From Alicyclobacillus fastidiosus (lineage in GTDB: Bacteria; Bacillota; Bacilli; Alicyclobacillales; Alicyclobacillaceae), in assembly GCF_026651875.1 (NCBI RefSeq), contig NZ_CP104067.1, positions 2,666,001 to 2,730,000 of the forward strand: 64,000 bases of DNA. Direction: 5' to 3'. The notes beneath the pieces are model-generated. The model had not been told where the DNA came from. It did no database searches and saw only the letters and a list, made by a program, of their open reading frames with translations. Below are positions 1 to 64,000 of the stretch, in pieces; the first letter of the stretch is position 1, and each line of letters opens with the position of its first letter. The position numbers and the translations under genes are program-made.

Positions 1-168
1 GCGGCACAAGCGCCAAAATCGGTACCACAGCAACCACAACGAGGGGATTGCGAAGCGCATGACAGCCGCTTACATAGGATTGCGCAGAAATTAATCGACA
101 TGTTTCGGCAGGAATCAATGGTTTCGTGTCGAAACAAGACCGTCATGCACGTTTCCAGACTGGGGTGA
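1..168 (+). CDS. 3' end of an unidentified gene (5' end outside window)
   Basis: Frame 1 is open from the first base to a TGA at 166-168, and the DUF4321 gene begins four bases later, which is tight operon-like spacing. The translated tail is rich in Gln, Pro, Arg and His and shows no motif I recognise. In Bacillus the genes ahead of radC include comC, spoIIB and maf, so a poorly conserved C-terminal tail of such a protein is possible. With only 55 codons visible this could also be a chance open frame. Confidence 0.3.
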   Translation, partial: AAQAPKSVPQQPQRGDCEAHDSRLHRIAQKLIDMFRQESMVSCRNKTVMHVSRLG

Positions 169-172
169 TCCT

Positions 173-412
173 ATGCGCAATACTGGCTGGCGCAAAGTGG
201 GTCTGGTAGCCGCTGCGACAGTCGTCGGCAGCTTGGCGGACATTCTCCTATCCTCGCGGTTGCCCATGTTGAGGCCTCTTACACACGTGTCATGGCATCC
301 GAATTTCAACTTAGCTGTGATTCAGTTTTCCCTGTCATTGACGTTGACTGTCAACTGGGGCACACTTGTTGGATTCGCTTGCGGGGTTCTTGTGTTGCGC
401 GGTTCCAAATAA
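173..412 (+). CDS. DUF4321-type small membrane protein
   Basis: This is a 79-residue protein with two hydrophobic segments, at about residues 8-28 and 47-76, and a short polar linker between them. The size, the two-helix layout and the Leu-rich final helix ending in a Gly-rich turn and basic tail match the DUF4321 family of Firmicutes, which often lies beside maf/radC/mreB. The ATG follows a GGGGTGAT ribosome site. The function of the family is unknown. The assignment rests on layout and neighbourhood, not on a diagnostic motif. Confidence 0.55.
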   Translation: MRNTGWRKVGLVAAATVVGSLADILLSSRLPMLRPLTHVSWHPNFNLAVIQFSLSLTLTVNWGTLVGFACGVLVLRGSK

Positions 413-432
413 AGTTTTGCGTTTTGCGTCTA

Positions 433-446
433 TATGTATATACATA
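433..446. repeat. 14-bp perfect palindrome upstream of radC
   Basis: TATGTATATACATA is its own reverse complement. It lies in the 99-base gap between the DUF4321 gene and radC. It could be an operator, but it does not match the LexA or ComK boxes I know and an AT-rich chance palindrome is possible. Confidence 0.4.
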
Positions 447-517
447 GACACTTTAGGGTTTGTGGTGGTCGTCGTTCCTTCGTACAGTGTAGGGAAACTG
501 CTGTCGGAGGGATGTTC

Positions 518-1216
518 TTGTTTGCGGAAAAAGACTCAGTCCTAGTATCATCTATCACGGCGGATTCTCCCAGGGAGCGCTTGTTGCACTTGGGGCCTTC
601 CGCTTTGCGTGCAGATGAATTGCTTGCATGCGTCATGCAATCTGGCAACGGGCGGACGACCGTATTCGACATCGCGCATAGACTTCTTGAATCAATTGGT
701 GGCGTATACGCCCTGGCAGATGTGGAAGTCAGCGAGTTGGTCCATGTGCCGGGGATTGGCAGGGCGAAGGCGATTCAAATTGCGGCTGCCGTTGAGCTCG
801 GCCGCCGAATCGCGCACAAGCCCAGCGAATCGAGGCTGCAAATTCGAACCGCAGACGACGCAGCAAGGTATGTTATGGATAGGATGAGGTACCTTAAAAA
901 GGAACATTTTGTAACTCTGCTCTTGGATACGAAGCACAGGCTCGTGGGTGAAGAGACGTGTTCAATTGGAAGCTTGGATGCATCTATCGTACATCCTCGA
1001 GAGATATTTCGGCTTGCGGTTCGGCGGGTTGCGTCCGCGATACTCTGCGTACACAACCACCCTAGCGGTGACCCGACGCCGAGTCCGGAAGATATCGCGG
1101 TCACGAAGCGTCTCACGCAATCGGGCCGAGTACTGGGTATCGAGGTGCTTGACCACCTGGTCATTGGGGACGGGCGTTTTATCAGCTTGCGAGCGGCTGG
1201 TTATATGGACAAATGA
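518..1216 (+). CDS. radC: RadC family JAMM-domain protein
   Basis: RadC-family protein of 232 residues, the usual length. The N-terminal half has the helix-hairpin-helix region (SPRERLL... VPGIGRAKAIQI). The C-terminal half is the JAMM/MPN-like domain with the metal-site signature HNHPSGDPTPSPED. The historic 'DNA repair' label is weakly supported and the true role is uncertain. The frame is open from 434, but GGAGG at 506-510 sits seven bases before a TTG at 518 and only one base before the ATG at 512, so I place the start at TTG 518. It lies directly ahead of mreB, as in Bacillus. Confidence 0.9.
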   Translation: MFAEKDSVLVSSITADSPRERLLHLGPSALRADELLACVMQSGNGRTTVFDIAHRLLESIGGVYALADVEVSELVHVPGIGRAKAIQIAAAVELGRRIAHKPSESRLQIRTADDAARYVMDRMRYLKKEHFVTLLLDTKHRLVGEETCSIGSLDASIVHPREIFRLAVRRVASAILCVHNHPSGDPTPSPEDIAVTKRLTQSGRVLGIEVLDHLVIGDGRFISLRAAGYMDK

Positions 1217-2275
<1,059 letters not shown>

Positions 2276-2301
2276 GTACCAGAAGGGGAAGAGGGATACG
2301 G

Positions 2302-3177
2302 GTGTCCCGTTACCTAACAAGTCGAAGGTTATTTTTACTTTTGGGTAGCATTATTGTGTTGGTTGTCATCGCCGGATTGACCATGTCGCGGGGTGGGCGC
2401 ACGGCCAGTTGGCCGGAACAGATTGTCATGAACGTGGAGAACACCGTATCTGGATGGGTCTATCGGCCTGTCAGCAAGTTGACGGCGTTCTTCGGTGGGT
2501 TGCATGATCTCCGCCAGATGTACGTGGAAAATGCCGAGTTGAAGCACGACATGCAGAACTACCAGGACCTCAACGCGAAATTGCAAGATGCAGAGGCAGA
2601 AGATAATCGCCTTCGCCAAATGCTCAACTTTTCCCAGGGCGCTGGCAAGTCGCTGATCCGTGTCCCGGCGCACGTCGTGGGTCGAGAACCCTCTGAGTGG
2701 AACTCCGAGTTGACTATCGACGTGGGCAGTTCGCAGGGGGTCCAGCCCGACATGGCTGTCGTGGCGCCAGATGGGAGTCTCGTCGGTCGCGTCGAGAAGG
2801 TCGCCTCAGGGAGCGCCAAGGTTGATCTGATTACCGATACGCAGGTGGGAGACGGTGTGGCCGCTTTCGCGGATACCTCTACCGTTCAGCCGTTTGGCGT
2901 CGTGACGGGGTCTACGCGGAATGAAGGTGCGTTGGACATGACCTTCTGGGGGACGTTGGTGCAGTTGCCGGCCAATAAACTCATCGGCACAGAGGTTGTG
3001 ACGTCTGGGTTGAGTGATGTATTTCCGCGTGGCATCGTCATTGGGCAAATTACGAAAGTGCAATACGGACCTCATAACACAGTGCAAACAGCGATTGTGC
3101 AGCCCGCCGCCAACTTGGACTATCTGCAGGACGTATTTGTCGTGCATACACCCAAACAGGCGGGGCAAGTGCAATGA
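2302..3177 (+). CDS. mreC: Rod shape-determining protein MreC
   Basis: MreC links cytoplasmic MreB to the periplasmic-side wall synthesis complex. The 291-residue protein has one N-terminal membrane helix (about residues 9-29), a coiled coil (about 63-108) and a C-terminal beta-barrel region with Gly/Val-rich repeats (VVGREPSEWNSELTIDVGSSQGV). It starts with GTG behind GGGGAAGAGGG. Its stop overlaps the mreD start by four bases, indicating coupled translation. Confidence 0.96.
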   Translation: MSRYLTSRRLFLLLGSIIVLVVIAGLTMSRGGRTASWPEQIVMNVENTVSGWVYRPVSKLTAFFGGLHDLRQMYVENAELKHDMQNYQDLNAKLQDAEAEDNRLRQMLNFSQGAGKSLIRVPAHVVGREPSEWNSELTIDVGSSQGVQPDMAVVAPDGSLVGRVEKVASGSAKVDLITDTQVGDGVAAFADTSTVQPFGVVTGSTRNEGALDMTFWGTLVQLPANKLIGTEVVTSGLSDVFPRGIVIGQITKVQYGPHNTVQTAIVQPAANLDYLQDVFVVHTPKQAGQVQ

Positions 3178-3689
3178 AACTCGCGATAGCGTTTCTCATG
3201 TTGTGGGCCGGACTGATTTTGGAAGCGACATTGTTTCAAATTCCACCCATGAATGTGGTTCACCCGGGCTTCGTACTGGTTCTGCTCGTTCTCATCGCAT
3301 TGATGCGCGGGCCAAATACCGCCGTGGTGATGGCGGTGATCATTGGGCTCGTCGAGGACATCTCGTACGGTTCTTTCATCGGGCTAAACGCATTTTCATA
3401 TGGGTTGGTGGCGTATTTTTCGGGGGCTGTCTTCGGGCAATTTCTCCGCCGAAACCTGGCTGTGACCTTCATCAACACGTTGATCATGACCTTTATGTAC
3501 ACGTGGATCACGTATGGATTGACAAGGCTGTTTGACGTGACGGCGGACAGGCCGATATTTGTACTTCAACAGTCGCTCATCACGATGATGATCAATGGTT
3601 TGCTCGTTTTGATGCTGTATCCCTTGGTGACGAAATTGTTTTCTGAGGGACAGCGCAACAGGTACGATATCTCTGGTGGCGACATGTGA
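3174..3689 (+). CDS. mreD: Rod shape-determining membrane protein MreD
   Basis: MreD is a polytopic membrane partner of MreC in the elongasome. The 171 residues are almost entirely hydrophobic with about five predicted helices and the family-typical GLVEDISYGSFIGLNAF region in the middle. The start overlaps mreC (ATGA). An intrinsic terminator follows 26 bases after the stop and closes the mre transcription unit. Confidence 0.94.
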   Translation: MKLAIAFLMLWAGLILEATLFQIPPMNVVHPGFVLVLLVLIALMRGPNTAVVMAVIIGLVEDISYGSFIGLNAFSYGLVAYFSGAVFGQFLRRNLAVTFINTLIMTFMYTWITYGLTRLFDVTADRPIFVLQQSLITMMINGLLVLMLYPLVTKLFSEGQRNRYDISGGDM

Positions 3690-3714
3690 ATCAGCCTCGT
3701 CAGACGGACAAAAG

Positions 3715-3741
3715 AACAACCCGCTTGCGGGTTGTTTTTTT
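3715..3741 (+). terminator. Intrinsic terminator after mreD
   Basis: AACAACCCGC and GCGGGTTGTT form a perfect 10-bp stem with a tiny loop, followed by a T run. It lies between mreD and the true minC start. This is another reason to reject a minC start at 3686, because translation would have to read through the hairpin. Confidence 0.9.
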
Positions 3742-3814
3742 GTCGGAGAAGGAAATCGTAATCTCCAACGCGAATTATGCCTTTCGGGCAAGCGCCCACC
3801 CTGGAGGGAATTGT

Positions 3815-4537
3815 GTGATCGTCAACAGTGAAGCTTTGTTCGAAACGAAGCCGCTCGTGACCGTGAAAGGGACTCGGGATGGACTTCTTTTTCTTCTAGA
3901 TGAACAGTCGGACCTCGACGCATTGTGCGCGTATGTGTCAGATTTGTTGTCTGGCCAGTCGGGGAAGGTGTTTGACGGCCCAATGGTCGAAATTGTCGTG
4001 GATTACGGACGACGACAATTAACTCCGCCTGATTGCAAGCGTCTTTTGTCCTTGTTTCTCGATCGTGAGAATTTTGTCTTAAAGACCTGGGGTGGACGTA
4101 CAGATGCTCGGCAGTCATTGTTCTACCGCAATCGGGCGGTGCGGGGACAGACGATTTACCACGGTATGGTTCGGGCCGGCGAGCCGCTTTCGTTCGACGG
4201 AGACGTCGTGATTATCGGGGACGTAAACCCGAGTGCACACGTTCGTGCTACCGGCGATATCTATGTTTTTGGTAGGCTTTTAGGCATTGCTCACGCGGGT
4301 TTTGACGGGGATGCCAACAGCATCATCGCGGCGACTGAATTTGCGCCTATGCAGTTGCGTATCAACGATACGGTGAGTCGAGCGCCGAAAGCGCAGCAGC
4401 AACCACTGCACGCTTTTATGGAGTTTGCATACTTAGAAAATGGACATCTCGCTGTCTCCCAGATGAAGTATTTTACGCAGTGGGAGAAGGCGCGGAATCG
4501 TGCGAGTGACACCATGCAGAAGGGGAGTCGGGCATGA
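3815..4537 (+). CDS. minC: Septum site-determining protein MinC
   Basis: MinC inhibits FtsZ assembly away from midcell and is recruited by MinD. The N-terminal FtsZ-inhibitory domain begins with VTVKGTRDGLL. The C-terminal beta-helix domain has the signature FDGDVVIIGDVNPSAHVRATGDIYVFGRLLGIAHAG, which binds MinD. The start is a GTG at 3815 behind GGAGGGAA, giving 240 residues. The longer frame from 3686 runs over the mre terminator and has no homologous N-terminus. The stop overlaps minD by four bases. Confidence 0.95.
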   Translation: MIVNSEALFETKPLVTVKGTRDGLLFLLDEQSDLDALCAYVSDLLSGQSGKVFDGPMVEIVVDYGRRQLTPPDCKRLLSLFLDRENFVLKTWGGRTDARQSLFYRNRAVRGQTIYHGMVRAGEPLSFDGDVVIIGDVNPSAHVRATGDIYVFGRLLGIAHAGFDGDANSIIAATEFAPMQLRINDTVSRAPKAQQQPLHAFMEFAYLENGHLAVSQMKYFTQWEKARNRASDTMQKGSRA

Positions 4538-5328
4538 GTTCGGCAATCGTGGTAACGTCAGGCAAGGGCGGGGTCGGGAAGACGACTTCGACCGCTAACA
4601 TTTCGACGGCGTTGGCCCTGTTAGGCAAGAAGGTATGTATCGTCGATGGCGACATCGGCTTGCGGAATCTAGACGTGGTCATGGGCCTCGAGAATCGGAT
4701 CATTTACGACATCATCGATGTCGCAAATGGAGACTGTCGATTACAACAGGCCTTGATTCGCGACAAGCGGTTTGACCACCTGGTCTTGTTGCCCGCCGCG
4801 CAGACAAAGGACAAGCGGTCGCTTACGCCGGACGTCATGAAGCGCTTGGTCGAGGAACTGAAGAAAGATTACGATTACGTCGTGATAGACTGTCCGGCCG
4901 GAATTGAAGAAGGGTTTAAGGTTGCGGTGGCACCAGCTGATTTTGCCATCGTCGTGACGACGCCCGAAAACACGGCCGTCCGCGACGCCGATAGAGTCAT
5001 CGGGCTGCTCGAACGGGAACAAGTAGGAGCGCCGCGCCTGATTGTGAACCGAATTCGGCCGCAGATGGTCAAACGCGGAGAGATGCTCGACATCGACGAG
5101 ATCGTACAAATCTTAGCTTGTGATTTGCTTGGAATCGTCCCAGATGACGAAGGCGTGATTAAACACTCCAATCAAGGCGAGCCTAGTGCGATGAACCCGG
5201 ACACGCCAGCAGGCATCGCCTACCGCAACATCGCGCGCCGGATTCTCGGAGACTCGGTGCCGCTTATGTCGTTAGAGGAGAAGTCGGGATTCTGGGGGCG
5301 GATGAAAAAACTCATCGGCGGCAGATAG
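4534..5328 (+). CDS. minD: Septum site-determining ATPase MinD
   Basis: MinD is a membrane-associated P-loop ATPase that recruits MinC. The 264-residue protein has the deviant Walker A (SGKGGVGKTT, residues 9-18), the VDGDIGLRNLD switch region and the YVVIDCPAG motif. A C-terminal amphipathic membrane-targeting helix (GFWGRMKKLIGG) is present. It overlaps minC (ATGA) and is followed by a terminator. No minE or divIVA is visible in the window. Confidence 0.97.
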   Translation: MSSAIVVTSGKGGVGKTTSTANISTALALLGKKVCIVDGDIGLRNLDVVMGLENRIIYDIIDVANGDCRLQQALIRDKRFDHLVLLPAAQTKDKRSLTPDVMKRLVEELKKDYDYVVIDCPAGIEEGFKVAVAPADFAIVVTTPENTAVRDADRVIGLLEREQVGAPRLIVNRIRPQMVKRGEMLDIDEIVQILACDLLGIVPDDEGVIKHSNQGEPSAMNPDTPAGIAYRNIARRILGDSVPLMSLEEKSGFWGRMKKLIGGR

Positions 5329-5361
5329 GGGAGCGAATCAAGCACCCTATCTCATCAGGGA

Positions 5362-5390
5362 GCAGGCCCAACCAGGGTCTGCCCTTTTTT
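5362..5390 (+). terminator. Intrinsic terminator after minD
   Basis: GCAGGCCC pairs with GGGTCTGC (one G-U pair) around an AACCA loop, followed by CCTTTTTT. It separates minCD from spoIVFAB. Confidence 0.8.
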
Positions 5391-5452
5391 ATATACATAC
5401 TTGTCCCCTCCGATTCATAACCATTTGGTGAGAGTGGGAGGGGGTCATTCCG

Positions 5453-6340
5453 ATGCCAGATGTCAAACGCAAGTGGCCTTGGCAGGTGAAACATACATCA
5501 GATGAACCGTATACAGATGAACAGAGTTCCCGGTCACAGTCCCCTGAGGAATCGCTGCCGGCGCCCAGTCGCTGGGTGAGTGAGGAACAGACCGACTTGT
5601 CCCCATATGGTTTTGCCGAGGAAGACGCGGGGCTGAGGCAGGTGGAGAGCGGCGCATGGCGCCGAGCGTTTAGTGGAACTGGGCAACCGCACAAACAGTT
5701 CGTCCCGATGCATGGTGCAAAGTCCGCTCAAAGGCCAGTTGCGCGGTACAATAAACCATCCAACTTGAGTCGCACGATGATGTGGCAAGCCCTTTGTGCA
5801 CTGGTGCTCGTCGGCGTCGTCTACTACGTCGACCACCATCCGGATGCCGTGCCAACTAGCGTCAAGGCAGAGACGCAAGCGGTGCTTGAAACCGATTATA
5901 CGGCGAACGTGGAACCTGATATTGACAAGGCGTTTGCGGATATGCACTTGGGAAATCCCACGTTTGGCGCCAGTGCAGCGAAGCTGCATGCGCCCGTAAA
6001 CGGGACAGTCGTCGACGATTATTCCTCGACACACCCTGAGGTTTGGATCGCGGCATCAGCCAAGGCACCGGTGATGGCCGCGGGTTCGGGAACCGTTTTG
6101 AACGTCGTCAAGTCGGGGGACACCGAACTCGTCGAAATTGACAATGGGACGTTTGGCACGACGATTTATGCGGGCTTGGGAAGCGTGAGCGTGAAGCCGC
6201 ACGAGTACGTTACGGCAGCGCAGGTCATCGGCAGGCTGCCGGCGTCGCCAAGTCATCCATCGCTCAAGTTCTCCATGGTCAAAAATGGGCAGTATTTAAA
6301 TCCACATACCTGGATACAGTTGACTGGTGCTTCGCAATGA
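5453..6340 (+). CDS. spoIVFA: SpoIVFA-like LytM-domain regulator of sigma-K processing
   Basis: In Bacillus SpoIVFA holds the intramembrane protease SpoIVFB inactive in the outer forespore membrane. This 295-residue protein has a long charged N-terminal cytoplasmic region and one membrane helix (about residues 104-124). The C-terminal half is a LytM/M23-like domain (LHAPVNGTVVDDY to NPHTWIQL). The zinc ligands of active M23 peptidases are not seen: there is no HxGxD, and the HxH position reads HPSLKF, as expected for a regulatory rather than catalytic domain. Its stop overlaps the spoIVFB start, which supports the call strongly. Confidence 0.88.
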   Translation: MPDVKRKWPWQVKHTSDEPYTDEQSSRSQSPEESLPAPSRWVSEEQTDLSPYGFAEEDAGLRQVESGAWRRAFSGTGQPHKQFVPMHGAKSAQRPVARYNKPSNLSRTMMWQALCALVLVGVVYYVDHHPDAVPTSVKAETQAVLETDYTANVEPDIDKAFADMHLGNPTFGASAAKLHAPVNGTVVDDYSSTHPEVWIAASAKAPVMAAGSGTVLNVVKSGDTELVEIDNGTFGTTIYAGLGSVSVKPHEYVTAAQVIGRLPASPSHPSLKFSMVKNGQYLNPHTWIQLTGASQ

Positions 6341-7242
6341 GTGTCGTCTCGCGCGCTGAGGTGGCAATTGGACAAGCGCTGGGCGTAGGGCGGGTGCGGG
6401 TGCACCCGCTCTTTCTAGCGCTGATGGTCGGTGCGTCGTTTGCGGGGATGCTCAAAACCGCCGTACTCCTCTTCACCTTCGTGCTTTTGCACGAGTTCGG
6501 CCACGCGGTCACGGCCCGGGTCTTGGGCTACGAAGTCGAAGAGGTATCGCTGCTCCCATTTGGTGGAGTCGCAAAGGTTTCCTACGCTAGACTCGGGTTT
6601 TCGCCGCGGGAAGAAGCCATGGTGGCCATCGCCGGCCCGTTCGTCAATCTGTTGTTGTGCATCGCTTGTTCTCTGTTGTCGGCTGTCGGGGCTATCGATG
6701 GAGACACGTATCAAATGTGTATGCAAATGAACAGCTGGATTGGGATCTTCAATTTGTTGCCAGGGTTACCGCTCGATGGCGGTCGCATTCTTCGCGCAGC
6801 GCGATCCCGCCAAATCGGCTACGAACGAGCGACATTGGAGGCGTACAACGTGGCGTTAGCACTGGCTATCCTGTTGATGTTCACTGGCGTTTTAGCCTTG
6901 TTCACAGGGCATCCGCACTTGGGCATGATGTTGCTCGGACTGTTCCTGTTCGCGACCGCCTGGCGCGGGAAGAAGGATGTGCGCAGCGAAACCATGCGGT
7001 TTCTCGATGCGAAACGACAGCAACCCAAAGCGGTGCTGCCGATGTACACGTTGGCGGTGCTGCACAGTGCGCCGATTCGCGATGTGGTGGTTCAGTTTGC
7101 GCCGGATCGATATCATATTGTGTATATTCTAGGGAACGACGGCCTGGTACAGGCACTGCTGGAGGAGATTGAAATCCTAGACGCGGTCTTCGAGGGACGC
7201 TGGTTAGAGCCGATGAGTTCGCTGCTGTTGGACGCGAACTAG
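6337..7242 (+). CDS. spoIVFB: SpoIVFB, site-2-type intramembrane metalloprotease
   Basis: SpoIVFB releases active sigma-K from pro-sigma-K in the mother cell. The 301-residue protein shows the zinc motif HEFGH (about residues 52-56) in a membrane helix and the second metal motif NLLPGLPLDGGRI near 140. About six hydrophobic segments are visible, followed by a soluble C-terminal domain of about 75 residues. It is translationally coupled to spoIVFA through ATGA. Confidence 0.95.
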   Translation: MSVVSRAEVAIGQALGVGRVRVHPLFLALMVGASFAGMLKTAVLLFTFVLLHEFGHAVTARVLGYEVEEVSLLPFGGVAKVSYARLGFSPREEAMVAIAGPFVNLLLCIACSLLSAVGAIDGDTYQMCMQMNSWIGIFNLLPGLPLDGGRILRAARSRQIGYERATLEAYNVALALAILLMFTGVLALFTGHPHLGMMLLGLFLFATAWRGKKDVRSETMRFLDAKRQQPKAVLPMYTLAVLHSAPIRDVVVQFAPDRYHIVYILGNDGLVQALLEEIEILDAVFEGRWLEPMSSLLLDAN

Positions 7243-7248
7243 CGGGTA

Positions 7249-7277
7249 TTGCACCACTACACCATACATGGTAAACT
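7249..7277 (+). promoter_or_regulatory. Probable sigma-A promoter for rplU-prp-rpmA
   Basis: TTGCAC and TAAACT are separated by 17 bases, immediately after the spoIVFB stop and about 100 bases before rplU. Both boxes are imperfect, but position and spacing fit. Confidence 0.5.
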
Positions 7278-7284
7278 ATAGCGC

Positions 7285-7377
7285 GTGTGTATGCACTACA
7301 ACCGCATGCTTCCTGGGTTTTCAAAATGGGCTTTCCCATACCTTAGGCAGCGAGTCTGAGTGAAGGAGATTATATTT
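7285..7377 (+). ncRNA. Ribosomal protein L21 leader
   Basis: The leader between the promoter and rplU carries the run ACAACCGCATGCTTCCTGGG, an internal GGG...CCC hairpin (TGGGCTTTCCCA) and then GCGAGTCTGAGTGAAGGAG. This resembles the L21 leader of Bacillales, an autoregulatory mRNA element proposed to bind L21. The match is from memory of the class; a covariance-model search would settle it. Confidence 0.65.
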
Positions 7378-7689
7378 ATGTACGCAATTGTTGAAACAGG
7401 CGGAAAGCAGTTTAAGGTCAGCCAAGGCGACACCATTTACGTGGAGAAGCTCGAGGGCGAAGTCGGTTCTTCCATCACGTTGGACAAGGTTCACTTGGTT
7501 CAAACTGACGGAACGGTCCGCGTTGGCAGCCCGATTGTCGAAGGCGCAAAGGTCGTCGCGAAAGTTGTGGAGCATGGCCGCGGCAAGAAGATTATCGTCT
7601 TCAAGTACAAGGCTAAGAAAAACTACCACAAGAAACAGGGTCACCGTCAACCGTATACCAAGTTGACGATTGAGTCCATCGAAGCGTAA
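7378..7689 (+). CDS. rplU: 50S ribosomal protein L21
   Basis: L21 of 103 residues, the usual length. It begins [14 protein letters not shown] and includes the conserved [16 protein letters not shown] tail that contacts 23S rRNA. The ATG at 7378 has a GAAGGAGA ribosome site; an upstream GTG at 7360 in the same frame lies inside the leader and is not needed. It is the first gene of the rplU-prp-rpmA operon. Confidence 0.97.
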
Positions 7690-7692
7690 TCG

Positions 7693-8019
7693 ATGATCAA
7701 GTTTGAAATTCTGCAGCATCGCGATTCTGTCACTGGGTTTCGCGTCAAGGGGCACGCTGGATACGCGGATTCGGGTTCCGACATCGTCTGTGCTGCGGTT
7801 TCGGTTCTGGTGTACAACGCGATTAATAGCTGTGAGCGCTTCGCGGGTGTGGCACTCGATGTCAAAGACGCGGGCGAAACACTGACTTGTCAATTGCCGT
7901 TGCATCCGTCGGAATCCGTTCGATTACTCATGAACAGCTTGTTCTACGGAGTAGAACAAGTGGCGGAACAGTATCCTGAGTTTATCAGGCTACAAACCAC
8001 GAACATTGCGAAACTTTGA
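7693..8019 (+). CDS. prp: Ribosomal-processing cysteine protease Prp
   Basis: Prp removes an N-terminal extension from ribosomal protein L27 in Firmicutes. The 108-residue protein (YsxB family) has the catalytic His at residue 21 and Cys at 33 in GHAGYADSGSDIVCAAVS. Its substrate is encoded 15 bases downstream, and that L27 carries the extension. The rplU-prp-rpmA order is the conserved Firmicutes arrangement. Confidence 0.93.
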   Translation: MIKFEILQHRDSVTGFRVKGHAGYADSGSDIVCAAVSVLVYNAINSCERFAGVALDVKDAGETLTCQLPLHPSESVRLLMNSLFYGVEQVAEQYPEFIRLQTTNIAKL

Positions 8020-8034
8020 AAGGGATGAATGGCT

Positions 8035-8331
8035 ATGTTGAAGTTAAACCTGCAACGGTTTGCTCATAAAAAGGGTGTGTCGTCGACCCGTAACGGTCGC
8101 GATAGTGTCGGTAGGCGCCTTGGCGTCAAAGAGCCGGATGGCAAAGTGGTAACGGCAGGAAGTATCTTGGTTCGCCAGCGCGGTACGAAAATTCACCCTG
8201 GCACCAACGTCGGAATCGGCAAGGATGACACCTTGTTCGCAAAGGTTGAAGGTCAAGTTCGTTTCGAGCGTTTTGGTCACAACCGCAAACGCGTCAGCGT
8301 TTATCCGGTTGCGGTAGCCGTCACTCAATAA
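8035..8331 (+). CDS. rpmA: 50S ribosomal protein L27 (with cleavable N-terminus)
   Basis: L27 contacts the peptidyl transferase centre with its N-terminus. The sequence starts [14 protein letters not shown], so it has the nine-residue Firmicutes extension cut by Prp between Phe and Ala. The body ([14 protein letters not shown]) is canonical and gives 98 residues. ATG 8035 is ten bases from AGGG, whereas the in-frame ATG at 8029 is only four bases away and would add Met-Ala to the extension. A strong terminator follows. Confidence 0.96.
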
Positions 8332-8357
8332 CGATTGATCCGAACACGTGCGTTGGA

Positions 8358-8386
8358 GGGCCTGGCAGAAATGCCAGGCCCTTTTT
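8358..8386 (+). terminator. Intrinsic terminator after rpmA
   Basis: GGGCCTGGCA, loop GAAA (a GNRA tetraloop), TGCCAGGCCC, then TTTTT: a perfect 10-bp stem. Confidence 0.95.
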
Positions 8387-8403
8387 GAGAGGCGGTACAA
8401 ACG

Positions 8404-8898
8404 ATGATGGAAAATGAACACGATACATATGAAGCCAATGCATTCCGCCGTCACCGTCACGACGTCCTAAACGAACTCCAATTGATCCGCGGGTATCTTC
8501 AACTTGGACAGATGGAGCGGGCGCTTGGCGTCGTGGACAGGACGGCCGGATGGCTGCAGTCACTGACGAATTGGCAGACTTCCTCGGACTCGGTCGGCGA
8601 GTGGTTGATGTGGGAAGCTGCGACCTGTCCGAACTTGTTGCTGCAAAAGATCAATGTTACCGGTGAACCGGGTGCAGAGTTCTTGACGCGATTCGCCGCC
8701 TGGCTGCGCAGGGTGAATGACGGTGCGGCACAACAGGGTGTACGCTTGGAAATCAGCGTGACGCTGGCAGAAGCGAGTGCATGCGTAAGAGGTCGCAGTG
8801 GCCAACCGTTCGTCGTGGATACAGATTGGCTCAAGGCGTTCCCAATGATTGCGTTTGACGTCGTAGACAGTGGAAATGCTACGGAGGTGAGGGGGTGA
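8404..8898 (+). CDS. spo0B: Sporulation phosphotransferase Spo0B-like
   Basis: Spo0B passes phosphate from Spo0F to Spo0A in the sporulation phosphorelay. The 164-residue protein starts with the helical-hairpin dimerisation domain, in which His19 of RRHRHDVLNELQLIRGYL matches the phospho-accepting histidine of the SPOB_a domain. The C-terminal part is divergent, as is usual for this family. It lies immediately ahead of obg and overlaps it by four bases, the same pairing as in Bacillus. Confidence 0.87.
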   Translation: MMENEHDTYEANAFRRHRHDVLNELQLIRGYLQLGQMERALGVVDRTAGWLQSLTNWQTSSDSVGEWLMWEAATCPNLLLQKINVTGEPGAEFLTRFAAWLRRVNDGAAQQGVRLEISVTLAEASACVRGRSGQPFVVDTDWLKAFPMIAFDVVDSGNATEVRG

Positions 8899-10184
8899 GT
8901 CACATGTTTATTGATCGCGCATCGATTTATGTAAAAGGTGGCGATGGGGGCAACGGGATTGTCTCCTATCGCCGGGAGAAGTACGTGCCCCTCGGTGGGC
9001 CGGCTGGTGGCGATGGCGGTGACGGCGCAGACGTCGTGTTTGTGGTTGACGAGGGATTGCGCACGCTTATCGACTTTCGCTATCAAAAGCACTTCAAGGC
9101 ACCCGCTGGCGAGCACGGGGGCACCAAGAACCGGCATGGCGCCAATGCGCAGGATATGATTGTGAAAGTTCCTCCAGGTACGCTTGTCCGTGATGCTAAG
9201 ACAGGCGCCTTTCTCGGCGACCTGACGGAGCACGGGGCTCGACTCGTCGTTGCCAGAGGTGGCCGAGGTGGCCGTGGGAACACGCGTTTTGCGACCGGTG
9301 TCAACAAAGCACCCGATATGGCCGAGCGCGGTGAACCTGGTGAGGAGCGAGAACTTGAATTGGAGTTGCGCGTACTGGCTGATGTCGGACTCGTCGGGTT
9401 CCCTTCCGTCGGCAAGTCGACGCTGTTGGCGGCGGTGACGCGGGCGCGTCCGAAAGTCGGATCGTATCACTTTACGACGTTGACGCCGCAACTCGGCGTA
9501 GTGGAGACGCCCGATGGCCGCGGTTTCGTCCTTGCCGATCTCCCAGGACTCATCGAAGGCGCACACGAGGGCCTCGGCTTGGGCCACGAGTTTCTTCGGC
9601 ACGTCGAACGCACCAAGGTCATCGTCCACGTCATCGACATGGCCGCTGTCGACGGCCGTGACCCAGTAGAGGATTTTCAGGTAATCGAGCACGAGCTCGA
9701 GGCATACGACGTGGCGTTGGCGGATCGACCGAGGGTTGTCGCGGCGAATAAGATGGATTTGCCGGATGCGAAAGAGGGACTGGCGCGATTTTGCGAGGCG
9801 TATCCAGAACTCGAAGTATTCCCCATCTCCGGCGCCACGCATCAGGGTTTGGAGGATTTACTGCGCAAACTGGCCGATATCCTGGACGAGATCCCGGCAC
9901 AAACACAGCCTGTGGTGGTGGATACGGATGAGCAGACGCACAAGGTCTACCGTCTCGAAACGGTCCAGCCGTTTACCATCCGCCGTCAGGGCGGTGAATT
10001 TATCGTTCAGAGCGATGAGTTGGAAAAGCTCGTGACCATGACGAACTTCCAGCAGTTTGACGCCGTCAAACGATTTCAGCGAATCCTCAAGCAACGTGGT
10101 GTTGACGATGCGCTGCGAAAGCGTGGCGCGAAAGATGGCGACAGCATCCGCATCGGCGATATGGTGTTTGACTTTGTGGAGTAA
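8895..10184 (+). CDS. obg: GTPase Obg/CgtA
   Basis: Obg is a ribosome-associated GTPase involved in 50S assembly and stress or sporulation control. The 429 residues contain the Gly-rich Obg fold (residues about 4-160), the G domain with P-loop GFPSVGKST, switch motif DLPGLIEG and NKMD, and a C-terminal OCT domain. The start is taken as GTG 8895, seven bases after GGAGG and overlapping spo0B. ATG 8904, three codons in, is an alternative that matches the Bacillus N-terminus better. Confidence 0.96.
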   Translation: MSHMFIDRASIYVKGGDGGNGIVSYRREKYVPLGGPAGGDGGDGADVVFVVDEGLRTLIDFRYQKHFKAPAGEHGGTKNRHGANAQDMIVKVPPGTLVRDAKTGAFLGDLTEHGARLVVARGGRGGRGNTRFATGVNKAPDMAERGEPGEERELELELRVLADVGLVGFPSVGKSTLLAAVTRARPKVGSYHFTTLTPQLGVVETPDGRGFVLADLPGLIEGAHEGLGLGHEFLRHVERTKVIVHVIDMAAVDGRDPVEDFQVIEHELEAYDVALADRPRVVAANKMDLPDAKEGLARFCEAYPELEVFPISGATHQGLEDLLRKLADILDEIPAQTQPVVVDTDEQTHKVYRLETVQPFTIRRQGGEFIVQSDELEKLVTMTNFQQFDAVKRFQRILKQRGVDDALRKRGAKDGDSIRIGDMVFDFVE

Positions 10185-10221
10185 GTCAACGTGTACGAAT
10201 CTTCTCTCATCGACGCTTGTT

Positions 10222-10572
10222 TTGCGACTCGCTGAACAGGCTGAGGCAGCCCTTCCGAACGAATGTGTCGGCTTTATCGTGCGGAAGGGGCCGCGCTGCT
10301 TCATCTTGCCCATACCGGCCATAGCGACGCAAAGTCGCGTCTACGTCCATCCGCAAGTCCTCCTCGACGCCGCGATGGCGCTGGACTGTGGTGGCGCCGA
10401 ACTGGTCGCCACGTATCACAGCCACCCGGATGGCACTGCGGCGCCTTCTTCGAACGACAACCTCTTTTCTGCGTGGTCTCGCACGCACGTCCTCCTCTAT
10501 CGATCCGCCGGCCACTGGGCCACACAGGTCTATGTTTGGTCTTCGCCGGACTGCAACACGTTTGACTCGTAA
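10222..10572 (+). CDS. JAMM/MPN+ domain metalloprotease-like protein
   Basis: A protein of about 116 residues with a JAMM-type metal site: Glu in the PNECVGFIV segment and HSHPDGTAAPSSNDN near residue 75. These match the ExnHxHx(10)D arrangement of Mov34/JAB1 proteases, of which bacterial members cut isopeptide or C-terminal peptides. The frame is open back into the end of obg, but no ATG or GTG with a ribosome site lies in the expected place. TTG 10222 is my best guess and translational coupling to obg is possible. The substrate is unknown and no ubiquitin-like or MoaD-like gene is adjacent. Confidence 0.6.
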   Translation: MRLAEQAEAALPNECVGFIVRKGPRCFILPIPAIATQSRVYVHPQVLLDAAMALDCGGAELVATYHSHPDGTAAPSSNDNLFSAWSRTHVLLYRSAGHWATQVYVWSSPDCNTFDS

Positions 10573-10684
10573 AAGAAATCGTTAGTTTGGATAACGCATA
10601 CAAAGTCTGATGTCGCAGTGTGTGCAGGGAACAGGCGATTGCGGGCCAAAGACGAACTGATCCATGCAAAGGGAGGCGATTTGC

Positions 10685-11656
10685 ATGGAGGGCTTCACGG
10701 CCGCCAGGGTACTTCAGCAGATCATAGACTGTGCAATCTCGTCGCGTGCGACGGACATTCATCTCACGTCGACGCACGCCGCGATGCGTGTTGACTTTCG
10801 GATTGATGGTGCGATTCGACCGTTCGTCCACTTAACCGAGCGCGGCGATGAACTCGTGCGCCGGATCAAGGCGCTCGGGCGAATGGATGTGACCAACGGA
10901 CAGGCCCCTCAGGAAGGTGTATTCACCTGGGAGATGGAGCACCACAAGGCGCGCTTGCGGGTATCTGCGGTGCCCGTGTACGCTGGAGAATCGGTCGTCC
11001 TTCGCGTCTTAAACCAGTTCACGCAACCGCTCGGAATTTTTGAACTCGGGATGACGCCGGCGCAGGTAGCGCGGTTGGTGGGCTTGCTTTCTGAACCGAG
11101 TGGACTCATTTTGGTAGCAGGCCGCACCGGATCTGGCAAAACCACGACGCTCTACGCGATGATGCACCATCTTGCGATGCGTGGGCTGCAGGTGTTTAGC
11201 CTGGAGGACCCTGTCGAAATGCCGATTCCCAACTGTCGGCAGCTCGAAGTGCGGGAGCGGTCGGGAATGACGTACGAACTCGGGTTGAAATCGCTGCTGC
11301 GACAGGACCCCGATGTGTTGATGATCGGAGAAATTCGAGATCCCATTACGGCGCGCATCGCTGTGCGGGCGGCCTTGACAGGGCGGCTCGTGTTGGCGAC
11401 GACGCATGCCGCGGACGCCAGCTCCTCACTCGACAGGTTACTGGACTTCGATGTGCCAAAGACACTTTTGGCCGGGGTTTTGCGGGCAGTCTTGGTTCAA
11501 CACGCGTCACTCCTACCACAGGCGGCTCATCAGTCCGCTTTCACCTTTGACGACCTTGTGGATTTAGAGTCGAGTGCGGGACGCGGTTTGGCGCGCACCT
11601 CTGGGGAGGGGCGTGTCACCACTGCGAACCTGGAATCGCGTGCTACAACTATCTAG
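10685..11656 (+). CDS. comGA: ComGA-type traffic ATPase (GspE/PilB family)
   Basis: This hexameric ATPase drives assembly of the competence pseudopilus. The 323-residue protein has Walker A (GRTGSGKTTT, near residue 150), the Asp box (SLEDPVEMP), Walker B (PDVLMIGEIRD) and the His box (TTHAAD). Start ATG 10685 follows GGGAGGCGA; the in-frame ATG at 10664 is less well placed. It heads a tightly packed run of comG-like genes ending at 14663. Confidence 0.92.
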   Translation: MEGFTAARVLQQIIDCAISSRATDIHLTSTHAAMRVDFRIDGAIRPFVHLTERGDELVRRIKALGRMDVTNGQAPQEGVFTWEMEHHKARLRVSAVPVYAGESVVLRVLNQFTQPLGIFELGMTPAQVARLVGLLSEPSGLILVAGRTGSGKTTTLYAMMHHLAMRGLQVFSLEDPVEMPIPNCRQLEVRERSGMTYELGLKSLLRQDPDVLMIGEIRDPITARIAVRAALTGRLVLATTHAADASSSLDRLLDFDVPKTLLAGVLRAVLVQHASLLPQAAHQSAFTFDDLVDLESSAGRGLARTSGEGRVTTANLESRATTI

Positions 11657-12677
11657 TTGGTGGCCAACCATTGGACGGGTTGCAAGCAATCGGCAAGCTT
11701 TTGTGGCATTCGCAGAGAACCTAGCGGAACTTCTGACGGCCGGTATCGACTTCGTTCAGGCAGTGGACATTCTGTCCCAACAGGGACCTTCGTTTCAACG
11801 TCGGTTATCGCGCACGGTATCCCATCACCTCGAACGCGGCTTTCCAGTTTCACAGTCGCTCCTGCCCCACATCGACGTCATCGCGGGAAATCTATTTGTT
11901 GTGTCGGAACGCGTTGGACAACTTCCGGGAGCACTTGCGGCGTACGTAATCCGCGAGCGCGCGCGCCGAGATTGGCGGCAGCATTTGACGAGGTCGCTCA
12001 TCTATCCGTTCCTCCTCATGTGTTCCTGCTTGATTTTGGCCACCTTTGTTCGCGTTGTGATTCAGCCTCAGCTCAGTTTGTTGGAAGCGAGTCTCGAGGA
12101 TTCAGGAGTCAGTCCGTCCGCTTTACCGGTGTGGTCGACTCTTTCACTGTGCGTGATCGTCGGCGTCCTCGGGCTGCCGGGTGCCTATTTCGTCCTTTAC
12201 CAAATGCGTCGCTGGGGCGGCTTCAAGGGGATTCGACTGCCGTTTGACGACCTCGTGAGGAACGTTCGCTCTGAGCGATTTGTCGACAGCTTGCACATTC
12301 AGTTGGCGTCCGGGGTTTCTCTCGTCGAAGCCCTGAGTGCGCTCTGCGGTGTTCAAAACAGCTGGCTCAAGAGAGATTGTCAAATCGTATTGCGCAATCT
12401 GCTCGCGGGGATAAGCCTCGCGAATTCGCTGCCGAATAGCTTGAGTCCCATCGTTCGCGAGGTGTTGTCGGTCAGTGAAGTGACGGGGGACTTGACGGCG
12501 GGACTTCGACGCGCGAGCGACTTGCTAAAGGGTCGAGTCACCCGGAAGTTACAGCGAGTGAGCACATGGCTTGAGCCGGTGACGATGTCCATCATGGGGC
12601 TCGTCGTGGGGACGACCATGTACAGCGTGTTTGGTCCCATGTATCACACGATTGCTACCGTTGGAACCCATGGATGA
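11613..12677 (+). CDS. comGB: ComGB-type pilus platform membrane protein (GspF/PilC family)
   Basis: The inner-membrane platform that works with ComGA. The 354-residue protein has the duplicated GspF domain, with the FAENLAELLTAGIDFVQAV and SLHIQLASGVSLVEAL repeats, and three hydrophobic helices (about residues 128-150, 178-200 and 322-345). The GTG start at 11613 follows GGGGAGGGG and lies 44 bases inside comGA in another frame, so the genes overlap. Confidence 0.9.
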   Translation: MSPLRTWNRVLQLSSWWPTIGRVASNRQAFVAFAENLAELLTAGIDFVQAVDILSQQGPSFQRRLSRTVSHHLERGFPVSQSLLPHIDVIAGNLFVVSERVGQLPGALAAYVIRERARRDWRQHLTRSLIYPFLLMCSCLILATFVRVVIQPQLSLLEASLEDSGVSPSALPVWSTLSLCVIVGVLGLPGAYFVLYQMRRWGGFKGIRLPFDDLVRNVRSERFVDSLHIQLASGVSLVEALSALCGVQNSWLKRDCQIVLRNLLAGISLANSLPNSLSPIVREVLSVSEVTGDLTAGLRRASDLLKGRVTRKLQRVSTWLEPVTMSIMGLVVGTTMYSVFGPMYHTIATVGTHG

Positions 12678-12704
12678 TGCTTTTGTGCCAAAGGAGTGTT
12701 AGCA

Positions 12705-13064
12705 ATGATTCAAGCGACGAAAAATTCGCGCGAACAGGCGTTTTCCTTGTTGGAGTTGATGGTGGCTGTATCCATCATCGCCATCATGCTTGGGCTCATC
12801 ACGCCTCACCTCATGGGCGCGTCAGCTCGGGCCACATCCACTGCGTGCGACGGGAACACCAAGACGATTTCGGCGGCACTTGCCGAGTATAATCTCCTGT
12901 ACCAAACCCTCCCATCCGGCGACTCTGCACAACAGCTGCAAACGCTCGTCTCGCATCAGTTGCTGTCGGATGAGGCCTTGTCTGGAAATTACGCCATCGA
13001 CGACGCAGACCCCATGCACATCGAAGTCACGTGTGATTCGCCTGGAGCCGCCAATGGCACGTGA
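12705..13064 (+). CDS. comGC: ComGC-type major pseudopilin
   Basis: Major subunit of the DNA-uptake pseudopilus. The 119-residue prepilin has a short basic leader and the class III cleavage and helix signature QAFSLLELMVAVSIIAIM, with Glu at position +5 of the mature protein. The residue before the cut is Ala, where Gly is the rule. A pair of cysteines follows. ATG 12705 has AAGGAG eight bases upstream. The prepilin peptidase ComC is not in the window. Confidence 0.85.
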   Translation: MIQATKNSREQAFSLLELMVAVSIIAIMLGLITPHLMGASARATSTACDGNTKTISAALAEYNLLYQTLPSGDSAQQLQTLVSHQLLSDEALSGNYAIDDADPMHIEVTCDSPGAANGT

Positions 13065-13539
13065 CGTCCATCGCTCACAGAGAGCCAAGGGGCGCCATCG
13101 CGCCGCCGCGTTCACGCTCATCGAGACGCTCATTGCAATCACTGTCACGGCAGTCGCATTTGCCATGGTGATACCCGTCGTGACGGAGATGAAGCGCGCT
13201 GGAGATCTGGACGCTTCGGCGCTCGCGTTGGTCTCTCGATTGCGAGAGGCCCAAACTATCGGAGCGACGTCGTCCCAAGCGGGGACACTTTGGCTTGATC
13301 CAGCCGATACCGTATACCACCTGACACAAGGCACGTCCACGATGGGTACGTACGCCTTTTCACCCGACGTACACTACGTGGACGGATATCTACAGCTGCC
13401 AAGCCGCCGCATTTCCTATGACAATCTCGGAGATGCAGAGGTATCGGGGCGAATCCGCTTGACCGACGGCGTTCTTGTACGGGTGATTTCGCTCTTCATG
13501 GGGACAGGCCTCCAACAAGCGAGTTGGGTGACGTCATGA
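13054..13539 (+). CDS. comGD: ComGD-type minor pseudopilin
   Basis: Minor prepilin of 161 residues. After a basic leader of 18 residues it shows AAFTLIETLIAITVTAVAFAMVIPVV, the prepilin helix with Glu+5. The C-terminal part is beta-rich and poorly conserved. It overlaps comGC by 11 bases. The open frame extends further upstream, but only as a shadow of comGC. Confidence 0.8.
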   Translation: MARDVHRSQRAKGRHRAAAFTLIETLIAITVTAVAFAMVIPVVTEMKRAGDLDASALALVSRLREAQTIGATSSQAGTLWLDPADTVYHLTQGTSTMGTYAFSPDVHYVDGYLQLPSRRISYDNLGDAEVSGRIRLTDGVLVRVISLFMGTGLQQASWVTS

Positions 13540-13862
13540 CGCTGTGGGAAGCTGTCGTCTCCATCGCCGTGTTCGTCGTCTATTTACCGTCCTTGTGCAT
13601 GGCGGAATGCAATACCTTAACGGCCCTACAGCAAATCAACTCAGAAGCGGGCGTTCGAGTCGTCGAGGTGAGTGTGATGGATGACGTTTTGATGAACGAA
13701 ACAGTGCCAAAGCAGATGTTTGAAGGGGGGATGTCGTATGTGGTGTCGACCAAAGGCGGTGTCGATCACGCGTGCCCAGGTACAGCCATCCAGGTATCAG
13801 GGTCTGGTTCAGTCGACGAGATCTTCGTTCCAGATTGCGACATGCGGCTTTTCACTGATTGA
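13536..13862 (+). CDS. ComGE-like minor pseudopilin, divergent
   Basis: A 108-residue protein whose first 25 residues form a hydrophobic helix (TLWEAVVSIAVFVVYLP), in the place where comGE is found in Bacillus. A Glu sits near the expected position, but the basic leader and cleavage site are not clear. The start ATG overlaps the comGD stop (ATGA). The last 125 bases are shared with the next gene in another frame, so one of the two N- or C-terminal ends may be mis-assigned. Confidence 0.55.
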   Translation: MTLWEAVVSIAVFVVYLPSLCMAECNTLTALQQINSEAGVRVVEVSVMDDVLMNETVPKQMFEGGMSYVVSTKGGVDHACPGTAIQVSGSGSVDEIFVPDCDMRLFTD

Positions 13863-14277
13863 GGTGTTCGTGGCTATCTCTATCACAACCGTCCTCGTCA
13901 CGGTAGGCGCCAACTGGCTCCTGGACACGTACCGTTACTATCATACGGCGTCAGAACAGTTGGAGGATGCAGCGATGCTCGGTGCGATTGTGCGCACCGT
14001 CGGACAGGACCTCCATTCCGCCGCGTCTGCGGCGTGTTCCCCACACAGTCTAGGGCTTACGCTACTGAGCGGTCAGCACTACGCATACTACGTCAACGGG
14101 CATCACCAATTGATTCGCACTCAAGCCGGGGGAGGGGATGCTGTGATCGGAGCGAATGTCCAATCGTTGGGTGTCGCTTGTAAGCAGGTGCGTCTCATCC
14201 ACCTGCTGGTAGAATTGGTGGACGGTCGGGCGGAATCGCTCGACGTGCGACTCGGGCCCCCTTCGATTGCACCATGA
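13738..14277 (+). CDS. ComGF-like minor pseudopilin
   Basis: The prepilin helix (CGFSLIEVFVAISITTVLVTVG) is clear, and the mature part of about 140 residues has the size of ComGF. ATG 13738 lies seven bases after a GGGGGG ribosome site, which would give an unusually long leader of about 42 residues and a 125-base overlap with the preceding gene. GTG 13759 is the only later in-frame alternative and has a weaker site. It overlaps the next gene by four bases. Confidence 0.7.
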   Translation: MWCRPKAVSITRAQVQPSRYQGLVQSTRSSFQIATCGFSLIEVFVAISITTVLVTVGANWLLDTYRYYHTASEQLEDAAMLGAIVRTVGQDLHSAASAACSPHSLGLTLLSGQHYAYYVNGHHQLIRTQAGGGDAVIGANVQSLGVACKQVRLIHLLVELVDGRAESLDVRLGPPSIAP

Positions 14278-14663
14278 ATAGAACCGCAGGTGTGGCACTC
14301 ATCAGTGTGTTATCCATTGTCCTCACGATGTCCGTACTGTTGTCGTCGCTCGTCCTTTCGTGCCGCATTGTCTGGAACATTCGAGACCGGGAACGCACGT
14401 TTGAACATTGTGCGGCCTACGCGACAGGGGTAGCGCGGACGATGTTACAAGCTCTGCAGGAGGGGAATGTGCTGCAATCCTCGCAAACATCGCAATTTGA
14501 CCAAGCACAGGTAAAGATATCGGCAGCGAATCACAGCGGGTTAACATTGGTGAAAGTGGAAGTGGAAATTGGCGACGTTTCCGATACGATTGGTTTCACA
14601 TATGATACAATCGCTCATAGATTACGGGCTTGGCAAGACAATGGACCAGGCATCGCGGAGTGA
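14274..14663 (+). CDS. ComGG-like pilin-assembly protein
   Basis: A 129-residue protein with an N-terminal hydrophobic helix (GVALISVLSIVLTMSVLLSSLVL) preceded by MNRTA and no Glu+5, followed by a soluble domain. This is the last gene of the comG-like operon, and its position and size suggest ComGG or a PilX/GspK-like tip component. It starts on ATGA with the previous gene, and its stop overlaps the aroK start. Confidence 0.6.
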   Translation: MNRTAGVALISVLSIVLTMSVLLSSLVLSCRIVWNIRDRERTFEHCAAYATGVARTMLQALQEGNVLQSSQTSQFDQAQVKISAANHSGLTLVKVEVEIGDVSDTIGFTYDTIAHRLRAWQDNGPGIAE

Positions 14664-15190
14664 TGATTGTCGTGCAACATCAAAGAATCGCCTTGGTAGG
14701 GTTCATGGCCAGTGGAAAGTCCACGGTCGGAAAATCGCTAGCCAATCACTTACAACGTCCATTTATCGATCTCGATAAACATATTGAATCCTCGACGGGC
14801 AAAACCATCCCAGATATTTTCAGTTCGCTGGGAGAAGAGGCGTTTCGCCAGCTGGAACGCAATGGGTTGACGAATGTCGTCCGCGGTGACGAGTCCATCG
14901 TCCTCGCGACTGGCGGTGGTGTCGTCACACAGGCGGCCAATCGAGATGTGCTCAAACGCGAGTGGACTTGTATCTATCTTCGCGCCCGACCGGAGACCAT
15001 TCGTCGACGGTTACAGCAAGACGGCGTGGTGCGTCCGCTTCTCGCGGTCGACAATCAGACGGAGGCGATTCGGTCGCTGATGGGCCTTAGAGAAACGTGG
15101 TACAACGAGGTGGCCGACTTTACCGTGGACGTCGATTCCTTAGAAATTCCTGCTGTGGTGAGTCAAGTCATCGATTGGTTGAACGATTGA
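14663..15190 (+). CDS. aroK: Shikimate kinase
   Basis: Phosphorylates shikimate in chorismate synthesis. The 175-residue protein has P-loop GFMASGKSTVGKSLA, the shikimate-binding DLDKHIE, ATGGGVV and the lid RPLL. ATG 14663 overlaps the comGG-like stop; GTG 14672 is an alternative with better spacing to GGAG. Its presence at the end of the com operon suggests co-transcription. Confidence 0.93.
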   Translation: MIVVQHQRIALVGFMASGKSTVGKSLANHLQRPFIDLDKHIESSTGKTIPDIFSSLGEEAFRQLERNGLTNVVRGDESIVLATGGGVVTQAANRDVLKREWTCIYLRARPETIRRRLQQDGVVRPLLAVDNQTEAIRSLMGLRETWYNEVADFTVDVDSLEIPAVVSQVIDWLND

Positions 15191-15204
15191 GCGAGGGGTA
15201 TCTT

Positions 15205-16134
15205 ATGCAGCACATTCAGCAGCTTTTCAGCAAGGCGTTGCAGGGGCACGATAAAGGGTACGACACGGCGTACTTTCGCAATCGAATTCCGGAGTTGAAT
15301 CAGTTCTCTGTGAGCGATGCCTTTATTGAGCGTTCGCGCGCTGCGCTTTTGGAGTACTTGCGACAGGCTGAGATCTGCAGCGGCTGTCAAGGGTTTCACG
15401 CATGTGGCAAACAAGGCGATATGCAAGGTTTTACGCAAGTATTGGAGCCGTATAAAGGGCAATTAAACGTGAGCGTCCAGCGCTGTCGTCCGTATGTGGA
15501 CTATCTGGCGAAGAAACGAGTAGACAGATATGCCTCCCTCGCCGGCATGATCGAATTGGATGAGAGCTTTCAGTTCGAGAACTATCCCCAGGAGCAATCT
15601 AAGAAGTACCCAAAATTGATGCGGTACGCAATGGAGTTTGCGATGGGGTTTCAGCCTGACGATAAAACACCGACGAGCAACGGGGTATATCTGTTTGGCC
15701 CGCCTGGTGTAGGGAAGACGCATCTGATGTTGGCGGTGTTTAACCGCCTTCGCGAACGCGGCGTGCCGTGTCTTGTCGTGCGGTCCGATTCGCTCTTTGA
15801 CCGCATGCGTCACTTGATTGCGGACAGTCAGGATTTGGAGCCGTTTCTCGACACGCTCTCGACCGTGCCGGTACTCGGTATCGACGAGTTTGCTCAGGAG
15901 CGCGCAAACGATTTTACGTTGGAGAAGTTGTTCCGCATTGTCAACCATCGTTTCCACGCCAACCTGCCGACGTGGTTTACCAGTAACTATGCTCCACCTG
16001 ATGCGTACCGCCGCCGAGGTGAGGACGTCAACGATTCGGTTTATCCACTGCGGTCACGGATTATGAAAATGTGCATGATGGCACACCTCGAGGGTCCGGA
16101 CGCGAGACAGCGACATCTGCGGTCGCTCACCTAG
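15205..16134 (+). CDS. DnaI/DnaC-like AAA+ helicase-loader ATPase
   Basis: The 309-residue protein resembles the replicative helicase loader DnaI. A Cys cluster near residue 55 (CSGCQGFHACGKQGDMQGF) matches the zinc-binding N-terminal domain. A AAA+ domain carries Walker A (FGPPGVGKTH), Walker B (VLGIDEFAQE) and sensor-like FTSNY. The usual dnaI lies beside dnaB/nrdR, so this copy downstream of aroK may be a paralogue or a relocated gene; the window cannot tell. The start at ATG 15205 has GCGAGGGG. It converges on yqhG with an 8-base overlap. Confidence 0.75.
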   Translation: MQHIQQLFSKALQGHDKGYDTAYFRNRIPELNQFSVSDAFIERSRAALLEYLRQAEICSGCQGFHACGKQGDMQGFTQVLEPYKGQLNVSVQRCRPYVDYLAKKRVDRYASLAGMIELDESFQFENYPQEQSKKYPKLMRYAMEFAMGFQPDDKTPTSNGVYLFGPPGVGKTHLMLAVFNRLRERGVPCLVVRSDSLFDRMRHLIADSQDLEPFLDTLSTVPVLGIDEFAQERANDFTLEKLFRIVNHRFHANLPTWFTSNYAPPDAYRRRGEDVNDSVYPLRSRIMKMCMMAHLEGPDARQRHLRSLT

Positions 16135-17008
16135 TGCGGATGCGTACAGGGAGTCCGACGAGTGCGGCTTGGGTAATCTGAACTTCTGTGCGAGGCGCAC
16201 TCTTGGTGACAAGGTGCGCTCGTTTGCGTTTGTGTTCCTGAATGAGCTCCTGCTGCGTCGCCTCGTCGTGATCGGGTAGGATGCTTTTGTAGTAGGTATC
16301 CAATTGTGACAGGTCGTCTTCTAGGCGTTGTACTGCTTCTTCTGCCCAGTCGACCGGAAGGGTATCGATGTGTTGGCGGATGCACGATTTTGCGAACGCC
16401 ATCCCGTCCGCTACGCTTAGCGACGCGTCTTTTAAAATGGCTTCTGGACGTACCGTCTTCATTGCGATGCCCGCAATTTTGTCGTAAAACCCGAATACCG
16501 GTTGGCGGTTGGCGAGACACACTCCGATAGACATCCACTTCTCTTCGACGGAATCTGTGACGAACTGAATCAATAGATTGAGCACGAGCCAAGGGACTAG
16601 AACGCCGGATGGCGACGTCTGCATGGGCTGTACGCACGCGAACTGGCCTCGGTTCATGGCGCTATCCACAATTTTGTTCATACGAAAACAGCCGAGCGTG
16701 ATGAGCTCCGTCGTGGGCGCCTTCGCAAACATTCGCTCGTACGGATTCTGCGGGGGGTTCTTCTCTAGGTGCAGTTGGTGTTCGGCCGCAAGGCGGGCGT
16801 CCTCACGTCGTTTGGCCTCTTCGGTAAAGGACAGCCGAAGCGTGGTAGGCTCTATTTTTTGATGGGTCTTCTCGGCCCACAGCCAAAAAAACGGCCGGTC
16901 CGTCAATTCCTTATCGACGTCCAGTGGGAGTCGAACCTCGCGGTATCCGTCTGCAAGGTACACGACTTGCGCGCCGACCGCATCGAAATAGGTTTCACAG
17001 AACGCCAT
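16127..17008 (-). CDS. yqhG: YqhG family protein
   Basis: 293-residue protein of unknown function. The N-terminal stretch (YREVRLPLDVDKELTDRPFFW) and the pairing with the SNF2-like yqhH gene just ahead of gcvT match the B. subtilis yqhG-yqhH-gcvT neighbourhood. The C-terminal region is helical and charged. The start is placed at the ATG preceded by AAGGAGAG, 21 codons inside the longest open frame. I see no catalytic motif. Confidence 0.85.
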   Translation of the reverse strand: MAFCETYFDAVGAQVVYLADGYREVRLPLDVDKELTDRPFFWLWAEKTHQKIEPTTLRLSFTEEAKRREDARLAAEHQLHLEKNPPQNPYERMFAKAPTTELITLGCFRMNKIVDSAMNRGQFACVQPMQTSPSGVLVPWLVLNLLIQFVTDSVEEKWMSIGVCLANRQPVFGFYDKIAGIAMKTVRPEAILKDASLSVADGMAFAKSCIRQHIDTLPVDWAEEAVQRLEDDLSQLDTYYKSILPDHDEATQQELIQEHKRKRAHLVTKSAPRTEVQITQAALVGLPVRIRTR

Positions 17009-17074
17009 GCGCTCTCCTTGTTCACGCAATGGGACACTCGTTGGCACGGAATGACCTCCTACACGGCACAAAGT

Positions 17075-18799
17075 CTACTGCAGGTATTGTTGTTTCATCT
17101 GATTCAGTTTGCTCGCCAAATCCACGGCGTCGGTACTGGTCATGGTGGCCTCAAACAGTTCCTTATCCCAATTTGCCAACCGCTTGTCGCTGACGATGTA
17201 ATCGAGTTCCCCAATGACCGACTCGAACATGCGTATTTTTTCATGCAGGAGTTTTACAATGTGTTCTTCAATGGTTTCCCGAGTCGCGAGGTTGTACACA
17301 TGACACGTCTGCGTTTGGCCGAGTCGATGAATCCGACCGATCCGCTGCTCGAGTCGCATTGGGTTCCATGGCAAGTCGAAGTTGATCATGTGGTTGCAAA
17401 ACTGCAGGTTGATTCCCTCGCCGCCGGATTCGGTCGCCACGAGGATTTGGGCCTTTTTCGAGAATAAATCCTTCATCCAGTCTTTTTTTCCACGTTTGAA
17501 GCCGCCGCGGAAGGGAACGGCGGAAACGCCCTTTTTCTTGAGCATATACATGATAAAGTCTTGGGTGGCCCGATATTCTGTGAAGACGATACACTTGTCG
17601 TCGATTTTGTCGATCAAGTCCAGTACCTTGCCGATTTTTGTGTATTCGGAGATGCTGCTTCCCAATTGAATCAGTTCTGCGAGTTGGATTTGGCGGCTTG
17701 GGTTGGTACTCTTCTTTTGCATCTTTTCGAGTGAGATCATCGCAGCGTACGGCGAACTGCAGATCTCGCGCTGGAGCGTGAGCAACGGCAGCATCGACAC
17801 GCGTTGCGATTTTCGCGATTCGTATTCGTCTCGCAAGAGTGATTGGATGCCGTCGTAAAAGCGCCGCTCCTGTGCGTTTAACTCGAGTTCCACCACCTCG
17901 ACCTGGCGCGGCGGAAGGGAAGTGGCTCCGTCCTGTCGGCGATTCCTGATCATGATATCGCCCATCGTCTCGCGTAGCCGTTCGGCGTCCCGCGGCGTGC
18001 GCCGACTCGCGACGTGATTCGTGGAGAACTGAGACACGCTTCCGAGGTGACCGGGTTTGAGAAGCGTGACGAGCGTGTGGAGTTCTTGCAATTGATTCTG
18101 CATCGGGGTTGCCGTGAGCAACAGTAGATATTTGTTGGGAATGGCGTTGGCCATCTGCCAATTCTTTGTTCGGTGATTTTTCAGTTTGTGGGCTTCATCG
18201 ATGATCACCATGTCCCACGGCTGCGACAGGACGGCCTCTTTGTGAGGCGGACGCTTTGCGGTGTCCAACGAGGCGACGACGACGTCGTACTGCTCCCATG
18301 TCCACTCGTTGCGTTGTGCGGTCGCAGTGAGCTGAAATTTCTCGTTCAGCTCGCGCGTCCATTGCAGGACCAGTGATGCAGGTACTAGAATCAGAGCCTT
18401 CTTCACGAGGCCCCTGAGCATGTATTCCTTCAGGATGAGGCCTGCCTCAATCGTCTTGCCAAGTCCGACTTCATCTGCGAGGATGGCCCGCCCGCGCAGT
18501 TCCTTGAGCACGCGTTCGGCCGTGCGAACCTGGTGTGGCAGGGGTGTAAAGCCCGTAATGTGGTCCATGACCAAGAGCGATTCAAACGTCGGCGACATGC
18601 GCGACTGCGTCGCGACAGCGGCCAGATGGAACATCTTCCACGCGGTCGGAGAATCGTCTGCGCTCACCCCATCGAGGTATGTCGCAAAGGCGGTTTCAAT
18701 GTCGTTGTCCACCATGTGTACCCCAAGGCGTACATCCGTGTTCTCGGCGTGCTTCAGGAGCGCCTCGGGGAGGGCATGATTTTCCAGGTCTAAGTCCAT
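17075..18799 (-). CDS. yqhH: SNF2-family DEAD/H helicase-like protein YqhH
   Basis: The 574-residue superfamily 2 ATPase carries motif I (ADEVGLGKTIEAGL), motif II (IIDEAHKLKN), motif III (LLTATPMQNQ), motif V (TESGGEGINLQFCN) and motif VI (EQRIGRIHRLGQ). This places it with RapA/HepA-type SNF2 translocases, which act on RNA polymerase or DNA-protein complexes. The start is the ATG behind GGAGGT at 18799, not the longer frame that runs into the gcvT leader. It is divergent from gcvT and probably co-transcribed with yqhG. Confidence 0.92.
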   Translation of the reverse strand: MDLDLENHALPEALLKHAENTDVRLGVHMVDNDIETAFATYLDGVSADDSPTAWKMFHLAAVATQSRMSPTFESLLVMDHITGFTPLPHQVRTAERVLKELRGRAILADEVGLGKTIEAGLILKEYMLRGLVKKALILVPASLVLQWTRELNEKFQLTATAQRNEWTWEQYDVVVASLDTAKRPPHKEAVLSQPWDMVIIDEAHKLKNHRTKNWQMANAIPNKYLLLLTATPMQNQLQELHTLVTLLKPGHLGSVSQFSTNHVASRRTPRDAERLRETMGDIMIRNRRQDGATSLPPRQVEVVELELNAQERRFYDGIQSLLRDEYESRKSQRVSMLPLLTLQREICSSPYAAMISLEKMQKKSTNPSRQIQLAELIQLGSSISEYTKIGKVLDLIDKIDDKCIVFTEYRATQDFIMYMLKKKGVSAVPFRGGFKRGKKDWMKDLFSKKAQILVATESGGEGINLQFCNHMINFDLPWNPMRLEQRIGRIHRLGQTQTCHVYNLATRETIEEHIVKLLHEKIRMFESVIGELDYIVSDKRLANWDKELFEATMTSTDAVDLASKLNQMKQQYLQ

Positions 18800-18921
18800 G
18801 TGTTTATACCTCCGACAATGCTTGTTTCCCTCGTATTCTGTCATGTAGTATGTGACAAGTGGATTACTTTCTTTCATCTTGTCGAAAAATGTCGCGAGAG
18901 ACATGTAAGGGGGATACTACC

Positions 18922-20010
18922 TTGACGACTGCTAAGCGCACCCCACTCTATGACTTGCACCTCGCCAAACAGGCGAAAGTCATCGACTTTCACGGATGGG
19001 AGATGCCTGTCCAGTACCAGAGTATTGTCCAAGAACACCAATCCGTTCGGCGGGACGTCGGGGTTTTCGACGTATCCCACATGGGAGAGTTTCTCGTCAC
19101 GGGATCGGACTCCAAGCAATTTGTGCAATATTTAGTGACCAACGACGTCGAGCGCCTGGCGGACGGCCAAGCGCTGTATACGCTGTTGACAGATGACAAT
19201 GGCGGGATCATCGACGATTTGTTGGTGTATCGGTTGGCAGAAGAGCGTTGGCTTCTCGTGGTGAACGCGGGCAACATCGACGTCGACTACGCGTGGGTCA
19301 CCAGTCATACTGGGGAATTCGCCGTCAAGGTGGACAACATCTCAGACGACGTCGCACTCATCGCTCTGCAAGGTCCGCGCGCGCAAGCGCTGTTGGCCCA
19401 GAACACGGATGTCGCACTGGACGAGTTGCGCCCATTCACGTTTGCCAAAGGTGAAGTCGTCGGCCAGCCGGCGTTGGTATCGCGGACGGGCTATACCGGT
19501 GAAGACGGATTCGAACTTTACGTGCGAGCAAATGATGCAGCTGCGATTTATGAAGCGCTGATTCAACTCGGCGCGGTACCCTGTGGTCTGGGCGCGCGCG
19601 ATACGCTGCGGCTCGAGGCGAAACTCCCGCTTTATGGCAACGAGTTGTCACGCGAAGTCACGCCGTATGAAGCGGGCCTTGGGATGTTTGTGAAGCTCGA
19701 CAAAGGGGATTTTATTGGTCGAGCGGCGCTCGTGCGCCAGAAGGAAGTCGGTGTCTCGAAAAAGCTCGTCGGGATTCAAACCGAAGATCGGGCTATCCCG
19801 CGCACTGGCTATAAGGTGTTCGTGGGGGATGAAGAAGTCGGCGTGGTGACGTCTGGTACGATGTCGCCCACGTTGCAGGTGCCTATCGGGCTGGTACTGG
19901 TGGATGCGCGCTACGCTGCGCTCGACCAGATGGTCGACGTGGAGATTCGGGGGCGCAGACATCCAGCTCGCGTCGTCAAGACGCCATTTTACAAACGAAA
20001 TCGGGGCTGA
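18922..20010 (+). CDS. gcvT: Glycine cleavage T-protein (aminomethyltransferase)
   Basis: Transfers the methylene group of the glycine-derived intermediate to tetrahydrofolate, releasing ammonia. The 362 residues show LHGWEMPV-type folate site (DFHGWEMPVQYQSI), DVSHMGEF, GYTGEDGFELY and the C-terminal KTPFYKRNRG. TTG 18922 lies eight bases after AAGGGGGA. The gene starts a gcvT-gcvPA-gcvPB operon. I looked for a glycine riboswitch in the 120-base gap upstream and did not find one. GcvH is not in the window. Confidence 0.96.
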   Translation: MTTAKRTPLYDLHLAKQAKVIDFHGWEMPVQYQSIVQEHQSVRRDVGVFDVSHMGEFLVTGSDSKQFVQYLVTNDVERLADGQALYTLLTDDNGGIIDDLLVYRLAEERWLLVVNAGNIDVDYAWVTSHTGEFAVKVDNISDDVALIALQGPRAQALLAQNTDVALDELRPFTFAKGEVVGQPALVSRTGYTGEDGFELYVRANDAAAIYEALIQLGAVPCGLGARDTLRLEAKLPLYGNELSREVTPYEAGLGMFVKLDKGDFIGRAALVRQKEVGVSKKLVGIQTEDRAIPRTGYKVFVGDEEVGVVTSGTMSPTLQVPIGLVLVDARYAALDQMVDVEIRGRRHPARVVKTPFYKRNRG

Positions 20011-20037
20011 ACGCCAGTCTATAGGAGGCCATCGACG

Positions 20038-21390
20038 TTGAACGAATTTGGCTATATCCCACATACAGAGGCGGATCGAAAGGCGATGCTCGACGCGTTG
20101 TCGCTCGAGTCGGCCGATGCGCTGTTCGCTGATATTCCGGAAGAGATCCGCTTGAAAGAACCTCTTGCTCTGCAAAAGGCGATGTCGGAATTGGAAGTTA
20201 TGCGCCACCTGCAGAAACTTTCCGACAAAAACGAGCACTTGGGTCGCGTCGTCAGTTTCCTGGGCGCCGGCGCCTATGAGCACTATCAACCGAGTGTTGT
20301 CGACGCCGTGATCAGCCGCTCAGAGTTCTATACGTCGTATACGCCGTACCAGCCGGAAATGAGTCAGGGGCTACTGCAGGCTACCTTTGAATACCAGACG
20401 ATGGTCGCAGAGCTCACCGGTATGAACGTGGCCAATGCGAGCATGTATGACGGCCCGACGGCATTTGCCGAGGCGGGGCTTGTGGCGTGTGCACACACTC
20501 GGCGCAACCGCCTGATTGTTGCGGATAGCGTTCACCCAGAGTACACGGCGGTGCTCGAGACGTACGCAGCTGGACAAGGGGTGGAAATTAGCTATATTCC
20601 GCAGAGGAATGGCCGCATCGACCTCGAGGTGCTGACGGGCCAACTCGACGATTCCGTGGCTGGCGTCATGATTCAGTACCCGAATTTCTTTGGCGTGATC
20701 GAGGATGTTCGGCACATCGCCGAGTTGGCGCACCAAGTGAAGGCATTGCTCGTCGTCAACACGTACCCCATCGCCCTCGGTCTGCTCGAGGCACCCGGCC
20801 ACCTTGGAGCGGACTTGGTCGTAGCGGAAGGGCAGTCGCTCGGGAACGCCATTTCATACGGCGGACCGTATCTCGGCATCATGGCGGCGAAACAGCCGCT
20901 CATGCGCAAACTGCCGGGCCGCATTGTCGGGCAGACCACCGATCACGACGGCAATCGCGGTTTTGTCCTCACATTGCAGGCCCGCGAACAGCACATTCGC
21001 CGCGAGAAGGCGACGTCGAACATCTGCTCGAACCAATCGCTGTGTGCCATCGCTGCCACCGTCTTCCTGTCCTACATGGGCAAGGAGGGCATGCGGGAAC
21101 TCGCGACGCAGAACTATCACAAGGCCCACTATCTCGAACGGCGATTGACCGACATACAAGGGGTGGAAGCCGTCTTTTCGACGCCATTCTTCAACGAATT
21201 CGTCATTCGTCTGCCAAAGCGCGCGGCAGATGTTCAGTCCGCCCTGCTGGAGCGCGGATTCTTGTTCGGTCTCGACCTGAGGGCTAGCCATCCGGAGCTG
21301 GGCGACGCCGTTTTGTTGAACGTGACAGAGGTGCGCACGCGGTCAGAGATGGACGAGCTGGTTCAGGCATTGCGGGAGGTGATTGCGTGA
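20038..21390 (+). CDS. gcvPA: Glycine dehydrogenase (decarboxylating) subunit 1
   Basis: Half of the split P-protein that decarboxylates glycine. The 450-residue protein begins [19 protein letters not shown] and has the conserved [16 protein letters not shown] and [20 protein letters not shown] regions. It starts with TTG behind AGGAGG and overlaps gcvPB by four bases. It works with the PLP-bearing subunit 2 encoded next. Confidence 0.97.
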
Positions 21391-22850
21391 CGATTCAACG
21401 CGAAGGAGAAGAGAAGCTCATTTTTGAAATCAGTCGTCCGGGGCGCAAGGCGTATTCGTTGCCCGAATTGGATGTGCCTGAGTCGGACATGGCTGATTTG
21501 GCGGGCCTCACGCGCTTACATCAAGCGGAGTTGCCAGAGGTGAGCGAGCTCGATGTGGTACGGCACTTTACCGCGCTCTCACAGAAGAATCACGGCGTGG
21601 ACTCAGGATTCTACCCATTGGGTTCGTGTACGATGAAATACAATCCGAAGCGCAATGAACGGGCGGCTCGCCTCGACGGGTTCGCGCGTATCCACCCGTT
21701 GCAACCGACCAGTACCGTTCAAGGAGCACTGGAACTGATGTACCAGTTGCAGCAGGACCTGACGGCCATCACGGGTATGGATGCCGTGAGTTTACAGCCG
21801 GCCGCTGGCGCTCAAGGCGAGTGGACAGGGCTCATGATGATTCGCGAGTACCACGTTCGTCAGGGACAAAGTGCGCGTGACAAGGTCATCGTGCCAGACT
21901 CAGCCCACGGTACCAACCCTGCGAGTGTCAGTATGGCGGGGCTCAAAACGATCACCATTCCGTCGAAAGCGGATGGCAGCGTGGATTTGGACGCCTTACG
22001 GCAGGTGGTCGGCGACGACACCGCTGCCCTGATGCTGACGAACCCAAGTACGCTTGGGCTGTTTGAATCGCAAATCGTCGAGATCGCGGAAATTGTCCAC
22101 GCGGCGGGGGGCCTGCTCTACTACGATGGGGCCAACATGAATGCCATCCTTGGCTATGCGCGTCCAGGGGACATGGGATTTGATGTCGTGCACTTGAACC
22201 TGCACAAGACATTCTCCACGCCGCACGGCGGCGGCGGCCCGGGTGCAGGACCTGTAGGCGTAAAGTCGTTCCTCGAACCGTACCTGCCGAAGCCGGTGCT
22301 CCAGAAGGTCGGCGGCCGTTACGAACTGTGTGCAGACCGGCCGCTGTCGATTGGCAAGGTAAAGGGGTTCTACGGCAACTTCGGCATTCTTGTGCGGGCG
22401 TACACGTACATCCGCACGCTTGGTCCGGACGGACTCAAACTCGTCTCGGAATCCGCCGTCCTCGCGGCGAACTACCTGCTTTCGCAGCTTAAGGACGACT
22501 ACGATGCGCCGTTTGCCGGACCGTGTAAGCACGAGTTCGTCTTGTCTGGCAGTCGGCAGAAGGCGCACGGCGTCCGCACACTCGACATCGCGAAGCGGCT
22601 GATCGACTTTGGCATTCACCCACCGACCATCTATTTCCCGCTCATCGTGGAAGAGTGCCTGATGATTGAGCCCACCGAGTGTGAGAGCAAAGAGACGCTG
22701 GATCGGTTTATCGAGATTATGAAACAGGTCGCGCACGAGGCACAGACACAGCCAGACAAGGTCGTGGCTGCACCGCACCAGACGATTGTCGGGCGACTGG
22801 ACGAGGTTACCGCAGCACGGTCACCCGTGCTGCGGTATACCTGCGGTTGA
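21387..22850 (+). CDS. gcvPB: Glycine dehydrogenase (decarboxylating) subunit 2
   Basis: PLP-binding half of the P-protein, 487 residues. The PLP lysine lies in [17 protein letters not shown]. It also has [12 protein letters not shown] and [13 protein letters not shown]. The GTG start overlaps gcvPA. The last 30 bases overlap the convergent phosphatase gene, and a 12-bp perfect hairpin lies inside the coding end, so the C-terminus ([13 protein letters not shown]) is partly constrained by RNA or DNA structure. Confidence 0.97.
22809..22836. terminator. Hairpin in the overlapping 3' ends of gcvPB and the phosphatase gene
   Basis: ACCGCAGCACGG, loop TCAC, CCGTGCTGCGGT: a perfect 12-bp stem within both convergent coding ends. 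There is no T run on either side, so it is at best a weak or factor-assisted bidirectional terminator, or an RNA 3'-end stabiliser. Confidence 0.5.
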
Positions 22851-23411
22851 GGAACCCGTAGGAGAAGCGAGGTGGGGCGTGGCGTTGACCGCTGTCACTC
22901 GGAAGACGCCGCGCTCAAACCGGAGGCAGGTTATACTGGTGTTCGTGATGGGGACGTTCTTCATGCCGACCCACCGCAGGGCGCCTTTGATGATGCCTCC
23001 GTGCGTGGCGATAATCAGACGCCCGGCATGGTTGGAGTTGGTGAGGTCGGTGAGGAATGTGCCAATTCGACGCTCGACGTCCTCGGACGTTTCCGCCCCA
23101 GGCGCGCCGTTCGGAAACCGCCGTTCCTTTTCTGCACGGTGTAGTCCTTCGGCTTGGCCAAAGTACTGTTCGCGAAGGAGTTTGGTCGTGGTGATGGGGG
23201 TGCCGGTCTTCGCCGCCACAGCTTTTGCTGTATCGAATGCGCGAGACAGGTCGCTTGAATAGATGTGCGAGAACGGAACGCCTTCTAAATATTCGCCCAG
23301 TCGGCGAGCTTGATCGCGCCCCACTACATTGAGTGGGATGTCGGTCCACCCTTGAACGCGGCCGTTGACGTTCCAGTCTGTCTCACCGTGGCGGATGAGC
23401 CAGATGTCCAT
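22821..23411 (-). CDS. Histidine phosphatase superfamily protein
   Basis: A 196-residue phosphoglycerate-mutase-like phosphatase. The catalytic motif [10 protein letters not shown] is at residues 4-13, and the second His lies in ATHGGII with the partner Glu in the [10 protein letters not shown] segment. The family includes CobC-type and broad phosphatases; the substrate cannot be inferred here. The ATG at 23411 has GGAGGA ten bases upstream. The longer open frame upstream is a shadow of aroQ. It is convergent with gcvPB and divergent from aroQ. Confidence 0.9.
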
Positions 23412-23523
23412 GTGCTCGTCCTCCTTCGATTTGTCAGTGCCAGTATAGCAAGGAATATAGGCCCTGTGGTACAATAAGTCAGGTTTTGACGGTCTTTTGC
23501 AGTATTTTTGAGGAGGAATCCCG

Positions 23524-23985
23524 ATGGACAAACCGTATCTGGTCGTGATCCACGGACCGAACCTGAACCGTCTAGGGGTTCGTAAGCCCGAAACGTACGG
23601 CCGCCGGACGTTGGCTGACGTCATTGCACTGGTGAAATCGGTGGCGGACGGATACGGACTTGACGTGTTGGATAAGCAATCCAACCACGAGGGAGACCTC
23701 ATCGACTTTTTGCAGATGCATGGACCCGATGCGGCAGGTATTCTCATCAATCCCGGCGCGTTCGGTCACTATAGTTACGGACTCCGTGACTGCCTCGAGG
23801 ATATTGACCGACCAACGATTGAAGTGCACATCTCAAACGTCCACAAACGAGAGGCATTTCGCCATCAGTTGGTGCTCGCAGACGTGGTGATGGGACAGGT
23901 TGTCGGCCTTGGGACGGAAGGGTATCGCTTCGCAGCGGACGCCCTCTGTCGTCAATATCAACATGATGCCGCAAAGTTGCGGTGA
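23524..23985 (+). CDS. aroQ: Type II 3-dehydroquinate dehydratase
   Basis: Dehydrates 3-dehydroquinate in the shikimate pathway. The 153-residue protein has the type II signature IHGPNLNRLGVRKPETYG with the catalytic Tyr, the substrate motif NPGAFGHYSYGLRDCL and EVHISNVHKREAFRH. A GAGGAGG ribosome site precedes the ATG. It lies immediately before efp, as in many Firmicutes, although the usual intervening pepQ is absent. Confidence 0.96.
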   Translation: MDKPYLVVIHGPNLNRLGVRKPETYGRRTLADVIALVKSVADGYGLDVLDKQSNHEGDLIDFLQMHGPDAAGILINPGAFGHYSYGLRDCLEDIDRPTIEVHISNVHKREAFRHQLVLADVVMGQVVGLGTEGYRFAADALCRQYQHDAAKLR

Positions 23986-24063
23986 GTGGCCTCACTTGCG
24001 ACACGATTGTGTCGTGCGCACTCGAAGGCGCTCGATGGAAACCAAGTTGTGGAGGGAATAGGC

Positions 24064-24621
24064 TTGATTTCAAGCAACGATTTTCGCACCGGTACGACGA
24101 TTGTATATGACGGCTCAATTTTCCGCGTGATTGAGTTTATGCACGTTAAGCCAGGGAAAGGTGCGGCGTTCGTACGCACCAAGCTAAAGAATGTGAAGAC
24201 TGGCGCCGTGAAGGAGCAGACGTTCCGCGCCGGCGAAAAAGTCGCCCGCGCGCACATTGAGACCCGCGAAATGCAATACTTGTACAACGATGGCGAAATG
24301 TACACGTTCATGGACACGGAGACGTTCGAGCAGACGAATATCAACCGCGCCCAATTGGAGTACGAGTTGAACTTTTTGAAGGAAAACATGAACTGTTACA
24401 TTGTCATGTACCAAGGCGAAGCCATCGGGATCGACCTGCCAAACACGGTCGAACTCGAGGTGACGGAGACCGAACCGGGTATCCGCGGCGATACGGCGAC
24501 CGGCGGCAGCAAACCGGCGACCGTGGAGACGGGCTACACGCTTCAGGTCCCATTCTTCGTCAATACAGGGGATCGCTTGATCATCGATACGCGTTCGGGC
24601 AATTACGTGTCCCGCGCATAA
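24064..24621 (+). CDS. efp: Elongation factor P
   Basis: EF-P relieves ribosome stalling at polyproline. The 185 residues are exactly the usual length, with three beta domains and the modification-site lysine at residue 32 ([10 protein letters not shown]). The TTG start at 24064 lies behind GGAGGGAA; the upstream frame from 23986 is an extension without homology. Which modification enzyme is used is not visible. A strong terminator follows. Confidence 0.97.
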
Positions 24622-24643
24622 CATTTATTCATCCAGCGGATGT

Positions 24644-24694
24644 AAAAAGGGCACCTGTCTCGCCGAGTGGCGTTCAGACAGGTGCCCTTTTTTT
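24644..24694 (+). terminator. Strong intrinsic terminator after efp
   Basis: GGGCACCTGTCT pairs perfectly with AGACAGGTGCCC, with a small inner hairpin (CGCC GAGT GGCG) in the loop, followed by seven T. A run of A before the stem could also make it act on the minus strand. Confidence 0.96.
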
Positions 24695-24849
24695 GCGTGC
24701 TCGGGACACTGGTGTAGCGGATAGCGCTCGGTCTTAGGAAACGCGCGGCAGCTACGGCGAGTCAGGCGTGAAACGATTGGCCACGCGCCCATCGCAGAGG
24801 TTCTTCTTGGCGCTTCCATCGCATATCAAGTACCGAGGAGGCGTGTCCA

Positions 24850-25122
24850 ATGTGGCAAGTTGTGGACAAAGTCGTCTACGGAATGGCGTCACTTCGCTTT
24901 ATCTCCGGGATGATTGAATTGACAGGCGGATTGCTCATGCTCTATTTCGGGACGGCAGAGCGGGCACTTCAGGTCAACGGGCTGTTGGCGCTCGTTGGAC
25001 CCATTGTGCTCATCGGCGTGACTGCGTTTGGTGTCATCGGCATCGCGGACGAGGTGAAGATCTGGCGCATTGTGATGTTGCTCATCGGGGTCGGTTGTAT
25101 TCTGTTCGCTTCCAGATCCTGA
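24850..25122 (+). CDS. yqhV: YqhV family membrane protein
   Basis: A 90-residue protein with three hydrophobic segments. The N-terminal motif (YGMASLRFISGMIELTGGLLML) and the position directly ahead of spoIIIAA match YqhV (DUF2619) of Bacillus. Function unknown. It has a GAGGAGG ribosome site. The 155 bases between the efp terminator and this gene contain nothing else I recognise. Confidence 0.87.
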   Translation: MWQVVDKVVYGMASLRFISGMIELTGGLLMLYFGTAERALQVNGLLALVGPIVLIGVTAFGVIGIADEVKIWRIVMLLIGVGCILFASRS

Positions 25123-25154
25123 TTCACCTCGCACGTCGGGTACCGGTGTTTCGT

Positions 25155-25253
25155 CTATGACTTTTTTCGCATAAAGCTGAAGACGAGTGCCATCAACAGT
25201 ACAAAAATTACGAGGAACACGACAATCCAACGGATCATGACGGAAACATCCAC
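25155..25253 (-). CDS. Candidate 32-residue single-pass membrane protein
   Basis: On the minus strand a GTG codon lies seven bases after a GGGGAGGG ribosome site and opens a frame of 32 residues. It has a short polar start, a strong hydrophobic helix (about residues 9-26, WIVVFLVIFVLLMALVFSF) and a basic end (MRKKS), which is the pattern of a real small membrane protein with the C-terminus inside. It converges on yqhV and diverges from spoIIIAA. No homologue is recognised; the longer minus-strand frame upstream is a shadow of spoIIIAA. Confidence 0.45.
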   Translation of the reverse strand: MDVSVMIRWIVVFLVIFVLLMALVFSFMRKKS

Positions 25254-25345
25254 TTGTCGACCCTCCCCATAAAGCTTCTTCGTATCAGTCAATGCGTCCG
25301 CTCGTGAAATGGTTCCACACGAAACACCAATTGACCGCCACGCCC

Positions 25346-25375
25346 GCATATGCGGAAGGCGTTGTCCATATACAT
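25346..25375 (+). promoter_or_regulatory. Possible sigma-E promoter of the spoIIIA operon
   Basis: GCATATG and CATATACAT are separated by 14 bases, close to the sigma-E pattern (about GHATATT and CATACAHT), and a start site near 25383 would lie 20-odd bases before spoIIIAA. spoIIIA is sigma-E dependent in Bacillus. Boxes are imperfect. Confidence 0.4.
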
Positions 25376-25404
25376 GGACTAGGTGGAGGAGGTGGACAAA
25401 GACT

Positions 25405-26424
25405 GTGCCAGTGTCCAATGCGGAATTAGGCGTTGATCCGTTCACTCCATGGCGCAAAGCGGTCTCCATTTTGCCACCCGAATTGGAAGAGCGACTGCAC
25501 CGTTTGCATCCGGATGGATTGGCGGCGCTCGAAGAGATTCGCCTTCGTGTCGGACAACCGCTGGAGCTTTGCGGACAAACTGGGAGCTCGTTCTTGCACT
25601 GTGAGTCGGGGACTACCTCGGTCGCTTCGGAAGGACTCGTCGTGACGAGTGGACACATCAAACACGTGGTAGGGCAAGTCACACAGTTTTCGATGTACGC
25701 AGTAGAAGAGGATTTACGGCGCGGTTTTATGACTATTCCGGGCGGGCACCGCGTTGGCGTCGCGGGGCATGTGGTGACAGATGGACAAGGGCAAGTGAAG
25801 TCGATCCGCTCGATTTCCTCCTTAAACATCCGCGTCGCGCACGCGATTCCTGGTGTGGCGAACCGCCTTCGACATCATCTCTATCGCAAGCAGGATGGAC
25901 ATCCGTACAACGTCCTCGTCATCTCGCCGCCACAGTGTGGGAAGACGACGCTCATTCGCGACATCGCCCGTCAGTGGAGTGAAAACCTGCTCGTTCGAAG
26001 AAAGGTTCCGGCGAAGGTGGCCATCGTCGACGAGCGTTCGGAAATCGCTGGTTGCATTGAGGGGCTCCCGCAGTTTTCCGTCGGGCCGCGTACAGATGTT
26101 CTCGACGGCTGCCCGAAGGCGCAGGGCATGCTGATGGCCATTCGCAGCCTGTCTCCCGACATCGTGGTGACCGACGAAATTGGCCGGAGTGAAGATGCGC
26201 TTGCCATCTTGGAGGCGACGCACGCGGGCGTCGCGGTCATCACGACGGCACACGCCTTGCGGATGGAAGATTGGCGGATGCGACCGAATATGGATTCGCT
26301 GTTTCAATCGAAGGCGTTTGATCGATACATTTTGCTCAGCCGAAGACATGGACCTGGAACGGTTGAAGCGGTGTTAGATCAAGCAGGGCGACCCATCCGC
26401 ACCGGAGGCGAAGGGTCGTGCTGA
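25405..26424 (+). CDS. spoIIIAA: Stage III sporulation protein AA (secretion-type ATPase)
   Basis: SpoIIIAA is the cytoplasmic ATPase of the SpoIIIA-SpoIIQ channel that joins mother cell and forespore. The 339-residue protein shows the N-terminal domain and a RecA-like domain with Walker A (ISPPQCGKTTLIRD) and Walker B-like DIVVTDEIG. I choose GTG 25405, which has GGAGGTGG upstream; the frame is open from 25309 but that extension shows no homology. It overlaps spoIIIAB by seven bases. Confidence 0.94.
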   Translation: MPVSNAELGVDPFTPWRKAVSILPPELEERLHRLHPDGLAALEEIRLRVGQPLELCGQTGSSFLHCESGTTSVASEGLVVTSGHIKHVVGQVTQFSMYAVEEDLRRGFMTIPGGHRVGVAGHVVTDGQGQVKSIRSISSLNIRVAHAIPGVANRLRHHLYRKQDGHPYNVLVISPPQCGKTTLIRDIARQWSENLLVRRKVPAKVAIVDERSEIAGCIEGLPQFSVGPRTDVLDGCPKAQGMLMAIRSLSPDIVVTDEIGRSEDALAILEATHAGVAVITTAHALRMEDWRMRPNMDSLFQSKAFDRYILLSRRHGPGTVEAVLDQAGRPIRTGGEGSC

Positions 26425-26933
26425 AGTTGATTGGCGCGATGCTGCTCGTTTTGGCAACTAGCCTACTCGGGTTTCAGATGGCGCGGGCCTATCGGGATCG
26501 GCCGCGCCAGCTTCGCGGTCTCATCCGCGCGCTCACGCATCTGCAGGCGGAAGTGGAGTACCAATCCACGAAGTTGCCGACCGCCCTCGCCAACGTGGCT
26601 GAGCGCGCGAGTCCTCCGTGTTCGTCGATGTTCACGAGCGTCAGTGAGACGCTGCTAAAACGAGGGGCTTCCGTCCAAGCGGCATTTCGTACAGGCATTG
26701 AAGACCTCGTCGCACAAAGCTCCCTGACAGCTGCGGATTGCGAGCCCATTCAGATGGTCGCGGAGACATTGTCCACCATGGACCGAGCGCACTTGACGAC
26801 GCAATTTCAACTGTCGATTGACGCTCTGCACCAGGCCGAGCGGCAAGCGCGTGAACAAGGGCTGAAGAACGCGCGCCTGTGGCAGTATCTCGGCGTGCTG
26901 ACAGGGGTCATCTTAGTGATTTTACTGTATTAA
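26418..26933 (+). CDS. spoIIIAB: Stage III sporulation protein AB
   Basis: 171-residue membrane protein related to GspF-type platform proteins. It has an N-terminal helix, a helical body (RQLRGLIRALTHLQAEVEYQSTKLPTAL) and a C-terminal helix (YLGVLTGVILVILLY). The Bacillus protein has the same size and layout. The GTG start overlaps spoIIIAA. Part of an unbroken AA-AH run. Confidence 0.92.
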   Translation: MLKLIGAMLLVLATSLLGFQMARAYRDRPRQLRGLIRALTHLQAEVEYQSTKLPTALANVAERASPPCSSMFTSVSETLLKRGASVQAAFRTGIEDLVAQSSLTAADCEPIQMVAETLSTMDRAHLTTQFQLSIDALHQAERQAREQGLKNARLWQYLGVLTGVILVILLY

Positions 26934-26964
26934 CTACACCTCGTTCGATCCGGGAGGGCGGACA

Positions 26965-27168
26965 ATGTCTCCAGAGATTCGTGACGTGTTTCGGATATTC
27001 GCGGTCGGGTTTATCGCCGCCATATTACACACTGTGCTGAAACAAAGCGGTAAGGAAGATTTCGCCCATTGGGCGACACTCGCTGGGTTTATTGCGGTGT
27101 TCGCCATCGTCATTGGCTACGTCGACAACCTCTATCGGGAAATCACGAGCGTCTTTTTGCTGCAGTAG
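26965..27168 (+). CDS. spoIIIAC: Stage III sporulation protein AC
   Basis: 67-residue protein with two membrane helices, the usual size of SpoIIIAC. Recognisable segments are IFAVGFIAAILHTVLKQSGKE and VIGYVDNLYREI. A GGGAGGGCGG ribosome site precedes the ATG. It is followed nine bases later by spoIIIAD. Confidence 0.92.
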   Translation: MSPEIRDVFRIFAVGFIAAILHTVLKQSGKEDFAHWATLAGFIAVFAIVIGYVDNLYREITSVFLLQ

Positions 27169-27176
27169 GTGAGGAT

Positions 27177-27563
27177 GTGCATATTTTTCAACTCGTCGGA
27201 ATTGGCATGACCGCGACCGTCCTAGTGTCTGTGCTTCGCGAACACGCTCCACAGTTTGCCATGCTCGTGTCCATCCTGGCAGGTATCGTGCTCTTGACCT
27301 TGGTGGTTCAGAACATGGATGGCGTAGTACAAAGTCTGACGGGCCTTGCAGACGCAGCCAAACTTGATCACGGTTTTTTGACCACGGTGCTTCGCATTAT
27401 CGGCATCGCCTACATCGTCGAGTTCGCCGCCCAGGTTGCGCGCGACGCGGGAGAGGGGTCACTCGCCGGCAAAATTGAACTGGCCGGCAAAGTGGGCATC
27501 ATCATTCTCGCGATGCCCATCATCACGGACGTCGTCGAGTCCCTCGTGCACCTACTGCCTTGA
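27177..27563 (+). CDS. spoIIIAD: Stage III sporulation protein AD
   Basis: 128-residue membrane protein of the SpoIIIA channel with several helices and the highly conserved LRIIGIAYIVEFAAQVARDAGEGSLAGKIELAGKV region, most of which matches Bacillus SpoIIIAD. I place the start at GTG 27177 (VHIFQLVGIGM). The longer frame from 27069 overlaps spoIIIAC and has no homology. Confidence 0.93.
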   Translation: MHIFQLVGIGMTATVLVSVLREHAPQFAMLVSILAGIVLLTLVVQNMDGVVQSLTGLADAAKLDHGFLTTVLRIIGIAYIVEFAAQVARDAGEGSLAGKIELAGKVGIIILAMPIITDVVESLVHLLP

Positions 27564-27581
27564 TGAAGGGGGGATCGCGAC

Positions 27582-28964
27582 GTGAGACTACGGCTGGCTC
27601 GAATCATCGTGGCATGTGTGAGCGCCCTCGTCATCTTCGCGAGCGCGCATGTCACGTGCGCGCTCGCGGGTGCGAATGGCGCTTTACCACTCGCCAACAA
27701 CTCGATTTCGCTGCAAACCGGCGCGCTGGACGGCGGCACACAGGCGAACGAGACGGGCACCGCGACAACCACTGGTTTGCCAGGACAAACCGGCGCTTCG
27801 CCGTCGTCCCCTGACGAGACGTCGTCCGTGCAACCTGGATTCAACGAACAAAGTGAGACGGCGGCGCGCAAAGCGATTCAAAAGGCTGCCGAGCAACAGG
27901 TTGACCGGCTGCCAATCGAGCGCATCGACCAGTATTGGAACGACCTTCAGGCGAAGTATGGCGGGTACCTGCCGGACTTGTCAGGCGGCAGTATCGTACG
28001 GGCCATCCTCGGGAGCGGTGGCCCCAGTTTCACAGGCGTCACGCACGGCCTGTTGCGCTACTTCTTTACCGAATTGTTCGACGACGCGCAACTGCTTGGA
28101 GGCATTTTGATTCTTTCCGTCATCGCCGCCCTCCTGGAGTCGATGCAGGGAGCTTTTGAGCGGCAGACGGTCAGTCAAGTGGCCTACATGGTGGTGTTCT
28201 TTGTACTGATGATGCTGGCGGTACACTCGTTCATGGAGACGATGGGGGCGGCGCGTCACGCCATCCAAACGATGAACGACTTTATGATTGCGACGATTCC
28301 GCTCACCATCACCTTGCTGGCTGCGTCCGGTGCGGTCGCGTCGGCCGCGTTCTTTCAACCGCTCTTGCTGTTCGCCGTCCACTTTATCACCAACATCATA
28401 TTTATCGTCGTCTTTCCGCTGATCTTCTTTTCAGCCGTACTGGATTTGACCAGTACGCTGTCCGTCCGCTACCAACTGACGCGTCTAGCTTCTCTATTCC
28501 GCGCTGTGGGTATCGGCATTCTCGGGTTTGCCTTGTCGGTGTTCATCGGCGTGACGACGGTTCAAGGGCTTGGCAAGGGCGTGGTCGACGGCGTCGTGTT
28601 GCGCACTTTGAAGTTTGGTGTCAGTACGTTTATCCCGGTCATCGGGAAGGCCATCTCCGATTCAGCGGAAACGGTGCTCAGCGCGTCCCTCCTCGTGAAA
28701 AACGCCGTAGGGGTGGCAGGGCTCGTACTGCTCGCGCTCATCGCGATTTTCCCGGCGCTGAAAATCCTTGCCGTCTCGCTGATATACGGGGGGAGTGCGG
28801 CACTGATGCAGCCGCTGGGAGACACGCCCATGGTCGCCTGTCTATCTACGCTCGGCAAGACGCTGGTTCTGGTGTTTGCGTGCGTCGCCACAGTTGGGCT
28901 CATGTTTTTCTTTGCCATCTGCATTCTTTTGGCCACGGCAAATCTGGCGGTGATTACAGCATGA
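27582..28964 (+). CDS. spoIIIAE: Stage III sporulation protein AE
   Basis: 460-residue channel component. It has a signal-peptide-like N-terminus (about residues 1-30), a polar Gly/Thr/Ser-rich extracytoplasmic segment to about residue 85 and then seven or so hydrophobic helices. The GTG start is behind GAAGGGGGGATC. The low-complexity linker is longer than I would expect from Bacillus and may be lineage specific. It overlaps spoIIIAF by four bases. Confidence 0.92.
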   Translation: MRLRLARIIVACVSALVIFASAHVTCALAGANGALPLANNSISLQTGALDGGTQANETGTATTTGLPGQTGASPSSPDETSSVQPGFNEQSETAARKAIQKAAEQQVDRLPIERIDQYWNDLQAKYGGYLPDLSGGSIVRAILGSGGPSFTGVTHGLLRYFFTELFDDAQLLGGILILSVIAALLESMQGAFERQTVSQVAYMVVFFVLMMLAVHSFMETMGAARHAIQTMNDFMIATIPLTITLLAASGAVASAAFFQPLLLFAVHFITNIIFIVVFPLIFFSAVLDLTSTLSVRYQLTRLASLFRAVGIGILGFALSVFIGVTTVQGLGKGVVDGVVLRTLKFGVSTFIPVIGKAISDSAETVLSASLLVKNAVGVAGLVLLALIAIFPALKILAVSLIYGGSAALMQPLGDTPMVACLSTLGKTLVLVFACVATVGLMFFFAICILLATANLAVITA

Positions 28965-29488
28965 CCATGCTCGGTGAATGGATTAAGCAGTTGATTATGA
29001 TTGTGATGGTCAGCATCATTGCCGATATGCTGCTGCCGACCAAGTCGATGCAGAAATACGTCCGGGCGGTGCTCGGCGTCGCCATCATCGCCGCGATGAT
29101 TCAACCCTTGACGCCGTTCTTTCGGCAGGACTGGGCGGATAAAATGGCAAACGCGGCGTCGACCGAGCTGATGAAGGATACGTCCGTCGGCAATGGTACC
29201 GGGTCGGACATCAGTTTGGCGGGATATCAACACGAGCTCGTGACCGAGCAACAGTCGGAAACGAACGTCATGGTCGCCGACGCAGTCCTCGAGTCCCTGC
29301 CGCAGGCATTGCGCGCACATGTCACGCAACTGAGCGTTACGCACGGAGATACGCCGCCTGAGCTACAGGCGACGGTCGATGTCGACACGGCGGATGCGGA
29401 CGTTTGTTCACAGATTCAGCAGTTTGTCGTGCGCACGCTGCAGGTCCCGTCAGATCAAGTGGTGGTTCGACAGAACGGAGGTGACTGA
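28961..29488 (+). CDS. spoIIIAF: Stage III sporulation protein AF
   Basis: 175 residues with two N-terminal membrane helices (WIKQLIMIVMVSIIADMLLP and VRAVLGVAIIAAMIQPL) and a soluble C-terminal domain with a ferredoxin-like ring-building motif pattern. The start ATG at 28961 overlaps spoIIIAE (ATGA). The stop abuts the spoIIIAG start directly. Confidence 0.9.
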   Translation: MTMLGEWIKQLIMIVMVSIIADMLLPTKSMQKYVRAVLGVAIIAAMIQPLTPFFRQDWADKMANAASTELMKDTSVGNGTGSDISLAGYQHELVTEQQSETNVMVADAVLESLPQALRAHVTQLSVTHGDTPPELQATVDVDTADADVCSQIQQFVVRTLQVPSDQVVVRQNGGD

Positions 29489-30082
29489 ATGGATTTAAAA
29501 ACGCTGTTGAAGAACAAATGGCTCCTGTTTATCGCGGCAGTTGGGATGTTGCTGTTGCTCGTGGGATCGTACTTGCCGTCGAAACACGCCACTCCGACCT
29601 TGGCCACTTCGACACTCGGTCTCACCGGGAACAGTACAGGGCAAGGCAGTCCGTCGACCGGTACTTCTAGTTCTGGCGCGTCCCAGGACTCCGTGGCCGA
29701 CATCGAGCAGAGCTACGATAGTCAACTAGAATCTATCCTAGTAAAAATTCAGGGCGTGCACGCAGTGACGGTGATGGTCACGGTAGACTCGTCGGGGACG
29801 CTCAGCGTTGCCCAAAACAACTCGTCGAGCAGGACGGTGACGGGCAGTGGGGCCTCGGCCTCGACGACGACGACCGAGAACGACCAGATTTACACGTCTG
29901 ACAACGGTGGGGGAGGAAACGGTCCATTCGTTCTGTCGAACATTCAACCAACTGTGATGGGCGTACTCGTCACGGTCAACGCAGATGATTTTGCGACAGC
30001 AAAATCAGAAATCATTGAATCAATTACGAATGTGTTGGACGTGCCTGCATATAAAATTAGTGTAGAGCCTCAAAAGGAATAG
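29489..30082 (+). CDS. spoIIIAG: Stage III sporulation protein AG
   Basis: SpoIIIAG forms a large ring in the intermembrane space. The 197-residue protein has one N-terminal helix (about residues 12-29), a low-complexity Ser/Thr/Gly linker and a ring-building domain. A second Ser/Thr/Gly-rich insert near residues 105-145 separates two parts of that domain. A GGAGGTGA ribosome site lies within spoIIIAF. Confidence 0.92.
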   Translation: MDLKTLLKNKWLLFIAAVGMLLLLVGSYLPSKHATPTLATSTLGLTGNSTGQGSPSTGTSSSGASQDSVADIEQSYDSQLESILVKIQGVHAVTVMVTVDSSGTLSVAQNNSSSRTVTGSGASASTTTTENDQIYTSDNGGGGNGPFVLSNIQPTVMGVLVTVNADDFATAKSEIIESITNVLDVPAYKISVEPQKE

Positions 30083-30107
30083 ATGCTAGACTAGGAGGAT
30101 ACGAAAA

Positions 30108-30677
30108 ATGGTAAAACGGCAGACAGTATGGCTTTCGACGATGATGGTGCTCTCGCTCATGCTCATCGGCTACTACACGATGAACAATCAGAGCGGCACT
30201 GCGACCACAACCCAACCAAATAGCGACTCCGTGACGACGGCTGTCACGCAGCCGTCCACATCCGCGGGCGCAAGTGCAACGAACAGCACATCATCCACCT
30301 CGTCGTCGGGCGCGACAGCGACAACCGATTGGTATACAAACCAGCAGACGAGCGTATCGCAACAACTGTCAGAGCAAATCGATCGGCAGAAGGCTGTCCT
30401 GGCGAACAATAACGCGTCTTCTGACCAGATTGCGTCCGCTGAGTCCCAACTCGCAGAACTCCAAGACCTGGCTGGTGGGATTGGCAACGCTACGCAGATG
30501 ATCAAGGCCGACGGGTTTAAGAATGCCGTGATCGTGCCGGATGCGAAGTTGCAAACGTTCTCGGTCTACGTCCAGGCCAGCAATTTGCAAAAGGACGATG
30601 CCATCAAGGTGATGAACATCGTGAGCCAGCAACTCGACGTCTCCATGCTGAACGTGACGGTCAAGGCGCACGCGTAA
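30108..30677 (+). CDS. spoIIIAH: Stage III sporulation protein AH
   Basis: SpoIIIAH binds forespore SpoIIQ to close the channel. The 189 residues have an N-terminal helix (about residues 7-24), a Ser/Thr/Ala-rich linker of about 50 residues and a C-terminal ring-building (YscJ/FliF-like) domain (FKNAVIVPDAKLQTFSVYVQ). A TAGGAGG ribosome site precedes the ATG. A terminator follows, so this closes the spoIIIA operon. Confidence 0.93.
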   Translation: MVKRQTVWLSTMMVLSLMLIGYYTMNNQSGTATTTQPNSDSVTTAVTQPSTSAGASATNSTSSTSSSGATATTDWYTNQQTSVSQQLSEQIDRQKAVLANNNASSDQIASAESQLAELQDLAGGIGNATQMIKADGFKNAVIVPDAKLQTFSVYVQASNLQKDDAIKVMNIVSQQLDVSMLNVTVKAHA

Positions 30678-30694
30678 ACAAGACATCCCTAGAC

Positions 30695-30722
30695 GCCCCG
30701 CTGCTACGGCAGTGGGGTTTTT
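30695..30722 (+). terminator. Intrinsic terminator after spoIIIAH
   Basis: CCCCGCTGC, loop TACG, GCAGTGGGG (one G-U pair), then TTTTT. Confidence 0.88.
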
Positions 30723-30755
30723 CTGTGCGGTGTTGTTTAGCGAACAACTCGCTTA

Positions 30756-30764
30756 TGGTATACT
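30756..30764 (+). promoter_or_regulatory. Extended -10 promoter element upstream of accB
   Basis: TGGTATACT is an extended -10 box about 46 bases before accB. No good -35 is visible at 16-18 bases, which is acceptable for an extended -10 promoter. Confidence 0.5.
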
Positions 30765-30810
30765 AGGACAAGATGTCTGCTAGGTGTGTCGTCAAGGAGT
30801 GACCATTTGA

Positions 30811-31314
30811 GTGTTTAAGATTGGTGAAATTCGCGAACTGATTCGATTACTAGATGAAACGAGCTTGTCCGAAATTCATTTAGAATCCGAAGACATGAAG
30901 CTGCACTTGAAAAAACCTGATCCAGAACGAATCGTCGAGGTCAGTGCAGCTCCCGTACATACGCCGCAGGTGTCGGCGGCAAATGCCGTGGTACAGGCTG
31001 CGCCAGTGGCTCCAGTTGCAGTTGCTGCGCAAGCGCCCGCGACCGCACCCGCAGCTGCGGCATCCGACGAAGGCGTGCATGTGATCGCCTCACCGATGGT
31101 GGGCACATTTTATCGTTCGCCATCTCCGGAAGCGGGGCCATTTGCGGAAGTCGGTCAAAAGGTCAACAGCAAGACCGTCGTTTGCATCGTGGAAGCGATG
31201 AAACTGATGAACGAAATCGAAGCTGAAGTGAACGGCGAGGTCGTCGAAGTGTTGGCTGAAAACGGCCAACTCGTCGAGTACGGCCAACCGCTGTTCAAAA
31301 TCCGGTTGTCATAA
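30811..31314 (+). CDS. accB: Biotin carboxyl carrier protein of acetyl-CoA carboxylase
   Basis: Carries the biotin that shuttles CO2 in malonyl-CoA synthesis. The 167-residue protein has an N-terminal segment, an Ala/Pro/Val-rich flexible linker (about residues 45-90) and a C-terminal biotinyl domain with the modification site EAMKLMNEI. It starts with GTG behind AAGGAGTGA. It is followed by accC after 16 bases. The carboxyltransferase genes are elsewhere. Confidence 0.96.
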
Positions 31315-31330
31315 GGAGCCGATTTGCATC

Positions 31331-32674
31331 ATGTTTAAACGAGTCCTGATTGCCAACCGCGGCGAAATCGCCGTTCGAATTATTCGCGCATGTCGCGAGC
31401 TCGGAATTGAAACGGTGGCGGTGTATTCGGCGGCAGACGGCGATGCCCTCCACGTTCGATTGGCAGATGAAGCGTATTGCATTGGCCCTGCCGCATCTAA
31501 ACAAAGCTATCTGCACATCCCGAGCATCATGTCCGTCGCTACCCTTCGCGACGTGGACGGGGTGCATCCAGGATATGGCTTCCTCGCGGAGAACAGCGAT
31601 TTTGCGGAAGCTTGTGAAGCCTGCGGCATCACCTTTATCGGACCCAGCCCACGGGCCATCGACATGATGGGCGACAAAGCTGTCGCCAAGGAGACGATGA
31701 AGGCTGCGGGCGTGCCGACGGTACCTGGCAGTGACGGGCTGATCGAGAGCGTTGAGCAGGCGGTCAGCGTCGCGGAGGCCATCGGTTATCCGGTGATCAT
31801 CAAGGCCACCGCCGGGGGTGGTGGCAAAGGCATTCGCGTCGTTCACGACGAGTCGATGTTGCGTCAAGCGGTCGTCACAGCACAGCGCGAAGCGGAATCC
31901 GCCTTTGGTAATGCTGGCGTCTATATTGAGAAGTACATCGAGACCATGCGCCACGTCGAAATTCAAATCCTCGCCGACAGACACGGCAACGTGATTCACC
32001 TCGGCGAGCGGGATTGCTCCGTACAACGCCGCCTTCAAAAACTCGTTGAAGAGGCTCCGTGCCCGGTTCTTGACGAGGTGACGCGCCAACGCATGGGTGA
32101 CGCAGCGGTGGCTGCGGCTCGTGCGGTGGATTACGTCGGCGCCGGGACCATTGAATTTATTTATAGTGACGACGGAAACTTTTACTTCATGGAGATGAAT
32201 ACGCGTATCCAGGTAGAACACCCAGTCACAGAATGGGTAACGGGTGTCGACTTGGTTCGAGAGATGATTCTCGCTGCGGCGGGTGAACCGTTGTCGGTCA
32301 CACAAGATGACATCGTGCTGCGCGGTCACGCCATCGAGTGCCGGATCAACGCGGAGGACCCGACGCGGCAGTTCATGCCTTCGCCAGGCACCATTCGTTC
32401 TTATCTTCCACCTAGTGGAAATGGGGTTCGCGTGGATTCGGCGTGTTATCCTGGTTACACCATCCCGCCGTTCTACGATTCGATGATCGCCAAGTTGATC
32501 GTCTGGGCACCGGATCGGCAACAGGCCGTCGCACGTATGCTGCGAGCCTTGGACGAGTTTGAGATTGAGGGCGTCAAGACGACCATTCCATTCCACGTGG
32601 CCTTGTTGCAAAACGAGAAGTTCCAAAATGCCGAGGTGTCTACGCGCTTCTTGGAGCAGAATCAAATCCTGTGA
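31331..32674 (+). CDS. accC: Biotin carboxylase subunit of acetyl-CoA carboxylase
   Basis: ATP-dependent carboxylation of biotin on AccB. The 447-residue protein has the three expected domains: [19 protein letters not shown] at the N-terminus, the ATP-grasp glycine loop ([11 protein letters not shown]) and the C-terminal [14 protein letters not shown] region. ATG 31331 lies behind AAGGAG. A small hairpin follows the stop. Confidence 0.97.
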
Positions 32675-32695
32675 GGGGTTCTGGTCTTGCAAACG

Positions 32696-32713
32696 CCGCA
32701 TGGATGCGGTTTT
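32696..32713 (+). terminator. Weak terminator-like hairpin after accC
   Basis: CCGCAT, loop GG, ATGCGG, then TTTT. Short stem and a minimal loop; attenuation rather than full termination is possible. Confidence 0.4.
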
Positions 32714-32781
32714 CGTTAGGAAAGCACTCATTCCTTCAGAAAGCTTGTCATAAAATGAAAGACGACAATGGGTGAAGGAGC

Positions 32782-33219
32782 GTGGTTCTCATCGCAGACA
32801 TGGAGTACGAGCTTACTGAACACGGCACGGTCCACATTGCTGACGAAGTGGTACAAATCATTGCGGGCCTTGCTACGAGTGAGGTCGACGGCGTTGCTGG
32901 CATGAGTGGTTCGTTTGCAGGGGGACTGACCGAATCCTTGACGGGCCGAAAAAACCTCGGCAAGGGTGTCCGAGTCGAGTTTACTGAGAACGACAGGAGT
33001 TGCGTCATCGACATCTCAGTCGTTCTCCAGTTTGGCGTAAATATCCCGGATACGAGTTACCAGATTCAGGAGCGTGTCAAAAGTTCTGTTGAAAGTATGA
33101 CCGGCCTGAAAGTAGCGAGTGTCAACGTCCAAATTGTCGGCATCGTCTTTCAGTCGGACAAGGAACGAGCCGTGGATGCGGATTCGTTCGAGCGCGTGGA
33201 ACGCAGTCCACAGCTATAG
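32782..33219 (+). CDS. yqhY: Asp23/Gls24 family protein (YqhY)
   Basis: 145-residue member of the Asp23 envelope-stress family, clear from IIAGLATSEVDGVAGMSGSF, GKGVRVEF and VNVQIVGIVF. In Bacillus YqhY lies after accC, as here, and has been linked to control of acetyl-CoA carboxylase activity. GTG 32782 is very close to GAAGGAG; ATG 32800 is an alternative start. Confidence 0.92.
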   Translation: MVLIADMEYELTEHGTVHIADEVVQIIAGLATSEVDGVAGMSGSFAGGLTESLTGRKNLGKGVRVEFTENDRSCVIDISVVLQFGVNIPDTSYQIQERVKSSVESMTGLKVASVNVQIVGIVFQSDKERAVDADSFERVERSPQL

Positions 33220-33347
33220 GCAGCTCTGAATCGGCCTGCCGAGTGCTCTACATGCGCTTTTCACTGGGGCAAAACGCCTACGTGTACACGGTACAAGCTG
33301 GCGTTTTGCCCTGGGTGTTTACAAGTGAGTTGCAGCGGAGGGATTTT

Positions 33348-33890
33348 GTGAGCATATTAGATCGGATTTTGCTGTTTTTACTCTCAATTGCGAGTCTGTG
33401 CTTAGGTGTAGCACTGGCACTGGTCGGCGCGAATGTGTTGGGCGCAGATGTACAAGCGTACGTAGAAACGAGCCCGGTCAATGTGGTCGCCATCGTGGCT
33501 GGTATCATCATTATTGTCCTCGCCCTCCGTTTTCTGTTTTATCGCACTGGGCGGCCGCAAACCACAGATGCCATCACGCTGACCGGCGACCATGGACAAA
33601 TTCGCATCTCGTATGAAACCATTCGTCAGCTGGCGAACCGCCGCGGCAGTCAAGTGCGCGGTGCTCAAGAATTCGACACGCGCATTCGGACTGGGCAAGA
33701 GGGTGTCGTCATTTTGGTTCGTATGCAGGTTTTGCCGGATATCGATATCGCCGCCACCAGCCGCGAAGTGCAAACGGTGGTCAAGGAATATGTGGAGCAG
33801 CACACGAGTGTGAACGTGGAGCATGTGCTCGTACATGTCACTGAGTTGTCGCCCGCGCAGAAGCAAGGGAAAGCGTGGAGCGGCGCATGA
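33348..33890 (+). CDS. amaP: Asp23 membrane anchor AmaP-like protein
   Basis: 180-residue protein with two N-terminal membrane helices (residues about 5-27 and 45-66) and a soluble Asp23-like domain. This is the layout of AmaP, which tethers Asp23 to the membrane in staphylococci. I start it at GTG 33348 behind GGAGGGA; the open frame reaches back to 33243 without homology. It lies between yqhY and a DUF2273 gene, the expected trio. Confidence 0.82.
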   Translation: MSILDRILLFLLSIASLCLGVALALVGANVLGADVQAYVETSPVNVVAIVAGIIIIVLALRFLFYRTGRPQTTDAITLTGDHGQIRISYETIRQLANRRGSQVRGAQEFDTRIRTGQEGVVILVRMQVLPDIDIAATSREVQTVVKEYVEQHTSVNVEHVLVHVTELSPAQKQGKAWSGA

Positions 33891-34117
33891 GTTTCATCCG
33901 GCGCGCATTGGGGTGGTTTGTCGGGTTGCCGCGCCGCTATCACGGCGTGGTGTTTGCGTGTCTATTTTGGTTGTTGTGGATGATTTTTGGCTTTTGGCGG
34001 ACGCTGCTTCTGCTCGTGCTCGCCGGAATCGGGTATGTCGTGGGCCGAATTTTAGAAGAGAATCAGTCTTGGCGTGCGCTTTTGGATAAACTGTTGTCAG
34101 AACGATTTACGGAGTGA
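33887..34117 (+). CDS. DUF2273 small membrane protein
   Basis: 76 residues with two hydrophobic helices (GVVFACLFWLLWMIFGFW and TLLLLVLAGIGYVVGRIL) followed by an acidic/basic tail ending EENQSWRALLDKLLSERF. DUF2273 proteins accompany Asp23 and AmaP. ATG 33887 overlaps the amaP stop; GTG 33875 is an alternative. The end overlaps nusB. Confidence 0.82.
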   Translation: MSFIRRALGWFVGLPRRYHGVVFACLFWLLWMIFGFWRTLLLLVLAGIGYVVGRILEENQSWRALLDKLLSERFTE

Positions 34118-34572
34118 CTACTTTGACTCGACATGAAGCAAGACAGTGTGCCGTGCAGGCCCTGTACCAAATTGATCTGAGCGGAAGCCCGGCGCTCGAC
34201 GCCATATCCTTTGCGCTCGAGGACAAATCGGTGACCGACGCCGATTTAGCTTATATTCGTACCTTGGTTGAAGGGACACGCGCCCAGTTGGTAGATATCG
34301 ACGAACGCCTGTCGCAAGTGATGGAACGCTGGTCGACGGAGCGCGTGGGACGCGTCGAATTAAACGTACTGCGGCTAGCTATGTACGAGTTGATGTTCGA
34401 CCACTCGATTCCATCGGCCACCATCCTCGACGAAGCCGTCCGGCTGGCAAAGGGATTTGCAACCGAGACGTCGGGAAAATTTGTCAACGGGGTGTTGGCG
34501 AAAGTGCTTCCTACGGTGCGAAGCGTACAAGCGCGCGAATCAGAGACGGGTGGAAAGTCGACAGAATCATGA
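34114..34572 (+). CDS. nusB: Transcription antitermination factor NusB
   Basis: All-helical RNA-binding factor acting with NusE in rRNA antitermination. The 152-residue protein begins LTRHEARQCAVQALYQIDLSG and has RVELNVLRLAMYELMF and LDEAVRLAKGF. GTG 34114 overlaps the upstream gene; TTG 34123 is equally plausible with GGAG nine bases before it. The C-terminal tail is longer and more charged than usual. Confidence 0.95.
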   Translation: MTTLTRHEARQCAVQALYQIDLSGSPALDAISFALEDKSVTDADLAYIRTLVEGTRAQLVDIDERLSQVMERWSTERVGRVELNVLRLAMYELMFDHSIPSATILDEAVRLAKGFATETSGKFVNGVLAKVLPTVRSVQARESETGGKSTES

Positions 34573-35558
34573 AGTGTGTTTTAGGTATCGATACGAGTAA
34601 CTACACGACGTCAGTCTGCGCGGTTTCGGCCGCTGACGGTACGCTTCTCGCCAATGCGAGAATGTTGCTTCCGGTCACAGATGGTCAAAGAGGGCTTCGG
34701 CAATCCGATGCGCTCTTTTTTCACGTTCGGCAATTGCCGATGGTGATGGGGGAGCTCATGCAGCAGCTGCACGTCGCCGGAATCCATCCCGAGTGGGTGG
34801 CGGCAGGTGTGTCTGTGCGACCGCGGCCATACGCCTCTTCTTACATGCCGGTGTTCCAAGCTGGTGCCAGTTTCGCCACTTCTTTTGCGCAGGCAGTTGG
34901 CATCCCTCTGGTGCACACCTCGCACCAGGAAGGTCATCTCGCCGCCGCCGAGCATTTTGTGCCGGTGGATGGGCGTCGATTCGTTGCGGTCCACATCTCC
35001 GGCGGGACGTCCGATGTGATGATTGCACAGCGTACGGCGTTTGGTTACAAAATAGACCTGGTGGGCGAGGGACTGGATTTGCACGCGGGACAATTTGTCG
35101 ATCGCGTCGGCGTCCACCTCGGTCTCCCATTCCCTGCCGGAAAGGCGCTTGAACGCCTTGCGTCAAGCGAGGAGAGCCAGTTCGTCGACGAACAACCGCC
35201 ATTTGCGCTTCCTGCATCGGTTCACGGTGCCAGGATGAGCTTTTCCGGCCCGCTGTCCGCCGCCATTCGCGCGCTTGACAGAGGGACTTCACCTGCGCTC
35301 GTGGCGAATGCTGTGCAGCGCTGTATTGCGCAAAGTGTGGCCAAAGCGGTGGAGTACACCATTCGTCAACACGACACCTCGGTCCGGGAAGTTCTCGTGG
35401 CAGGTGGCGTCGCATCGAATGCGACGATTCGACATCGCGTAACGGAGCGCCTGACGAAGCGGGTGCGCAACGTGCGGGTCCAGTTTGCCCCAGCGGAGTT
35501 CGCTCGCGACAACGCTTTAGGCGTCGCGCACATTGCACAGGTGCGATTTCGCGGGTGA
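34569..35558 (+). CDS. TsaD/Kae1-like paralogue (ASKHA fold, M22 family)
   Basis: 329-residue protein with the TsaD-like fold: LGIDTSNYTTSVCAV at the N-terminus, the metal-site HTSHQEGHLAAAEH, HISGGTSDVM and VLVAGGVASN. It differs from bona fide TsaD by lacking the usual GxGLxxL regions and by its position in the nusB-folD-xseA neighbourhood. It is therefore probably the Firmicutes 'O-sialoglycoprotein endopeptidase-like' paralogue and not the tRNA t6A enzyme. The role is unknown. It overlaps nusB by four bases. Confidence 0.75.
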   Translation: MKCVLGIDTSNYTTSVCAVSAADGTLLANARMLLPVTDGQRGLRQSDALFFHVRQLPMVMGELMQQLHVAGIHPEWVAAGVSVRPRPYASSYMPVFQAGASFATSFAQAVGIPLVHTSHQEGHLAAAEHFVPVDGRRFVAVHISGGTSDVMIAQRTAFGYKIDLVGEGLDLHAGQFVDRVGVHLGLPFPAGKALERLASSEESQFVDEQPPFALPASVHGARMSFSGPLSAAIRALDRGTSPALVANAVQRCIAQSVAKAVEYTIRQHDTSVREVLVAGGVASNATIRHRVTERLTKRVRNVRVQFAPAEFARDNALGVAHIAQVRFRG

Positions 35559-35603
35559 ATGGCACGCTCGTTTGAATATTCAACAAAATACATAGGAATT
35601 AGA

Positions 35604-35632
35604 TGGTTTTTTTATGACTCCTCTTGTATAAT
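35604..35632 (+). promoter_or_regulatory. Promoter of the ferredoxin-NADP reductase gene
   Basis: A perfect TATAAT lies at 35627-35632, about 50 bases before the start. The -35 region 17 bases upstream (TGGTTT) is poor. Confidence 0.45.
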
Positions 35633-35680
35633 GAGCAAAAAAAGTCCATAGGGGACGTATGAAGACTAGGAGGAAGTGTT

Positions 35681-36688
35681 GTGGTAGAGCAAGAGACAGC
35701 CGTAGTGGAGAATGTAACCGATATGCTGATTGTGGGTGGCGGACCGACTGGGTTGTTCGCTGCATTTTACAGTGGGATGCGGAATACATCCTGCAAAATC
35801 ATCGATAGCTTACCGGAATTAGGTGGCCAACTTGCCACTTTGTATCCAGAAAAGTACATTTTTGATGTGGCTGGTTTTCCTAAAGTACAAGCTCGAGACT
35901 TGGTGAATCGACTGGTTGAGCAGGCGATGCAGTTCAATCCCGGCATCCACTTGAATGAGGCCGTACAATCACTCGTCCGCCGCGAAGACGGATTGTTCGA
36001 ACTTCATACGGACAAGTCGGTTCACTTGGGCCGCGCGGTGATCATCTGCGCCGGCATTGGCGCGTTTACGCCTCGTCCGCTACCTGCAGCAAGTGCGACC
36101 AATTTTGAAGGTCGTGGGGTATCATATTATATTGATAAGGTAGAAAACTATCGCGGCAAGCGCGTATTGGTGGTCGGCGGTGGCGACTCTGCGGTGGACT
36201 ACGCGCTCATGCTCGAGGAAGTTGCGGCGTCGGTCACGCTCGTGCACCGTCGCGACCAGTTCCGTGCGCACGAGGAGAGCGTGCACAAATTGCACCAGTC
36301 GACTGTGAAACTCAAGGTGTTCACAGAGCTGACCGACGTGCAGGGGAATGGCTGGGTTGAACGCGCCGTCATCGTGAACAATCAGACGCAGGAGACGGAG
36401 ACGCTGGAAGTCGACGCGATTGTGAGTGGCTTGGGCTTCACCGCATCGCTTGGTCCTATCAAAGAATGGGGCTTGGAAATCGAAAAGAACGACATCGTCG
36501 TGAACAGCAAGATGGAGACCAACATCCCTGGCGTGTATGCGGCTGGAGACGTGGCTACCTATCCAGGTAAACTGAAACTCATTGCGACGGGATTTGGTGA
36601 AGCACCAACGGCAATCAATAACGCAAAGACGTATATTGATCCGAAGGCGCGCTTGTTCCCAGGTCACAGTACGTCAATGAAACGGTAA
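35681..36688 (+). CDS. Ferredoxin--NADP+ reductase type 2 (YumC-like)
   Basis: 335-residue flavoprotein of the thioredoxin-reductase fold. FAD motif GGGPTGLFAAFYSGMR, NADPH motif VVGGGDSAVDYAL and the second FAD motif GVYAAGDVATYPGKLKLIATGFGEA are present, but there is no redox-active CxxC. This fits the YumC ferredoxin/flavodoxin-NADP reductases and not TrxB. The C-terminus LFPGHSTSMK agrees. It starts with GTG behind TAGGAGGAAG and has its own promoter and terminator, so it is monocistronic. Confidence 0.92.
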   Translation: MVEQETAVVENVTDMLIVGGGPTGLFAAFYSGMRNTSCKIIDSLPELGGQLATLYPEKYIFDVAGFPKVQARDLVNRLVEQAMQFNPGIHLNEAVQSLVRREDGLFELHTDKSVHLGRAVIICAGIGAFTPRPLPAASATNFEGRGVSYYIDKVENYRGKRVLVVGGGDSAVDYALMLEEVAASVTLVHRRDQFRAHEESVHKLHQSTVKLKVFTELTDVQGNGWVERAVIVNNQTQETETLEVDAIVSGLGFTASLGPIKEWGLEIEKNDIVVNSKMETNIPGVYAAGDVATYPGKLKLIATGFGEAPTAINNAKTYIDPKARLFPGHSTSMKR

Positions 36689-36700
36689 CTCAGATTATCC

Positions 36701-36733
36701 GGAGTTCACACGTCTCGTGTGAACTCCTTTTTT
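36701..36733 (+). terminator. Intrinsic terminator after the ferredoxin-NADP reductase gene
   Basis: GGAGTTCACACG, loop TCT, CGTGTGAACTCC, then six T: a perfect 12-bp stem. Confidence 0.96.
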
Positions 36734-36799
36734 CATATCGGCCGAAAACGGCACACATGGCGTGGGAACCGTGGCGCGTGACGTAGGAGAGAGATGATT

Positions 36800-37663
36800 A
36801 TGGCACGGATTTTGGATGGTAAGGTCATCGCCGCAGCGGTGAAACAGGACCTGGCGATGGAGATAGCGCAGTTGAGGGAGAAGGAAGTTCAACCCAAACT
36901 GGTCGTGGTCTTAGTTGGGGATGACGCGGCGTCGGCGAGCTACGTGCGGTCGAAGGAACGCATGGCGCGCGAGCTGGGCCTGGAAGCGGAGGTTATCAAG
37001 CTTTCGGCGGACGTCAGCGAGTCAGAGTTGATGCGTCAAATCGAGTTGCAGAACGCGGACGATTCGGTGGATGCGGTGCTCGTTCAATTGCCCCTTCCCG
37101 AACACATCGATACGGACTGGGTGCTCATGGGCGTCGACCCTACGAAGGATGTGGATGGTTTTCACCCGCAGAACATCGGTCGATACGCCATCGGCTCACC
37201 GCTGGTCTGGCCGTGCACTACGGCGGGTATTCTCGAGATTCTCGAGCGTGCGAACGCGCCTGTCGCGGGGCAGACGGCGGTCGTCGTCGGGCGCAGTCGG
37301 ATTGTCGGGTGGCCGACGGCGCAACTCTTGTTGGCGCACAACGCGACGGTCGTTCAGTGTCACCGCCAAACCAGGAACTTGGCGGAATTCACGCGCCAGG
37401 CGGATATTCTCGTCGTCGCGGCGGGACAAGCCGGTTTGATTCGGGCGGACGACGTAAAGGCGGGCGCCGTCGTTATCGATGTGGGGATCAACCGCGTGGA
37501 CGGTCACCTCGTGGGTGACGTCGACTTTGATTCGGTGGTTCAAAAAGCAGGTGCGATTACGCCTGTACCAGGAGGTGTCGGCCCACTGACCGTCGCGATG
37601 CTCATGAAGAACACCGTGCGACTGGCACGGATACGACGTCTTACAAAGGAGGATGAACGGTGA
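36800..37663 (+). CDS. folD: Methylenetetrahydrofolate dehydrogenase/cyclohydrolase FolD
   Basis: Bifunctional one-carbon enzyme that complements the glycine cleavage system encoded upstream. The 287-residue protein has ILDGKVIAAAVK, SYVRSKERMARELG (catalytic Lys region), VQLPLPEHID, PTKDVDGFHP, VVGRSRIVGWP and PVPGGVGPLTVAML. ATG 36800 fits the family start; ATG 36794 is two codons earlier. It overlaps xseA by four bases (GTGA). Confidence 0.96.
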   Translation: MARILDGKVIAAAVKQDLAMEIAQLREKEVQPKLVVVLVGDDAASASYVRSKERMARELGLEAEVIKLSADVSESELMRQIELQNADDSVDAVLVQLPLPEHIDTDWVLMGVDPTKDVDGFHPQNIGRYAIGSPLVWPCTTAGILEILERANAPVAGQTAVVVGRSRIVGWPTAQLLLAHNATVVQCHRQTRNLAEFTRQADILVVAAGQAGLIRADDVKAGAVVIDVGINRVDGHLVGDVDFDSVVQKAGAITPVPGGVGPLTVAMLMKNTVRLARIRRLTKEDER

Positions 37664-39063
37664 ACGCTGTGAGTCCGGCCGCTGCCAATGCGAATGTGTT
37701 CAGCGTGACGCAGTTAAATCGGGTGATCAAGGACCGCATAGAGACAGACCCAAGGCTGCTGCAGTGTCACGTGTCGGGAGAGATTTCTAACTTTAAACAT
37801 CACACGAGCGGGCACATGTACTTCACTCTTAAAGATGAACAAAGTCGCGTACGCGCCGTCATGTTCGCTGGCCGAAACCGCCGCCTCCGGTTCCGGCCAG
37901 AGGACGGGATGCGCGTCATTTGCACCGGGAGTGTCAGCGTGTTTGATCGCGACGGCCAATACCAACTGTACGTCGACGACATGCAGCCTGATGGCATCGG
38001 TGCACTCTATGTGCAATTTGAACAATTGCGCAACCGCCTGCAGGCCGAGGGTTTGTTCTCGCAAGTGAGAAAGCGCCCTCTGCCCGCGTATCCGACGCGC
38101 ATCGGCGTCGTCACATCTCCGACGGGAGCGGTCATCCGCGACATTTGTACGACGCTTGAACGGCGGTTCCCCTTGGCTAAGGTCATTTTGGCGCCTGCTG
38201 CAGTACAGGGAGCCGGTGCGGCCAAGACCCTCGTCGCAGGGTTGCGCAAACTGTGGAGCCTCAAGGACCCAGTAGACGTGATCATCATTGGACGCGGTGG
38301 CGGTTCTCTAGAGGAATTGTGGCCGTTTAATGAAGAGGTGGTCGCGCGTGCCGTCGCGAATTCGCCTGTACCCATAGTGTCCGCCGTCGGCCACGAGACA
38401 GACGTCACCATCTGCGATTTCGTCGCCGACGTGCGGGCGGCGACGCCTACCGCGGCGGCGGAGTTGGTGGCGCCTCACCGCCAGGACATGAGCTATCAAC
38501 TGACGCAGGCCCTGGCGAGATCGGTGGGGGCCATCACCAATCAGGTTAGGACCTCGCGACAGGTGCTGCGGGGACTTGCCGAGCGGCCGGTACTTCGCGA
38601 ACCGAAGCGGATGATCGATAAAGAGCGGCAAACGGTTGACTATGTCGAAGGAAGATTGCGAGATGCGCTCGTCCGCCCAGTGCGCGTCGCGCGGCGGCAG
38701 TACGTGGACGTGGAGAGAAGATTGTTGCGCATTGACCTGAAACGGCGCATCGATACGCTCAAGTACCAGACTCAGTCGTTAGAGGATAGGTCGGGCCAAA
38801 GTGTCAAACGCACTGTCGATCGCTACAACGCGATGCTCGAACGCCAAATTGGCGTTCTCGAGGCGATCAATCCTCTGAGCGTTTTGCGTAGAGGATATAG
38901 TGTTGTTTATGATGAATCTAAGGACGAAATTATTTCGAGCACGGCACAACTTCCTGCCGGCCGCCGAATTCGCATTCGGGTGGCGGATGGAACTGTGTGC
39001 GCAAACGTCGTCGACGATGGAGGAGTTTATACGCGTGGAGAGCAAACCAGACTTGACATTTGA
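37660..39063 (+). CDS. xseA: Exodeoxyribonuclease VII large subunit
   Basis: Single-strand-specific exonuclease subunit. The 467-residue protein has an OB-fold N-terminal domain (VSGEISNFKHHTSGHMYFTLKD), a central catalytic region (PTRIGVVTSPTGAVIRDI and GRGGGSLEELWPFNEE), a long coiled coil and a C-terminal segment. GTG start behind AAAGGAGGATG, overlapping folD. The small subunit gene begins inside its 3' end. Confidence 0.96.
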   Translation: MNAVSPAAANANVFSVTQLNRVIKDRIETDPRLLQCHVSGEISNFKHHTSGHMYFTLKDEQSRVRAVMFAGRNRRLRFRPEDGMRVICTGSVSVFDRDGQYQLYVDDMQPDGIGALYVQFEQLRNRLQAEGLFSQVRKRPLPAYPTRIGVVTSPTGAVIRDICTTLERRFPLAKVILAPAAVQGAGAAKTLVAGLRKLWSLKDPVDVIIIGRGGGSLEELWPFNEEVVARAVANSPVPIVSAVGHETDVTICDFVADVRAATPTAAAELVAPHRQDMSYQLTQALARSVGAITNQVRTSRQVLRGLAERPVLREPKRMIDKERQTVDYVEGRLRDALVRPVRVARRQYVDVERRLLRIDLKRRIDTLKYQTQSLEDRSGQSVKRTVDRYNAMLERQIGVLEAINPLSVLRRGYSVVYDESKDEIISSTAQLPAGRRIRIRVADGTVCANVVDDGGVYTRGEQTRLDI

Positions 39064-39274
39064 GGAAGCTATGAAGAAATTGGAGGACATTGTTCGACAG
39101 TTGGAGTCAGGTTCCCTGCCTCTGGCTGAAAGCCTGGACAAATATCAGGAATCGATGCACCTCGTGAAATTTTGTCGCGAGCAATTGGACAAGGCTGAGT
39201 TTAAGTTAGAACAACTCTCCATGGATGAAGTCGAGGCAGAATCGGAAGCGGAAGATGGATCGCCGACAGAATGA
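39035..39274 (+). CDS. xseB: Exodeoxyribonuclease VII small subunit
   Basis: 79-residue helical protein with the family core LTFEEAMKKLEDIVRQLE and SLDKYQESMHLVKFC. GTG 39035 is chosen because GGAGGAG lies about ten bases upstream; ATG 39017 has no ribosome site. It overlaps xseA by 29 bases. The acidic C-terminal tail is a common feature. Confidence 0.94.
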   Translation: MESKPDLTFEEAMKKLEDIVRQLESGSLPLAESLDKYQESMHLVKFCREQLDKAEFKLEQLSMDEVEAESEAEDGSPTE

Positions 39275-39289
39275 GGACGGTGAACGCAA

Positions 39290-40162
39290 ATGTCCTATCT
39301 CGAAAGCTGTAAATCTGAACTCAATCAGTACCTGGAAACCGCCCTCGTCACGAGTGGGCTCGCGAAACGGCTGTACGACGCGATGAACTACAGTTTGTTG
39401 AATGACGGCAAGCGGCTGCGCCCGGCGCTGTGCATGGCGACGGCGGAGACGTTTGGAGTCGAGCGGCAGGCTGTGCTGCCTGCCGCAGCCGCGTTGGAGA
39501 TGATCCACAGCTATTCGCTGATCCACGACGACTTACCTTGTATGGACGACGACGACTTGCGCCGCGGACAACCGACGAACCACAAGGTGTTTGGCGAGGC
39601 GATGGCGCTGCTCGCCGGGGACGGATTATTGACCGAGGCGTTTGTTCAACTGTCAAAGCCGCTGTCCGGAGTCTCGCCGGATCGACAGGTGTCGATGTTG
39701 CACACGCTCGCCTTGCGCGCGGGCGCGTCCGGCATGGTCGGAGGCCAAGCGGTAGACGTCGAACTGACTGGACAAGAGGGGACGCTCGCCGACGTGGAGT
39801 ACATCCACCTCCACAAGACCGCTCGGTTAATTCAGGCTTCCATCGAAATCGGTGCCCTGTTCCCGGAACTGCCGACTGAGTGCGTCAAGGCCCTGTCGGT
39901 GTACGGCGAATCGCTCGGACTCGCCTTTCAGATGATCGACGACGTGTTGGACGTCGTGGGCTCGTCGGAGGAACTCGGCAAGACGCCGGGCAAGGATGTG
40001 CAGGCGAATAAACTGACGTACCCCCGATTTCTCGGCGTCGAGGAGACGAGGGAGCTGGCGGCGCAGGTCATCGGGCGCGGCGAGCAGGCGCTTCTTAAGG
40101 TCGGCATTGCATCGAGTCCATTGCGAGAACTTCAATCGGTGGTTCTGGAACGCACCCACTAG
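39290..40162 (+). CDS. ispA: Polyprenyl (farnesyl) diphosphate synthase
   Basis: Condenses isopentenyl and allylic diphosphates. The 290-residue protein shows the first Asp-rich motif (DDLPCMDDDDLRRGQPT), the second (FQMIDDVLDV) and KLTYPRFLG. It is the last gene before the OLE RNA and the dxs gene of the same isoprenoid pathway lies after it. No clear terminator follows, so read-through into the OLE region is possible. Confidence 0.95.
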   Translation: MSYLESCKSELNQYLETALVTSGLAKRLYDAMNYSLLNDGKRLRPALCMATAETFGVERQAVLPAAAALEMIHSYSLIHDDLPCMDDDDLRRGQPTNHKVFGEAMALLAGDGLLTEAFVQLSKPLSGVSPDRQVSMLHTLALRAGASGMVGGQAVDVELTGQEGTLADVEYIHLHKTARLIQASIEIGALFPELPTECVKALSVYGESLGLAFQMIDDVLDVVGSSEELGKTPGKDVQANKLTYPRFLGVEETRELAAQVIGRGEQALLKVGIASSPLRELQSVVLERTH

Positions 40163-40230
40163 ATCTTCCTGTGCGTCCGGGGCGGATGCAATGGCAGGAT
40201 CGTTTGGCAACAATGAATTCTGTGGTTTTG

Positions 40231-40248
40231 CCGCGAATATGATATACT
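40231..40248 (+). promoter_or_regulatory. Extended -10 promoter for OLE RNA
   Basis: TGATATACT is an extended -10 element. It lies five to seven bases before the presumed 5' end of the RNA. No strong -35 is seen. Confidence 0.5.
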
Positions 40249-40253
40249 AAGTA

Positions 40254-40860
40254 TCAGTTGAGATGCCTTATGAATGGGTGGCGCAGTATTCTAGTCAGCC
40301 GTCCGTGCTTGAAGGCGGGGCTAAAAATCCGCCAAAGGGCACATCGATGAAGTTCCTGGTGTTGGCTTGGGGCGCCCAGCCCTGGGCTTATGCTGGGAGT
40401 TAAGAAAGTTGGGTAGCCCGCAATGGCATGTGGAACCTAACCCAGCTTTCGCGGAGGCCCAAGTGCGTAGCTCGCAGTCCACTAGTGGAAGGGTTATGGC
40501 TTGGGGTATGAACCTGCATGCGGAGGCAATCTGTGTGCAGTGTAGCCTGCCTTGAGTGGTACTGAAGGATCCTAGGTATTCAGGCGAAGTGCCGCGGCCA
40601 CGGTCACTTCGCTGGTGCTGGGTGAAATCCGTACTGCAAAAGAGGCTAGGGTGCGGTAACGGCTGCCGCGGAAAACGCCTAGACTGTTCGCTACAATGTG
40701 AGACACCTTGAGGATTATAGTGTGGACTAAGTGGTAATCTAGTCTGACAGTCGGTGACGCTGTCAAGTTGCGCTGAAAGGGAAACCGCCAGAACGGCGAC
40801 GTTTTGGCGCGCGACTGGGAAAACCTACTGGACCTAAGCCACAGCGTTTACTCAAGGAGT
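40254..40860 (+). ncRNA. OLE RNA (ornate, large, extremophilic RNA)
   Basis: A stretch of about 610 bases without a credible gene lies between ispA and a membrane-protein gene that is followed by dxs. This is the genomic position described for OLE RNA in extremophilic Firmicutes, and the length is right. Stable structures are visible: GCGAAGTG (40584) pairing with CACTTCGC (40605) plus an inner CCG/CGG, CTGACAG/CTGTCA near 40744-40766, and a 10-bp stem at 40786-40809 capped by the GNRA loop GCGA. The adjacent OapA-like gene supports the call. OLE forms a membrane RNP and is linked to alcohol, cold and magnesium stress. The ends are approximate; I cannot run the covariance model. Confidence 0.85.
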
Positions 40861-40893
40861 TGCCACCCTTTCTCAATCACTACATATGGAGAA

Positions 40894-41469
40894 ATGATGA
40901 AGAAATCGTCCAAATCGAAGTCAAACTATAAATTTATCGTGTTTGTTGCCGCACTGACGTTGCCTATCAGTGCGGTTTTCGATACATCTACTATCTTCCT
41001 CAATACGACGACATGGTATATTGGCGCGATTGTCGTGGTCTGTATCGTCTTTATCGGTGCGCTGTTTGATATGCTTGGCATGGCAGCGGCGGCCGCTCGA
41101 GAGACGCCATTCCACGCGATGGCGTCTAAACGCGTTTTTGGTGCGCGTCGCGCCATCGCGATCGTCCGAAATGCCGAAAAAGTGTCGAGTGTGTGTAGCG
41201 ACGTCATTGGCGATATCGCAGGTGTCCTCAGCGGTGCTGGCGCGCTCGCGGTGAGCGTACAATTGCTTGCGACGATACACGTAGGTGGCTGGAGAGATGA
41301 GGCGGTGAAAATCGCCATCACCGCCGTCATTACATCCTTGACCGTAGGGGGAAAAGCGATTGGCAAGACGGTGGCAATTCATTCTCCTACCCCCATCATT
41401 CTGTTTGCAGCTCGTTTATGGGAAACTGTGTCCTTCGTGGACCGCGGTGCACAACGGCGAAAAAAGTGA
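40894..41469 (+). CDS. oapA: OLE-associated membrane protein OapA
   Basis: 191-residue protein with a basic N-terminus (MKKSSKSKSNYKF), about four hydrophobic segments (residues about 17-37, 45-66, 112-130 and 140-160) and several Arg/Lys-rich loops (KRVFGARRAIAIVRNAEK). A DxxxD motif (SDVIGDIAG) near residue 105 matches the motif reported for OapA, which binds OLE RNA at the membrane. ATG 40894 or 40897 follows ATGGAG. It starts 34 bases after the RNA region and is 12 bases ahead of dxs. Confidence 0.85.
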   Translation: MMKKSSKSKSNYKFIVFVAALTLPISAVFDTSTIFLNTTTWYIGAIVVVCIVFIGALFDMLGMAAAAARETPFHAMASKRVFGARRAIAIVRNAEKVSSVCSDVIGDIAGVLSGAGALAVSVQLLATIHVGGWRDEAVKIAITAVITSLTVGGKAIGKTVAIHSPTPIILFAARLWETVSFVDRGAQRRKK

Positions 41470-41481
41470 GGCTTACGTTAG

Positions 41482-43365
41482 ATGAACATCTTGGACCAGA
41501 TCGATGAACCAGAAAAATTAAAGCGATTGACGACGGCGGAGCTCGTACAGCTCGCTAAGGAGATCCGGGCATTTCTCGTCGAATCGGTCTCCAAAACAGG
41601 GGGACACTTCGGTGCTAACTTGGGAGTGGTTGAACTCACCCTGGCGTTACACCGGGTATTTCACAGCCCCGAGGACAAAATTGTCTGGGACGTCGGGCAT
41701 CAAGCCTATGTGCACAAGTTGTTGACTGGTCGTAAGGAAGGGTTTGCCTCGCTGCGCCAATTTGGCGGCATGGCGGGATTTCCGAGGCGGGATGAGAGCG
41801 TACACGATCAATTCGGCGTAGGACATGCGAGCACGTCGATTTCTGCCGCGCTTGGGATGGCGGTCGCACGCGATTTACAAAAGAAGGACAATCACGTCAT
41901 CGCCGTCATCGGAGATGGTGCGCTGACGGGTGGCATGGCGATGGAGGCCCTCAACCATGCGGGGCACTTGGGAACGAATCTGTTGGTGGTGCTCAACGAC
42001 AATGAAATGTCCATCTCGGAAAACGTCGGCGCGGTGTCAAAATACCTGACGAAATTGCGTTCGGACCCGACCTACGCACGAGCCAAGGCCGACTTGGAAC
42101 AGATTTTGCGACGCTTACCTGCAATCGGAAATCGCTTGACGAACACGCTGGAGCGGTTCAAGGATGGCATGCGCAACTTGGTTGTACCTGGTCAATTTTT
42201 TGAGGCGTTCGGCTTTCGCTACTTAGGGCCTGTCGATGGGCACGATTTGGCGGGGATGATTCACACGCTGGAGGACGCAAAACGACTCAAGGGTCCCGTG
42301 CTCCTGCACGTGATCACGCAGAAGGGCAAAGGGTACGCGTCGGCGGAGAACGCTATCGACAAATGGCACGCTTGGCCGACTCCGAAGGGAGATAAGCAAA
42401 CCAAGTCCTACAGTCAAATTTTCGCGGAAACGCTGCGCGATTTGGCCAAAGATGACCCGCGCATCGTGGCGGTCTCGGCGGCGATGCTGCCAGGTACCGG
42501 ATTGTCCGCGTTCCAGTCTGCGTTTCCCAACCGGTGCTTTGACGTGGGCATCGCTGAACAACACGCGGCCACCTTCTGTGCAGGGCTGGCGACGCAGGGA
42601 ATGCGCCCAGTGTTCGCGGTGTACTCGACATTTTTACAGCGCGCCTACGATCAACTGATTCACGATGTCGCGATTCAGAACTTGCCGGTGCTCTTCGCGG
42701 TCGATCGCGCCGGGCTCGTCGGCGCGGACGGCGAAACGCACCAGGGCGCGTTCGACATCTCGTACGCACGCACGCTTCCGAATCTGACCATTATGATGCC
42801 AAAGGATGCAGCGGAGTTGCGGCAGATGATCCATACGGCATTGACCTTGAATGGCCCTTGTATCGTCCGCTATCCACGGGCAGACACGCACCCGCTGGTC
42901 GAAACGTCGCCCATCGAACATGTTCCAATTGGCAAGGCCGAGATCGTGCGAGAGGGTTCCCAGGTGGCGATTTTCGCGCTCGGTCCGATGGTCGCTATGG
43001 CGGAGACTGCGGCGGACGCGTTACTGCAAGCTCACGGCATTTCTGCGAAGGTGGTCAACCTTCGATTCGTGAAGCCCTTGGATGAGGCGCTGGTAATTGA
43101 GTGCGGGCGACACATGCCGATTGTCACCGTCGAGGAGGCGTCGACGCTGGGCGGCGCGGGTTCCGCCATACTCGAGGCGCTCGCTGCAGCGGACGTCTGT
43201 ACACCACTTCACCGCCTTGGCTTACCGGATGAGTTTATCCCGCATGGTGGGCGCAACGAGTTGTTGAAATCGATTGGGTTGACGGTCGATGGCATCGTGC
43301 AGGCGTGTCTCGACGTCGTTTCGGTTCAGACGGCTCGTCAAAGTCACATGTTGGTGGAGGACTAA
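41482..43365 (+). CDS. dxs: 1-deoxy-D-xylulose-5-phosphate synthase
   Basis: First enzyme of the MEP isoprenoid pathway, thiamine-diphosphate dependent. The 627-residue protein has GHFGANLGVVELTLALHRVF, HQAYVHKLLTGR, the ThDP motif (GDGALTGGMAMEALNHAG to NDN) and FDVGIAEQHAATF in the transketolase domain. It abuts tlyA with no gap. ispA of the same pathway lies on the other side of the OLE locus. Confidence 0.97.
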   Translation: MNILDQIDEPEKLKRLTTAELVQLAKEIRAFLVESVSKTGGHFGANLGVVELTLALHRVFHSPEDKIVWDVGHQAYVHKLLTGRKEGFASLRQFGGMAGFPRRDESVHDQFGVGHASTSISAALGMAVARDLQKKDNHVIAVIGDGALTGGMAMEALNHAGHLGTNLLVVLNDNEMSISENVGAVSKYLTKLRSDPTYARAKADLEQILRRLPAIGNRLTNTLERFKDGMRNLVVPGQFFEAFGFRYLGPVDGHDLAGMIHTLEDAKRLKGPVLLHVITQKGKGYASAENAIDKWHAWPTPKGDKQTKSYSQIFAETLRDLAKDDPRIVAVSAAMLPGTGLSAFQSAFPNRCFDVGIAEQHAATFCAGLATQGMRPVFAVYSTFLQRAYDQLIHDVAIQNLPVLFAVDRAGLVGADGETHQGAFDISYARTLPNLTIMMPKDAAELRQMIHTALTLNGPCIVRYPRADTHPLVETSPIEHVPIGKAEIVREGSQVAIFALGPMVAMAETAADALLQAHGISAKVVNLRFVKPLDEALVIECGRHMPIVTVEEASTLGGAGSAILEALAAADVCTPLHRLGLPDEFIPHGGRNELLKSIGLTVDGIVQACLDVVSVQTARQSHMLVED

Positions 43366-44211
43366 ATGGCTGGAACGCGTTTGGATGTGTTGTTGCACGC
43401 TCGCGGTCTGTACCCAAGTCGGGAAGCGGCGAGGCGGGCGGTGATGGCGGGCTTAGTCAAGGTCGGCGGCGAGCGGGCGGACAAACCAGGGATGAAAGTG
43501 CACGACGATGCGGTCGTCGACATTTTGGAACCGGAGCACCACTTCGTTTCCCGTGGCGGATTGAAATTGCAACAGGCCTTGGACCGGTTTGACGTGGATG
43601 TCACCGGCCGGGTGGCGATTGATGTCGGGGCTTCGACTGGCGGATTCACAGACTGTCTGTTACAGCACAGTGCCTCCCGTGTGTATGCCGTGGATGTCGG
43701 GTATGGGCAACTCGCGTGGACGCTCCGCAACGACCCGAGAGTGGTGGTCATGGAACGTACCAATTTCCGCCACGCCGACGAAGGGTTGTTTCAACCACAG
43801 CCCAGTCTCGCAGTTATGGACGTCTCTTTCATCTCGACCAAACTGCTGTTCCCGAAGCTGGCGGCCGTCTCCACAGATGGCGCGGACGTCATAAGTCTCG
43901 TCAAGCCTCAGTTCGAAGCCGGTCGCGGCTTTGTCGGAAAAGGGGGCATTGTGCGAGACGCCAGGGTTCATCTACGGGTACTTCTGGACATGCTGGATCA
44001 TGTCACGTCCGTAGGTTGGTCTTGTCATGGACTCACGTTTTCTCCGATTTCCGGTGGAGACGGCAATATTGAATTCCTGGCCTGGTGGAAGATGGTAGAG
44101 GGCGACGAAAGCAGCAACTGGACCAGCGTCGCCAAAGCGGTGGTGGTTGAAGCGTGGAATGAGCTTCAGGGAGAGAACGTCGAATCGGTTCTGGAGAGTC
44201 CACTGGCCTAA
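43366..44211 (+). CDS. tlyA: TlyA family rRNA (cytidine-2'-O)-methyltransferase
   Basis: 281-residue protein: S4 RNA-binding domain (RLDVLLHARGLYPSREAARR) followed by an FtsJ-like methyltransferase domain with SAM motif AIDVGASTGGFTDCLLQ, the DVSF motif and LVKPQFEAGR. Homologues methylate 16S/23S rRNA; the haemolysin label is historical. GGTGGAGG at the end of dxs serves as ribosome site. Confidence 0.95.
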   Translation: MAGTRLDVLLHARGLYPSREAARRAVMAGLVKVGGERADKPGMKVHDDAVVDILEPEHHFVSRGGLKLQQALDRFDVDVTGRVAIDVGASTGGFTDCLLQHSASRVYAVDVGYGQLAWTLRNDPRVVVMERTNFRHADEGLFQPQPSLAVMDVSFISTKLLFPKLAAVSTDGADVISLVKPQFEAGRGFVGKGGIVRDARVHLRVLLDMLDHVTSVGWSCHGLTFSPISGGDGNIEFLAWWKMVEGDESSNWTSVAKAVVVEAWNELQGENVESVLESPLA

Positions 44212-44220
44212 CGGACAATC

Positions 44221-44748
44221 TTGTGGCAGGATAGGACGACCGTATCCGTGATCACGTTTTTTGGACTGTTGGGCGCTTTTTGGTGTCTTTGGTATGTGAC
44301 CAAATCCCTCGTGTTGGCGCGTCCCTCCAAACAGAAGGAGTCGCCGCCTGACGGACTTTTGCAAAGTGCCCTGCGATGGCTTTCGGACAATGACTACGAC
44401 GTGCTCAATGCACAGAAGACGGCGGGTTACACCGCATACATCGGCGATTCTCTTGTCGGTTATAAAGAAGAAGCGGATTTTATTGCACGAAAGAACGGCC
44501 ATGAGTATGCTGTGATTGTTGGGCTCGAAGACCTGTCCCAAGAGGAGATTTGTCAGCGGTACTTCCCGTTGTTTGCGATTCTAGACGTGCAAGGAATCAT
44601 TTTTCTCAACATGCGGGATGAAACTGTACGGCACGTTGAGTTTGTTCTTCATCGACCACGCCGCCACCACTTTCGTCATCTGGTCTATCGAAGTCTTTGG
44701 TTTTCAGGGGGCATATTGTTCGCTTTTGCCTTGTTGCATCGCGCGTGA
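44221..44748 (+). CDS. Two-helix membrane protein with a degenerate nuclease-like core
   Basis: 175-residue protein, not recognised. It has an N-terminal membrane helix (about residues 7-30), a soluble middle domain and a C-terminal helix (about 157-175). The middle (DNDYDVLNAQKTAGYTAYI, then EADFIARKNGHEYAVIV) resembles the core of PD-(D/E)XK nuclease-like proteins, but the final ExK position reads GLED, so activity is unlikely if the resemblance is real. The TTG start is nine bases after the tlyA stop. It probably belongs to the dxs-tlyA-nadK-recN run. Confidence 0.6.
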   Translation: MWQDRTTVSVITFFGLLGAFWCLWYVTKSLVLARPSKQKESPPDGLLQSALRWLSDNDYDVLNAQKTAGYTAYIGDSLVGYKEEADFIARKNGHEYAVIVGLEDLSQEEICQRYFPLFAILDVQGIIFLNMRDETVRHVEFVLHRPRRHHFRHLVYRSLWFSGGILFAFALLHRA

Positions 44749-44763
44749 TGGGGAGGGAAGGCC

Positions 44764-45624
44764 GTGCGAAAAATCGCACTTTTGTACAACCCAACCAAGG
44801 CGCAGGCGTGTTCCATTCGCGACGAACTGAATCGCCTGTTGACCGATGGGGGCATCGCGGTTACACACGTCGCTGTCGATCACGCCACGGACATCCTCGA
44901 AGTCGAACCGGAAATTCGGTTCGTCGAACTGGCCATGGTGCTCGGCGGCGACGGGACGTTGCTTGGCGTCGCTCGTCAATTGGCTCCTCATAACATTCCG
45001 CTGCTCGGGATCAACATTGGGCATTTGGGCTTCCTGACCGAATCGGAGCCGTCCCAGTTGAGACCTGCTGTCTCGAGAATTATTCAAAATGAGTACAATC
45101 TCGAGCACCGAATGATGTTGGAGGCAGAAGTGTACAGAAACGGTGAATTGCTTAGCAAGTTCACCGCGCTCAACGAAGTGGGGACGGGGAAGGGCGCATT
45201 CGCCCGCATGGTCACCGTCGACGTCCATGTCGACGGTGTGTACGTGGATACGTACCGGGGAGACGGGGTCATCATCTCCACGCCGACGGGATCGACTGCG
45301 TATTCGCTGTCCTGCGGAGGTCCCATCGTCAGCCCCAATTTGCAGGTGATGGTGATGACCCCAGTCTGCCCGCATACGCTGTTTTCCAGGCCGTGTGTCA
45401 TCGACGCACAGCAGGTCGTGAAGCTGACCGTGAGGGCTAGTCACAGCGACCTCGGCATGACGGTGGATGGGCAACAGGGCGTTCACGTGCTGAGCGGGGA
45501 CGAGATCTTTGTCAAAAAGGCCCCGTTCGATACGACTTTGGTGCGCTGGCCCGACAGGGAGTTCTTTGGCGTCTTGCGCAGCAAATTACATAACGGGAAC
45601 GGCGACGACCCAACGCTCGCTTGA
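44764..45624 (+). CDS. nadK: NAD kinase
   Basis: Phosphorylates NAD to NADP. The 286-residue protein has the GGDGTLLG motif, GHLGFLTE, the substrate site FTALNEVGTGKG (a variation of the NE[A/V] motif) and GDGVIISTPTGSTAYSLSCGGPI. It starts with GTG behind GGGAGGGAAGG. Where Bacillus has argR (ahrC) between tlyA and recN, this genome has the unknown protein and nadK. Confidence 0.96.
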   Translation: MRKIALLYNPTKAQACSIRDELNRLLTDGGIAVTHVAVDHATDILEVEPEIRFVELAMVLGGDGTLLGVARQLAPHNIPLLGINIGHLGFLTESEPSQLRPAVSRIIQNEYNLEHRMMLEAEVYRNGELLSKFTALNEVGTGKGAFARMVTVDVHVDGVYVDTYRGDGVIISTPTGSTAYSLSCGGPIVSPNLQVMVMTPVCPHTLFSRPCVIDAQQVVKLTVRASHSDLGMTVDGQQGVHVLSGDEIFVKKAPFDTTLVRWPDREFFGVLRSKLHNGNGDDPTLA

Positions 45625-45653
45625 GTACAGCGTCGAGGAAGGCGGTGACGTAG

Positions 45654-47342
45654 ATGTTGACTGAATTGTATGTGGAGAATTTCGTCCTGATCGATTCCTT
45701 GCGATTGGAGTTTGGACGTGGGCTACACGTCTTTACCGGTGAAACCGGGGCTGGGAAATCCCTTTTGCTCGACGCGACGCGGCTCGCGCTCGGCGGTCGA
45801 GCGTCGGCCGCGTCCATCCAACGCGGCGCGGACCACGCCTTGGTCGAAGCGGTGTTCGAGGTTGGGGCAAACACGTCCGCCGCGCGCATCCTCGCGGATT
45901 GGGAAGTGGGTCTCGAGGAGAACACGGTCATCGTCTCGCGCTCCCTCTACCTGAACGGCCGATCGACCTGCCGTGTCAACGGCCGGACGGTCACGGTGCA
46001 AATGTTGAAAACGCTTGGAGATGCGCTGGTCGAAATGCAAGGACAGCACGAATCCCAGGCGATGTTGACGAGTAGGTACCAGCGCACGCTCATCGACCTG
46101 TATGGGCAGCATCTCGACCTTGTCGAGAGCACGACACTGTCGTATCGGCGCGTGAGGCAGGCAAAGGAGCGGCTTCAGGCTGCGCAGGTCAGCGAGCGCG
46201 AGCGCGCACAGCAGATCGACATCTTGCAGTTTCAGATTCAGGAGATAGAGGCTGCGGGTGTCACGCCGGGGGAAGAGGAGTCCCTTCGGTCGGAGCGTCA
46301 GCGTTTATTGGCGTTTGAAAAGTTTCAGTCGTACGTGGACGAAATTTTAACCGCTCTCGAGGACCCGATGCACGGCGCGATTGCCCAACTCTCTGCCGCT
46401 CTTCACGGTGCCAACGAGCTCTCTACCAAGGTTAGCGATTTGGCGCAGGTTCACGAGATGATTTCAGCCGCCAAGGTGAATGCCGAAGAAGCCGCCTTTA
46501 CTACGAGCAAGTTCGCTTCGCGATTGGATGTTGATCCACTTCGGATTCAAGAAATTGAAGATCGGCTTGTCGCCATCCGCACACTCACGCGCAAATACGG
46601 TCCGACGCTCGACGACGTTCTGTCACATCTGATGTCGAGCAAGGCGTCGCTGAACGCGTTGCTGAAGCACGACGAGGTTCTGGATGCCTATCGCCACGAA
46701 CTGAATGACGCAGAACAGGCGTATCTAAACTTGGCCGAGCGCTTGTCGAGAGCCCGCGGGCAGGCGGCAGCGACCCTGCAGAGGGAAGTTCAAGCACGCC
46801 TGCACGATTTGCATATGAACGACGCCCGCTTCGAAGTCGCCGTGACCAGTGACCCAGCTCAGTGGACGGAGGAGGGCGTTGACCTCGTCGAGTTTTTATT
46901 CAGTGGGAATCCTGGCGAAGGGTTGGCACCCCTCCAAAAAGTTGCATCGGGCGGCGAATTATCGCGCACACTACTCGCATTGAAAGTCGTCGTGGCCGAT
47001 TTGGAGCAGGTGGACACCTTGATATTCGACGAGATCGACGCCGGGGTAAGTGGAGACGCCGCCCAGCGCGTCGCCGAGATGCTCCGCGCACTGGGGGAAC
47101 ATCGTCAAGTGTTGTGCGTGACGCACTCAGCCCAGGTCGCAGCCGCCGGGCACGAACACTTTCAGATTGTGAAGGAGACGGTGGACGGCCGGGCGCATAC
47201 CACTATCCAGGGCCTCGATCATACCGCTCGGCGGGATGAGATTGGCCGCCTCTTAGGAGCAGGTGTATCGGACGATACGGCACTTCGGCACGCGGACGCA
47301 CTGTTGGAAAGCTTCCGAAAGGACACCATCACCCACACGTAG
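45654..47342 (+). CDS. recN: DNA repair protein RecN
   Basis: SMC-like ATPase for double-strand break repair. The 562 residues have Walker A (FTGETGAGKSLLLDA), a long coiled coil (about 150-370), the signature VASGGELSRTLLALK and Walker B (TLIFDEIDAGVSG). It is immediately upstream of spoIVB, as in Bacillus. No LexA box is evident in the short gap before it. Confidence 0.97.
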   Translation: MLTELYVENFVLIDSLRLEFGRGLHVFTGETGAGKSLLLDATRLALGGRASAASIQRGADHALVEAVFEVGANTSAARILADWEVGLEENTVIVSRSLYLNGRSTCRVNGRTVTVQMLKTLGDALVEMQGQHESQAMLTSRYQRTLIDLYGQHLDLVESTTLSYRRVRQAKERLQAAQVSERERAQQIDILQFQIQEIEAAGVTPGEEESLRSERQRLLAFEKFQSYVDEILTALEDPMHGAIAQLSAALHGANELSTKVSDLAQVHEMISAAKVNAEEAAFTTSKFASRLDVDPLRIQEIEDRLVAIRTLTRKYGPTLDDVLSHLMSSKASLNALLKHDEVLDAYRHELNDAEQAYLNLAERLSRARGQAAATLQREVQARLHDLHMNDARFEVAVTSDPAQWTEEGVDLVEFLFSGNPGEGLAPLQKVASGGELSRTLLALKVVVADLEQVDTLIFDEIDAGVSGDAAQRVAEMLRALGEHRQVLCVTHSAQVAAAGHEHFQIVKETVDGRAHTTIQGLDHTARRDEIGRLLGAGVSDDTALRHADALLESFRKDTITHT

Positions 47343-47357
47343 GTGGGAGCTTTTTTT
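47332..47357 (+). terminator. Weak terminator-like hairpin after recN
   Basis: CCCAC pairs with GTGGG around the recN stop codon, and seven T follow three bases later. The stem is short. Confidence 0.35.
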
Positions 47358-47430
47358 CATTATAAGACGGCTCCCTACGGGTACCTTAGGACTACGTTTC
47401 CACTGAGGTGCTGTCAAGGGGGGAAGGCAA

Positions 47431-48708
47431 ATGGCTGGTCGCCTGCGCACGATTCGGTTTGTTGGACTTCTTGCAATTACTGTAGCATGCTTCACACCCG
47501 CTGTTCAAAAGATGGCTTCCACACCGACACAGGTCAGTATGGTCACGGGCGACACTGTCGCTCTCCCAATGACCGGTACGCAACCATCGACTTCGTCGTC
47601 ATCCATTGCATCCACTTACAAGGCATCATCCTCTTCATGCACCGTTACTTCCACAGGTCCTGGGGACACGGACATCTCGGGCAAGCGTTTCGGAATTATT
47701 CCTTGGAAGACACACATTCACGTGGAACCTGCTGCGCGCGTTATGGTTGGCGGGCAGGCGGTCGGTATCCGCATCCAAAGCACGGGACCCGTGGTAGTGG
47801 GTTTTCGCCGGTTGACGGACGGGTCATCTCCGTGTGCGAATGCGCATATGCAGTTGGGGGATCGGATCATTTCCGTCAATGATCGGCGAATCGAAACCGC
47901 CAGCGACCTACAAGCGGCCCTTCGAAGCAGGGGGCAGGCTGTGCACATGACCGTCGTACGGGGAAACACGACAAAACAGTTTACGCTGTCGTTCAAAGAC
48001 GCCTCTGTTCATCAGCTTGGCCTGTACGTCCGAGACAGAACGGTAGGAGTGGGCACGCTGACCTTTTACGATCCCGCCCATCACACGTTCGGTGCCCTAG
48101 GCCATATCATTACGGATGCGGATACGGGTCAACCTGTGGTTGGGGCAGGGGGATTGTATCAAGCGTCGATCACCGGACTCCAACCGGGTGCGGCCGGGGC
48201 TCCAGGCGAGAAACGTGGGACCTTCTCATCTGCGAGTACACCGCTCGGACACATTGACGTGAATACACCATACGGCGTGTTTGGGTCAATGTCGCGGCCG
48301 CCAGTGCGCACACCCGTTCCTGGCATCTTGGACGTGGCCCTTCCCGAGCAGGTACACGAGGGCCCGGCTAAAATGTATACGGTGGTACACGGTACGAGAG
48401 TGGAGGGGTTTGATGTGCGCATCGACAACGTAGCACGTCAGTCCAATCCAGCGACGAAAAGTATGATTGTCCGCGTCACCGACCCTCGACTGTTATCTGA
48501 AACAGGTGGTATCATTCAGGGGATGAGCGGAAGTCCTCTGGTACAGGACCACCGCTTAATTGGGGCTGTGACACACGTGTTCGTGTCCGATCCTACGCGT
48601 GGATATGCAGTGTATGCCATGTGGATGTTTCGACAGACCCGGTTATCGGGCAAACAACAGACGCCGTCCACAGTTTCTTTCCTTCATCCCAGACGATACG
48701 CGGTATAA
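47431..48708 (+). CDS. spoIVB: SpoIVB serine protease (S55), sigma-K checkpoint signal
   Basis: SpoIVB is made in the forespore and cuts SpoIVFA, releasing SpoIVFB. The 425-residue protein has an N-terminal membrane or signal segment, a Ser/Thr-rich linker, a PDZ domain (about residues 115-185; QLGDRIISVNDRRI) and the S55 domain. The catalytic His lies in FGALGHIITDAD and the Ser in QGMSGSPLVQ. Its partners spoIVFA and spoIVFB are at 5453-7242. The ATG lies after AAGGGGGAAGG. Confidence 0.95.
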   Translation: MAGRLRTIRFVGLLAITVACFTPAVQKMASTPTQVSMVTGDTVALPMTGTQPSTSSSSIASTYKASSSSCTVTSTGPGDTDISGKRFGIIPWKTHIHVEPAARVMVGGQAVGIRIQSTGPVVVGFRRLTDGSSPCANAHMQLGDRIISVNDRRIETASDLQAALRSRGQAVHMTVVRGNTTKQFTLSFKDASVHQLGLYVRDRTVGVGTLTFYDPAHHTFGALGHIITDADTGQPVVGAGGLYQASITGLQPGAAGAPGEKRGTFSSASTPLGHIDVNTPYGVFGSMSRPPVRTPVPGILDVALPEQVHEGPAKMYTVVHGTRVEGFDVRIDNVARQSNPATKSMIVRVTDPRLLSETGGIIQGMSGSPLVQDHRLIGAVTHVFVSDPTRGYAVYAMWMFRQTRLSGKQQTPSTVSFLHPRRYAV

Positions 48709-48738
48709 AAGTCGCGAATGTGTAATAAAATGTTAGTG

Positions 48739-48775
48739 CGACAAAGAGCCATCCTATGTGATGCTCTTTGTCGAA
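48739..48775 (+). promoter_or_regulatory. Inverted repeat ending in a perfect 0A box
   Basis: CGACAAAGAG (48739) pairs with CTCTTTGTCG (48764), with an inner CATC/GATG and one bulged base. The right arm runs into TGTCGAA (48769-48775), a perfect Spo0A box. It lies between spoIVB and spo0A. It may serve as spoIVB 3'-end structure and as a Spo0A autoregulatory site. Confidence 0.6.
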
Positions 48776-48823
48776 TTATGTAGAATCACACGGGATACTC
48801 ACGAAAAGTATTACATAGATTTG

Positions 48824-48850
48824 GCAGGAGTGGCGCACGAATCGTCGAAT
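48824..48850 (+). promoter_or_regulatory. Sigma-H promoter of spo0A
   Basis: GCAGGAGTG, 11 bases, GTCGAAT: this fits the sigma-H pattern RnAGGAwWW-N11/12-RnnGAAT. It lies about 40 bases before the spo0A start, where the sporulation-specific Ps promoter is found in Bacillus. Confidence 0.7.
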
Positions 48851-48891
48851 TCTATACACTGTTAGATGTACGTCAGGGAGGGAGTCTGTCT

Positions 48892-49707
48892 GTGTCGTTA
48901 ATGAAGGTTTTAATTGCCGACGATAATCATGAATTCGCTGACTTACTCGGGGAATTCATTTCATCTCAGCCCGATATGGAACTTTGCGGAATCGCTTACA
49001 ATGGGAATGATGTTCTCAATTTGGTAAGGGATACCCATCCAGACGTTCTCGTTCTTGACATCATCATGCCAGTGCTGGACGGCATTGGTGCGCTGGAGCG
49101 GCTTGGCGACGTCGGAGGTAAAATGCCAAAGGTGATCATGCTGACCGCTTTTGGGCAAGAAACTGTCACCCGGCGTGCAGTGGAGCTAGGCGTGTCGTAC
49201 TTCATCCTGAAGCCGTTCGATATGCCGCTTTTGGCCGATCGAATTCGTCAAGTCGTACAGGGGAACGCGGCGCCCGTCGCAGCGGCTGTGCAACAGCAAT
49301 ACGCGAGTCCGGTTTTCTCCGCGACGACCCACGCGAATCAGGTGCCACAACGCAGATCTGTCGACGCTCAGATAACTCAGATTATTCACGAGATCGGGGT
49401 TCCAGCGCACATCAAGGGATACCACTATCTGCGTGAAGCCATTGGAATTGTCTACGACGACGTGGAAATCCTCGGATCGATTACAAAAATCCTCTATCCA
49501 CGGATTGCGGACCGCTATAAGACCACACCGTCACGTGTGGAGCGCGCCATTCGCCACTCGATTGAAGTCGCATGGGGCCGCGGAAACATGGATGCAATTC
49601 GCAAAGTGTTCGGTTACACAGTCAGTGCATCCAAGACGAAGCCCACCAACTCAGAATTTATCGCCATGATCGCGGATAAGTTGCGGATGGAACACAAGGT
49701 GGTCTAA
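48892..49707 (+). CDS. spo0A: Sporulation master regulator Spo0A
   Basis: Response regulator that commits cells to sporulation. The 271-residue protein has a receiver domain with acidic pair Asp10-Asp11, phospho-acceptor Asp56 (VLVLDIIMP), Thr in MLTAFG and Lys in LKPFD. A linker follows (about 125-150) and then the DNA-binding domain ([36 protein letters not shown]). GTG 48892 lies behind GGGAGGGAG. Phosphate would come from Spo0B encoded at 8404. Confidence 0.98.
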
Positions 49708-49807
49708 AGTCCCCTCGGTGGCGATGTAAGTGTTGGAAGAGTTTGTACATGTGGTTCGCCGTTGAAATTGTTACGAACGCAGCGCACGTTTGCATTCGAA
49801 AGCCAAC

Positions 49808-49860
49808 AAACACTCCGTATTTATTGGTTTCCCTTAGACCAATGAATAGGGAGTGTTTTT
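49808..49860 (+). terminator. Long intrinsic terminator after spo0A
   Basis: AAACACTCC...ATTGG pairs with CCAAT...GGGAGTGTTT, giving an imperfect stem of about 19 bp that ends in a T run. Confidence 0.9.
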
Positions 49861-50164
49861 GCGTGGCCAGCACGTTTGCAACATACCCAATGCGTCCATG
49901 ATCATTTTAATAACCGTCTCCTAATATTAGCGGACTAACAATACACCAGAACAAGAGACGATCTGATTGTGCGAACCATCCTCTCAGGGTGTCTTACGCA
50001 AATCGTCGCGACGACTTTTTGCAGGTTTGAAGCTGCAAAGTCGCCAGGGAGCGGATTCGGGGAGTTACAGCACCTCGCAGATGTAGGCAAGCTTTGCTCG
50101 CAGAAGCATAGGATACCGATGTGGGGCATGTAGCAACAAGACGACGGTGATCAGGGGTGGCGCG
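49861..50164. other. Gap between spo0A terminator and a membrane-protein gene
   Basis: No gene is supported here. Two adjacent dyads are visible: the perfect palindrome TCGTCGCGACGA (50003-50014), and GACTTTTTGCAG (50013) facing CTGCAAAGTC (50033). They share bases and could form alternative hairpins. Confidence 0.4.
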
Positions 50165-50581
50165 ATGCTCTTCGTGACGAGTTTTCTCGGGTCTTGTCTC
50201 GGTTTTATCGTATGTTATCGGACACTTGTGCAACTTCATCACGTCAGGGATCCGTTTCGAATGAGAGTCTGCATGTTGAACAGTATGTCGCTCGCCTTTG
50301 TGTTCTCGATGTTCGTCGAACTCGCGACTGGAAGTAAAATGATCGCTGTCATCTTGCCGCTGCTCTCTGTTTGTGTTCCGCTCATCCTCTCGATGAAACC
50401 GTTGAACGTGCTCGATGTCATCGAGTCGGGTATCGCGTCGCTGATGAGTATATCCATGAGCGTCATGCTCATTGGGATGATTGAAAACAAAGTGATCTGG
50501 CTCATTCAATGTTTGTTGCTCGCCATTGAGTTTTTGCTGTATCTATCCGTCACCCGCGGCGTGTCACACGACGCATCCTGA
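50165..50581 (+). CDS. Four-helix membrane protein of unknown function
   Basis: 138-residue protein made almost entirely of four hydrophobic helices with short charged loops and a short polar tail. I do not recognise a family. ATG 50165 has AGGGGTGG upstream; GTG 50147 is in the same frame. It stands alone between spo0A and the copper locus. Codon use looks ordinary for the window. Confidence 0.6.
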   Translation: MLFVTSFLGSCLGFIVCYRTLVQLHHVRDPFRMRVCMLNSMSLAFVFSMFVELATGSKMIAVILPLLSVCVPLILSMKPLNVLDVIESGIASLMSISMSVMLIGMIENKVIWLIQCLLLAIEFLLYLSVTRGVSHDAS

Positions 50582-50706
50582 CGCACAAGCAATGAGGTGT
50601 CGCTCGTTGGTGCGTTCAGTTGCGCGGTCGTATCTCCATCATCTTTGGTTAGCCGCGCTACACATGGACAATCTACATCCCGATGCCTAACTAATGGAGA
50701 CTTAAC

Positions 50707-50735
50707 TTGACGTATATACCTTACGGGGGTATGGT
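50707..50735 (+). promoter_or_regulatory. Copper-type promoter with CsoR operator
   Basis: TTGACG, 17 bases, TATGGT. Between and overlapping the boxes lies the dyad ATACC(7 bases)GGTAT within TATACCTTACGGGGGTATG, which resembles CsoR operators of copZA promoters (TACC...GGGGGTATG). It drives the copA remnant. Confidence 0.65.
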
Positions 50736-50765
50736 TTTGTTTAAGAAAGAAAGGGTGAAACGTGA

Positions 50766-50843
50766 GGCGTTGACAAACGCGTCCGGTGGCGGGGGAAAAT
50801 TGACGAACTGATGCAAGTGATTCGTCAGGTTACGCAGTCGTAA
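50766..50843 (+). pseudogene. Possible C-terminal remnant of csoR
   Basis: Between the operator and copA, a frame that ends with TAA at 50841 reads GKIDELMQVIRQVTQS, which resembles the C-terminal helix of CsoR-family copper repressors. The frame has no start and a stop lies just upstream (50763), so the rest of the gene is missing. The match is short and from memory. Confidence 0.35.
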
Positions 50844-50868
50844 GACGGCATAGGAGGAGTTGTGACCT

Positions 50869-51891
50869 GTGGCAGATATCAGGGAATTGACCCTGCTTGT
50901 TGAAGGAATGACATGTGCCGCGTGTGCAGCTCGCATTGAAAAGGTCGTTGCACGAATCGACGCCGTCAAGTCGGTCAACGTCAATTTGGCTACCGAGAAG
51001 GCGCGCATCTCGTATATGCCCGGTGCGGTCGAGGAATCTGACCTAATTCGGGCTGTGGAGAAGGCTGGCTATGGGGCAAAGTTCGCATCTCAATCTTCTC
51101 TACAGAAGGAGCGGGACAAAAGGGACAGGGATTACACACGAGCGGTCATGAAGTTCTGGGTTTCAGTCGTGCTCACGCTACCTCTGGTTGTGCAAATGCT
51201 CTACATGCTCGTCGGCGGAATGAGGTTTTTGCCCAACTGGGTGTCATGGGTCCTCGCGACGCCCGTACAGTTCTATGTCGGCTGGAGGTTTTATCGAGGG
51301 GCGTATCACTCCCTGCGCGGGGGTGCAGCCAATATGGATGTGCTGATCGCTTTGGGTACGTCGGTCGCTTATGTAGATAGTGCCGTTTTGACAGTCCTCG
51401 GGAAGCACGACGTGTTCTTTGACAGTTCGGCGGCGGTCGTGACGTTGGTCTTTATGGGGAAGTTACTCGAATCTCGAGCCACGGCAAAGTCGGGTGTTGC
51501 CATTGAGGCATTGGCCAAGCTCGGTGTGAAAGTAGCCCATGTCGTCAGGGATGGCGTGGAGACGGACGTTGCCGTGGAGGAACTTCGCATTGGCGACAAG
51601 GTTCGGGTGAGACCCGGAGAGAAAGTTCCAACCGACGGCGTCGTGATAGAGGGCAACGTCACTGTAGACGAATCATTTTTGACGGGTGAATCGATGCCCG
51701 TTTCGAAAGCGATGGGGGCATTGGTCGTCGGGGCATCTGTCTATCAAACGGGCGCGTTTACGATGGAAGTCACCAGGGTTGGTGCGGATACGGCACTGGC
51801 TCAAGTAATACGACTGGTCGACAATGCACAAGGCTCCAAAGCGCCGCACTCGAGCGTCAAAGCGAACATCCACTTGCCGCGGCCGTCGTGA
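50869..51891 (+). pseudogene. copA: Copper P-type ATPase, N-terminal fragment
   Basis: The fragment has the metal-binding HMA domain ([12 protein letters not shown]), four membrane helices and the actuator domain with [10 protein letters not shown]. It follows CopA closely to GSKAP near codon 326 and then runs into about 15 unrelated codons and a stop. The two helices with the CPC copper site and the phosphorylation motif DKTGT are absent. The next ORF resumes the gene in another frame. GTG start behind TAGGAGGAG. Confidence 0.88.
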
Positions 51892-52691
51892 GACGCGCGA
51901 CCGACGAAAGGGAGAAAAGGGTCGATGCGTCCGACGTCGAGGCCTTACCTGGTAAGGGAGTGAAAGGTGTTGTGGACGGGGACATCATTCGCGTGGGGAA
52001 CCGTCGCTGGCTGGCGGAGAACGGAGTGGCGTCATTCCCCGACGAAGTACTCAGCAACTTTGAAGCGTCGGGGAAGACGGCGGTCATCGTCGCATCCGAA
52101 GCGCACATCCTAGGCGTTCTGGCGATAGCCGACGCGGTGAAGGACGACGCGCGGGACACCATTGAGGAACTGGAACAGATGGGCATTGAGGTATGGATGA
52201 TCACCGGGGACAACGAGCGCACAGCGTGCTGCGTCGCGGAAGAAGTCGGTATCCAACACGTGATGGCTGGCGTCTTACCAGGTGACAAATCGGCAAAGGT
52301 TGAGGGTCTCCGTAAACTTGGCCGGGTCGTGGCGATGGTGGGTGACGGGATCAACGATGCACCGGCATTGGCTGCCGCGGACATCGGTATCGCAATGGGC
52401 ACGGGTACAGATGTCGCCATGGAAGCGGCCGACATCGCCCTCATGCGCGGAAACACCCACGGGGTAATCGACGCCATCAGACTTTCCAATGCGACGATGA
52501 AAAAAATACGCCAGAACCTGTTCTGGGCGTTCATTTTTAACAGCCTGGGCATCCCGCTCGCCGCGCTTGGCCTGTTAAGCCCAATTGTCGCCGGAGCAGC
52601 GATGGCGATGAGCTCCGTGAGCGTCGTCTCGAATAGCTTGTTGCTTCGGCGCCTCAAACTCGGAAGGGGGATGCCTGCAGTCAAACCGTAA
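51888..52691 (+). pseudogene. copA: Copper P-type ATPase, C-terminal fragment
   Basis: Resumes CopA at [15 protein letters not shown] (from 51846 in this frame) and continues through the rest of the ATP-binding domain (GDNERT), the hinge motif GDGINDAPALAAADIG and the last two helices (MSSVSVVSNSLLLRRLK). The GTG at 51888 overlaps the stop of the first fragment, but that looks fortuitous, because homology already starts upstream of it. From family layout about 130-170 residues are missing. A functional pump is very unlikely. Confidence 0.88.
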
Positions 52692-52698
52692 AACGCCA

Positions 52699-52728
52699 TT
52701 GACGGGATTGGACGTCGCTGTGTATTAT
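52699..52728 (+). promoter_or_regulatory. Sigma-A promoter ahead of a T-box remnant
   Basis: TTGACG, 18 bases, TATTAT, starting eight bases after the copA fragment. It would transcribe the T-box-like leader and the chimeric ORF. Confidence 0.6.
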
Positions 52729-52784
52729 GAAAAAAATCCCAATTAGAACGACTTTGACAAAGCAATCCTGATTTCCGTATTGAA

Positions 52785-52850
52785 GCGTGCGTCGGGTCGA
52801 GGACCCGGCGAATAAGGGTGGTACCACGGTCTCACGTCCCTTGCGGATGT
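52785..52850 (+). ncRNA. Truncated T-box leader (stem III and antiterminator)
   Basis: CGTCGGGTC, loop GAG, GACCCGGCG (a stem III) is followed by AATAAGGGTGGTACCACGG, a near-perfect T-box antiterminator bulge sequence, and by CGTCCCTT, the 5' arm of a T-box terminator. The matching 3' arm and T run are absent, and only about 60 bases separate the promoter from stem III, too few for a normal stem I with specifier loop. So the tRNA-sensing part and the terminator end both appear lost. Normally such a leader precedes an aminoacyl-tRNA synthetase or amino-acid gene. Confidence 0.65.
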
Positions 52851-53372
52851 GGGGCCAGTTCAATTCGCATCTTGACGCAAAAGGATGCAAAAAGGTATCG
52901 GGATATACGCATGCAAGCCCTGCGCGAAAATCCGGAGTCGTTCCTCACGACGTACGGCGACTACGCGTCCAGGCCGATCGAAGAGATTGCGTCTCAACTG
53001 CACCCGACGGATGACAAGTTCACACGTGGGGCGTTTGCTCCGGACAATCGGCTCGTCGGAACTGCGACGTTCGTGCGCGAGATGGCCATGAAGGTCAGGC
53101 ACAAGGCTAGTCTGCAGGCGATGTTCGTCGCCAACGAGGCGCGACGGCGTGGGGTTGGACGGAACTTGCTCGCGGATTTGATTGTAAGGGCAAGACGGCT
53201 TCCTGGGGATTTCCATGCGATGGCCGACCGATTGCGCCAGAAATGCGTTCGCGTGATTCGCGGGCCGGTGGAACGCGGCGGCGGGTGGACCATCAATTTT
53301 CTCGATCCCGACGGCACACAGCTGAAGTTCCACACAGCTACATTGGCGGACAGAATGACGGACTGGGTGTGA
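52818..53372 (+). pseudogene. Chimeric ORF: truncated GNAT acetyltransferase joined to a glyoxalase/VOC C-terminus
   Basis: From about 52864 the frame reads as a GNAT N-terminal half (IRILTQKDAKRYRDIRMQAL, acetyl-CoA loop RRRGVGRNLL). At about 53198 it switches to the end of a VOC/glyoxalase-type protein (ERGGGWTINFLDPDGTQLKF). The last strands of the GNAT fold and most of the VOC fold are missing. The open frame starts at a GTG inside the T-box; no start with ribosome site precedes the GNAT part (TTG 52872 is the nearest). Expression and function are doubtful. Confidence 0.7.
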
Positions 53373-53420
53373 CATCGGTATTTGGATACCTGTGTCGATG
53401 TGGCGGCCTAGGGTGGATAG

Positions 53421-53531
53421 GTGGGCGCAAAGACCGGGGAACAAGGTGTCGAGATGCACCATGTTGACGGCGAGATCGGCCATGATTTCCTTGCGCCCAA
53501 CGAGGAGACTAGACGTAAACGCTTTCGATGA
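53421..53531 (+). other. Short open frame, possibly a gene remnant
   Basis: A 36-codon frame from GTG 53421 (AGGGTGGATAG upstream) to TGA 53529 reads like protein (EMHHVDGEIGHDFLAPNEE) but matches nothing I recognise. It ends just before the rhaB ribosome site. It may be a remnant, given the decay of the region to its left. Confidence 0.2.
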
Positions 53532-53554
53532 ACCGCTCTAGGGGGTGACAGACT

Positions 53555-55051
53555 GTGCTCAATTTGCTCTCCGTGGATCTCGGGGCATCATCTGGACGCG
53601 TCATGCGTGCGGCGTTTAACGGTGAGGCGTTGAGTCTGCAAGAGGTTCGACGATTTCGCAATCACCCCGTTCACATTTCAAACCGAATGTACACCAATGT
53701 GTACGGCATTTTCCAAGAGATGAAGTGGGGGATTGCCGAGGTCGTCAAAACGCACGGACACATTGAGTCCATGGCCATTGACAGCTGGGCGGTGGATTTT
53801 GGACTTCTCGACGCAGGCGGGCACTTGTTGGATTTGCCGCGGCACTACCGAGATCCCCGCAATGTCAACGCGATGCGCGAAGTGGTATCGCACATCGGAA
53901 AATCGCAACTGTTCCAGCGAACAGGGATTCAGTTGCAACCGTTCAATACGCTCTATCAGCTCTACGCGATGGTCCAGGAGAACGCAAATTTGGTGGCCGC
54001 AGCGAACCAGTTATTGCTGTTGCCTGATCTGCTGAACTTCTTCCTCGCGGGGGAAGCGGCTGCAGAGTTCACCAACGCGACGACCACCCAACTTCTCGAA
54101 GCACATACAGCAAATTGGGATCTCGACTTAGCTTCACAACTGCAGTTGCCGGCTCGGTTATTGCCGGACATCGCCCAGCCTGGAAACGTATTAGGCGTCA
54201 TTCGCGACCACGAACTACTACAGACGGGACAACTCGCGACAACCCGCGTCGTTCACACGGCCTCCCACGACACCGCAGCAGCTGTCGTCTCCGTGCCGGC
54301 CAGTGAACAGAACTACGTGTATATCAGTTCCGGGACTTGGTCGCTGATGGGGACCGTGGTCAACGAGCCCGTGATCGGCGACTTGACAGACAAGTTCAAC
54401 TTTACAAACGAGGGAGGGCTCGGGAACTATCGGTTGCTGAAGAACGTGATGGGCCTTTGGCTGATTCAGGAGGTGCAGCGCGCACTGGAGGCGCTCGGGG
54501 AGGCCTCTGACATTTTGCGGTTGGTGCATCGTGCACGAATGGCGGCCCCGTTTCCATACATGTTCGATCCCGACGATCCCCGTCTCCTACAAGTCGGAAA
54601 CATACCGGACACAATCCGTCAAATCTGCGTTGAGACCGGGCAGCGTCCCCCGGCCGATTCCGGTTCCCTGGTTCGCGGCATCTTTGAGTCGCTGGCACTG
54701 AAATACAGGATGGTGCTCGACCAACTCGAACTCGTGACAGGTCAGCACTACGGGGCCATTCACATCGTCGGGGGTGGATCGCAAAATCAGTTGCTATCGC
54801 AATTTGCGGCCAATGCGACGGATCGCATGGTGATCACAGGACCGGTCGAGGCGAGCGCCACTGGCAACGCGTTGGTCCAACTGCTCGCCATTGGCGAAGT
54901 GGCTGGTATCGAGGAGTTGACACAGCTCGTCCGGCAGTCTGTCGAACCGGTGTCATACTTGCCGCGAGATACGGACGTTTGGGCAGGTGGATACGACGCG
55001 TTTCAACGCATCGTCGCGAAGCAAGCGGCGGCTCACAACCTAACGATATAG
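53555..55051 (+). CDS. rhaB: Rhamnulokinase
   Basis: FGGY-family kinase that phosphorylates L-rhamnulose to rhamnulose-1-phosphate. The 498-residue protein begins LLSVDLGASSGRVMRAAF and has SMAIDSWAVDFGLLD, the second-domain phosphate loop region (YVYISSGTWSLMG) and HIVGGGSQNQLLSQFAANA. GTG start behind AGGGGGTGA. First gene of rhaB-rhaEW-rhaI. No rhaR regulator, rhaM mutarotase or transporter is in the window. Confidence 0.95.
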   Translation: MLNLLSVDLGASSGRVMRAAFNGEALSLQEVRRFRNHPVHISNRMYTNVYGIFQEMKWGIAEVVKTHGHIESMAIDSWAVDFGLLDAGGHLLDLPRHYRDPRNVNAMREVVSHIGKSQLFQRTGIQLQPFNTLYQLYAMVQENANLVAAANQLLLLPDLLNFFLAGEAAAEFTNATTTQLLEAHTANWDLDLASQLQLPARLLPDIAQPGNVLGVIRDHELLQTGQLATTRVVHTASHDTAAAVVSVPASEQNYVYISSGTWSLMGTVVNEPVIGDLTDKFNFTNEGGLGNYRLLKNVMGLWLIQEVQRALEALGEASDILRLVHRARMAAPFPYMFDPDDPRLLQVGNIPDTIRQICVETGQRPPADSGSLVRGIFESLALKYRMVLDQLELVTGQHYGAIHIVGGGSQNQLLSQFAANATDRMVITGPVEASATGNALVQLLAIGEVAGIEELTQLVRQSVEPVSYLPRDTDVWAGGYDAFQRIVAKQAAAHNLTI

Positions 55052-55075
55052 CGTGTAAACAGGAGGCGAATAAAG

Positions 55076-57121
55076 ATGGTGACGACGGAGACAGTGACAA
55101 GTTTGCAGGCGTTGGTACAGAGATCCAATCAGCTTGGTGCCGACCGGAGCGTGTGTAACTGGGGGGGTGGCAATACGTCCGCAAAATGTCGGACAGTGGA
55201 CCATATGGGGCGGGAGATCGACGTCCTGTGGGTCAAGGGCAGCGGTTCCGACCTGGCGGAGGCGACCGAGCGAAGCTTTACGGCGTTGCGCCTGTCGGAG
55301 GTGCTGCCGCTGTTCGAACGGGACCAGATGTCGGACGAGGAAATGGTCGCCTATCTCGCGCGCTGTATGTTGGATAGCAAGCATCCTCGCTCGTCCATCG
55401 AGACGTTACTCCACGCATTTCTTCCCTTCCCGCACGTCGATCACACGCATCCGGACAGCATCATTTCCCTGTGTTGCAGCGACAACGGCCGCTTACTCGC
55501 CGACGAGATCTTTGGAGATAGGGCGGTGTGGGTACCGTACATTCGCCCTGGCTTCGAGCTGTCGAGGATGATTGGCCAGGCGGTACGCGAGAACCCGAAG
55601 TGTGAATTGGTGCTCATGGAGAAGCATGGTTTGATCACCTGGGGAGATACTTCAAAGGCGTGTTACGCGAACACGAAGCGCATCGTCGCACAAGCGGCCG
55701 ACTACATTGCAGAGCGCCTCAATCAGAAGACGCTGTTTGGCGGTCAGAAGTACGTCACCTTGCCTGTACAAGCGCGGACGGCGACTGCAGCGGCTGTCAT
55801 GCCAACTATTCGCGGCATCGTCTCCGAGTTTCGCCATGCCATCCTCACGTACGACGACGGCGAAGACTTCCTCCAGTTTGTCGGCAGCCAGGACGCCGCA
55901 ACGTTGTCGCAAGTGGGTGCCGCATGTCCGGATCACTTAGTGCACACGAAGCGCAAACCCTTATATGTCGATTGGGACCCAAGCTCCGGCGACGTTCAGT
56001 CGCTGAAGGAACAAATTCGCAGTGGCCTCAATGAGTACAAAGATGAATACATCACGTACTACGAGACACACGTCGATCTCGACGTCCCCATGCACGACCC
56101 GTATCCGCGCGTCATTCTGATCCCTGGGGTAGGAGCCATTGGCACGGGCAAGAACAAAAAGATGTCGAATGTCGCCATCGCGTTGTATCGTCGCGCTGTG
56201 TCGGTGATGAAGGGGGCAACGACCTTGGGGACGTTCGTGTCGCTTGGGGAAAAGGAGTCGTTCGACGTCGAGTATTGGCCACTTGAGCTCTATAAATTGT
56301 CGTTGGCGCCACGCGACGAGGAACTGGCTCACAAAGTCGCCTATATCACTGGTGGGGCTGGCGGTATCGGCAGTGCGACGGCTCGTCTGATGGCCGCAGA
56401 GGGGGCACATATTGTGCTCGCAGATCTGGCGCATGAAGCGGCGACAAACCTAGCCGCGCAGCTGAACACGGAATTTGGCGAAGGAACTGCGGTGGGGGTG
56501 CCACTCGACGTCACCGACGAACAACGGGTGGTTGATTCATTTCAACAGGCGGTGCTGAACTACGGCGGCGTCGACATTTTTGTGTCGAATGCGGGTCTCG
56601 CAAGTTCTTCTCCGTTCACGGAGACGACGCTGCAGGATTGGAATCGCAATCTGAACGTACTTGGGACTGGATACTTCCTGACGACGCGCGAGGCGTTTCG
56701 CGTGATGGTCGAGCAACAGCGAGGCGGCTCTGTGATCTTCGTCACTTCCAAAAACGCCGTGTACGCGGGCAAGGACGCGGCGGCATACAGCGCGGCTAAA
56801 GCGATGGAAGGCCACCTGGCCCGTTGTCTCGCGGTCGAAGGAGGCCCGCATGGCATTCGCGTGAACGCTGTGTTGCCGGATGCTGTGTTGCAGGGATCGA
56901 ACATCTGGAACTCGGCGTGGCGCGAAGAGCGCGCGCGCGCATATGGCATTCATCCTGACCAGCTCGAGGAGCACTACCGCCGGCGCACCATTTTGAATGT
57001 CAACATCACGACAGACGACATCGCACAGGGGATTGTGTTCTTTGCGTCGTCGAGGTCAGAGAAGACCACTGGGTGTATGTTGACCATCGATGGTGGCGTA
57101 GCTGCCGCATTTCCTCGCTAA
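55076..57121 (+). CDS. rhaEW: Bifunctional rhamnulose-1-phosphate aldolase/L-lactaldehyde dehydrogenase (RhaEW)
   Basis: 681-residue fusion. Residues about 1-400 are a class II aldolase domain (NWGGGNTSAKC; metal-ligand HVDHTHPDS). Residues about 420-681 are a short-chain dehydrogenase with Rossmann motif TGGAGGIGSATARL, NAG motif (SNAGLASSSPF) and the catalytic pair YSAAK. Homologues such as B. subtilis YuxG cleave rhamnulose-1-phosphate to DHAP and L-lactaldehyde and oxidise the latter to L-lactate. It lies between rhaB and rhaI. Confidence 0.95.
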   Translation: MVTTETVTSLQALVQRSNQLGADRSVCNWGGGNTSAKCRTVDHMGREIDVLWVKGSGSDLAEATERSFTALRLSEVLPLFERDQMSDEEMVAYLARCMLDSKHPRSSIETLLHAFLPFPHVDHTHPDSIISLCCSDNGRLLADEIFGDRAVWVPYIRPGFELSRMIGQAVRENPKCELVLMEKHGLITWGDTSKACYANTKRIVAQAADYIAERLNQKTLFGGQKYVTLPVQARTATAAAVMPTIRGIVSEFRHAILTYDDGEDFLQFVGSQDAATLSQVGAACPDHLVHTKRKPLYVDWDPSSGDVQSLKEQIRSGLNEYKDEYITYYETHVDLDVPMHDPYPRVILIPGVGAIGTGKNKKMSNVAIALYRRAVSVMKGATTLGTFVSLGEKESFDVEYWPLELYKLSLAPRDEELAHKVAYITGGAGGIGSATARLMAAEGAHIVLADLAHEAATNLAAQLNTEFGEGTAVGVPLDVTDEQRVVDSFQQAVLNYGGVDIFVSNAGLASSSPFTETTLQDWNRNLNVLGTGYFLTTREAFRVMVEQQRGGSVIFVTSKNAVYAGKDAAAYSAAKAMEGHLARCLAVEGGPHGIRVNAVLPDAVLQGSNIWNSAWREERARAYGIHPDQLEEHYRRRTILNVNITTDDIAQGIVFFASSRSEKTTGCMLTIDGGVAAAFPR

Positions 57122-57155
57122 GAACTGAACATTTCGTGGAGGACGGTGTGTACAC

Positions 57156-58385
57156 GTGGGCCAATGGAGTGACAGGGCATACGCCTTATTCGAGGAGCAG
57201 CAGGCCGAGAGAGGCATCGACATCGAGTGGGTCAAGGGGCGGTTGACGGGGCTCAAAGTTGAGACCCCGTCCTGGGGATACGGTGACTCTGGCACGCGTT
57301 TCAAAGTGTTCAAAAAGGTTGGCGTGCCACGCAATCCGTTTGAGAAGTTGGACGATGCCGCCGTGGTTCACCAGTTGACCGGCGCTTGCCCGACTGTGGC
57401 TATCCACATTCCGTGGGATAAGGTGGACGACTACGGCGAACTCAGGTCTTACGCAGAGTCTGTCGGACTGCGCATCGGCGCCGTCAATCCGAACGTGTTT
57501 CAGGAAGACGACTATATGCTTGGCAGTGTGACGAACGCGGACCCGCAGATTCGTCGCAAGGCCATAAATCACCTGCTCGAGTGCGTGGACGTCATGAAGC
57601 AAGTGGGTTCCGACGCCTTGAGCCTGTGGTTCGCGGACGGGACGAACTACCCCGGGCAAGCCCATCTTCGTCGACGGAAACAGTGGCTGCAAGAAGCACT
57701 TGCAGAGACCTACCAAGCGCTCTCATCGAATATGAAGATGTTGATTGAGTACAAGTTTTTTGAACCAGGCTTTTACCATACCGATTTGGCGGATTGGGGG
57801 ATGGCCTTTAACGCCGCAGCGAAATTGGGACCTCAAGCTGAGGTGCTGGTTGACACGGGGCATCACGCGCCTGGAACGAACGTCGAACATATTGTGTCGT
57901 ATTTGCTGGACGAGGGGAAGTTGGGTGGGTTTCACTTCAACAGTCGGAAGTACGCGGACGACGATTTGATCGTGGGATCGACTAATCCGTACGAATTGTT
58001 CTTGATCTTCTATCAGATCCTCGAAGCGAGTCGAGATGTCAATCCGCTCGTCCGAGAAACGGCGGAGAACATCGCGTACATGATTGACCAGAGCCACTCG
58101 ATTGAACCGAAAATTCCGGCGATGATCCGCTCGATAGCCAACATTCAAACGCAGTATGCAAAGGCGCTGCTCATCAATCACGACGACGTGCGGGCACTGC
58201 AGGCCAAGAATGATGTCCTGGGTGCCGAAAACGCCGTGCGGAGCGCATTTGAGATGGATGTCACGCCGCTTTTGACCGCCGTCCGCGAAGAACAGGGACT
58301 TCCCGTGGATCCGATGCGCGCCTTCCTCGAAAGTGGCTATCAGGAGCACATCGCGAGTCGCGGGATAGGGGGCAGTAGTTGGTGA
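57156..58385 (+). CDS. rhaI: L-rhamnose isomerase (RhaI type)
   Basis: 409-residue TIM-barrel isomerase of the Pseudomonas stutzeri type and not the E. coli RhaA type. Recognisable segments are PSWGYGDSGTRFKVF, AIHIPWDKVDDY, LLIEYKFFEPGFYHTD (metal-site Glu), VDTGHHAPGTNVEH and FHFNSRKYADDDL. It starts with GTG, with GGAGG about 13 bases upstream. It catalyses the first step of the pathway although it is the third gene of the operon. Confidence 0.94.
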   Translation: MGQWSDRAYALFEEQQAERGIDIEWVKGRLTGLKVETPSWGYGDSGTRFKVFKKVGVPRNPFEKLDDAAVVHQLTGACPTVAIHIPWDKVDDYGELRSYAESVGLRIGAVNPNVFQEDDYMLGSVTNADPQIRRKAINHLLECVDVMKQVGSDALSLWFADGTNYPGQAHLRRRKQWLQEALAETYQALSSNMKMLIEYKFFEPGFYHTDLADWGMAFNAAAKLGPQAEVLVDTGHHAPGTNVEHIVSYLLDEGKLGGFHFNSRKYADDDLIVGSTNPYELFLIFYQILEASRDVNPLVRETAENIAYMIDQSHSIEPKIPAMIRSIANIQTQYAKALLINHDDVRALQAKNDVLGAENAVRSAFEMDVTPLLTAVREEQGLPVDPMRAFLESGYQEHIASRGIGGSSW

Positions 58386-58452
58386 GTTTGAAGCCCCGCA
58401 GTGCAGGTTGTGGAGTATCGGGGCGCGACCGAGCTTGTGCGAAGCGACATCG

Positions 58453-58480
58453 GTAGGGGGCAGTTCACACTGCCCCCTAC
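58453..58480. terminator. Bidirectional hairpin between rhaI and lutC
   Basis: GTAGGGGGCAGT, loop TCAC, ACTGCCCCCTAC: a perfect 12-bp stem between two convergent operons, overlapping the lutC stop codon. T-rich sequence (TTCGTCGTTTT) follows on the plus side. Confidence 0.7.
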
Positions 58481-59130
58481 TTCGTCGTTTTGCCCCCCTT
58501 GAGCATCAGTACGGTCACCCTCGCAGGGCCATGGACCCCGATACTTTGGTCGTTTTCAATGTCCGACGAGCGGCTTGGGCCACTCACAAAATGAACCGAC
58601 GCCGGCAATCTGTCGGGAGGGAGGGCGGGAAAGACTTCGCCGAGGCGAAGGTAGACCTGGTCTTCGGTCATCACCACGATGTGGACAAGGGGCAGCACGT
58701 GCGTGCCGCGGCCCTTCGCTCTGTCGCTCGTCATCACAATCGTTCCGGTGTCGGCGATTGCGCACATGCAGCCTGTGATGCCCACTTGTACGTCGGCAAA
58801 CTCATGGGGTGTCGTCTCATCGAAGCGAAGGGCAGACCATTTCGCGAGGATGGGTTCCACGTCGACGCGCCAATCGGCAGTTCGCCCCCACGCGCCTACC
58901 TGTCGCGGCGACAGTTCCAGGATGAGCCCATCTAGGCGGTTCAGGAGCTCGGCTTCGGTGTCGAAAAACTCGATGTCTCCTGCCAGTGCTGTAAAGCGTT
59001 CGGTGAACCGCGCCACCAGGGCCTCTTTGGCTAGCGAACGCTGCGCCCAAAACTCCGGGACGCCGACGACCGGCCTTGGGCTTGGAGGAGCCCCCAGTGT
59101 GCGGCCGAGACGCGTCGCGACATTCGCCAA
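58477..59130 (-). CDS. lutC: Lactate utilization protein LutC
   Basis: LUD-domain subunit of the LutABC L-lactate oxidase complex. The 217-residue protein shows GITGCMCAIADTGTIVM and HIVVMTEDQV. The annotated start is TTG 59130. Six codons upstream in frame the sequence would read NKTDFLANVATRLG, the usual family N-terminus, but the codon in start position is GTT, which overlaps the lutB stop. Last gene of the lut operon; its 3' end lies in a hairpin. Confidence 0.92.
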   Translation of the reverse strand: MANVATRLGRTLGAPPSPRPVVGVPEFWAQRSLAKEALVARFTERFTALAGDIEFFDTEAELLNRLDGLILELSPRQVGAWGRTADWRVDVEPILAKWSALRFDETTPHEFADVQVGITGCMCAIADTGTIVMTSDRAKGRGTHVLPLVHIVVMTEDQVYLRLGEVFPALPPDRLPASVHFVSGPSRSSDIENDQSIGVHGPARVTVLMLKGGKTTK

Positions 59131-59143
59131 GAAATCAGTCTTG

Positions 59144-60574
59144 TTAACGTTGGCTACCCCCTTCTGTGAGCTTTGGCCACAAATCGCGGAACGATTTCTT
59201 GGGGACCTTGGGGAAGTCTCGGCTCGCCGTCCATCCGGCCAACGGACCGATTTTCGCCTTGATTTTTCCGTCCTTCACCAATGGATTTTGAAACGATCGC
59301 GCGAGGCGGATGGCAAATCTGTAGTGACTAGAACGTCCGAAGACCTTTTTATATCCTTGAAATGCAAGTCGCTCCATGCGCTTTCCGTGCCCGTTTGCAA
59401 CCTGTCGCTGCCGCTGGTGTACGAGCATATCATGTAGGGGAATTCGCACGGGACAAGCCTCGTAACAAGCCCCGCAGAGACTGGATGCGTACGGTAAGTC
59501 GCGAAACTCCTCGCCGTCGTTTAACAGCGGGGAAAGCACTGCCCCTATCGGCCCGGGGTAGACGGAACCATACGCATGCCCGCCGATTTGTCGGTAGACT
59601 GGACACACGTTGAGGCACGCCCCACAGCGAATACAGTTGAGAATGGATTGGAACTGTGGGTCACCTAGTTGTTTCGAGCGGCCGTTGTCGAGGATGATGA
59701 CGTGCATATCGGACGCTCCGTCGCCATCTTCGGCGTGTTTTGGTCCCGTCACCATCGACATATAGGTGATGACGTTCTGGCCGGTTGCGCTCTTTGGCAA
59801 AAGGTGAGCCATGACCTCGAGATCTGCGAGCGTGGGGAGGACGCGCTCCATGCCCATGATGACAATGTGCGTCTTTGGCAGGTTCATCACCATATCTGCG
59901 TTGCCTTCATTCGTGAACAGGACGATGGAGCCGGTGTCTGCGATGCCAAAGTTACAGCCGGTGATACCGATGTCGGCACTGAGAAACTCGGCCCGCAACC
60001 GTTGCCGCGCAAAGGCCGTCAAGTCGCGGGTCTCCGTGGAGAGGTGTTTGGCACCTGCAGCTGCGAAAAGGTCGCGGATCTGCTCGCGGTTCTTGTGGAT
60101 GGCGGGGATGATGATGTGTGAAGGCGCCTCGTTTGCAAGTTGAATGATATACTCGCCGAGGTCGGTTTCGACGACGCCCACACCCATCTGTTCGAGGTGG
60201 TGATTGATATGAATCTCCTCAGACACCATCGATTTTGATTTGACCACCTTGTGCGCATCCTTTTCGCGCACGATGGCTTGAACGGCGCCCACGGCTTCGG
60301 CTGAGTTTGCTGCAAAGTGCACAGTTGCACCCAGCGCCTCGAGTTTTTCTGCAAATTGGCTAAGATATACGTCCAAATTGGCGATGGTGTGTGCCCGAAT
60401 TGCCTCCCCGCGCTCACGCCAGGCCTCCCAATTGCCAAACGACTCCGTGACGGTCTGTTTTTTGTTTCGCAGCCGGTCTGTTGTGAAGCGCACCGCTTTG
60501 CGCAAGAACTCATCCTTCATGGCGATTTGCGCCCGGTCGAGGACACCGGCAGCTGTTTTTGTATCCGCTGTCAT
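59144..60574 (-). CDS. lutB: Lactate utilization iron-sulfur protein LutB
   Basis: 476-residue subunit with a LUD domain (KVVKSKSMVSEEIHIN; GITGCNFGIADTGSIVL) and a ferredoxin-type domain holding two 4Fe-4S motifs (CIRCGACLNVCP and CGACYEACPV). A C-terminal LutB-specific extension follows. ATG 60574 lies behind AAGGAGGTGA and overlaps lutA by four bases. Confidence 0.96.
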   Translation of the reverse strand: MTADTKTAAGVLDRAQIAMKDEFLRKAVRFTTDRLRNKKQTVTESFGNWEAWRERGEAIRAHTIANLDVYLSQFAEKLEALGATVHFAANSAEAVGAVQAIVREKDAHKVVKSKSMVSEEIHINHHLEQMGVGVVETDLGEYIIQLANEAPSHIIIPAIHKNREQIRDLFAAAGAKHLSTETRDLTAFARQRLRAEFLSADIGITGCNFGIADTGSIVLFTNEGNADMVMNLPKTHIVIMGMERVLPTLADLEVMAHLLPKSATGQNVITYMSMVTGPKHAEDGDGASDMHVIILDNGRSKQLGDPQFQSILNCIRCGACLNVCPVYRQIGGHAYGSVYPGPIGAVLSPLLNDGEEFRDLPYASSLCGACYEACPVRIPLHDMLVHQRQRQVANGHGKRMERLAFQGYKKVFGRSSHYRFAIRLARSFQNPLVKDGKIKAKIGPLAGWTASRDFPKVPKKSFRDLWPKLTEGGSQR

Positions 60575-61320
60575 GCCGTCGTCACCTCCTTCGCTATTTG
60601 CATCCCCTCGTATAAGAGTTCGGCCAGATGCATGACTCGCACCTGTGAATTGGTACGCTGTAATCGGCCGCCGATGTTCATGAGGCAGCCCATGTCCGTT
60701 CCCACCAGGACTTGTGCGCCAGTTTCTTCGACGTGCTCCGCCTTCTCGTCGGCCATGGCGCCAGAAATATCGCCCATTTTCACGGAAAACGTCCCACCGA
60801 AGCCACAGCAGTCGCGAGCATACGGCAGCTCGACGAGATTTATGTCCTGCACGCTCGTGAGCAGTTGTAGCGGTTCATCCTTGACGCCAAGTAGCCGGGA
60901 ACCGTGACAGGAGGGGTGGTATGTAACCGTATGTGGAAAGCGTGCGCGGACGTCGGTCACGTTCAAAATGTTCACCATAAATTGAGAGAATTCGAACGTT
61001 TTGTCCGCGAGTTCGACGGCACGTTGATGCCATTCTCGACTATTTGCGAAAAGTTCCGGGTAGTAGTGCCGAATCATCCCCACACAAGAACCCGACGGAC
61101 TCACCACCACGTCGGCATCCTCGAAGGCACGAAGCAGTGTTTTGCCGACTTCGCGCGACTCGGCCGCGTATCCGCTATTAAAAGATGGTTGCCCACAGCA
61201 GGTTTGTTCGGGCGGAAACAGGACTTCACACCCTTGTGCCTGCAGGATGCGGGTCATGGCTACGCCCACGTTGGGGAAGACGCTATCGACGACACACGTG
61301 ACAAATAGACTCACCTTCAC
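60571..61320 (-). CDS. lutA: Lactate utilization protein LutA
   Basis: 249-residue protein with two cysteine-rich CCG domains (QTCCGQPSFNSGY and RDCCGFGGTFS) that bind an Fe-S cluster; related to GlcF/HdrB. The GTG start at 61320 follows GGGAGGCGA and overlaps the lutR stop by four bases. The longer open frame upstream is a shadow of lutR. Confidence 0.95.
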   Translation of the reverse strand: MKVSLFVTCVVDSVFPNVGVAMTRILQAQGCEVLFPPEQTCCGQPSFNSGYAAESREVGKTLLRAFEDADVVVSPSGSCVGMIRHYYPELFANSREWHQRAVELADKTFEFSQFMVNILNVTDVRARFPHTVTYHPSCHGSRLLGVKDEPLQLLTSVQDINLVELPYARDCCGFGGTFSVKMGDISGAMADEKAEHVEETGAQVLVGTDMGCLMNIGGRLQRTNSQVRVMHLAELLYEGMQIAKEVTTA

Positions 61321-62027
61321 GGACCATCGCCTCCCGAGAGTTGGTTGAACACATGTTGCAAATGGAGCTGCATCGCCGTTGCAGCAACTTCCTCGTCGCG
61401 CTTTTCGATGGCCTCGAAAATGGCCTTGTGTTGCTCGAACAAGCGCTTTCCTTCGCCGGGGATTTGGTAGAGGGCGAGGCGGCTTGAGAGAAGTGCAGAC
61501 TGAATTTTGTCTGCGATGGTGTCCATCATAATTTGCATGTAGCGGTTGTGGCTCGCCTTCGCGATGGCGTAGTGAAAGTCCCAATCCGCCTTCTCACCAA
61601 GTTGTGCACTTCCTAAATCACTTTCCATCCGGGAGAGAATTTGGGACAGCCGTTCGAGATGGTGTTCCTGTCGCCGACGGGCGGCATAGCGACAGGCCCC
61701 CGTTTCAACCGAGATGCGCAGTTCCAAGAGCGCCTGGACGTCGTAGTTCGACATCAGCTCAAGACGTTCAATACTATGTGTGAGATTGTCGGCGTCCAAC
61801 GGAGAAACAAACGTGCCGTGGCCGTGCCGAACCTCGACGAGGTTGGACGCGCGCAACGCACTGATGGCTTCGCGGACGGCAGCTTGACCAACGCCTAGCG
61901 TTTGCGATAGCGACTTGACTGAAGGTAGGCGGCTGCCGGGCGCAAACGTCCCGTCGAGGATGGCCTGTTTCAGCCGCCCGATGACGAGTTCATACGTTTT
62001 GGCTTGTTGCACAGGGCCAAGCCCCAT
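61317..62027 (-). CDS. lutR: GntR/FadR-family regulator of the lut operon
   Basis: 236-residue regulator. The N-terminal winged helix (GSRLPSVKSLSQTLGVGQAAVREAISALRASNLVEV) and an all-helical FadR-type C-terminal domain (FCD) with metal-ligand residues DFHYAIAKASHN and the late His in QHKAIFEAI are present. It is the first gene of lutR-lutA-lutB-lutC, so autoregulation and L-lactate response, as for Bacillus LutR, are likely. Strong ribosome site CAGGAGGTGA. Confidence 0.92.
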   Translation of the reverse strand: MGLGPVQQAKTYELVIGRLKQAILDGTFAPGSRLPSVKSLSQTLGVGQAAVREAISALRASNLVEVRHGHGTFVSPLDADNLTHSIERLELMSNYDVQALLELRISVETGACRYAARRRQEHHLERLSQILSRMESDLGSAQLGEKADWDFHYAIAKASHNRYMQIMMDTIADKIQSALLSSRLALYQIPGEGKRLFEQHKAIFEAIEKRDEEVAATAMQLHLQHVFNQLSGGDGP

Positions 62028-62055
62028 GTGGTCACCTCCTGTATATAGCTGACCC

Positions 62056-62075
62056 GATGTTTAAGTCATCTGATG
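62056..62075 (-). promoter_or_regulatory. Possible LutR operator
   Basis: Two nested small dyads lie about 30-50 bases before lutR: GATG(7 bases)CATC at 62056-62070 and CATCTGATG at 62067-62075. No clear -35/-10 pair is seen. Assignment to LutR is inference from position. Confidence 0.3.
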
Positions 62076-62351
62076 TCTGCAGGGTACCATTTGTTTTATT
62101 CTGAATCAATCGTCAATTTCGATGGGTATGAGAGGCTACCGTGAACGGGACTGCGGTCCTGGGGCAGGGTGAGCGGGAAATGTGCGATGTCGATGGACAG
62201 ACGAGGAATCGGACGGGCGTATTCCGCGAGAGAGCGGTTCCGGGCGTCGGTCGAGCGAGCGCGGGTCGGCGAACGTGCCTTGCCAACCCATTCACCGCGC
62301 AACCGACGCAGACGGAAGCGATAAAACACCTACCTGAGCTGTGGGCGACGG
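62076..62351. other. Gap without a supported gene
   Basis: Open frames exist on both strands, but none has a ribosome site together with a recognisable product. GC-rich, with no strong repeats. Confidence 0.4.
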
Positions 62352-62618
62352 TTACGCCCACCACCCAGATGGCAGGGAGTCGTCGTCGAGCGCGCGGGGT
62401 TTTGCTTGCTGCATTCTTTCGAGCCGGCTCAGTCTGCGTTCAATTCTATCTAATCGGCGTTCATGGCGCGCCAAACGTTCTTCTACTCGAGTGTGCGCCG
62501 CCGGATAGGCCTCGGCTTGGGCCGGATACTGCTGCGGGTACTGGGGTTGATAGGGTTGTTGTGGATAGTACGGCTGTTGGCCGGGTTGGGGAGCCATTTG
62601 ACGGTATAGATCGTACAT
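62352..62618 (-). CDS. Small Pro/Gln/Tyr-rich protein with coiled-coil C-terminus
   Basis: 88-residue protein. The first half is low complexity (YYPQQPYQPQYPQQYP). The second half is a charged coiled coil (VEERLARHERRLDRIERRLS) with heptad spacing. A GAGGAGG site lies 11 bases before the ATG. The composition recalls spore-coat proteins such as YppG, but no homology can be claimed. Confidence 0.6.
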   Translation of the reverse strand: MYDLYRQMAPQPGQQPYYPQQPYQPQYPQQYPAQAEAYPAAHTRVEERLARHERRLDRIERRLSRLERMQQAKPRALDDDSLPSGWWA

Positions 62619-62965
62619 AATTGATATTTGCCTCCTCGGAATGGGTATTTCTCCTGATGCCTAAACATATGTGCCCCGTGACAGTTGACGGCAGGGACAA
62701 AAGCCTATCTGTTGCACGGCTAAAGTCTTGCGGTCGGCAGTCGAGCGAATCGCGGCGCGTGGGCGGATGCGCCCGCGGGTCCACCTCCTTATGTATAGCG
62801 TTCTTCTCCACGCTGTATTGTGGAAACCTAGTATGATTAGCGAGGGTAGAACCTGCCGCGGGCTTTCCAACAGCAAGCGGACAGCGACCGCGCGCGGCAC
62901 TTGGAGACGCCCGTGGGGGCTTTTGCGCGACAGTTCTGACTAGGAGCGAGATAGGAGGCACTTTT
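62619..62965. other. Intergenic region between divergent small genes
   Basis: No gene supported. A small hairpin (GCCC/GGGC) followed by TTTT lies near 62904-62924, ahead of the GNAT gene. No clear promoter on either strand. Confidence 0.4.
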
Positions 62966-63505
62966 GTGGCAGAACAGGCAGAGGTACAAATCTCCTTCGC
63001 GAAAGGTGTGGAAGAGGAGCGCTGGCTTAGAGCACTCTGGCGGAGTGAGTGGGGAGGTGACAGGATGGTCAGTCGCGGTCACGTCTACCATCTCGACGAC
63101 TTGCAATCCATCGTGGCGAGGACGGGCAAACAACTGGTTGGAGCCGCGACTTACCGGTTCGACGGCGACGCGGGCTGCGAATTGATGAGTATCAACGCAA
63201 CGAATCAGGGCGGTGGCGTCGGAACAAAGTTGTTGTCGGCTGTCGAGGCACAGGCGCGCGACGCAGGGCGCACGCGAGTATGGCTCATCACGAGCAATGA
63301 CAACGTGGATGCGCTGCGCTTCTACCAGCGCAGGGGCTATCGTTTGGCGGCGCTGTACCCCGGAGCGATCGATCACGCCCGGAGCATCAAACCGGCCATT
63401 CCGCTCGTCGGTGATCACGGCATCGCAATTCACGACGAGATTGAGTTGGCGAAGGCGCTTGTCGAATCTGGTGCGGGTGCAAGCCAGTCGGGGGGTGGGG
63501 AGTGA
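62966..63505 (+). CDS. GNAT family N-acetyltransferase
   Basis: 179-residue protein with the GNAT core: acetyl-CoA loop NQGGGVGTKLLSAVEAQARD and the C-terminal motif SNDNVDALRFYQRRGYRL, giving the common amino-group acetyltransferase fold. The substrate is unknown. GTG 62966 follows AGGAGGC. It is intact, unlike the GNAT fragment at 52.8 kb. Confidence 0.88.
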   Translation: MAEQAEVQISFAKGVEEERWLRALWRSEWGGDRMVSRGHVYHLDDLQSIVARTGKQLVGAATYRFDGDAGCELMSINATNQGGGVGTKLLSAVEAQARDAGRTRVWLITSNDNVDALRFYQRRGYRLAALYPGAIDHARSIKPAIPLVGDHGIAIHDEIELAKALVESGAGASQSGGGE

Positions 63506-63611
63506 ACTGCTGTCTCGCCTTGTTCCCTAGCCGGCGTACGGTTTGTTTTTCTATCGTAGTTTAGGGCAAAATAGGGGACGGTGTGAACAGTTTCCTAAAC
63601 GAGGTGTATAC

Positions 63612-63959
63612 ATGAACGATTTGGATTGGGATGCTGTCGGGCGTTCCGACGTGGTCGAAGACGAGGCATCCGACGAATCGGGGCGAACGGTTTCCCTTGC
63701 GAGCGTCGATATCGACCTGTTGAAATTTGAGCGGGATGACGACGGGGAATTGGTCGTAACCGGGGGAGAAGTGGGTCTCGACGACTTGCGCACCGTCGTC
63801 ACCGTGCGCGGTTGGATGAACGCAGACCAGGAGTTGGACATTGAGATCTTGTATCAAGAGGAAGATGAGAAGTGGGTCGACGAAAATGAAGACATTCAGG
63901 AAGAGATACAGGGTGCCGTTCAAGATTTGACTCACCATTTCCTCGGCGAGACAAACTGA
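63612..63959 (+). CDS. Highly acidic small protein of unknown function
   Basis: 115-residue protein very rich in Asp and Glu (EEDEKWVDENEDIQEEIQ) with a central beta-rich part (LRTVVTVRGWMNADQELDIEILYQ). No cysteine, membrane segment or known motif. ATG 63612 has GAGGTG six bases upstream; the longer frame from 63543 has no ribosome site. Confidence 0.6.
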   Translation: MNDLDWDAVGRSDVVEDEASDESGRTVSLASVDIDLLKFERDDDGELVVTGGEVGLDDLRTVVTVRGWMNADQELDIEILYQEEDEKWVDENEDIQEEIQGAVQDLTHHFLGETN

Positions 63960-64000
63960 AATTCATAGAGTTCTGCGACTCGGGTCAGACCAGGGGGCGA

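Follow-up and report, generated by a model that had tools for sequence, protein, structure and literature searches.

In the window, by which we mean the whole 64,000-nt stretch of the Alicyclobacillus fastidiosus genome that was analysed, a large structured RNA and the gene of a membrane protein lie between two isoprenoid genes, in the following order:

39290..40162, + strand: ispA, farnesyl diphosphate synthase, the upstream neighbour (NF045485, 341.7 bits, cut-off 275)
40240..40248, + strand: extended -10 element TGATATACT (hexamer TATACT at 40243-40248), beginning 22 nt before the start of the OLE model
40262..40882, + strand: OLE RNA (Rfam RF01071) of the full-length type (519 bits, E-value 2.3e-150, positions 1-616 of the 616 in the model), with covariation
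40787..40808, + strand: apical hairpin of OLE with a GCGA loop (94.8% of cells paired; both sides change in 6 of the 9 pairs)
40894..41469, + strand: oapA, encoding the 191-aa OLE-associated membrane protein A with DxxxD at residues 103-107 and a weak CNNM match; 3' of OLE in 30/30 loci
41482..43365, + strand: dxs, 1-deoxy-D-xylulose-5-phosphate synthase, the downstream neighbour (TIGR00204, 827.6 bits, cut-off 465.95)

The sequence-only reading had assigned the gap between the isoprenoid genes to the OLE class; the covariance search of the gap bears this out, with a score far above the gathering score of RF01071 (50 bits), and the profile matches confirm the identity of both flanking genes. 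OLE was the single Rfam match in the region 38000-44000, and a scan of the whole window at gathering scores added only an L21 ribosomal leader RNA (7290-7367, 44.4 bits). The search of the A. fastidiosus genome found one copy of OLE, located on the 5.72 Mb main contig. In line with the claim of a non-coding gap, the only frame of at least 70 aa that enters the OLE span is that of oapA, extended mechanically in the 5' direction. A minor correction concerns the start of the RNA, which had been set at 40231, while the position of the promoter and the covariance model place it near 40255-40262. Judged by its sequence, the locus is a complete ole-oapA locus, and its RNA is an ordinary member of an already known family with a known partner. 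In GTDB genomes, a published survey counted 2,822 OLE RNAs in Bacillota and, as far as its consulted parts tell, very probably includes the family of the window; our literature search found no paper on OLE RNA in Alicyclobacillus or in Pullulanibacillus. Among conserved bacterial RNAs to which no biochemical function has been assigned, OLE is one of the largest.

The secondary structure was analysed in an alignment of 30 OLE sequences (the window and those 29 of the other 36 OLE matches that were given loci), in which column identity averages 84% and long invariant stretches are present. The Rfam structure placed on the window row comprises 158 pairs in 18 helices, and 147 of these pairs are standard in the window copy. 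Changes on both sides were observed in 78 of the 158 pairs, compared to a mean of 42.4 in shuffled alignments (none of 500 shuffles reached as high), and 93.3% of paired cells are indeed paired, versus 85.4% after shuffling and 39-43% when the structure is slid along the alignment. Thus, OLE in these 30 sequences has a conserved secondary structure supported by covariation. Six pairs of the model are unpaired in at least 25 rows (columns 204-244, 270-274, 271-273, 309-381, 330-365 and 505-514) and three further ones in 17 to 19 rows (205-243, 214-234 and 215-233); we take these nine to be either genuine internal loops or sites where the consensus is locally misplaced. The 5 pairs of helix 14 are invariant and therefore uninformative for or against the structure. 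The Rfam structure contains all three stems named in the sequence-only reading (40581-40594/40601-40615, 40745-40753/40758-40765 and 40787-40795/40800-40808), and the last one carries the GNRA loop ascribed to it, GCGA; the middle stem (40745-40765) is also capped by a GNRA loop, GTGA. The hairpin at 40787-40808 is probably the published OapB-binding hairpin, P13.

The RNA had also been credited with its own extended -10 promoter, and such an element is present at 40240-40248, where it reads TG-A-TATACT. The consensus scan of positions 40000-41600 returned no passing -35/-10 pair, so the extended -10 lacks a consensus -35 partner. The motif TGnTATAMT occurs upstream of OLE in 30/30 sequences, beginning 6 to 49 nt before the start of the model, versus 14 of 20197 overlapping control windows from the same loci, which argues that its presence is not due to chance. 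In the genus of the window (15/15 genomes) it starts 20-49 nt before the model, whereas the remaining 15 sequences have it 6-13 nt before the model; the genus thus seems to have a longer OLE 5' leader. The loci with the longer spacing are:

the window, L001, L014-L016, L019-L021, L023, L025, L027, L030, L031, L033, L034 and L036

A second set was built from loci of named genomes, namely the best 80 of 380 confirmed OapA relatives; it overlaps with the 30 sequences, as many named records represent the same genomes. Four of its loci were dropped from the promoter count, two that have no OLE (L077 and L079) and two cut at a contig end (L059 and L062). In the 76 scorable loci, the strict TGnTATAMT was found 57 times (control 0.11%) and the looser TGnTAnAnT 75 times (control 2.1%), the Paraliobacillus locus L126 being the one with neither. 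A promoter of its own is reported for OLE of Halalkalibacterium halodurans in the consulted part of PMC9723947. The published passages on OLE promoters that we consulted contain no statement of an extended -10, and we claim no novelty for it.

The oapA gene begins after a gap of 11 nt from the end of OLE. Its product agrees with the four-helix basic protein with a DxxxD motif that had been described from the frame: it has four hydrophobic segments (14-32, 43-61, 108-126 and 138-156), 22 K/R versus 10 D/E residues, and a single DxxxD, D103-D107. Both aspartates are invariant in the 30 OapA sequences, as well as in a further set of 30 rows that extends to Paenibacillus and Halobacillus. According to the consulted part of PMC11332333, this motif is distinctive of OapA and CNNM domains lack it. 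The identification of the partner as OapA is further supported by the loci found with its profile: in the named set, i.e. the best 80 of 380 relatives, OLE lies near OapA in 78/80, the exceptions being L077 and L079. The match to the CNNM family (PF01595, curated cut-off 28.4 bits) is weak: it scores 25.1 bits for OapA alone, and 28.2 bits in the six-frame search, counted as 28.4 with its neighbours. CNNM is the only domain detected in OapA; neither the CBS pair nor CorC_HlyC was found. Searches with the single protein and with the profile revealed no solved structure related to OapA by sequence, and the comparison of the OapA profile with the MpfA protein of A. fastidiosus was not significant (1.3% probability).

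All 30 OLE loci have ispA on the upstream side of the RNA and oapA on the downstream side, and dxs comes next within the fetched flank in 19/30. Further downstream in the window, a 175-aa protein (44221-44748) encoded between tlyA and nadK has no Pfam or NCBIfam match at an E-value of 0.1, and a frame of 425 aa (47431-48708) follows a recN-like frame. We take the latter to resemble the sporulation peptidase SpoIVB. Sporulation genes close to ole are mentioned in the consulted parts of the OLE literature.

Two other protein partners, expected elsewhere in the genome, are both encoded there:

L038:10233-10565: OapB (PDB 7k9b, 'OLE-associated protein B', E-value 7.4e-18)
L037:14155-14430: OapC (YbxF) (B. 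subtilis YbxF, 3v7e, E-value 3.3e-15)

OapB was spotted in a ribosomal protein region and then confirmed against the PDB; a Pfam KOW search for it had returned only two other KOW proteins. The OapC gene is flanked by frames that we read as rpoC and rpsL. It appeared at first to be broken by a TGA inside the match, but the frame is intact (91 aa) and the match merely overruns the stop. A second L7Ae protein of the genome (L002) is presumably YlxQ. In a survey of 22 genomes with a single-protein query, OapB was found in 8/8 genomes of the window's family, 0/8 of the sister family (the absence thus concerns 8 of its 18 genomes), 2/5 of the other families without OLE, and in the single genome G060. 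One of the matches (G016:C1:3484553-3484855) has a TGA inside and may, like that of OapC, just run past a stop.

The phyletic distribution of OLE was compared with that of MpfA, a CNNM protein with a CBS pair and a CorC_HlyC domain. OLE was matched in 37 of the 61 genomes searched: 36/37 in the window's family (Alicyclobacillaceae), 0/18 in the sister family of the same order, 0/5 in five other families, and 1/1 in one further family (G060). The apparent loss in the remaining member of the window's family, G034, was rejected, as OapA is present and OLE is cut by the end of the contig, so that a 51-bit fragment is left; we conclude that all 37 genomes of the family carry OLE. Full-length MpfA-type CNNM proteins (E-value below 1e-40) show the opposite pattern, being found in 5/37 genomes of the window's family (G000, G004, G007, G012 and G021), 16/18 of the sister family, 5/5 of the other families without OLE, and in G060 (1/1); the two genomes of the sister family without MpfA are 88% and 73% complete. 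MpfA is thus present in 6/38 genomes with OLE and in 21/23 without it (Fisher p-value 4.5e-9, uncorrected for kinship), a contrast that rests on few deep branches, so that the p-value overstates the number of independent events. A. fastidiosus has an MpfA of its own (L040:2773-4089, i.e. C1:1218772-1220088) with the CNNM, CBS pair and CorC_HlyC domains; as both systems coexist in this genome, in four other family members and in G060, the replacement is not strict. OapA was found in none of five genomes of the sister family (of its 18) and in none of five from the other families without OLE. At the eight dxs loci of the sister family that were examined, ispA adjoins in seven, and neither OLE nor OapA was found. 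This exchange of OLE, OapA and OapB for MpfA at the family level supports, without proving it, a role of OLE-OapA in metal homeostasis, and the two families offer natural single and double states, in which the equivalence of OLE-OapA and MpfA could be tested.

We consider it probable that OLE and OapA form a membrane ribonucleoprotein anchored by OapA, in which the RNA would serve as the regulatory and scaffolding part of a divalent-metal transporter or sensor that guards the cell against Mg2+, cold and alcohol stress. By analogy with H. halodurans, the RNA of about 600 nt would be abundantly transcribed, both from its own promoter and as part of a larger operon; a k-turn would bind OapC and a terminal hairpin OapB, while dimers of OapA would hold the RNA in the membrane. 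OapA itself would be a CNNM-like protein devoid of the CBS and CorC domains of MpfA, its transport or sensing activity being regulated and scaffolded by the RNA, and the OLE-OapA complex would confer the protection under stress. The consulted parts of PMC12265935 and PMC11332333 note the resemblance of OapA to a CNNM metal transporter and suggest that the RNA may replace the domains of MpfA that OapA lacks. The genomes analysed here directly show the components, the degree to which these are conserved and the pattern of exchange; transport, regulation by RNA and the roles in stress we infer by analogy.

Or perhaps OLE is primarily a ribozyme, for which synthesis of c-di-AMP has been suggested in print, and OapA a mere membrane anchor? 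The size of the RNA, its ornate fold and its long invariant stretches would fit such a function, and OLE is cited as ribozyme-like in its own field (PMC11332333, consulted in part), yet the OLE literature consulted reports no activity, and the exchange with MpfA points to metal transport rather than to a lost reaction product. We regard this explanation as unlikely. The possibility that OLE acts mainly in cis, as a leader controlling oapA and dxs on the same transcript, is considerably less likely still. It would account for the short distance of 11 nt between the end of the RNA and oapA and for the position between isoprenoid genes with an own promoter element, but 620 nt at such a depth of conservation is, from general knowledge, rare for leaders, the consulted part of PMC9723947 describes the detection of a presumably processed RNA of about 630 nt, OLE is reported to bind proteins such as OapC, and dxs comes next at just 19 of the 30 loci. 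Finally, a decayed or assembly-derived copy without function, which the estimated genome contamination of 9.38% could bring to mind, may be practically dismissed, as the match lies on the main contig and retains 147 of 158 standard pairs, the frames of OapA, OapB and OapC are intact, and L031, the nearest kin by OLE sequence (98.9% identical), shares the arrangement of the locus.

The membrane ribonucleoprotein, which we favour, has to accommodate OapA genes that lie apart from any OLE. Two such orphans are known from the named set:

L077:2501-3073: second OapA of Pullulanibacillus camelliae, no OLE nearby
L079:2504-3079: second OapA of Caenibacillus caldisaponilyticus, no OLE nearby

These two members of Sporolactobacillaceae are the only genomes with two OapA genes among the 42 surveyed (26 of the 37 genomes of the window's family and 16 named ones), and both have OLE elsewhere, beside an ordinary oapA and dxs; the OLE locus of Caenibacillus shows ispA too, and that of Pullulanibacillus begins close to the end of a contig. 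A tree of 32 OapA rows places the window row beside A. suci; in it, the ordinary copies of the two genomes group with Bacillaceae, while the orphans fall inside Alicyclobacillaceae, in a group of 10 rows with support 100/100. This suggests a transfer of OapA without its RNA, although the exact place of the orphans is less sure than the group, given their long stem (0.91), the midpoint root and a long-row warning for L080. We also considered whether the two copies of each genome could form a pair of oppositely oriented proteins; by eye, the N-terminus is positive in both copies and no sign of inverted topology was seen. The extra unlinked copies in two genomes suggest, as far as gene content can tell, that a linked RNA may not always be needed for OapA to act, and they provide a test of whether OapA needs the RNA at all.

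Mobile elements were searched as well. Phage records yielded no match to OLE DNA, and viral contigs no confirmed OapA relative. Among plasmid records, one holds both OLE and OapA: NZ_AP023421.1 of Pusillibacter faecalis, a 504 kb record typed as conjugative, with a full OLE (L141:5274-5938, 399.8 bits) and, beside it, OapA and the genes dxs-tlyA-nadK-argR-recN. These core genes suggest a second chromosome-like replicon.

We further put forward, as a speculative and rather doubtful extension of the membrane ribonucleoprotein model, that OLE corresponds, as an RNA, to the regulatory domains of MpfA. One family would then have kept a metal transporter, OapA, regulated by RNA, and its sister would have swapped the RNA, OapA and OapB for the all-protein MpfA, while OapA would move between lineages without the RNA, the transferred copy sharing the resident OLE or acting alone, as perhaps in Pullulanibacillus and Caenibacillus.

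How does the locus relate to the known systems? The OLE variants 1 and 2, which occur most often in TANB77 and RF39, have the same core according to the consulted part of the published description, with P7-P9 shorter or P7 and P8 missing, and the OapB site is often absent from variant 1; in contrast, the whole model is matched here, with 18 helices on the window row. The predicted OapA is reported to overlay the membrane domain of CorB (PMC11332333, consulted in part). It resembles MpfA, CorB and other CNNM proteins (PF01595) by its weak CNNM match, but differs from MpfA in having four hydrophobic segments and the DxxxD motif and in lacking CBS and CorC_HlyC, while the CNNM domain of the MpfA of A. 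fastidiosus lacks DxxxD. The closest likeness is to the OLE RNA of H. halodurans and other Bacillota, with which the locus shares the full model, oapA directly 3' of the RNA, isoprenoid neighbours, genome-encoded OapB and OapC, and an own promoter element. It differs from them in its host, Alicyclobacillus, in the greater distance of the extended -10 element from the start of the model (20-49 nt in the genus of the window, versus 6-13 nt in the remaining 15 of the 30 sequences), and in the presence of a full-length MpfA in the same genome.
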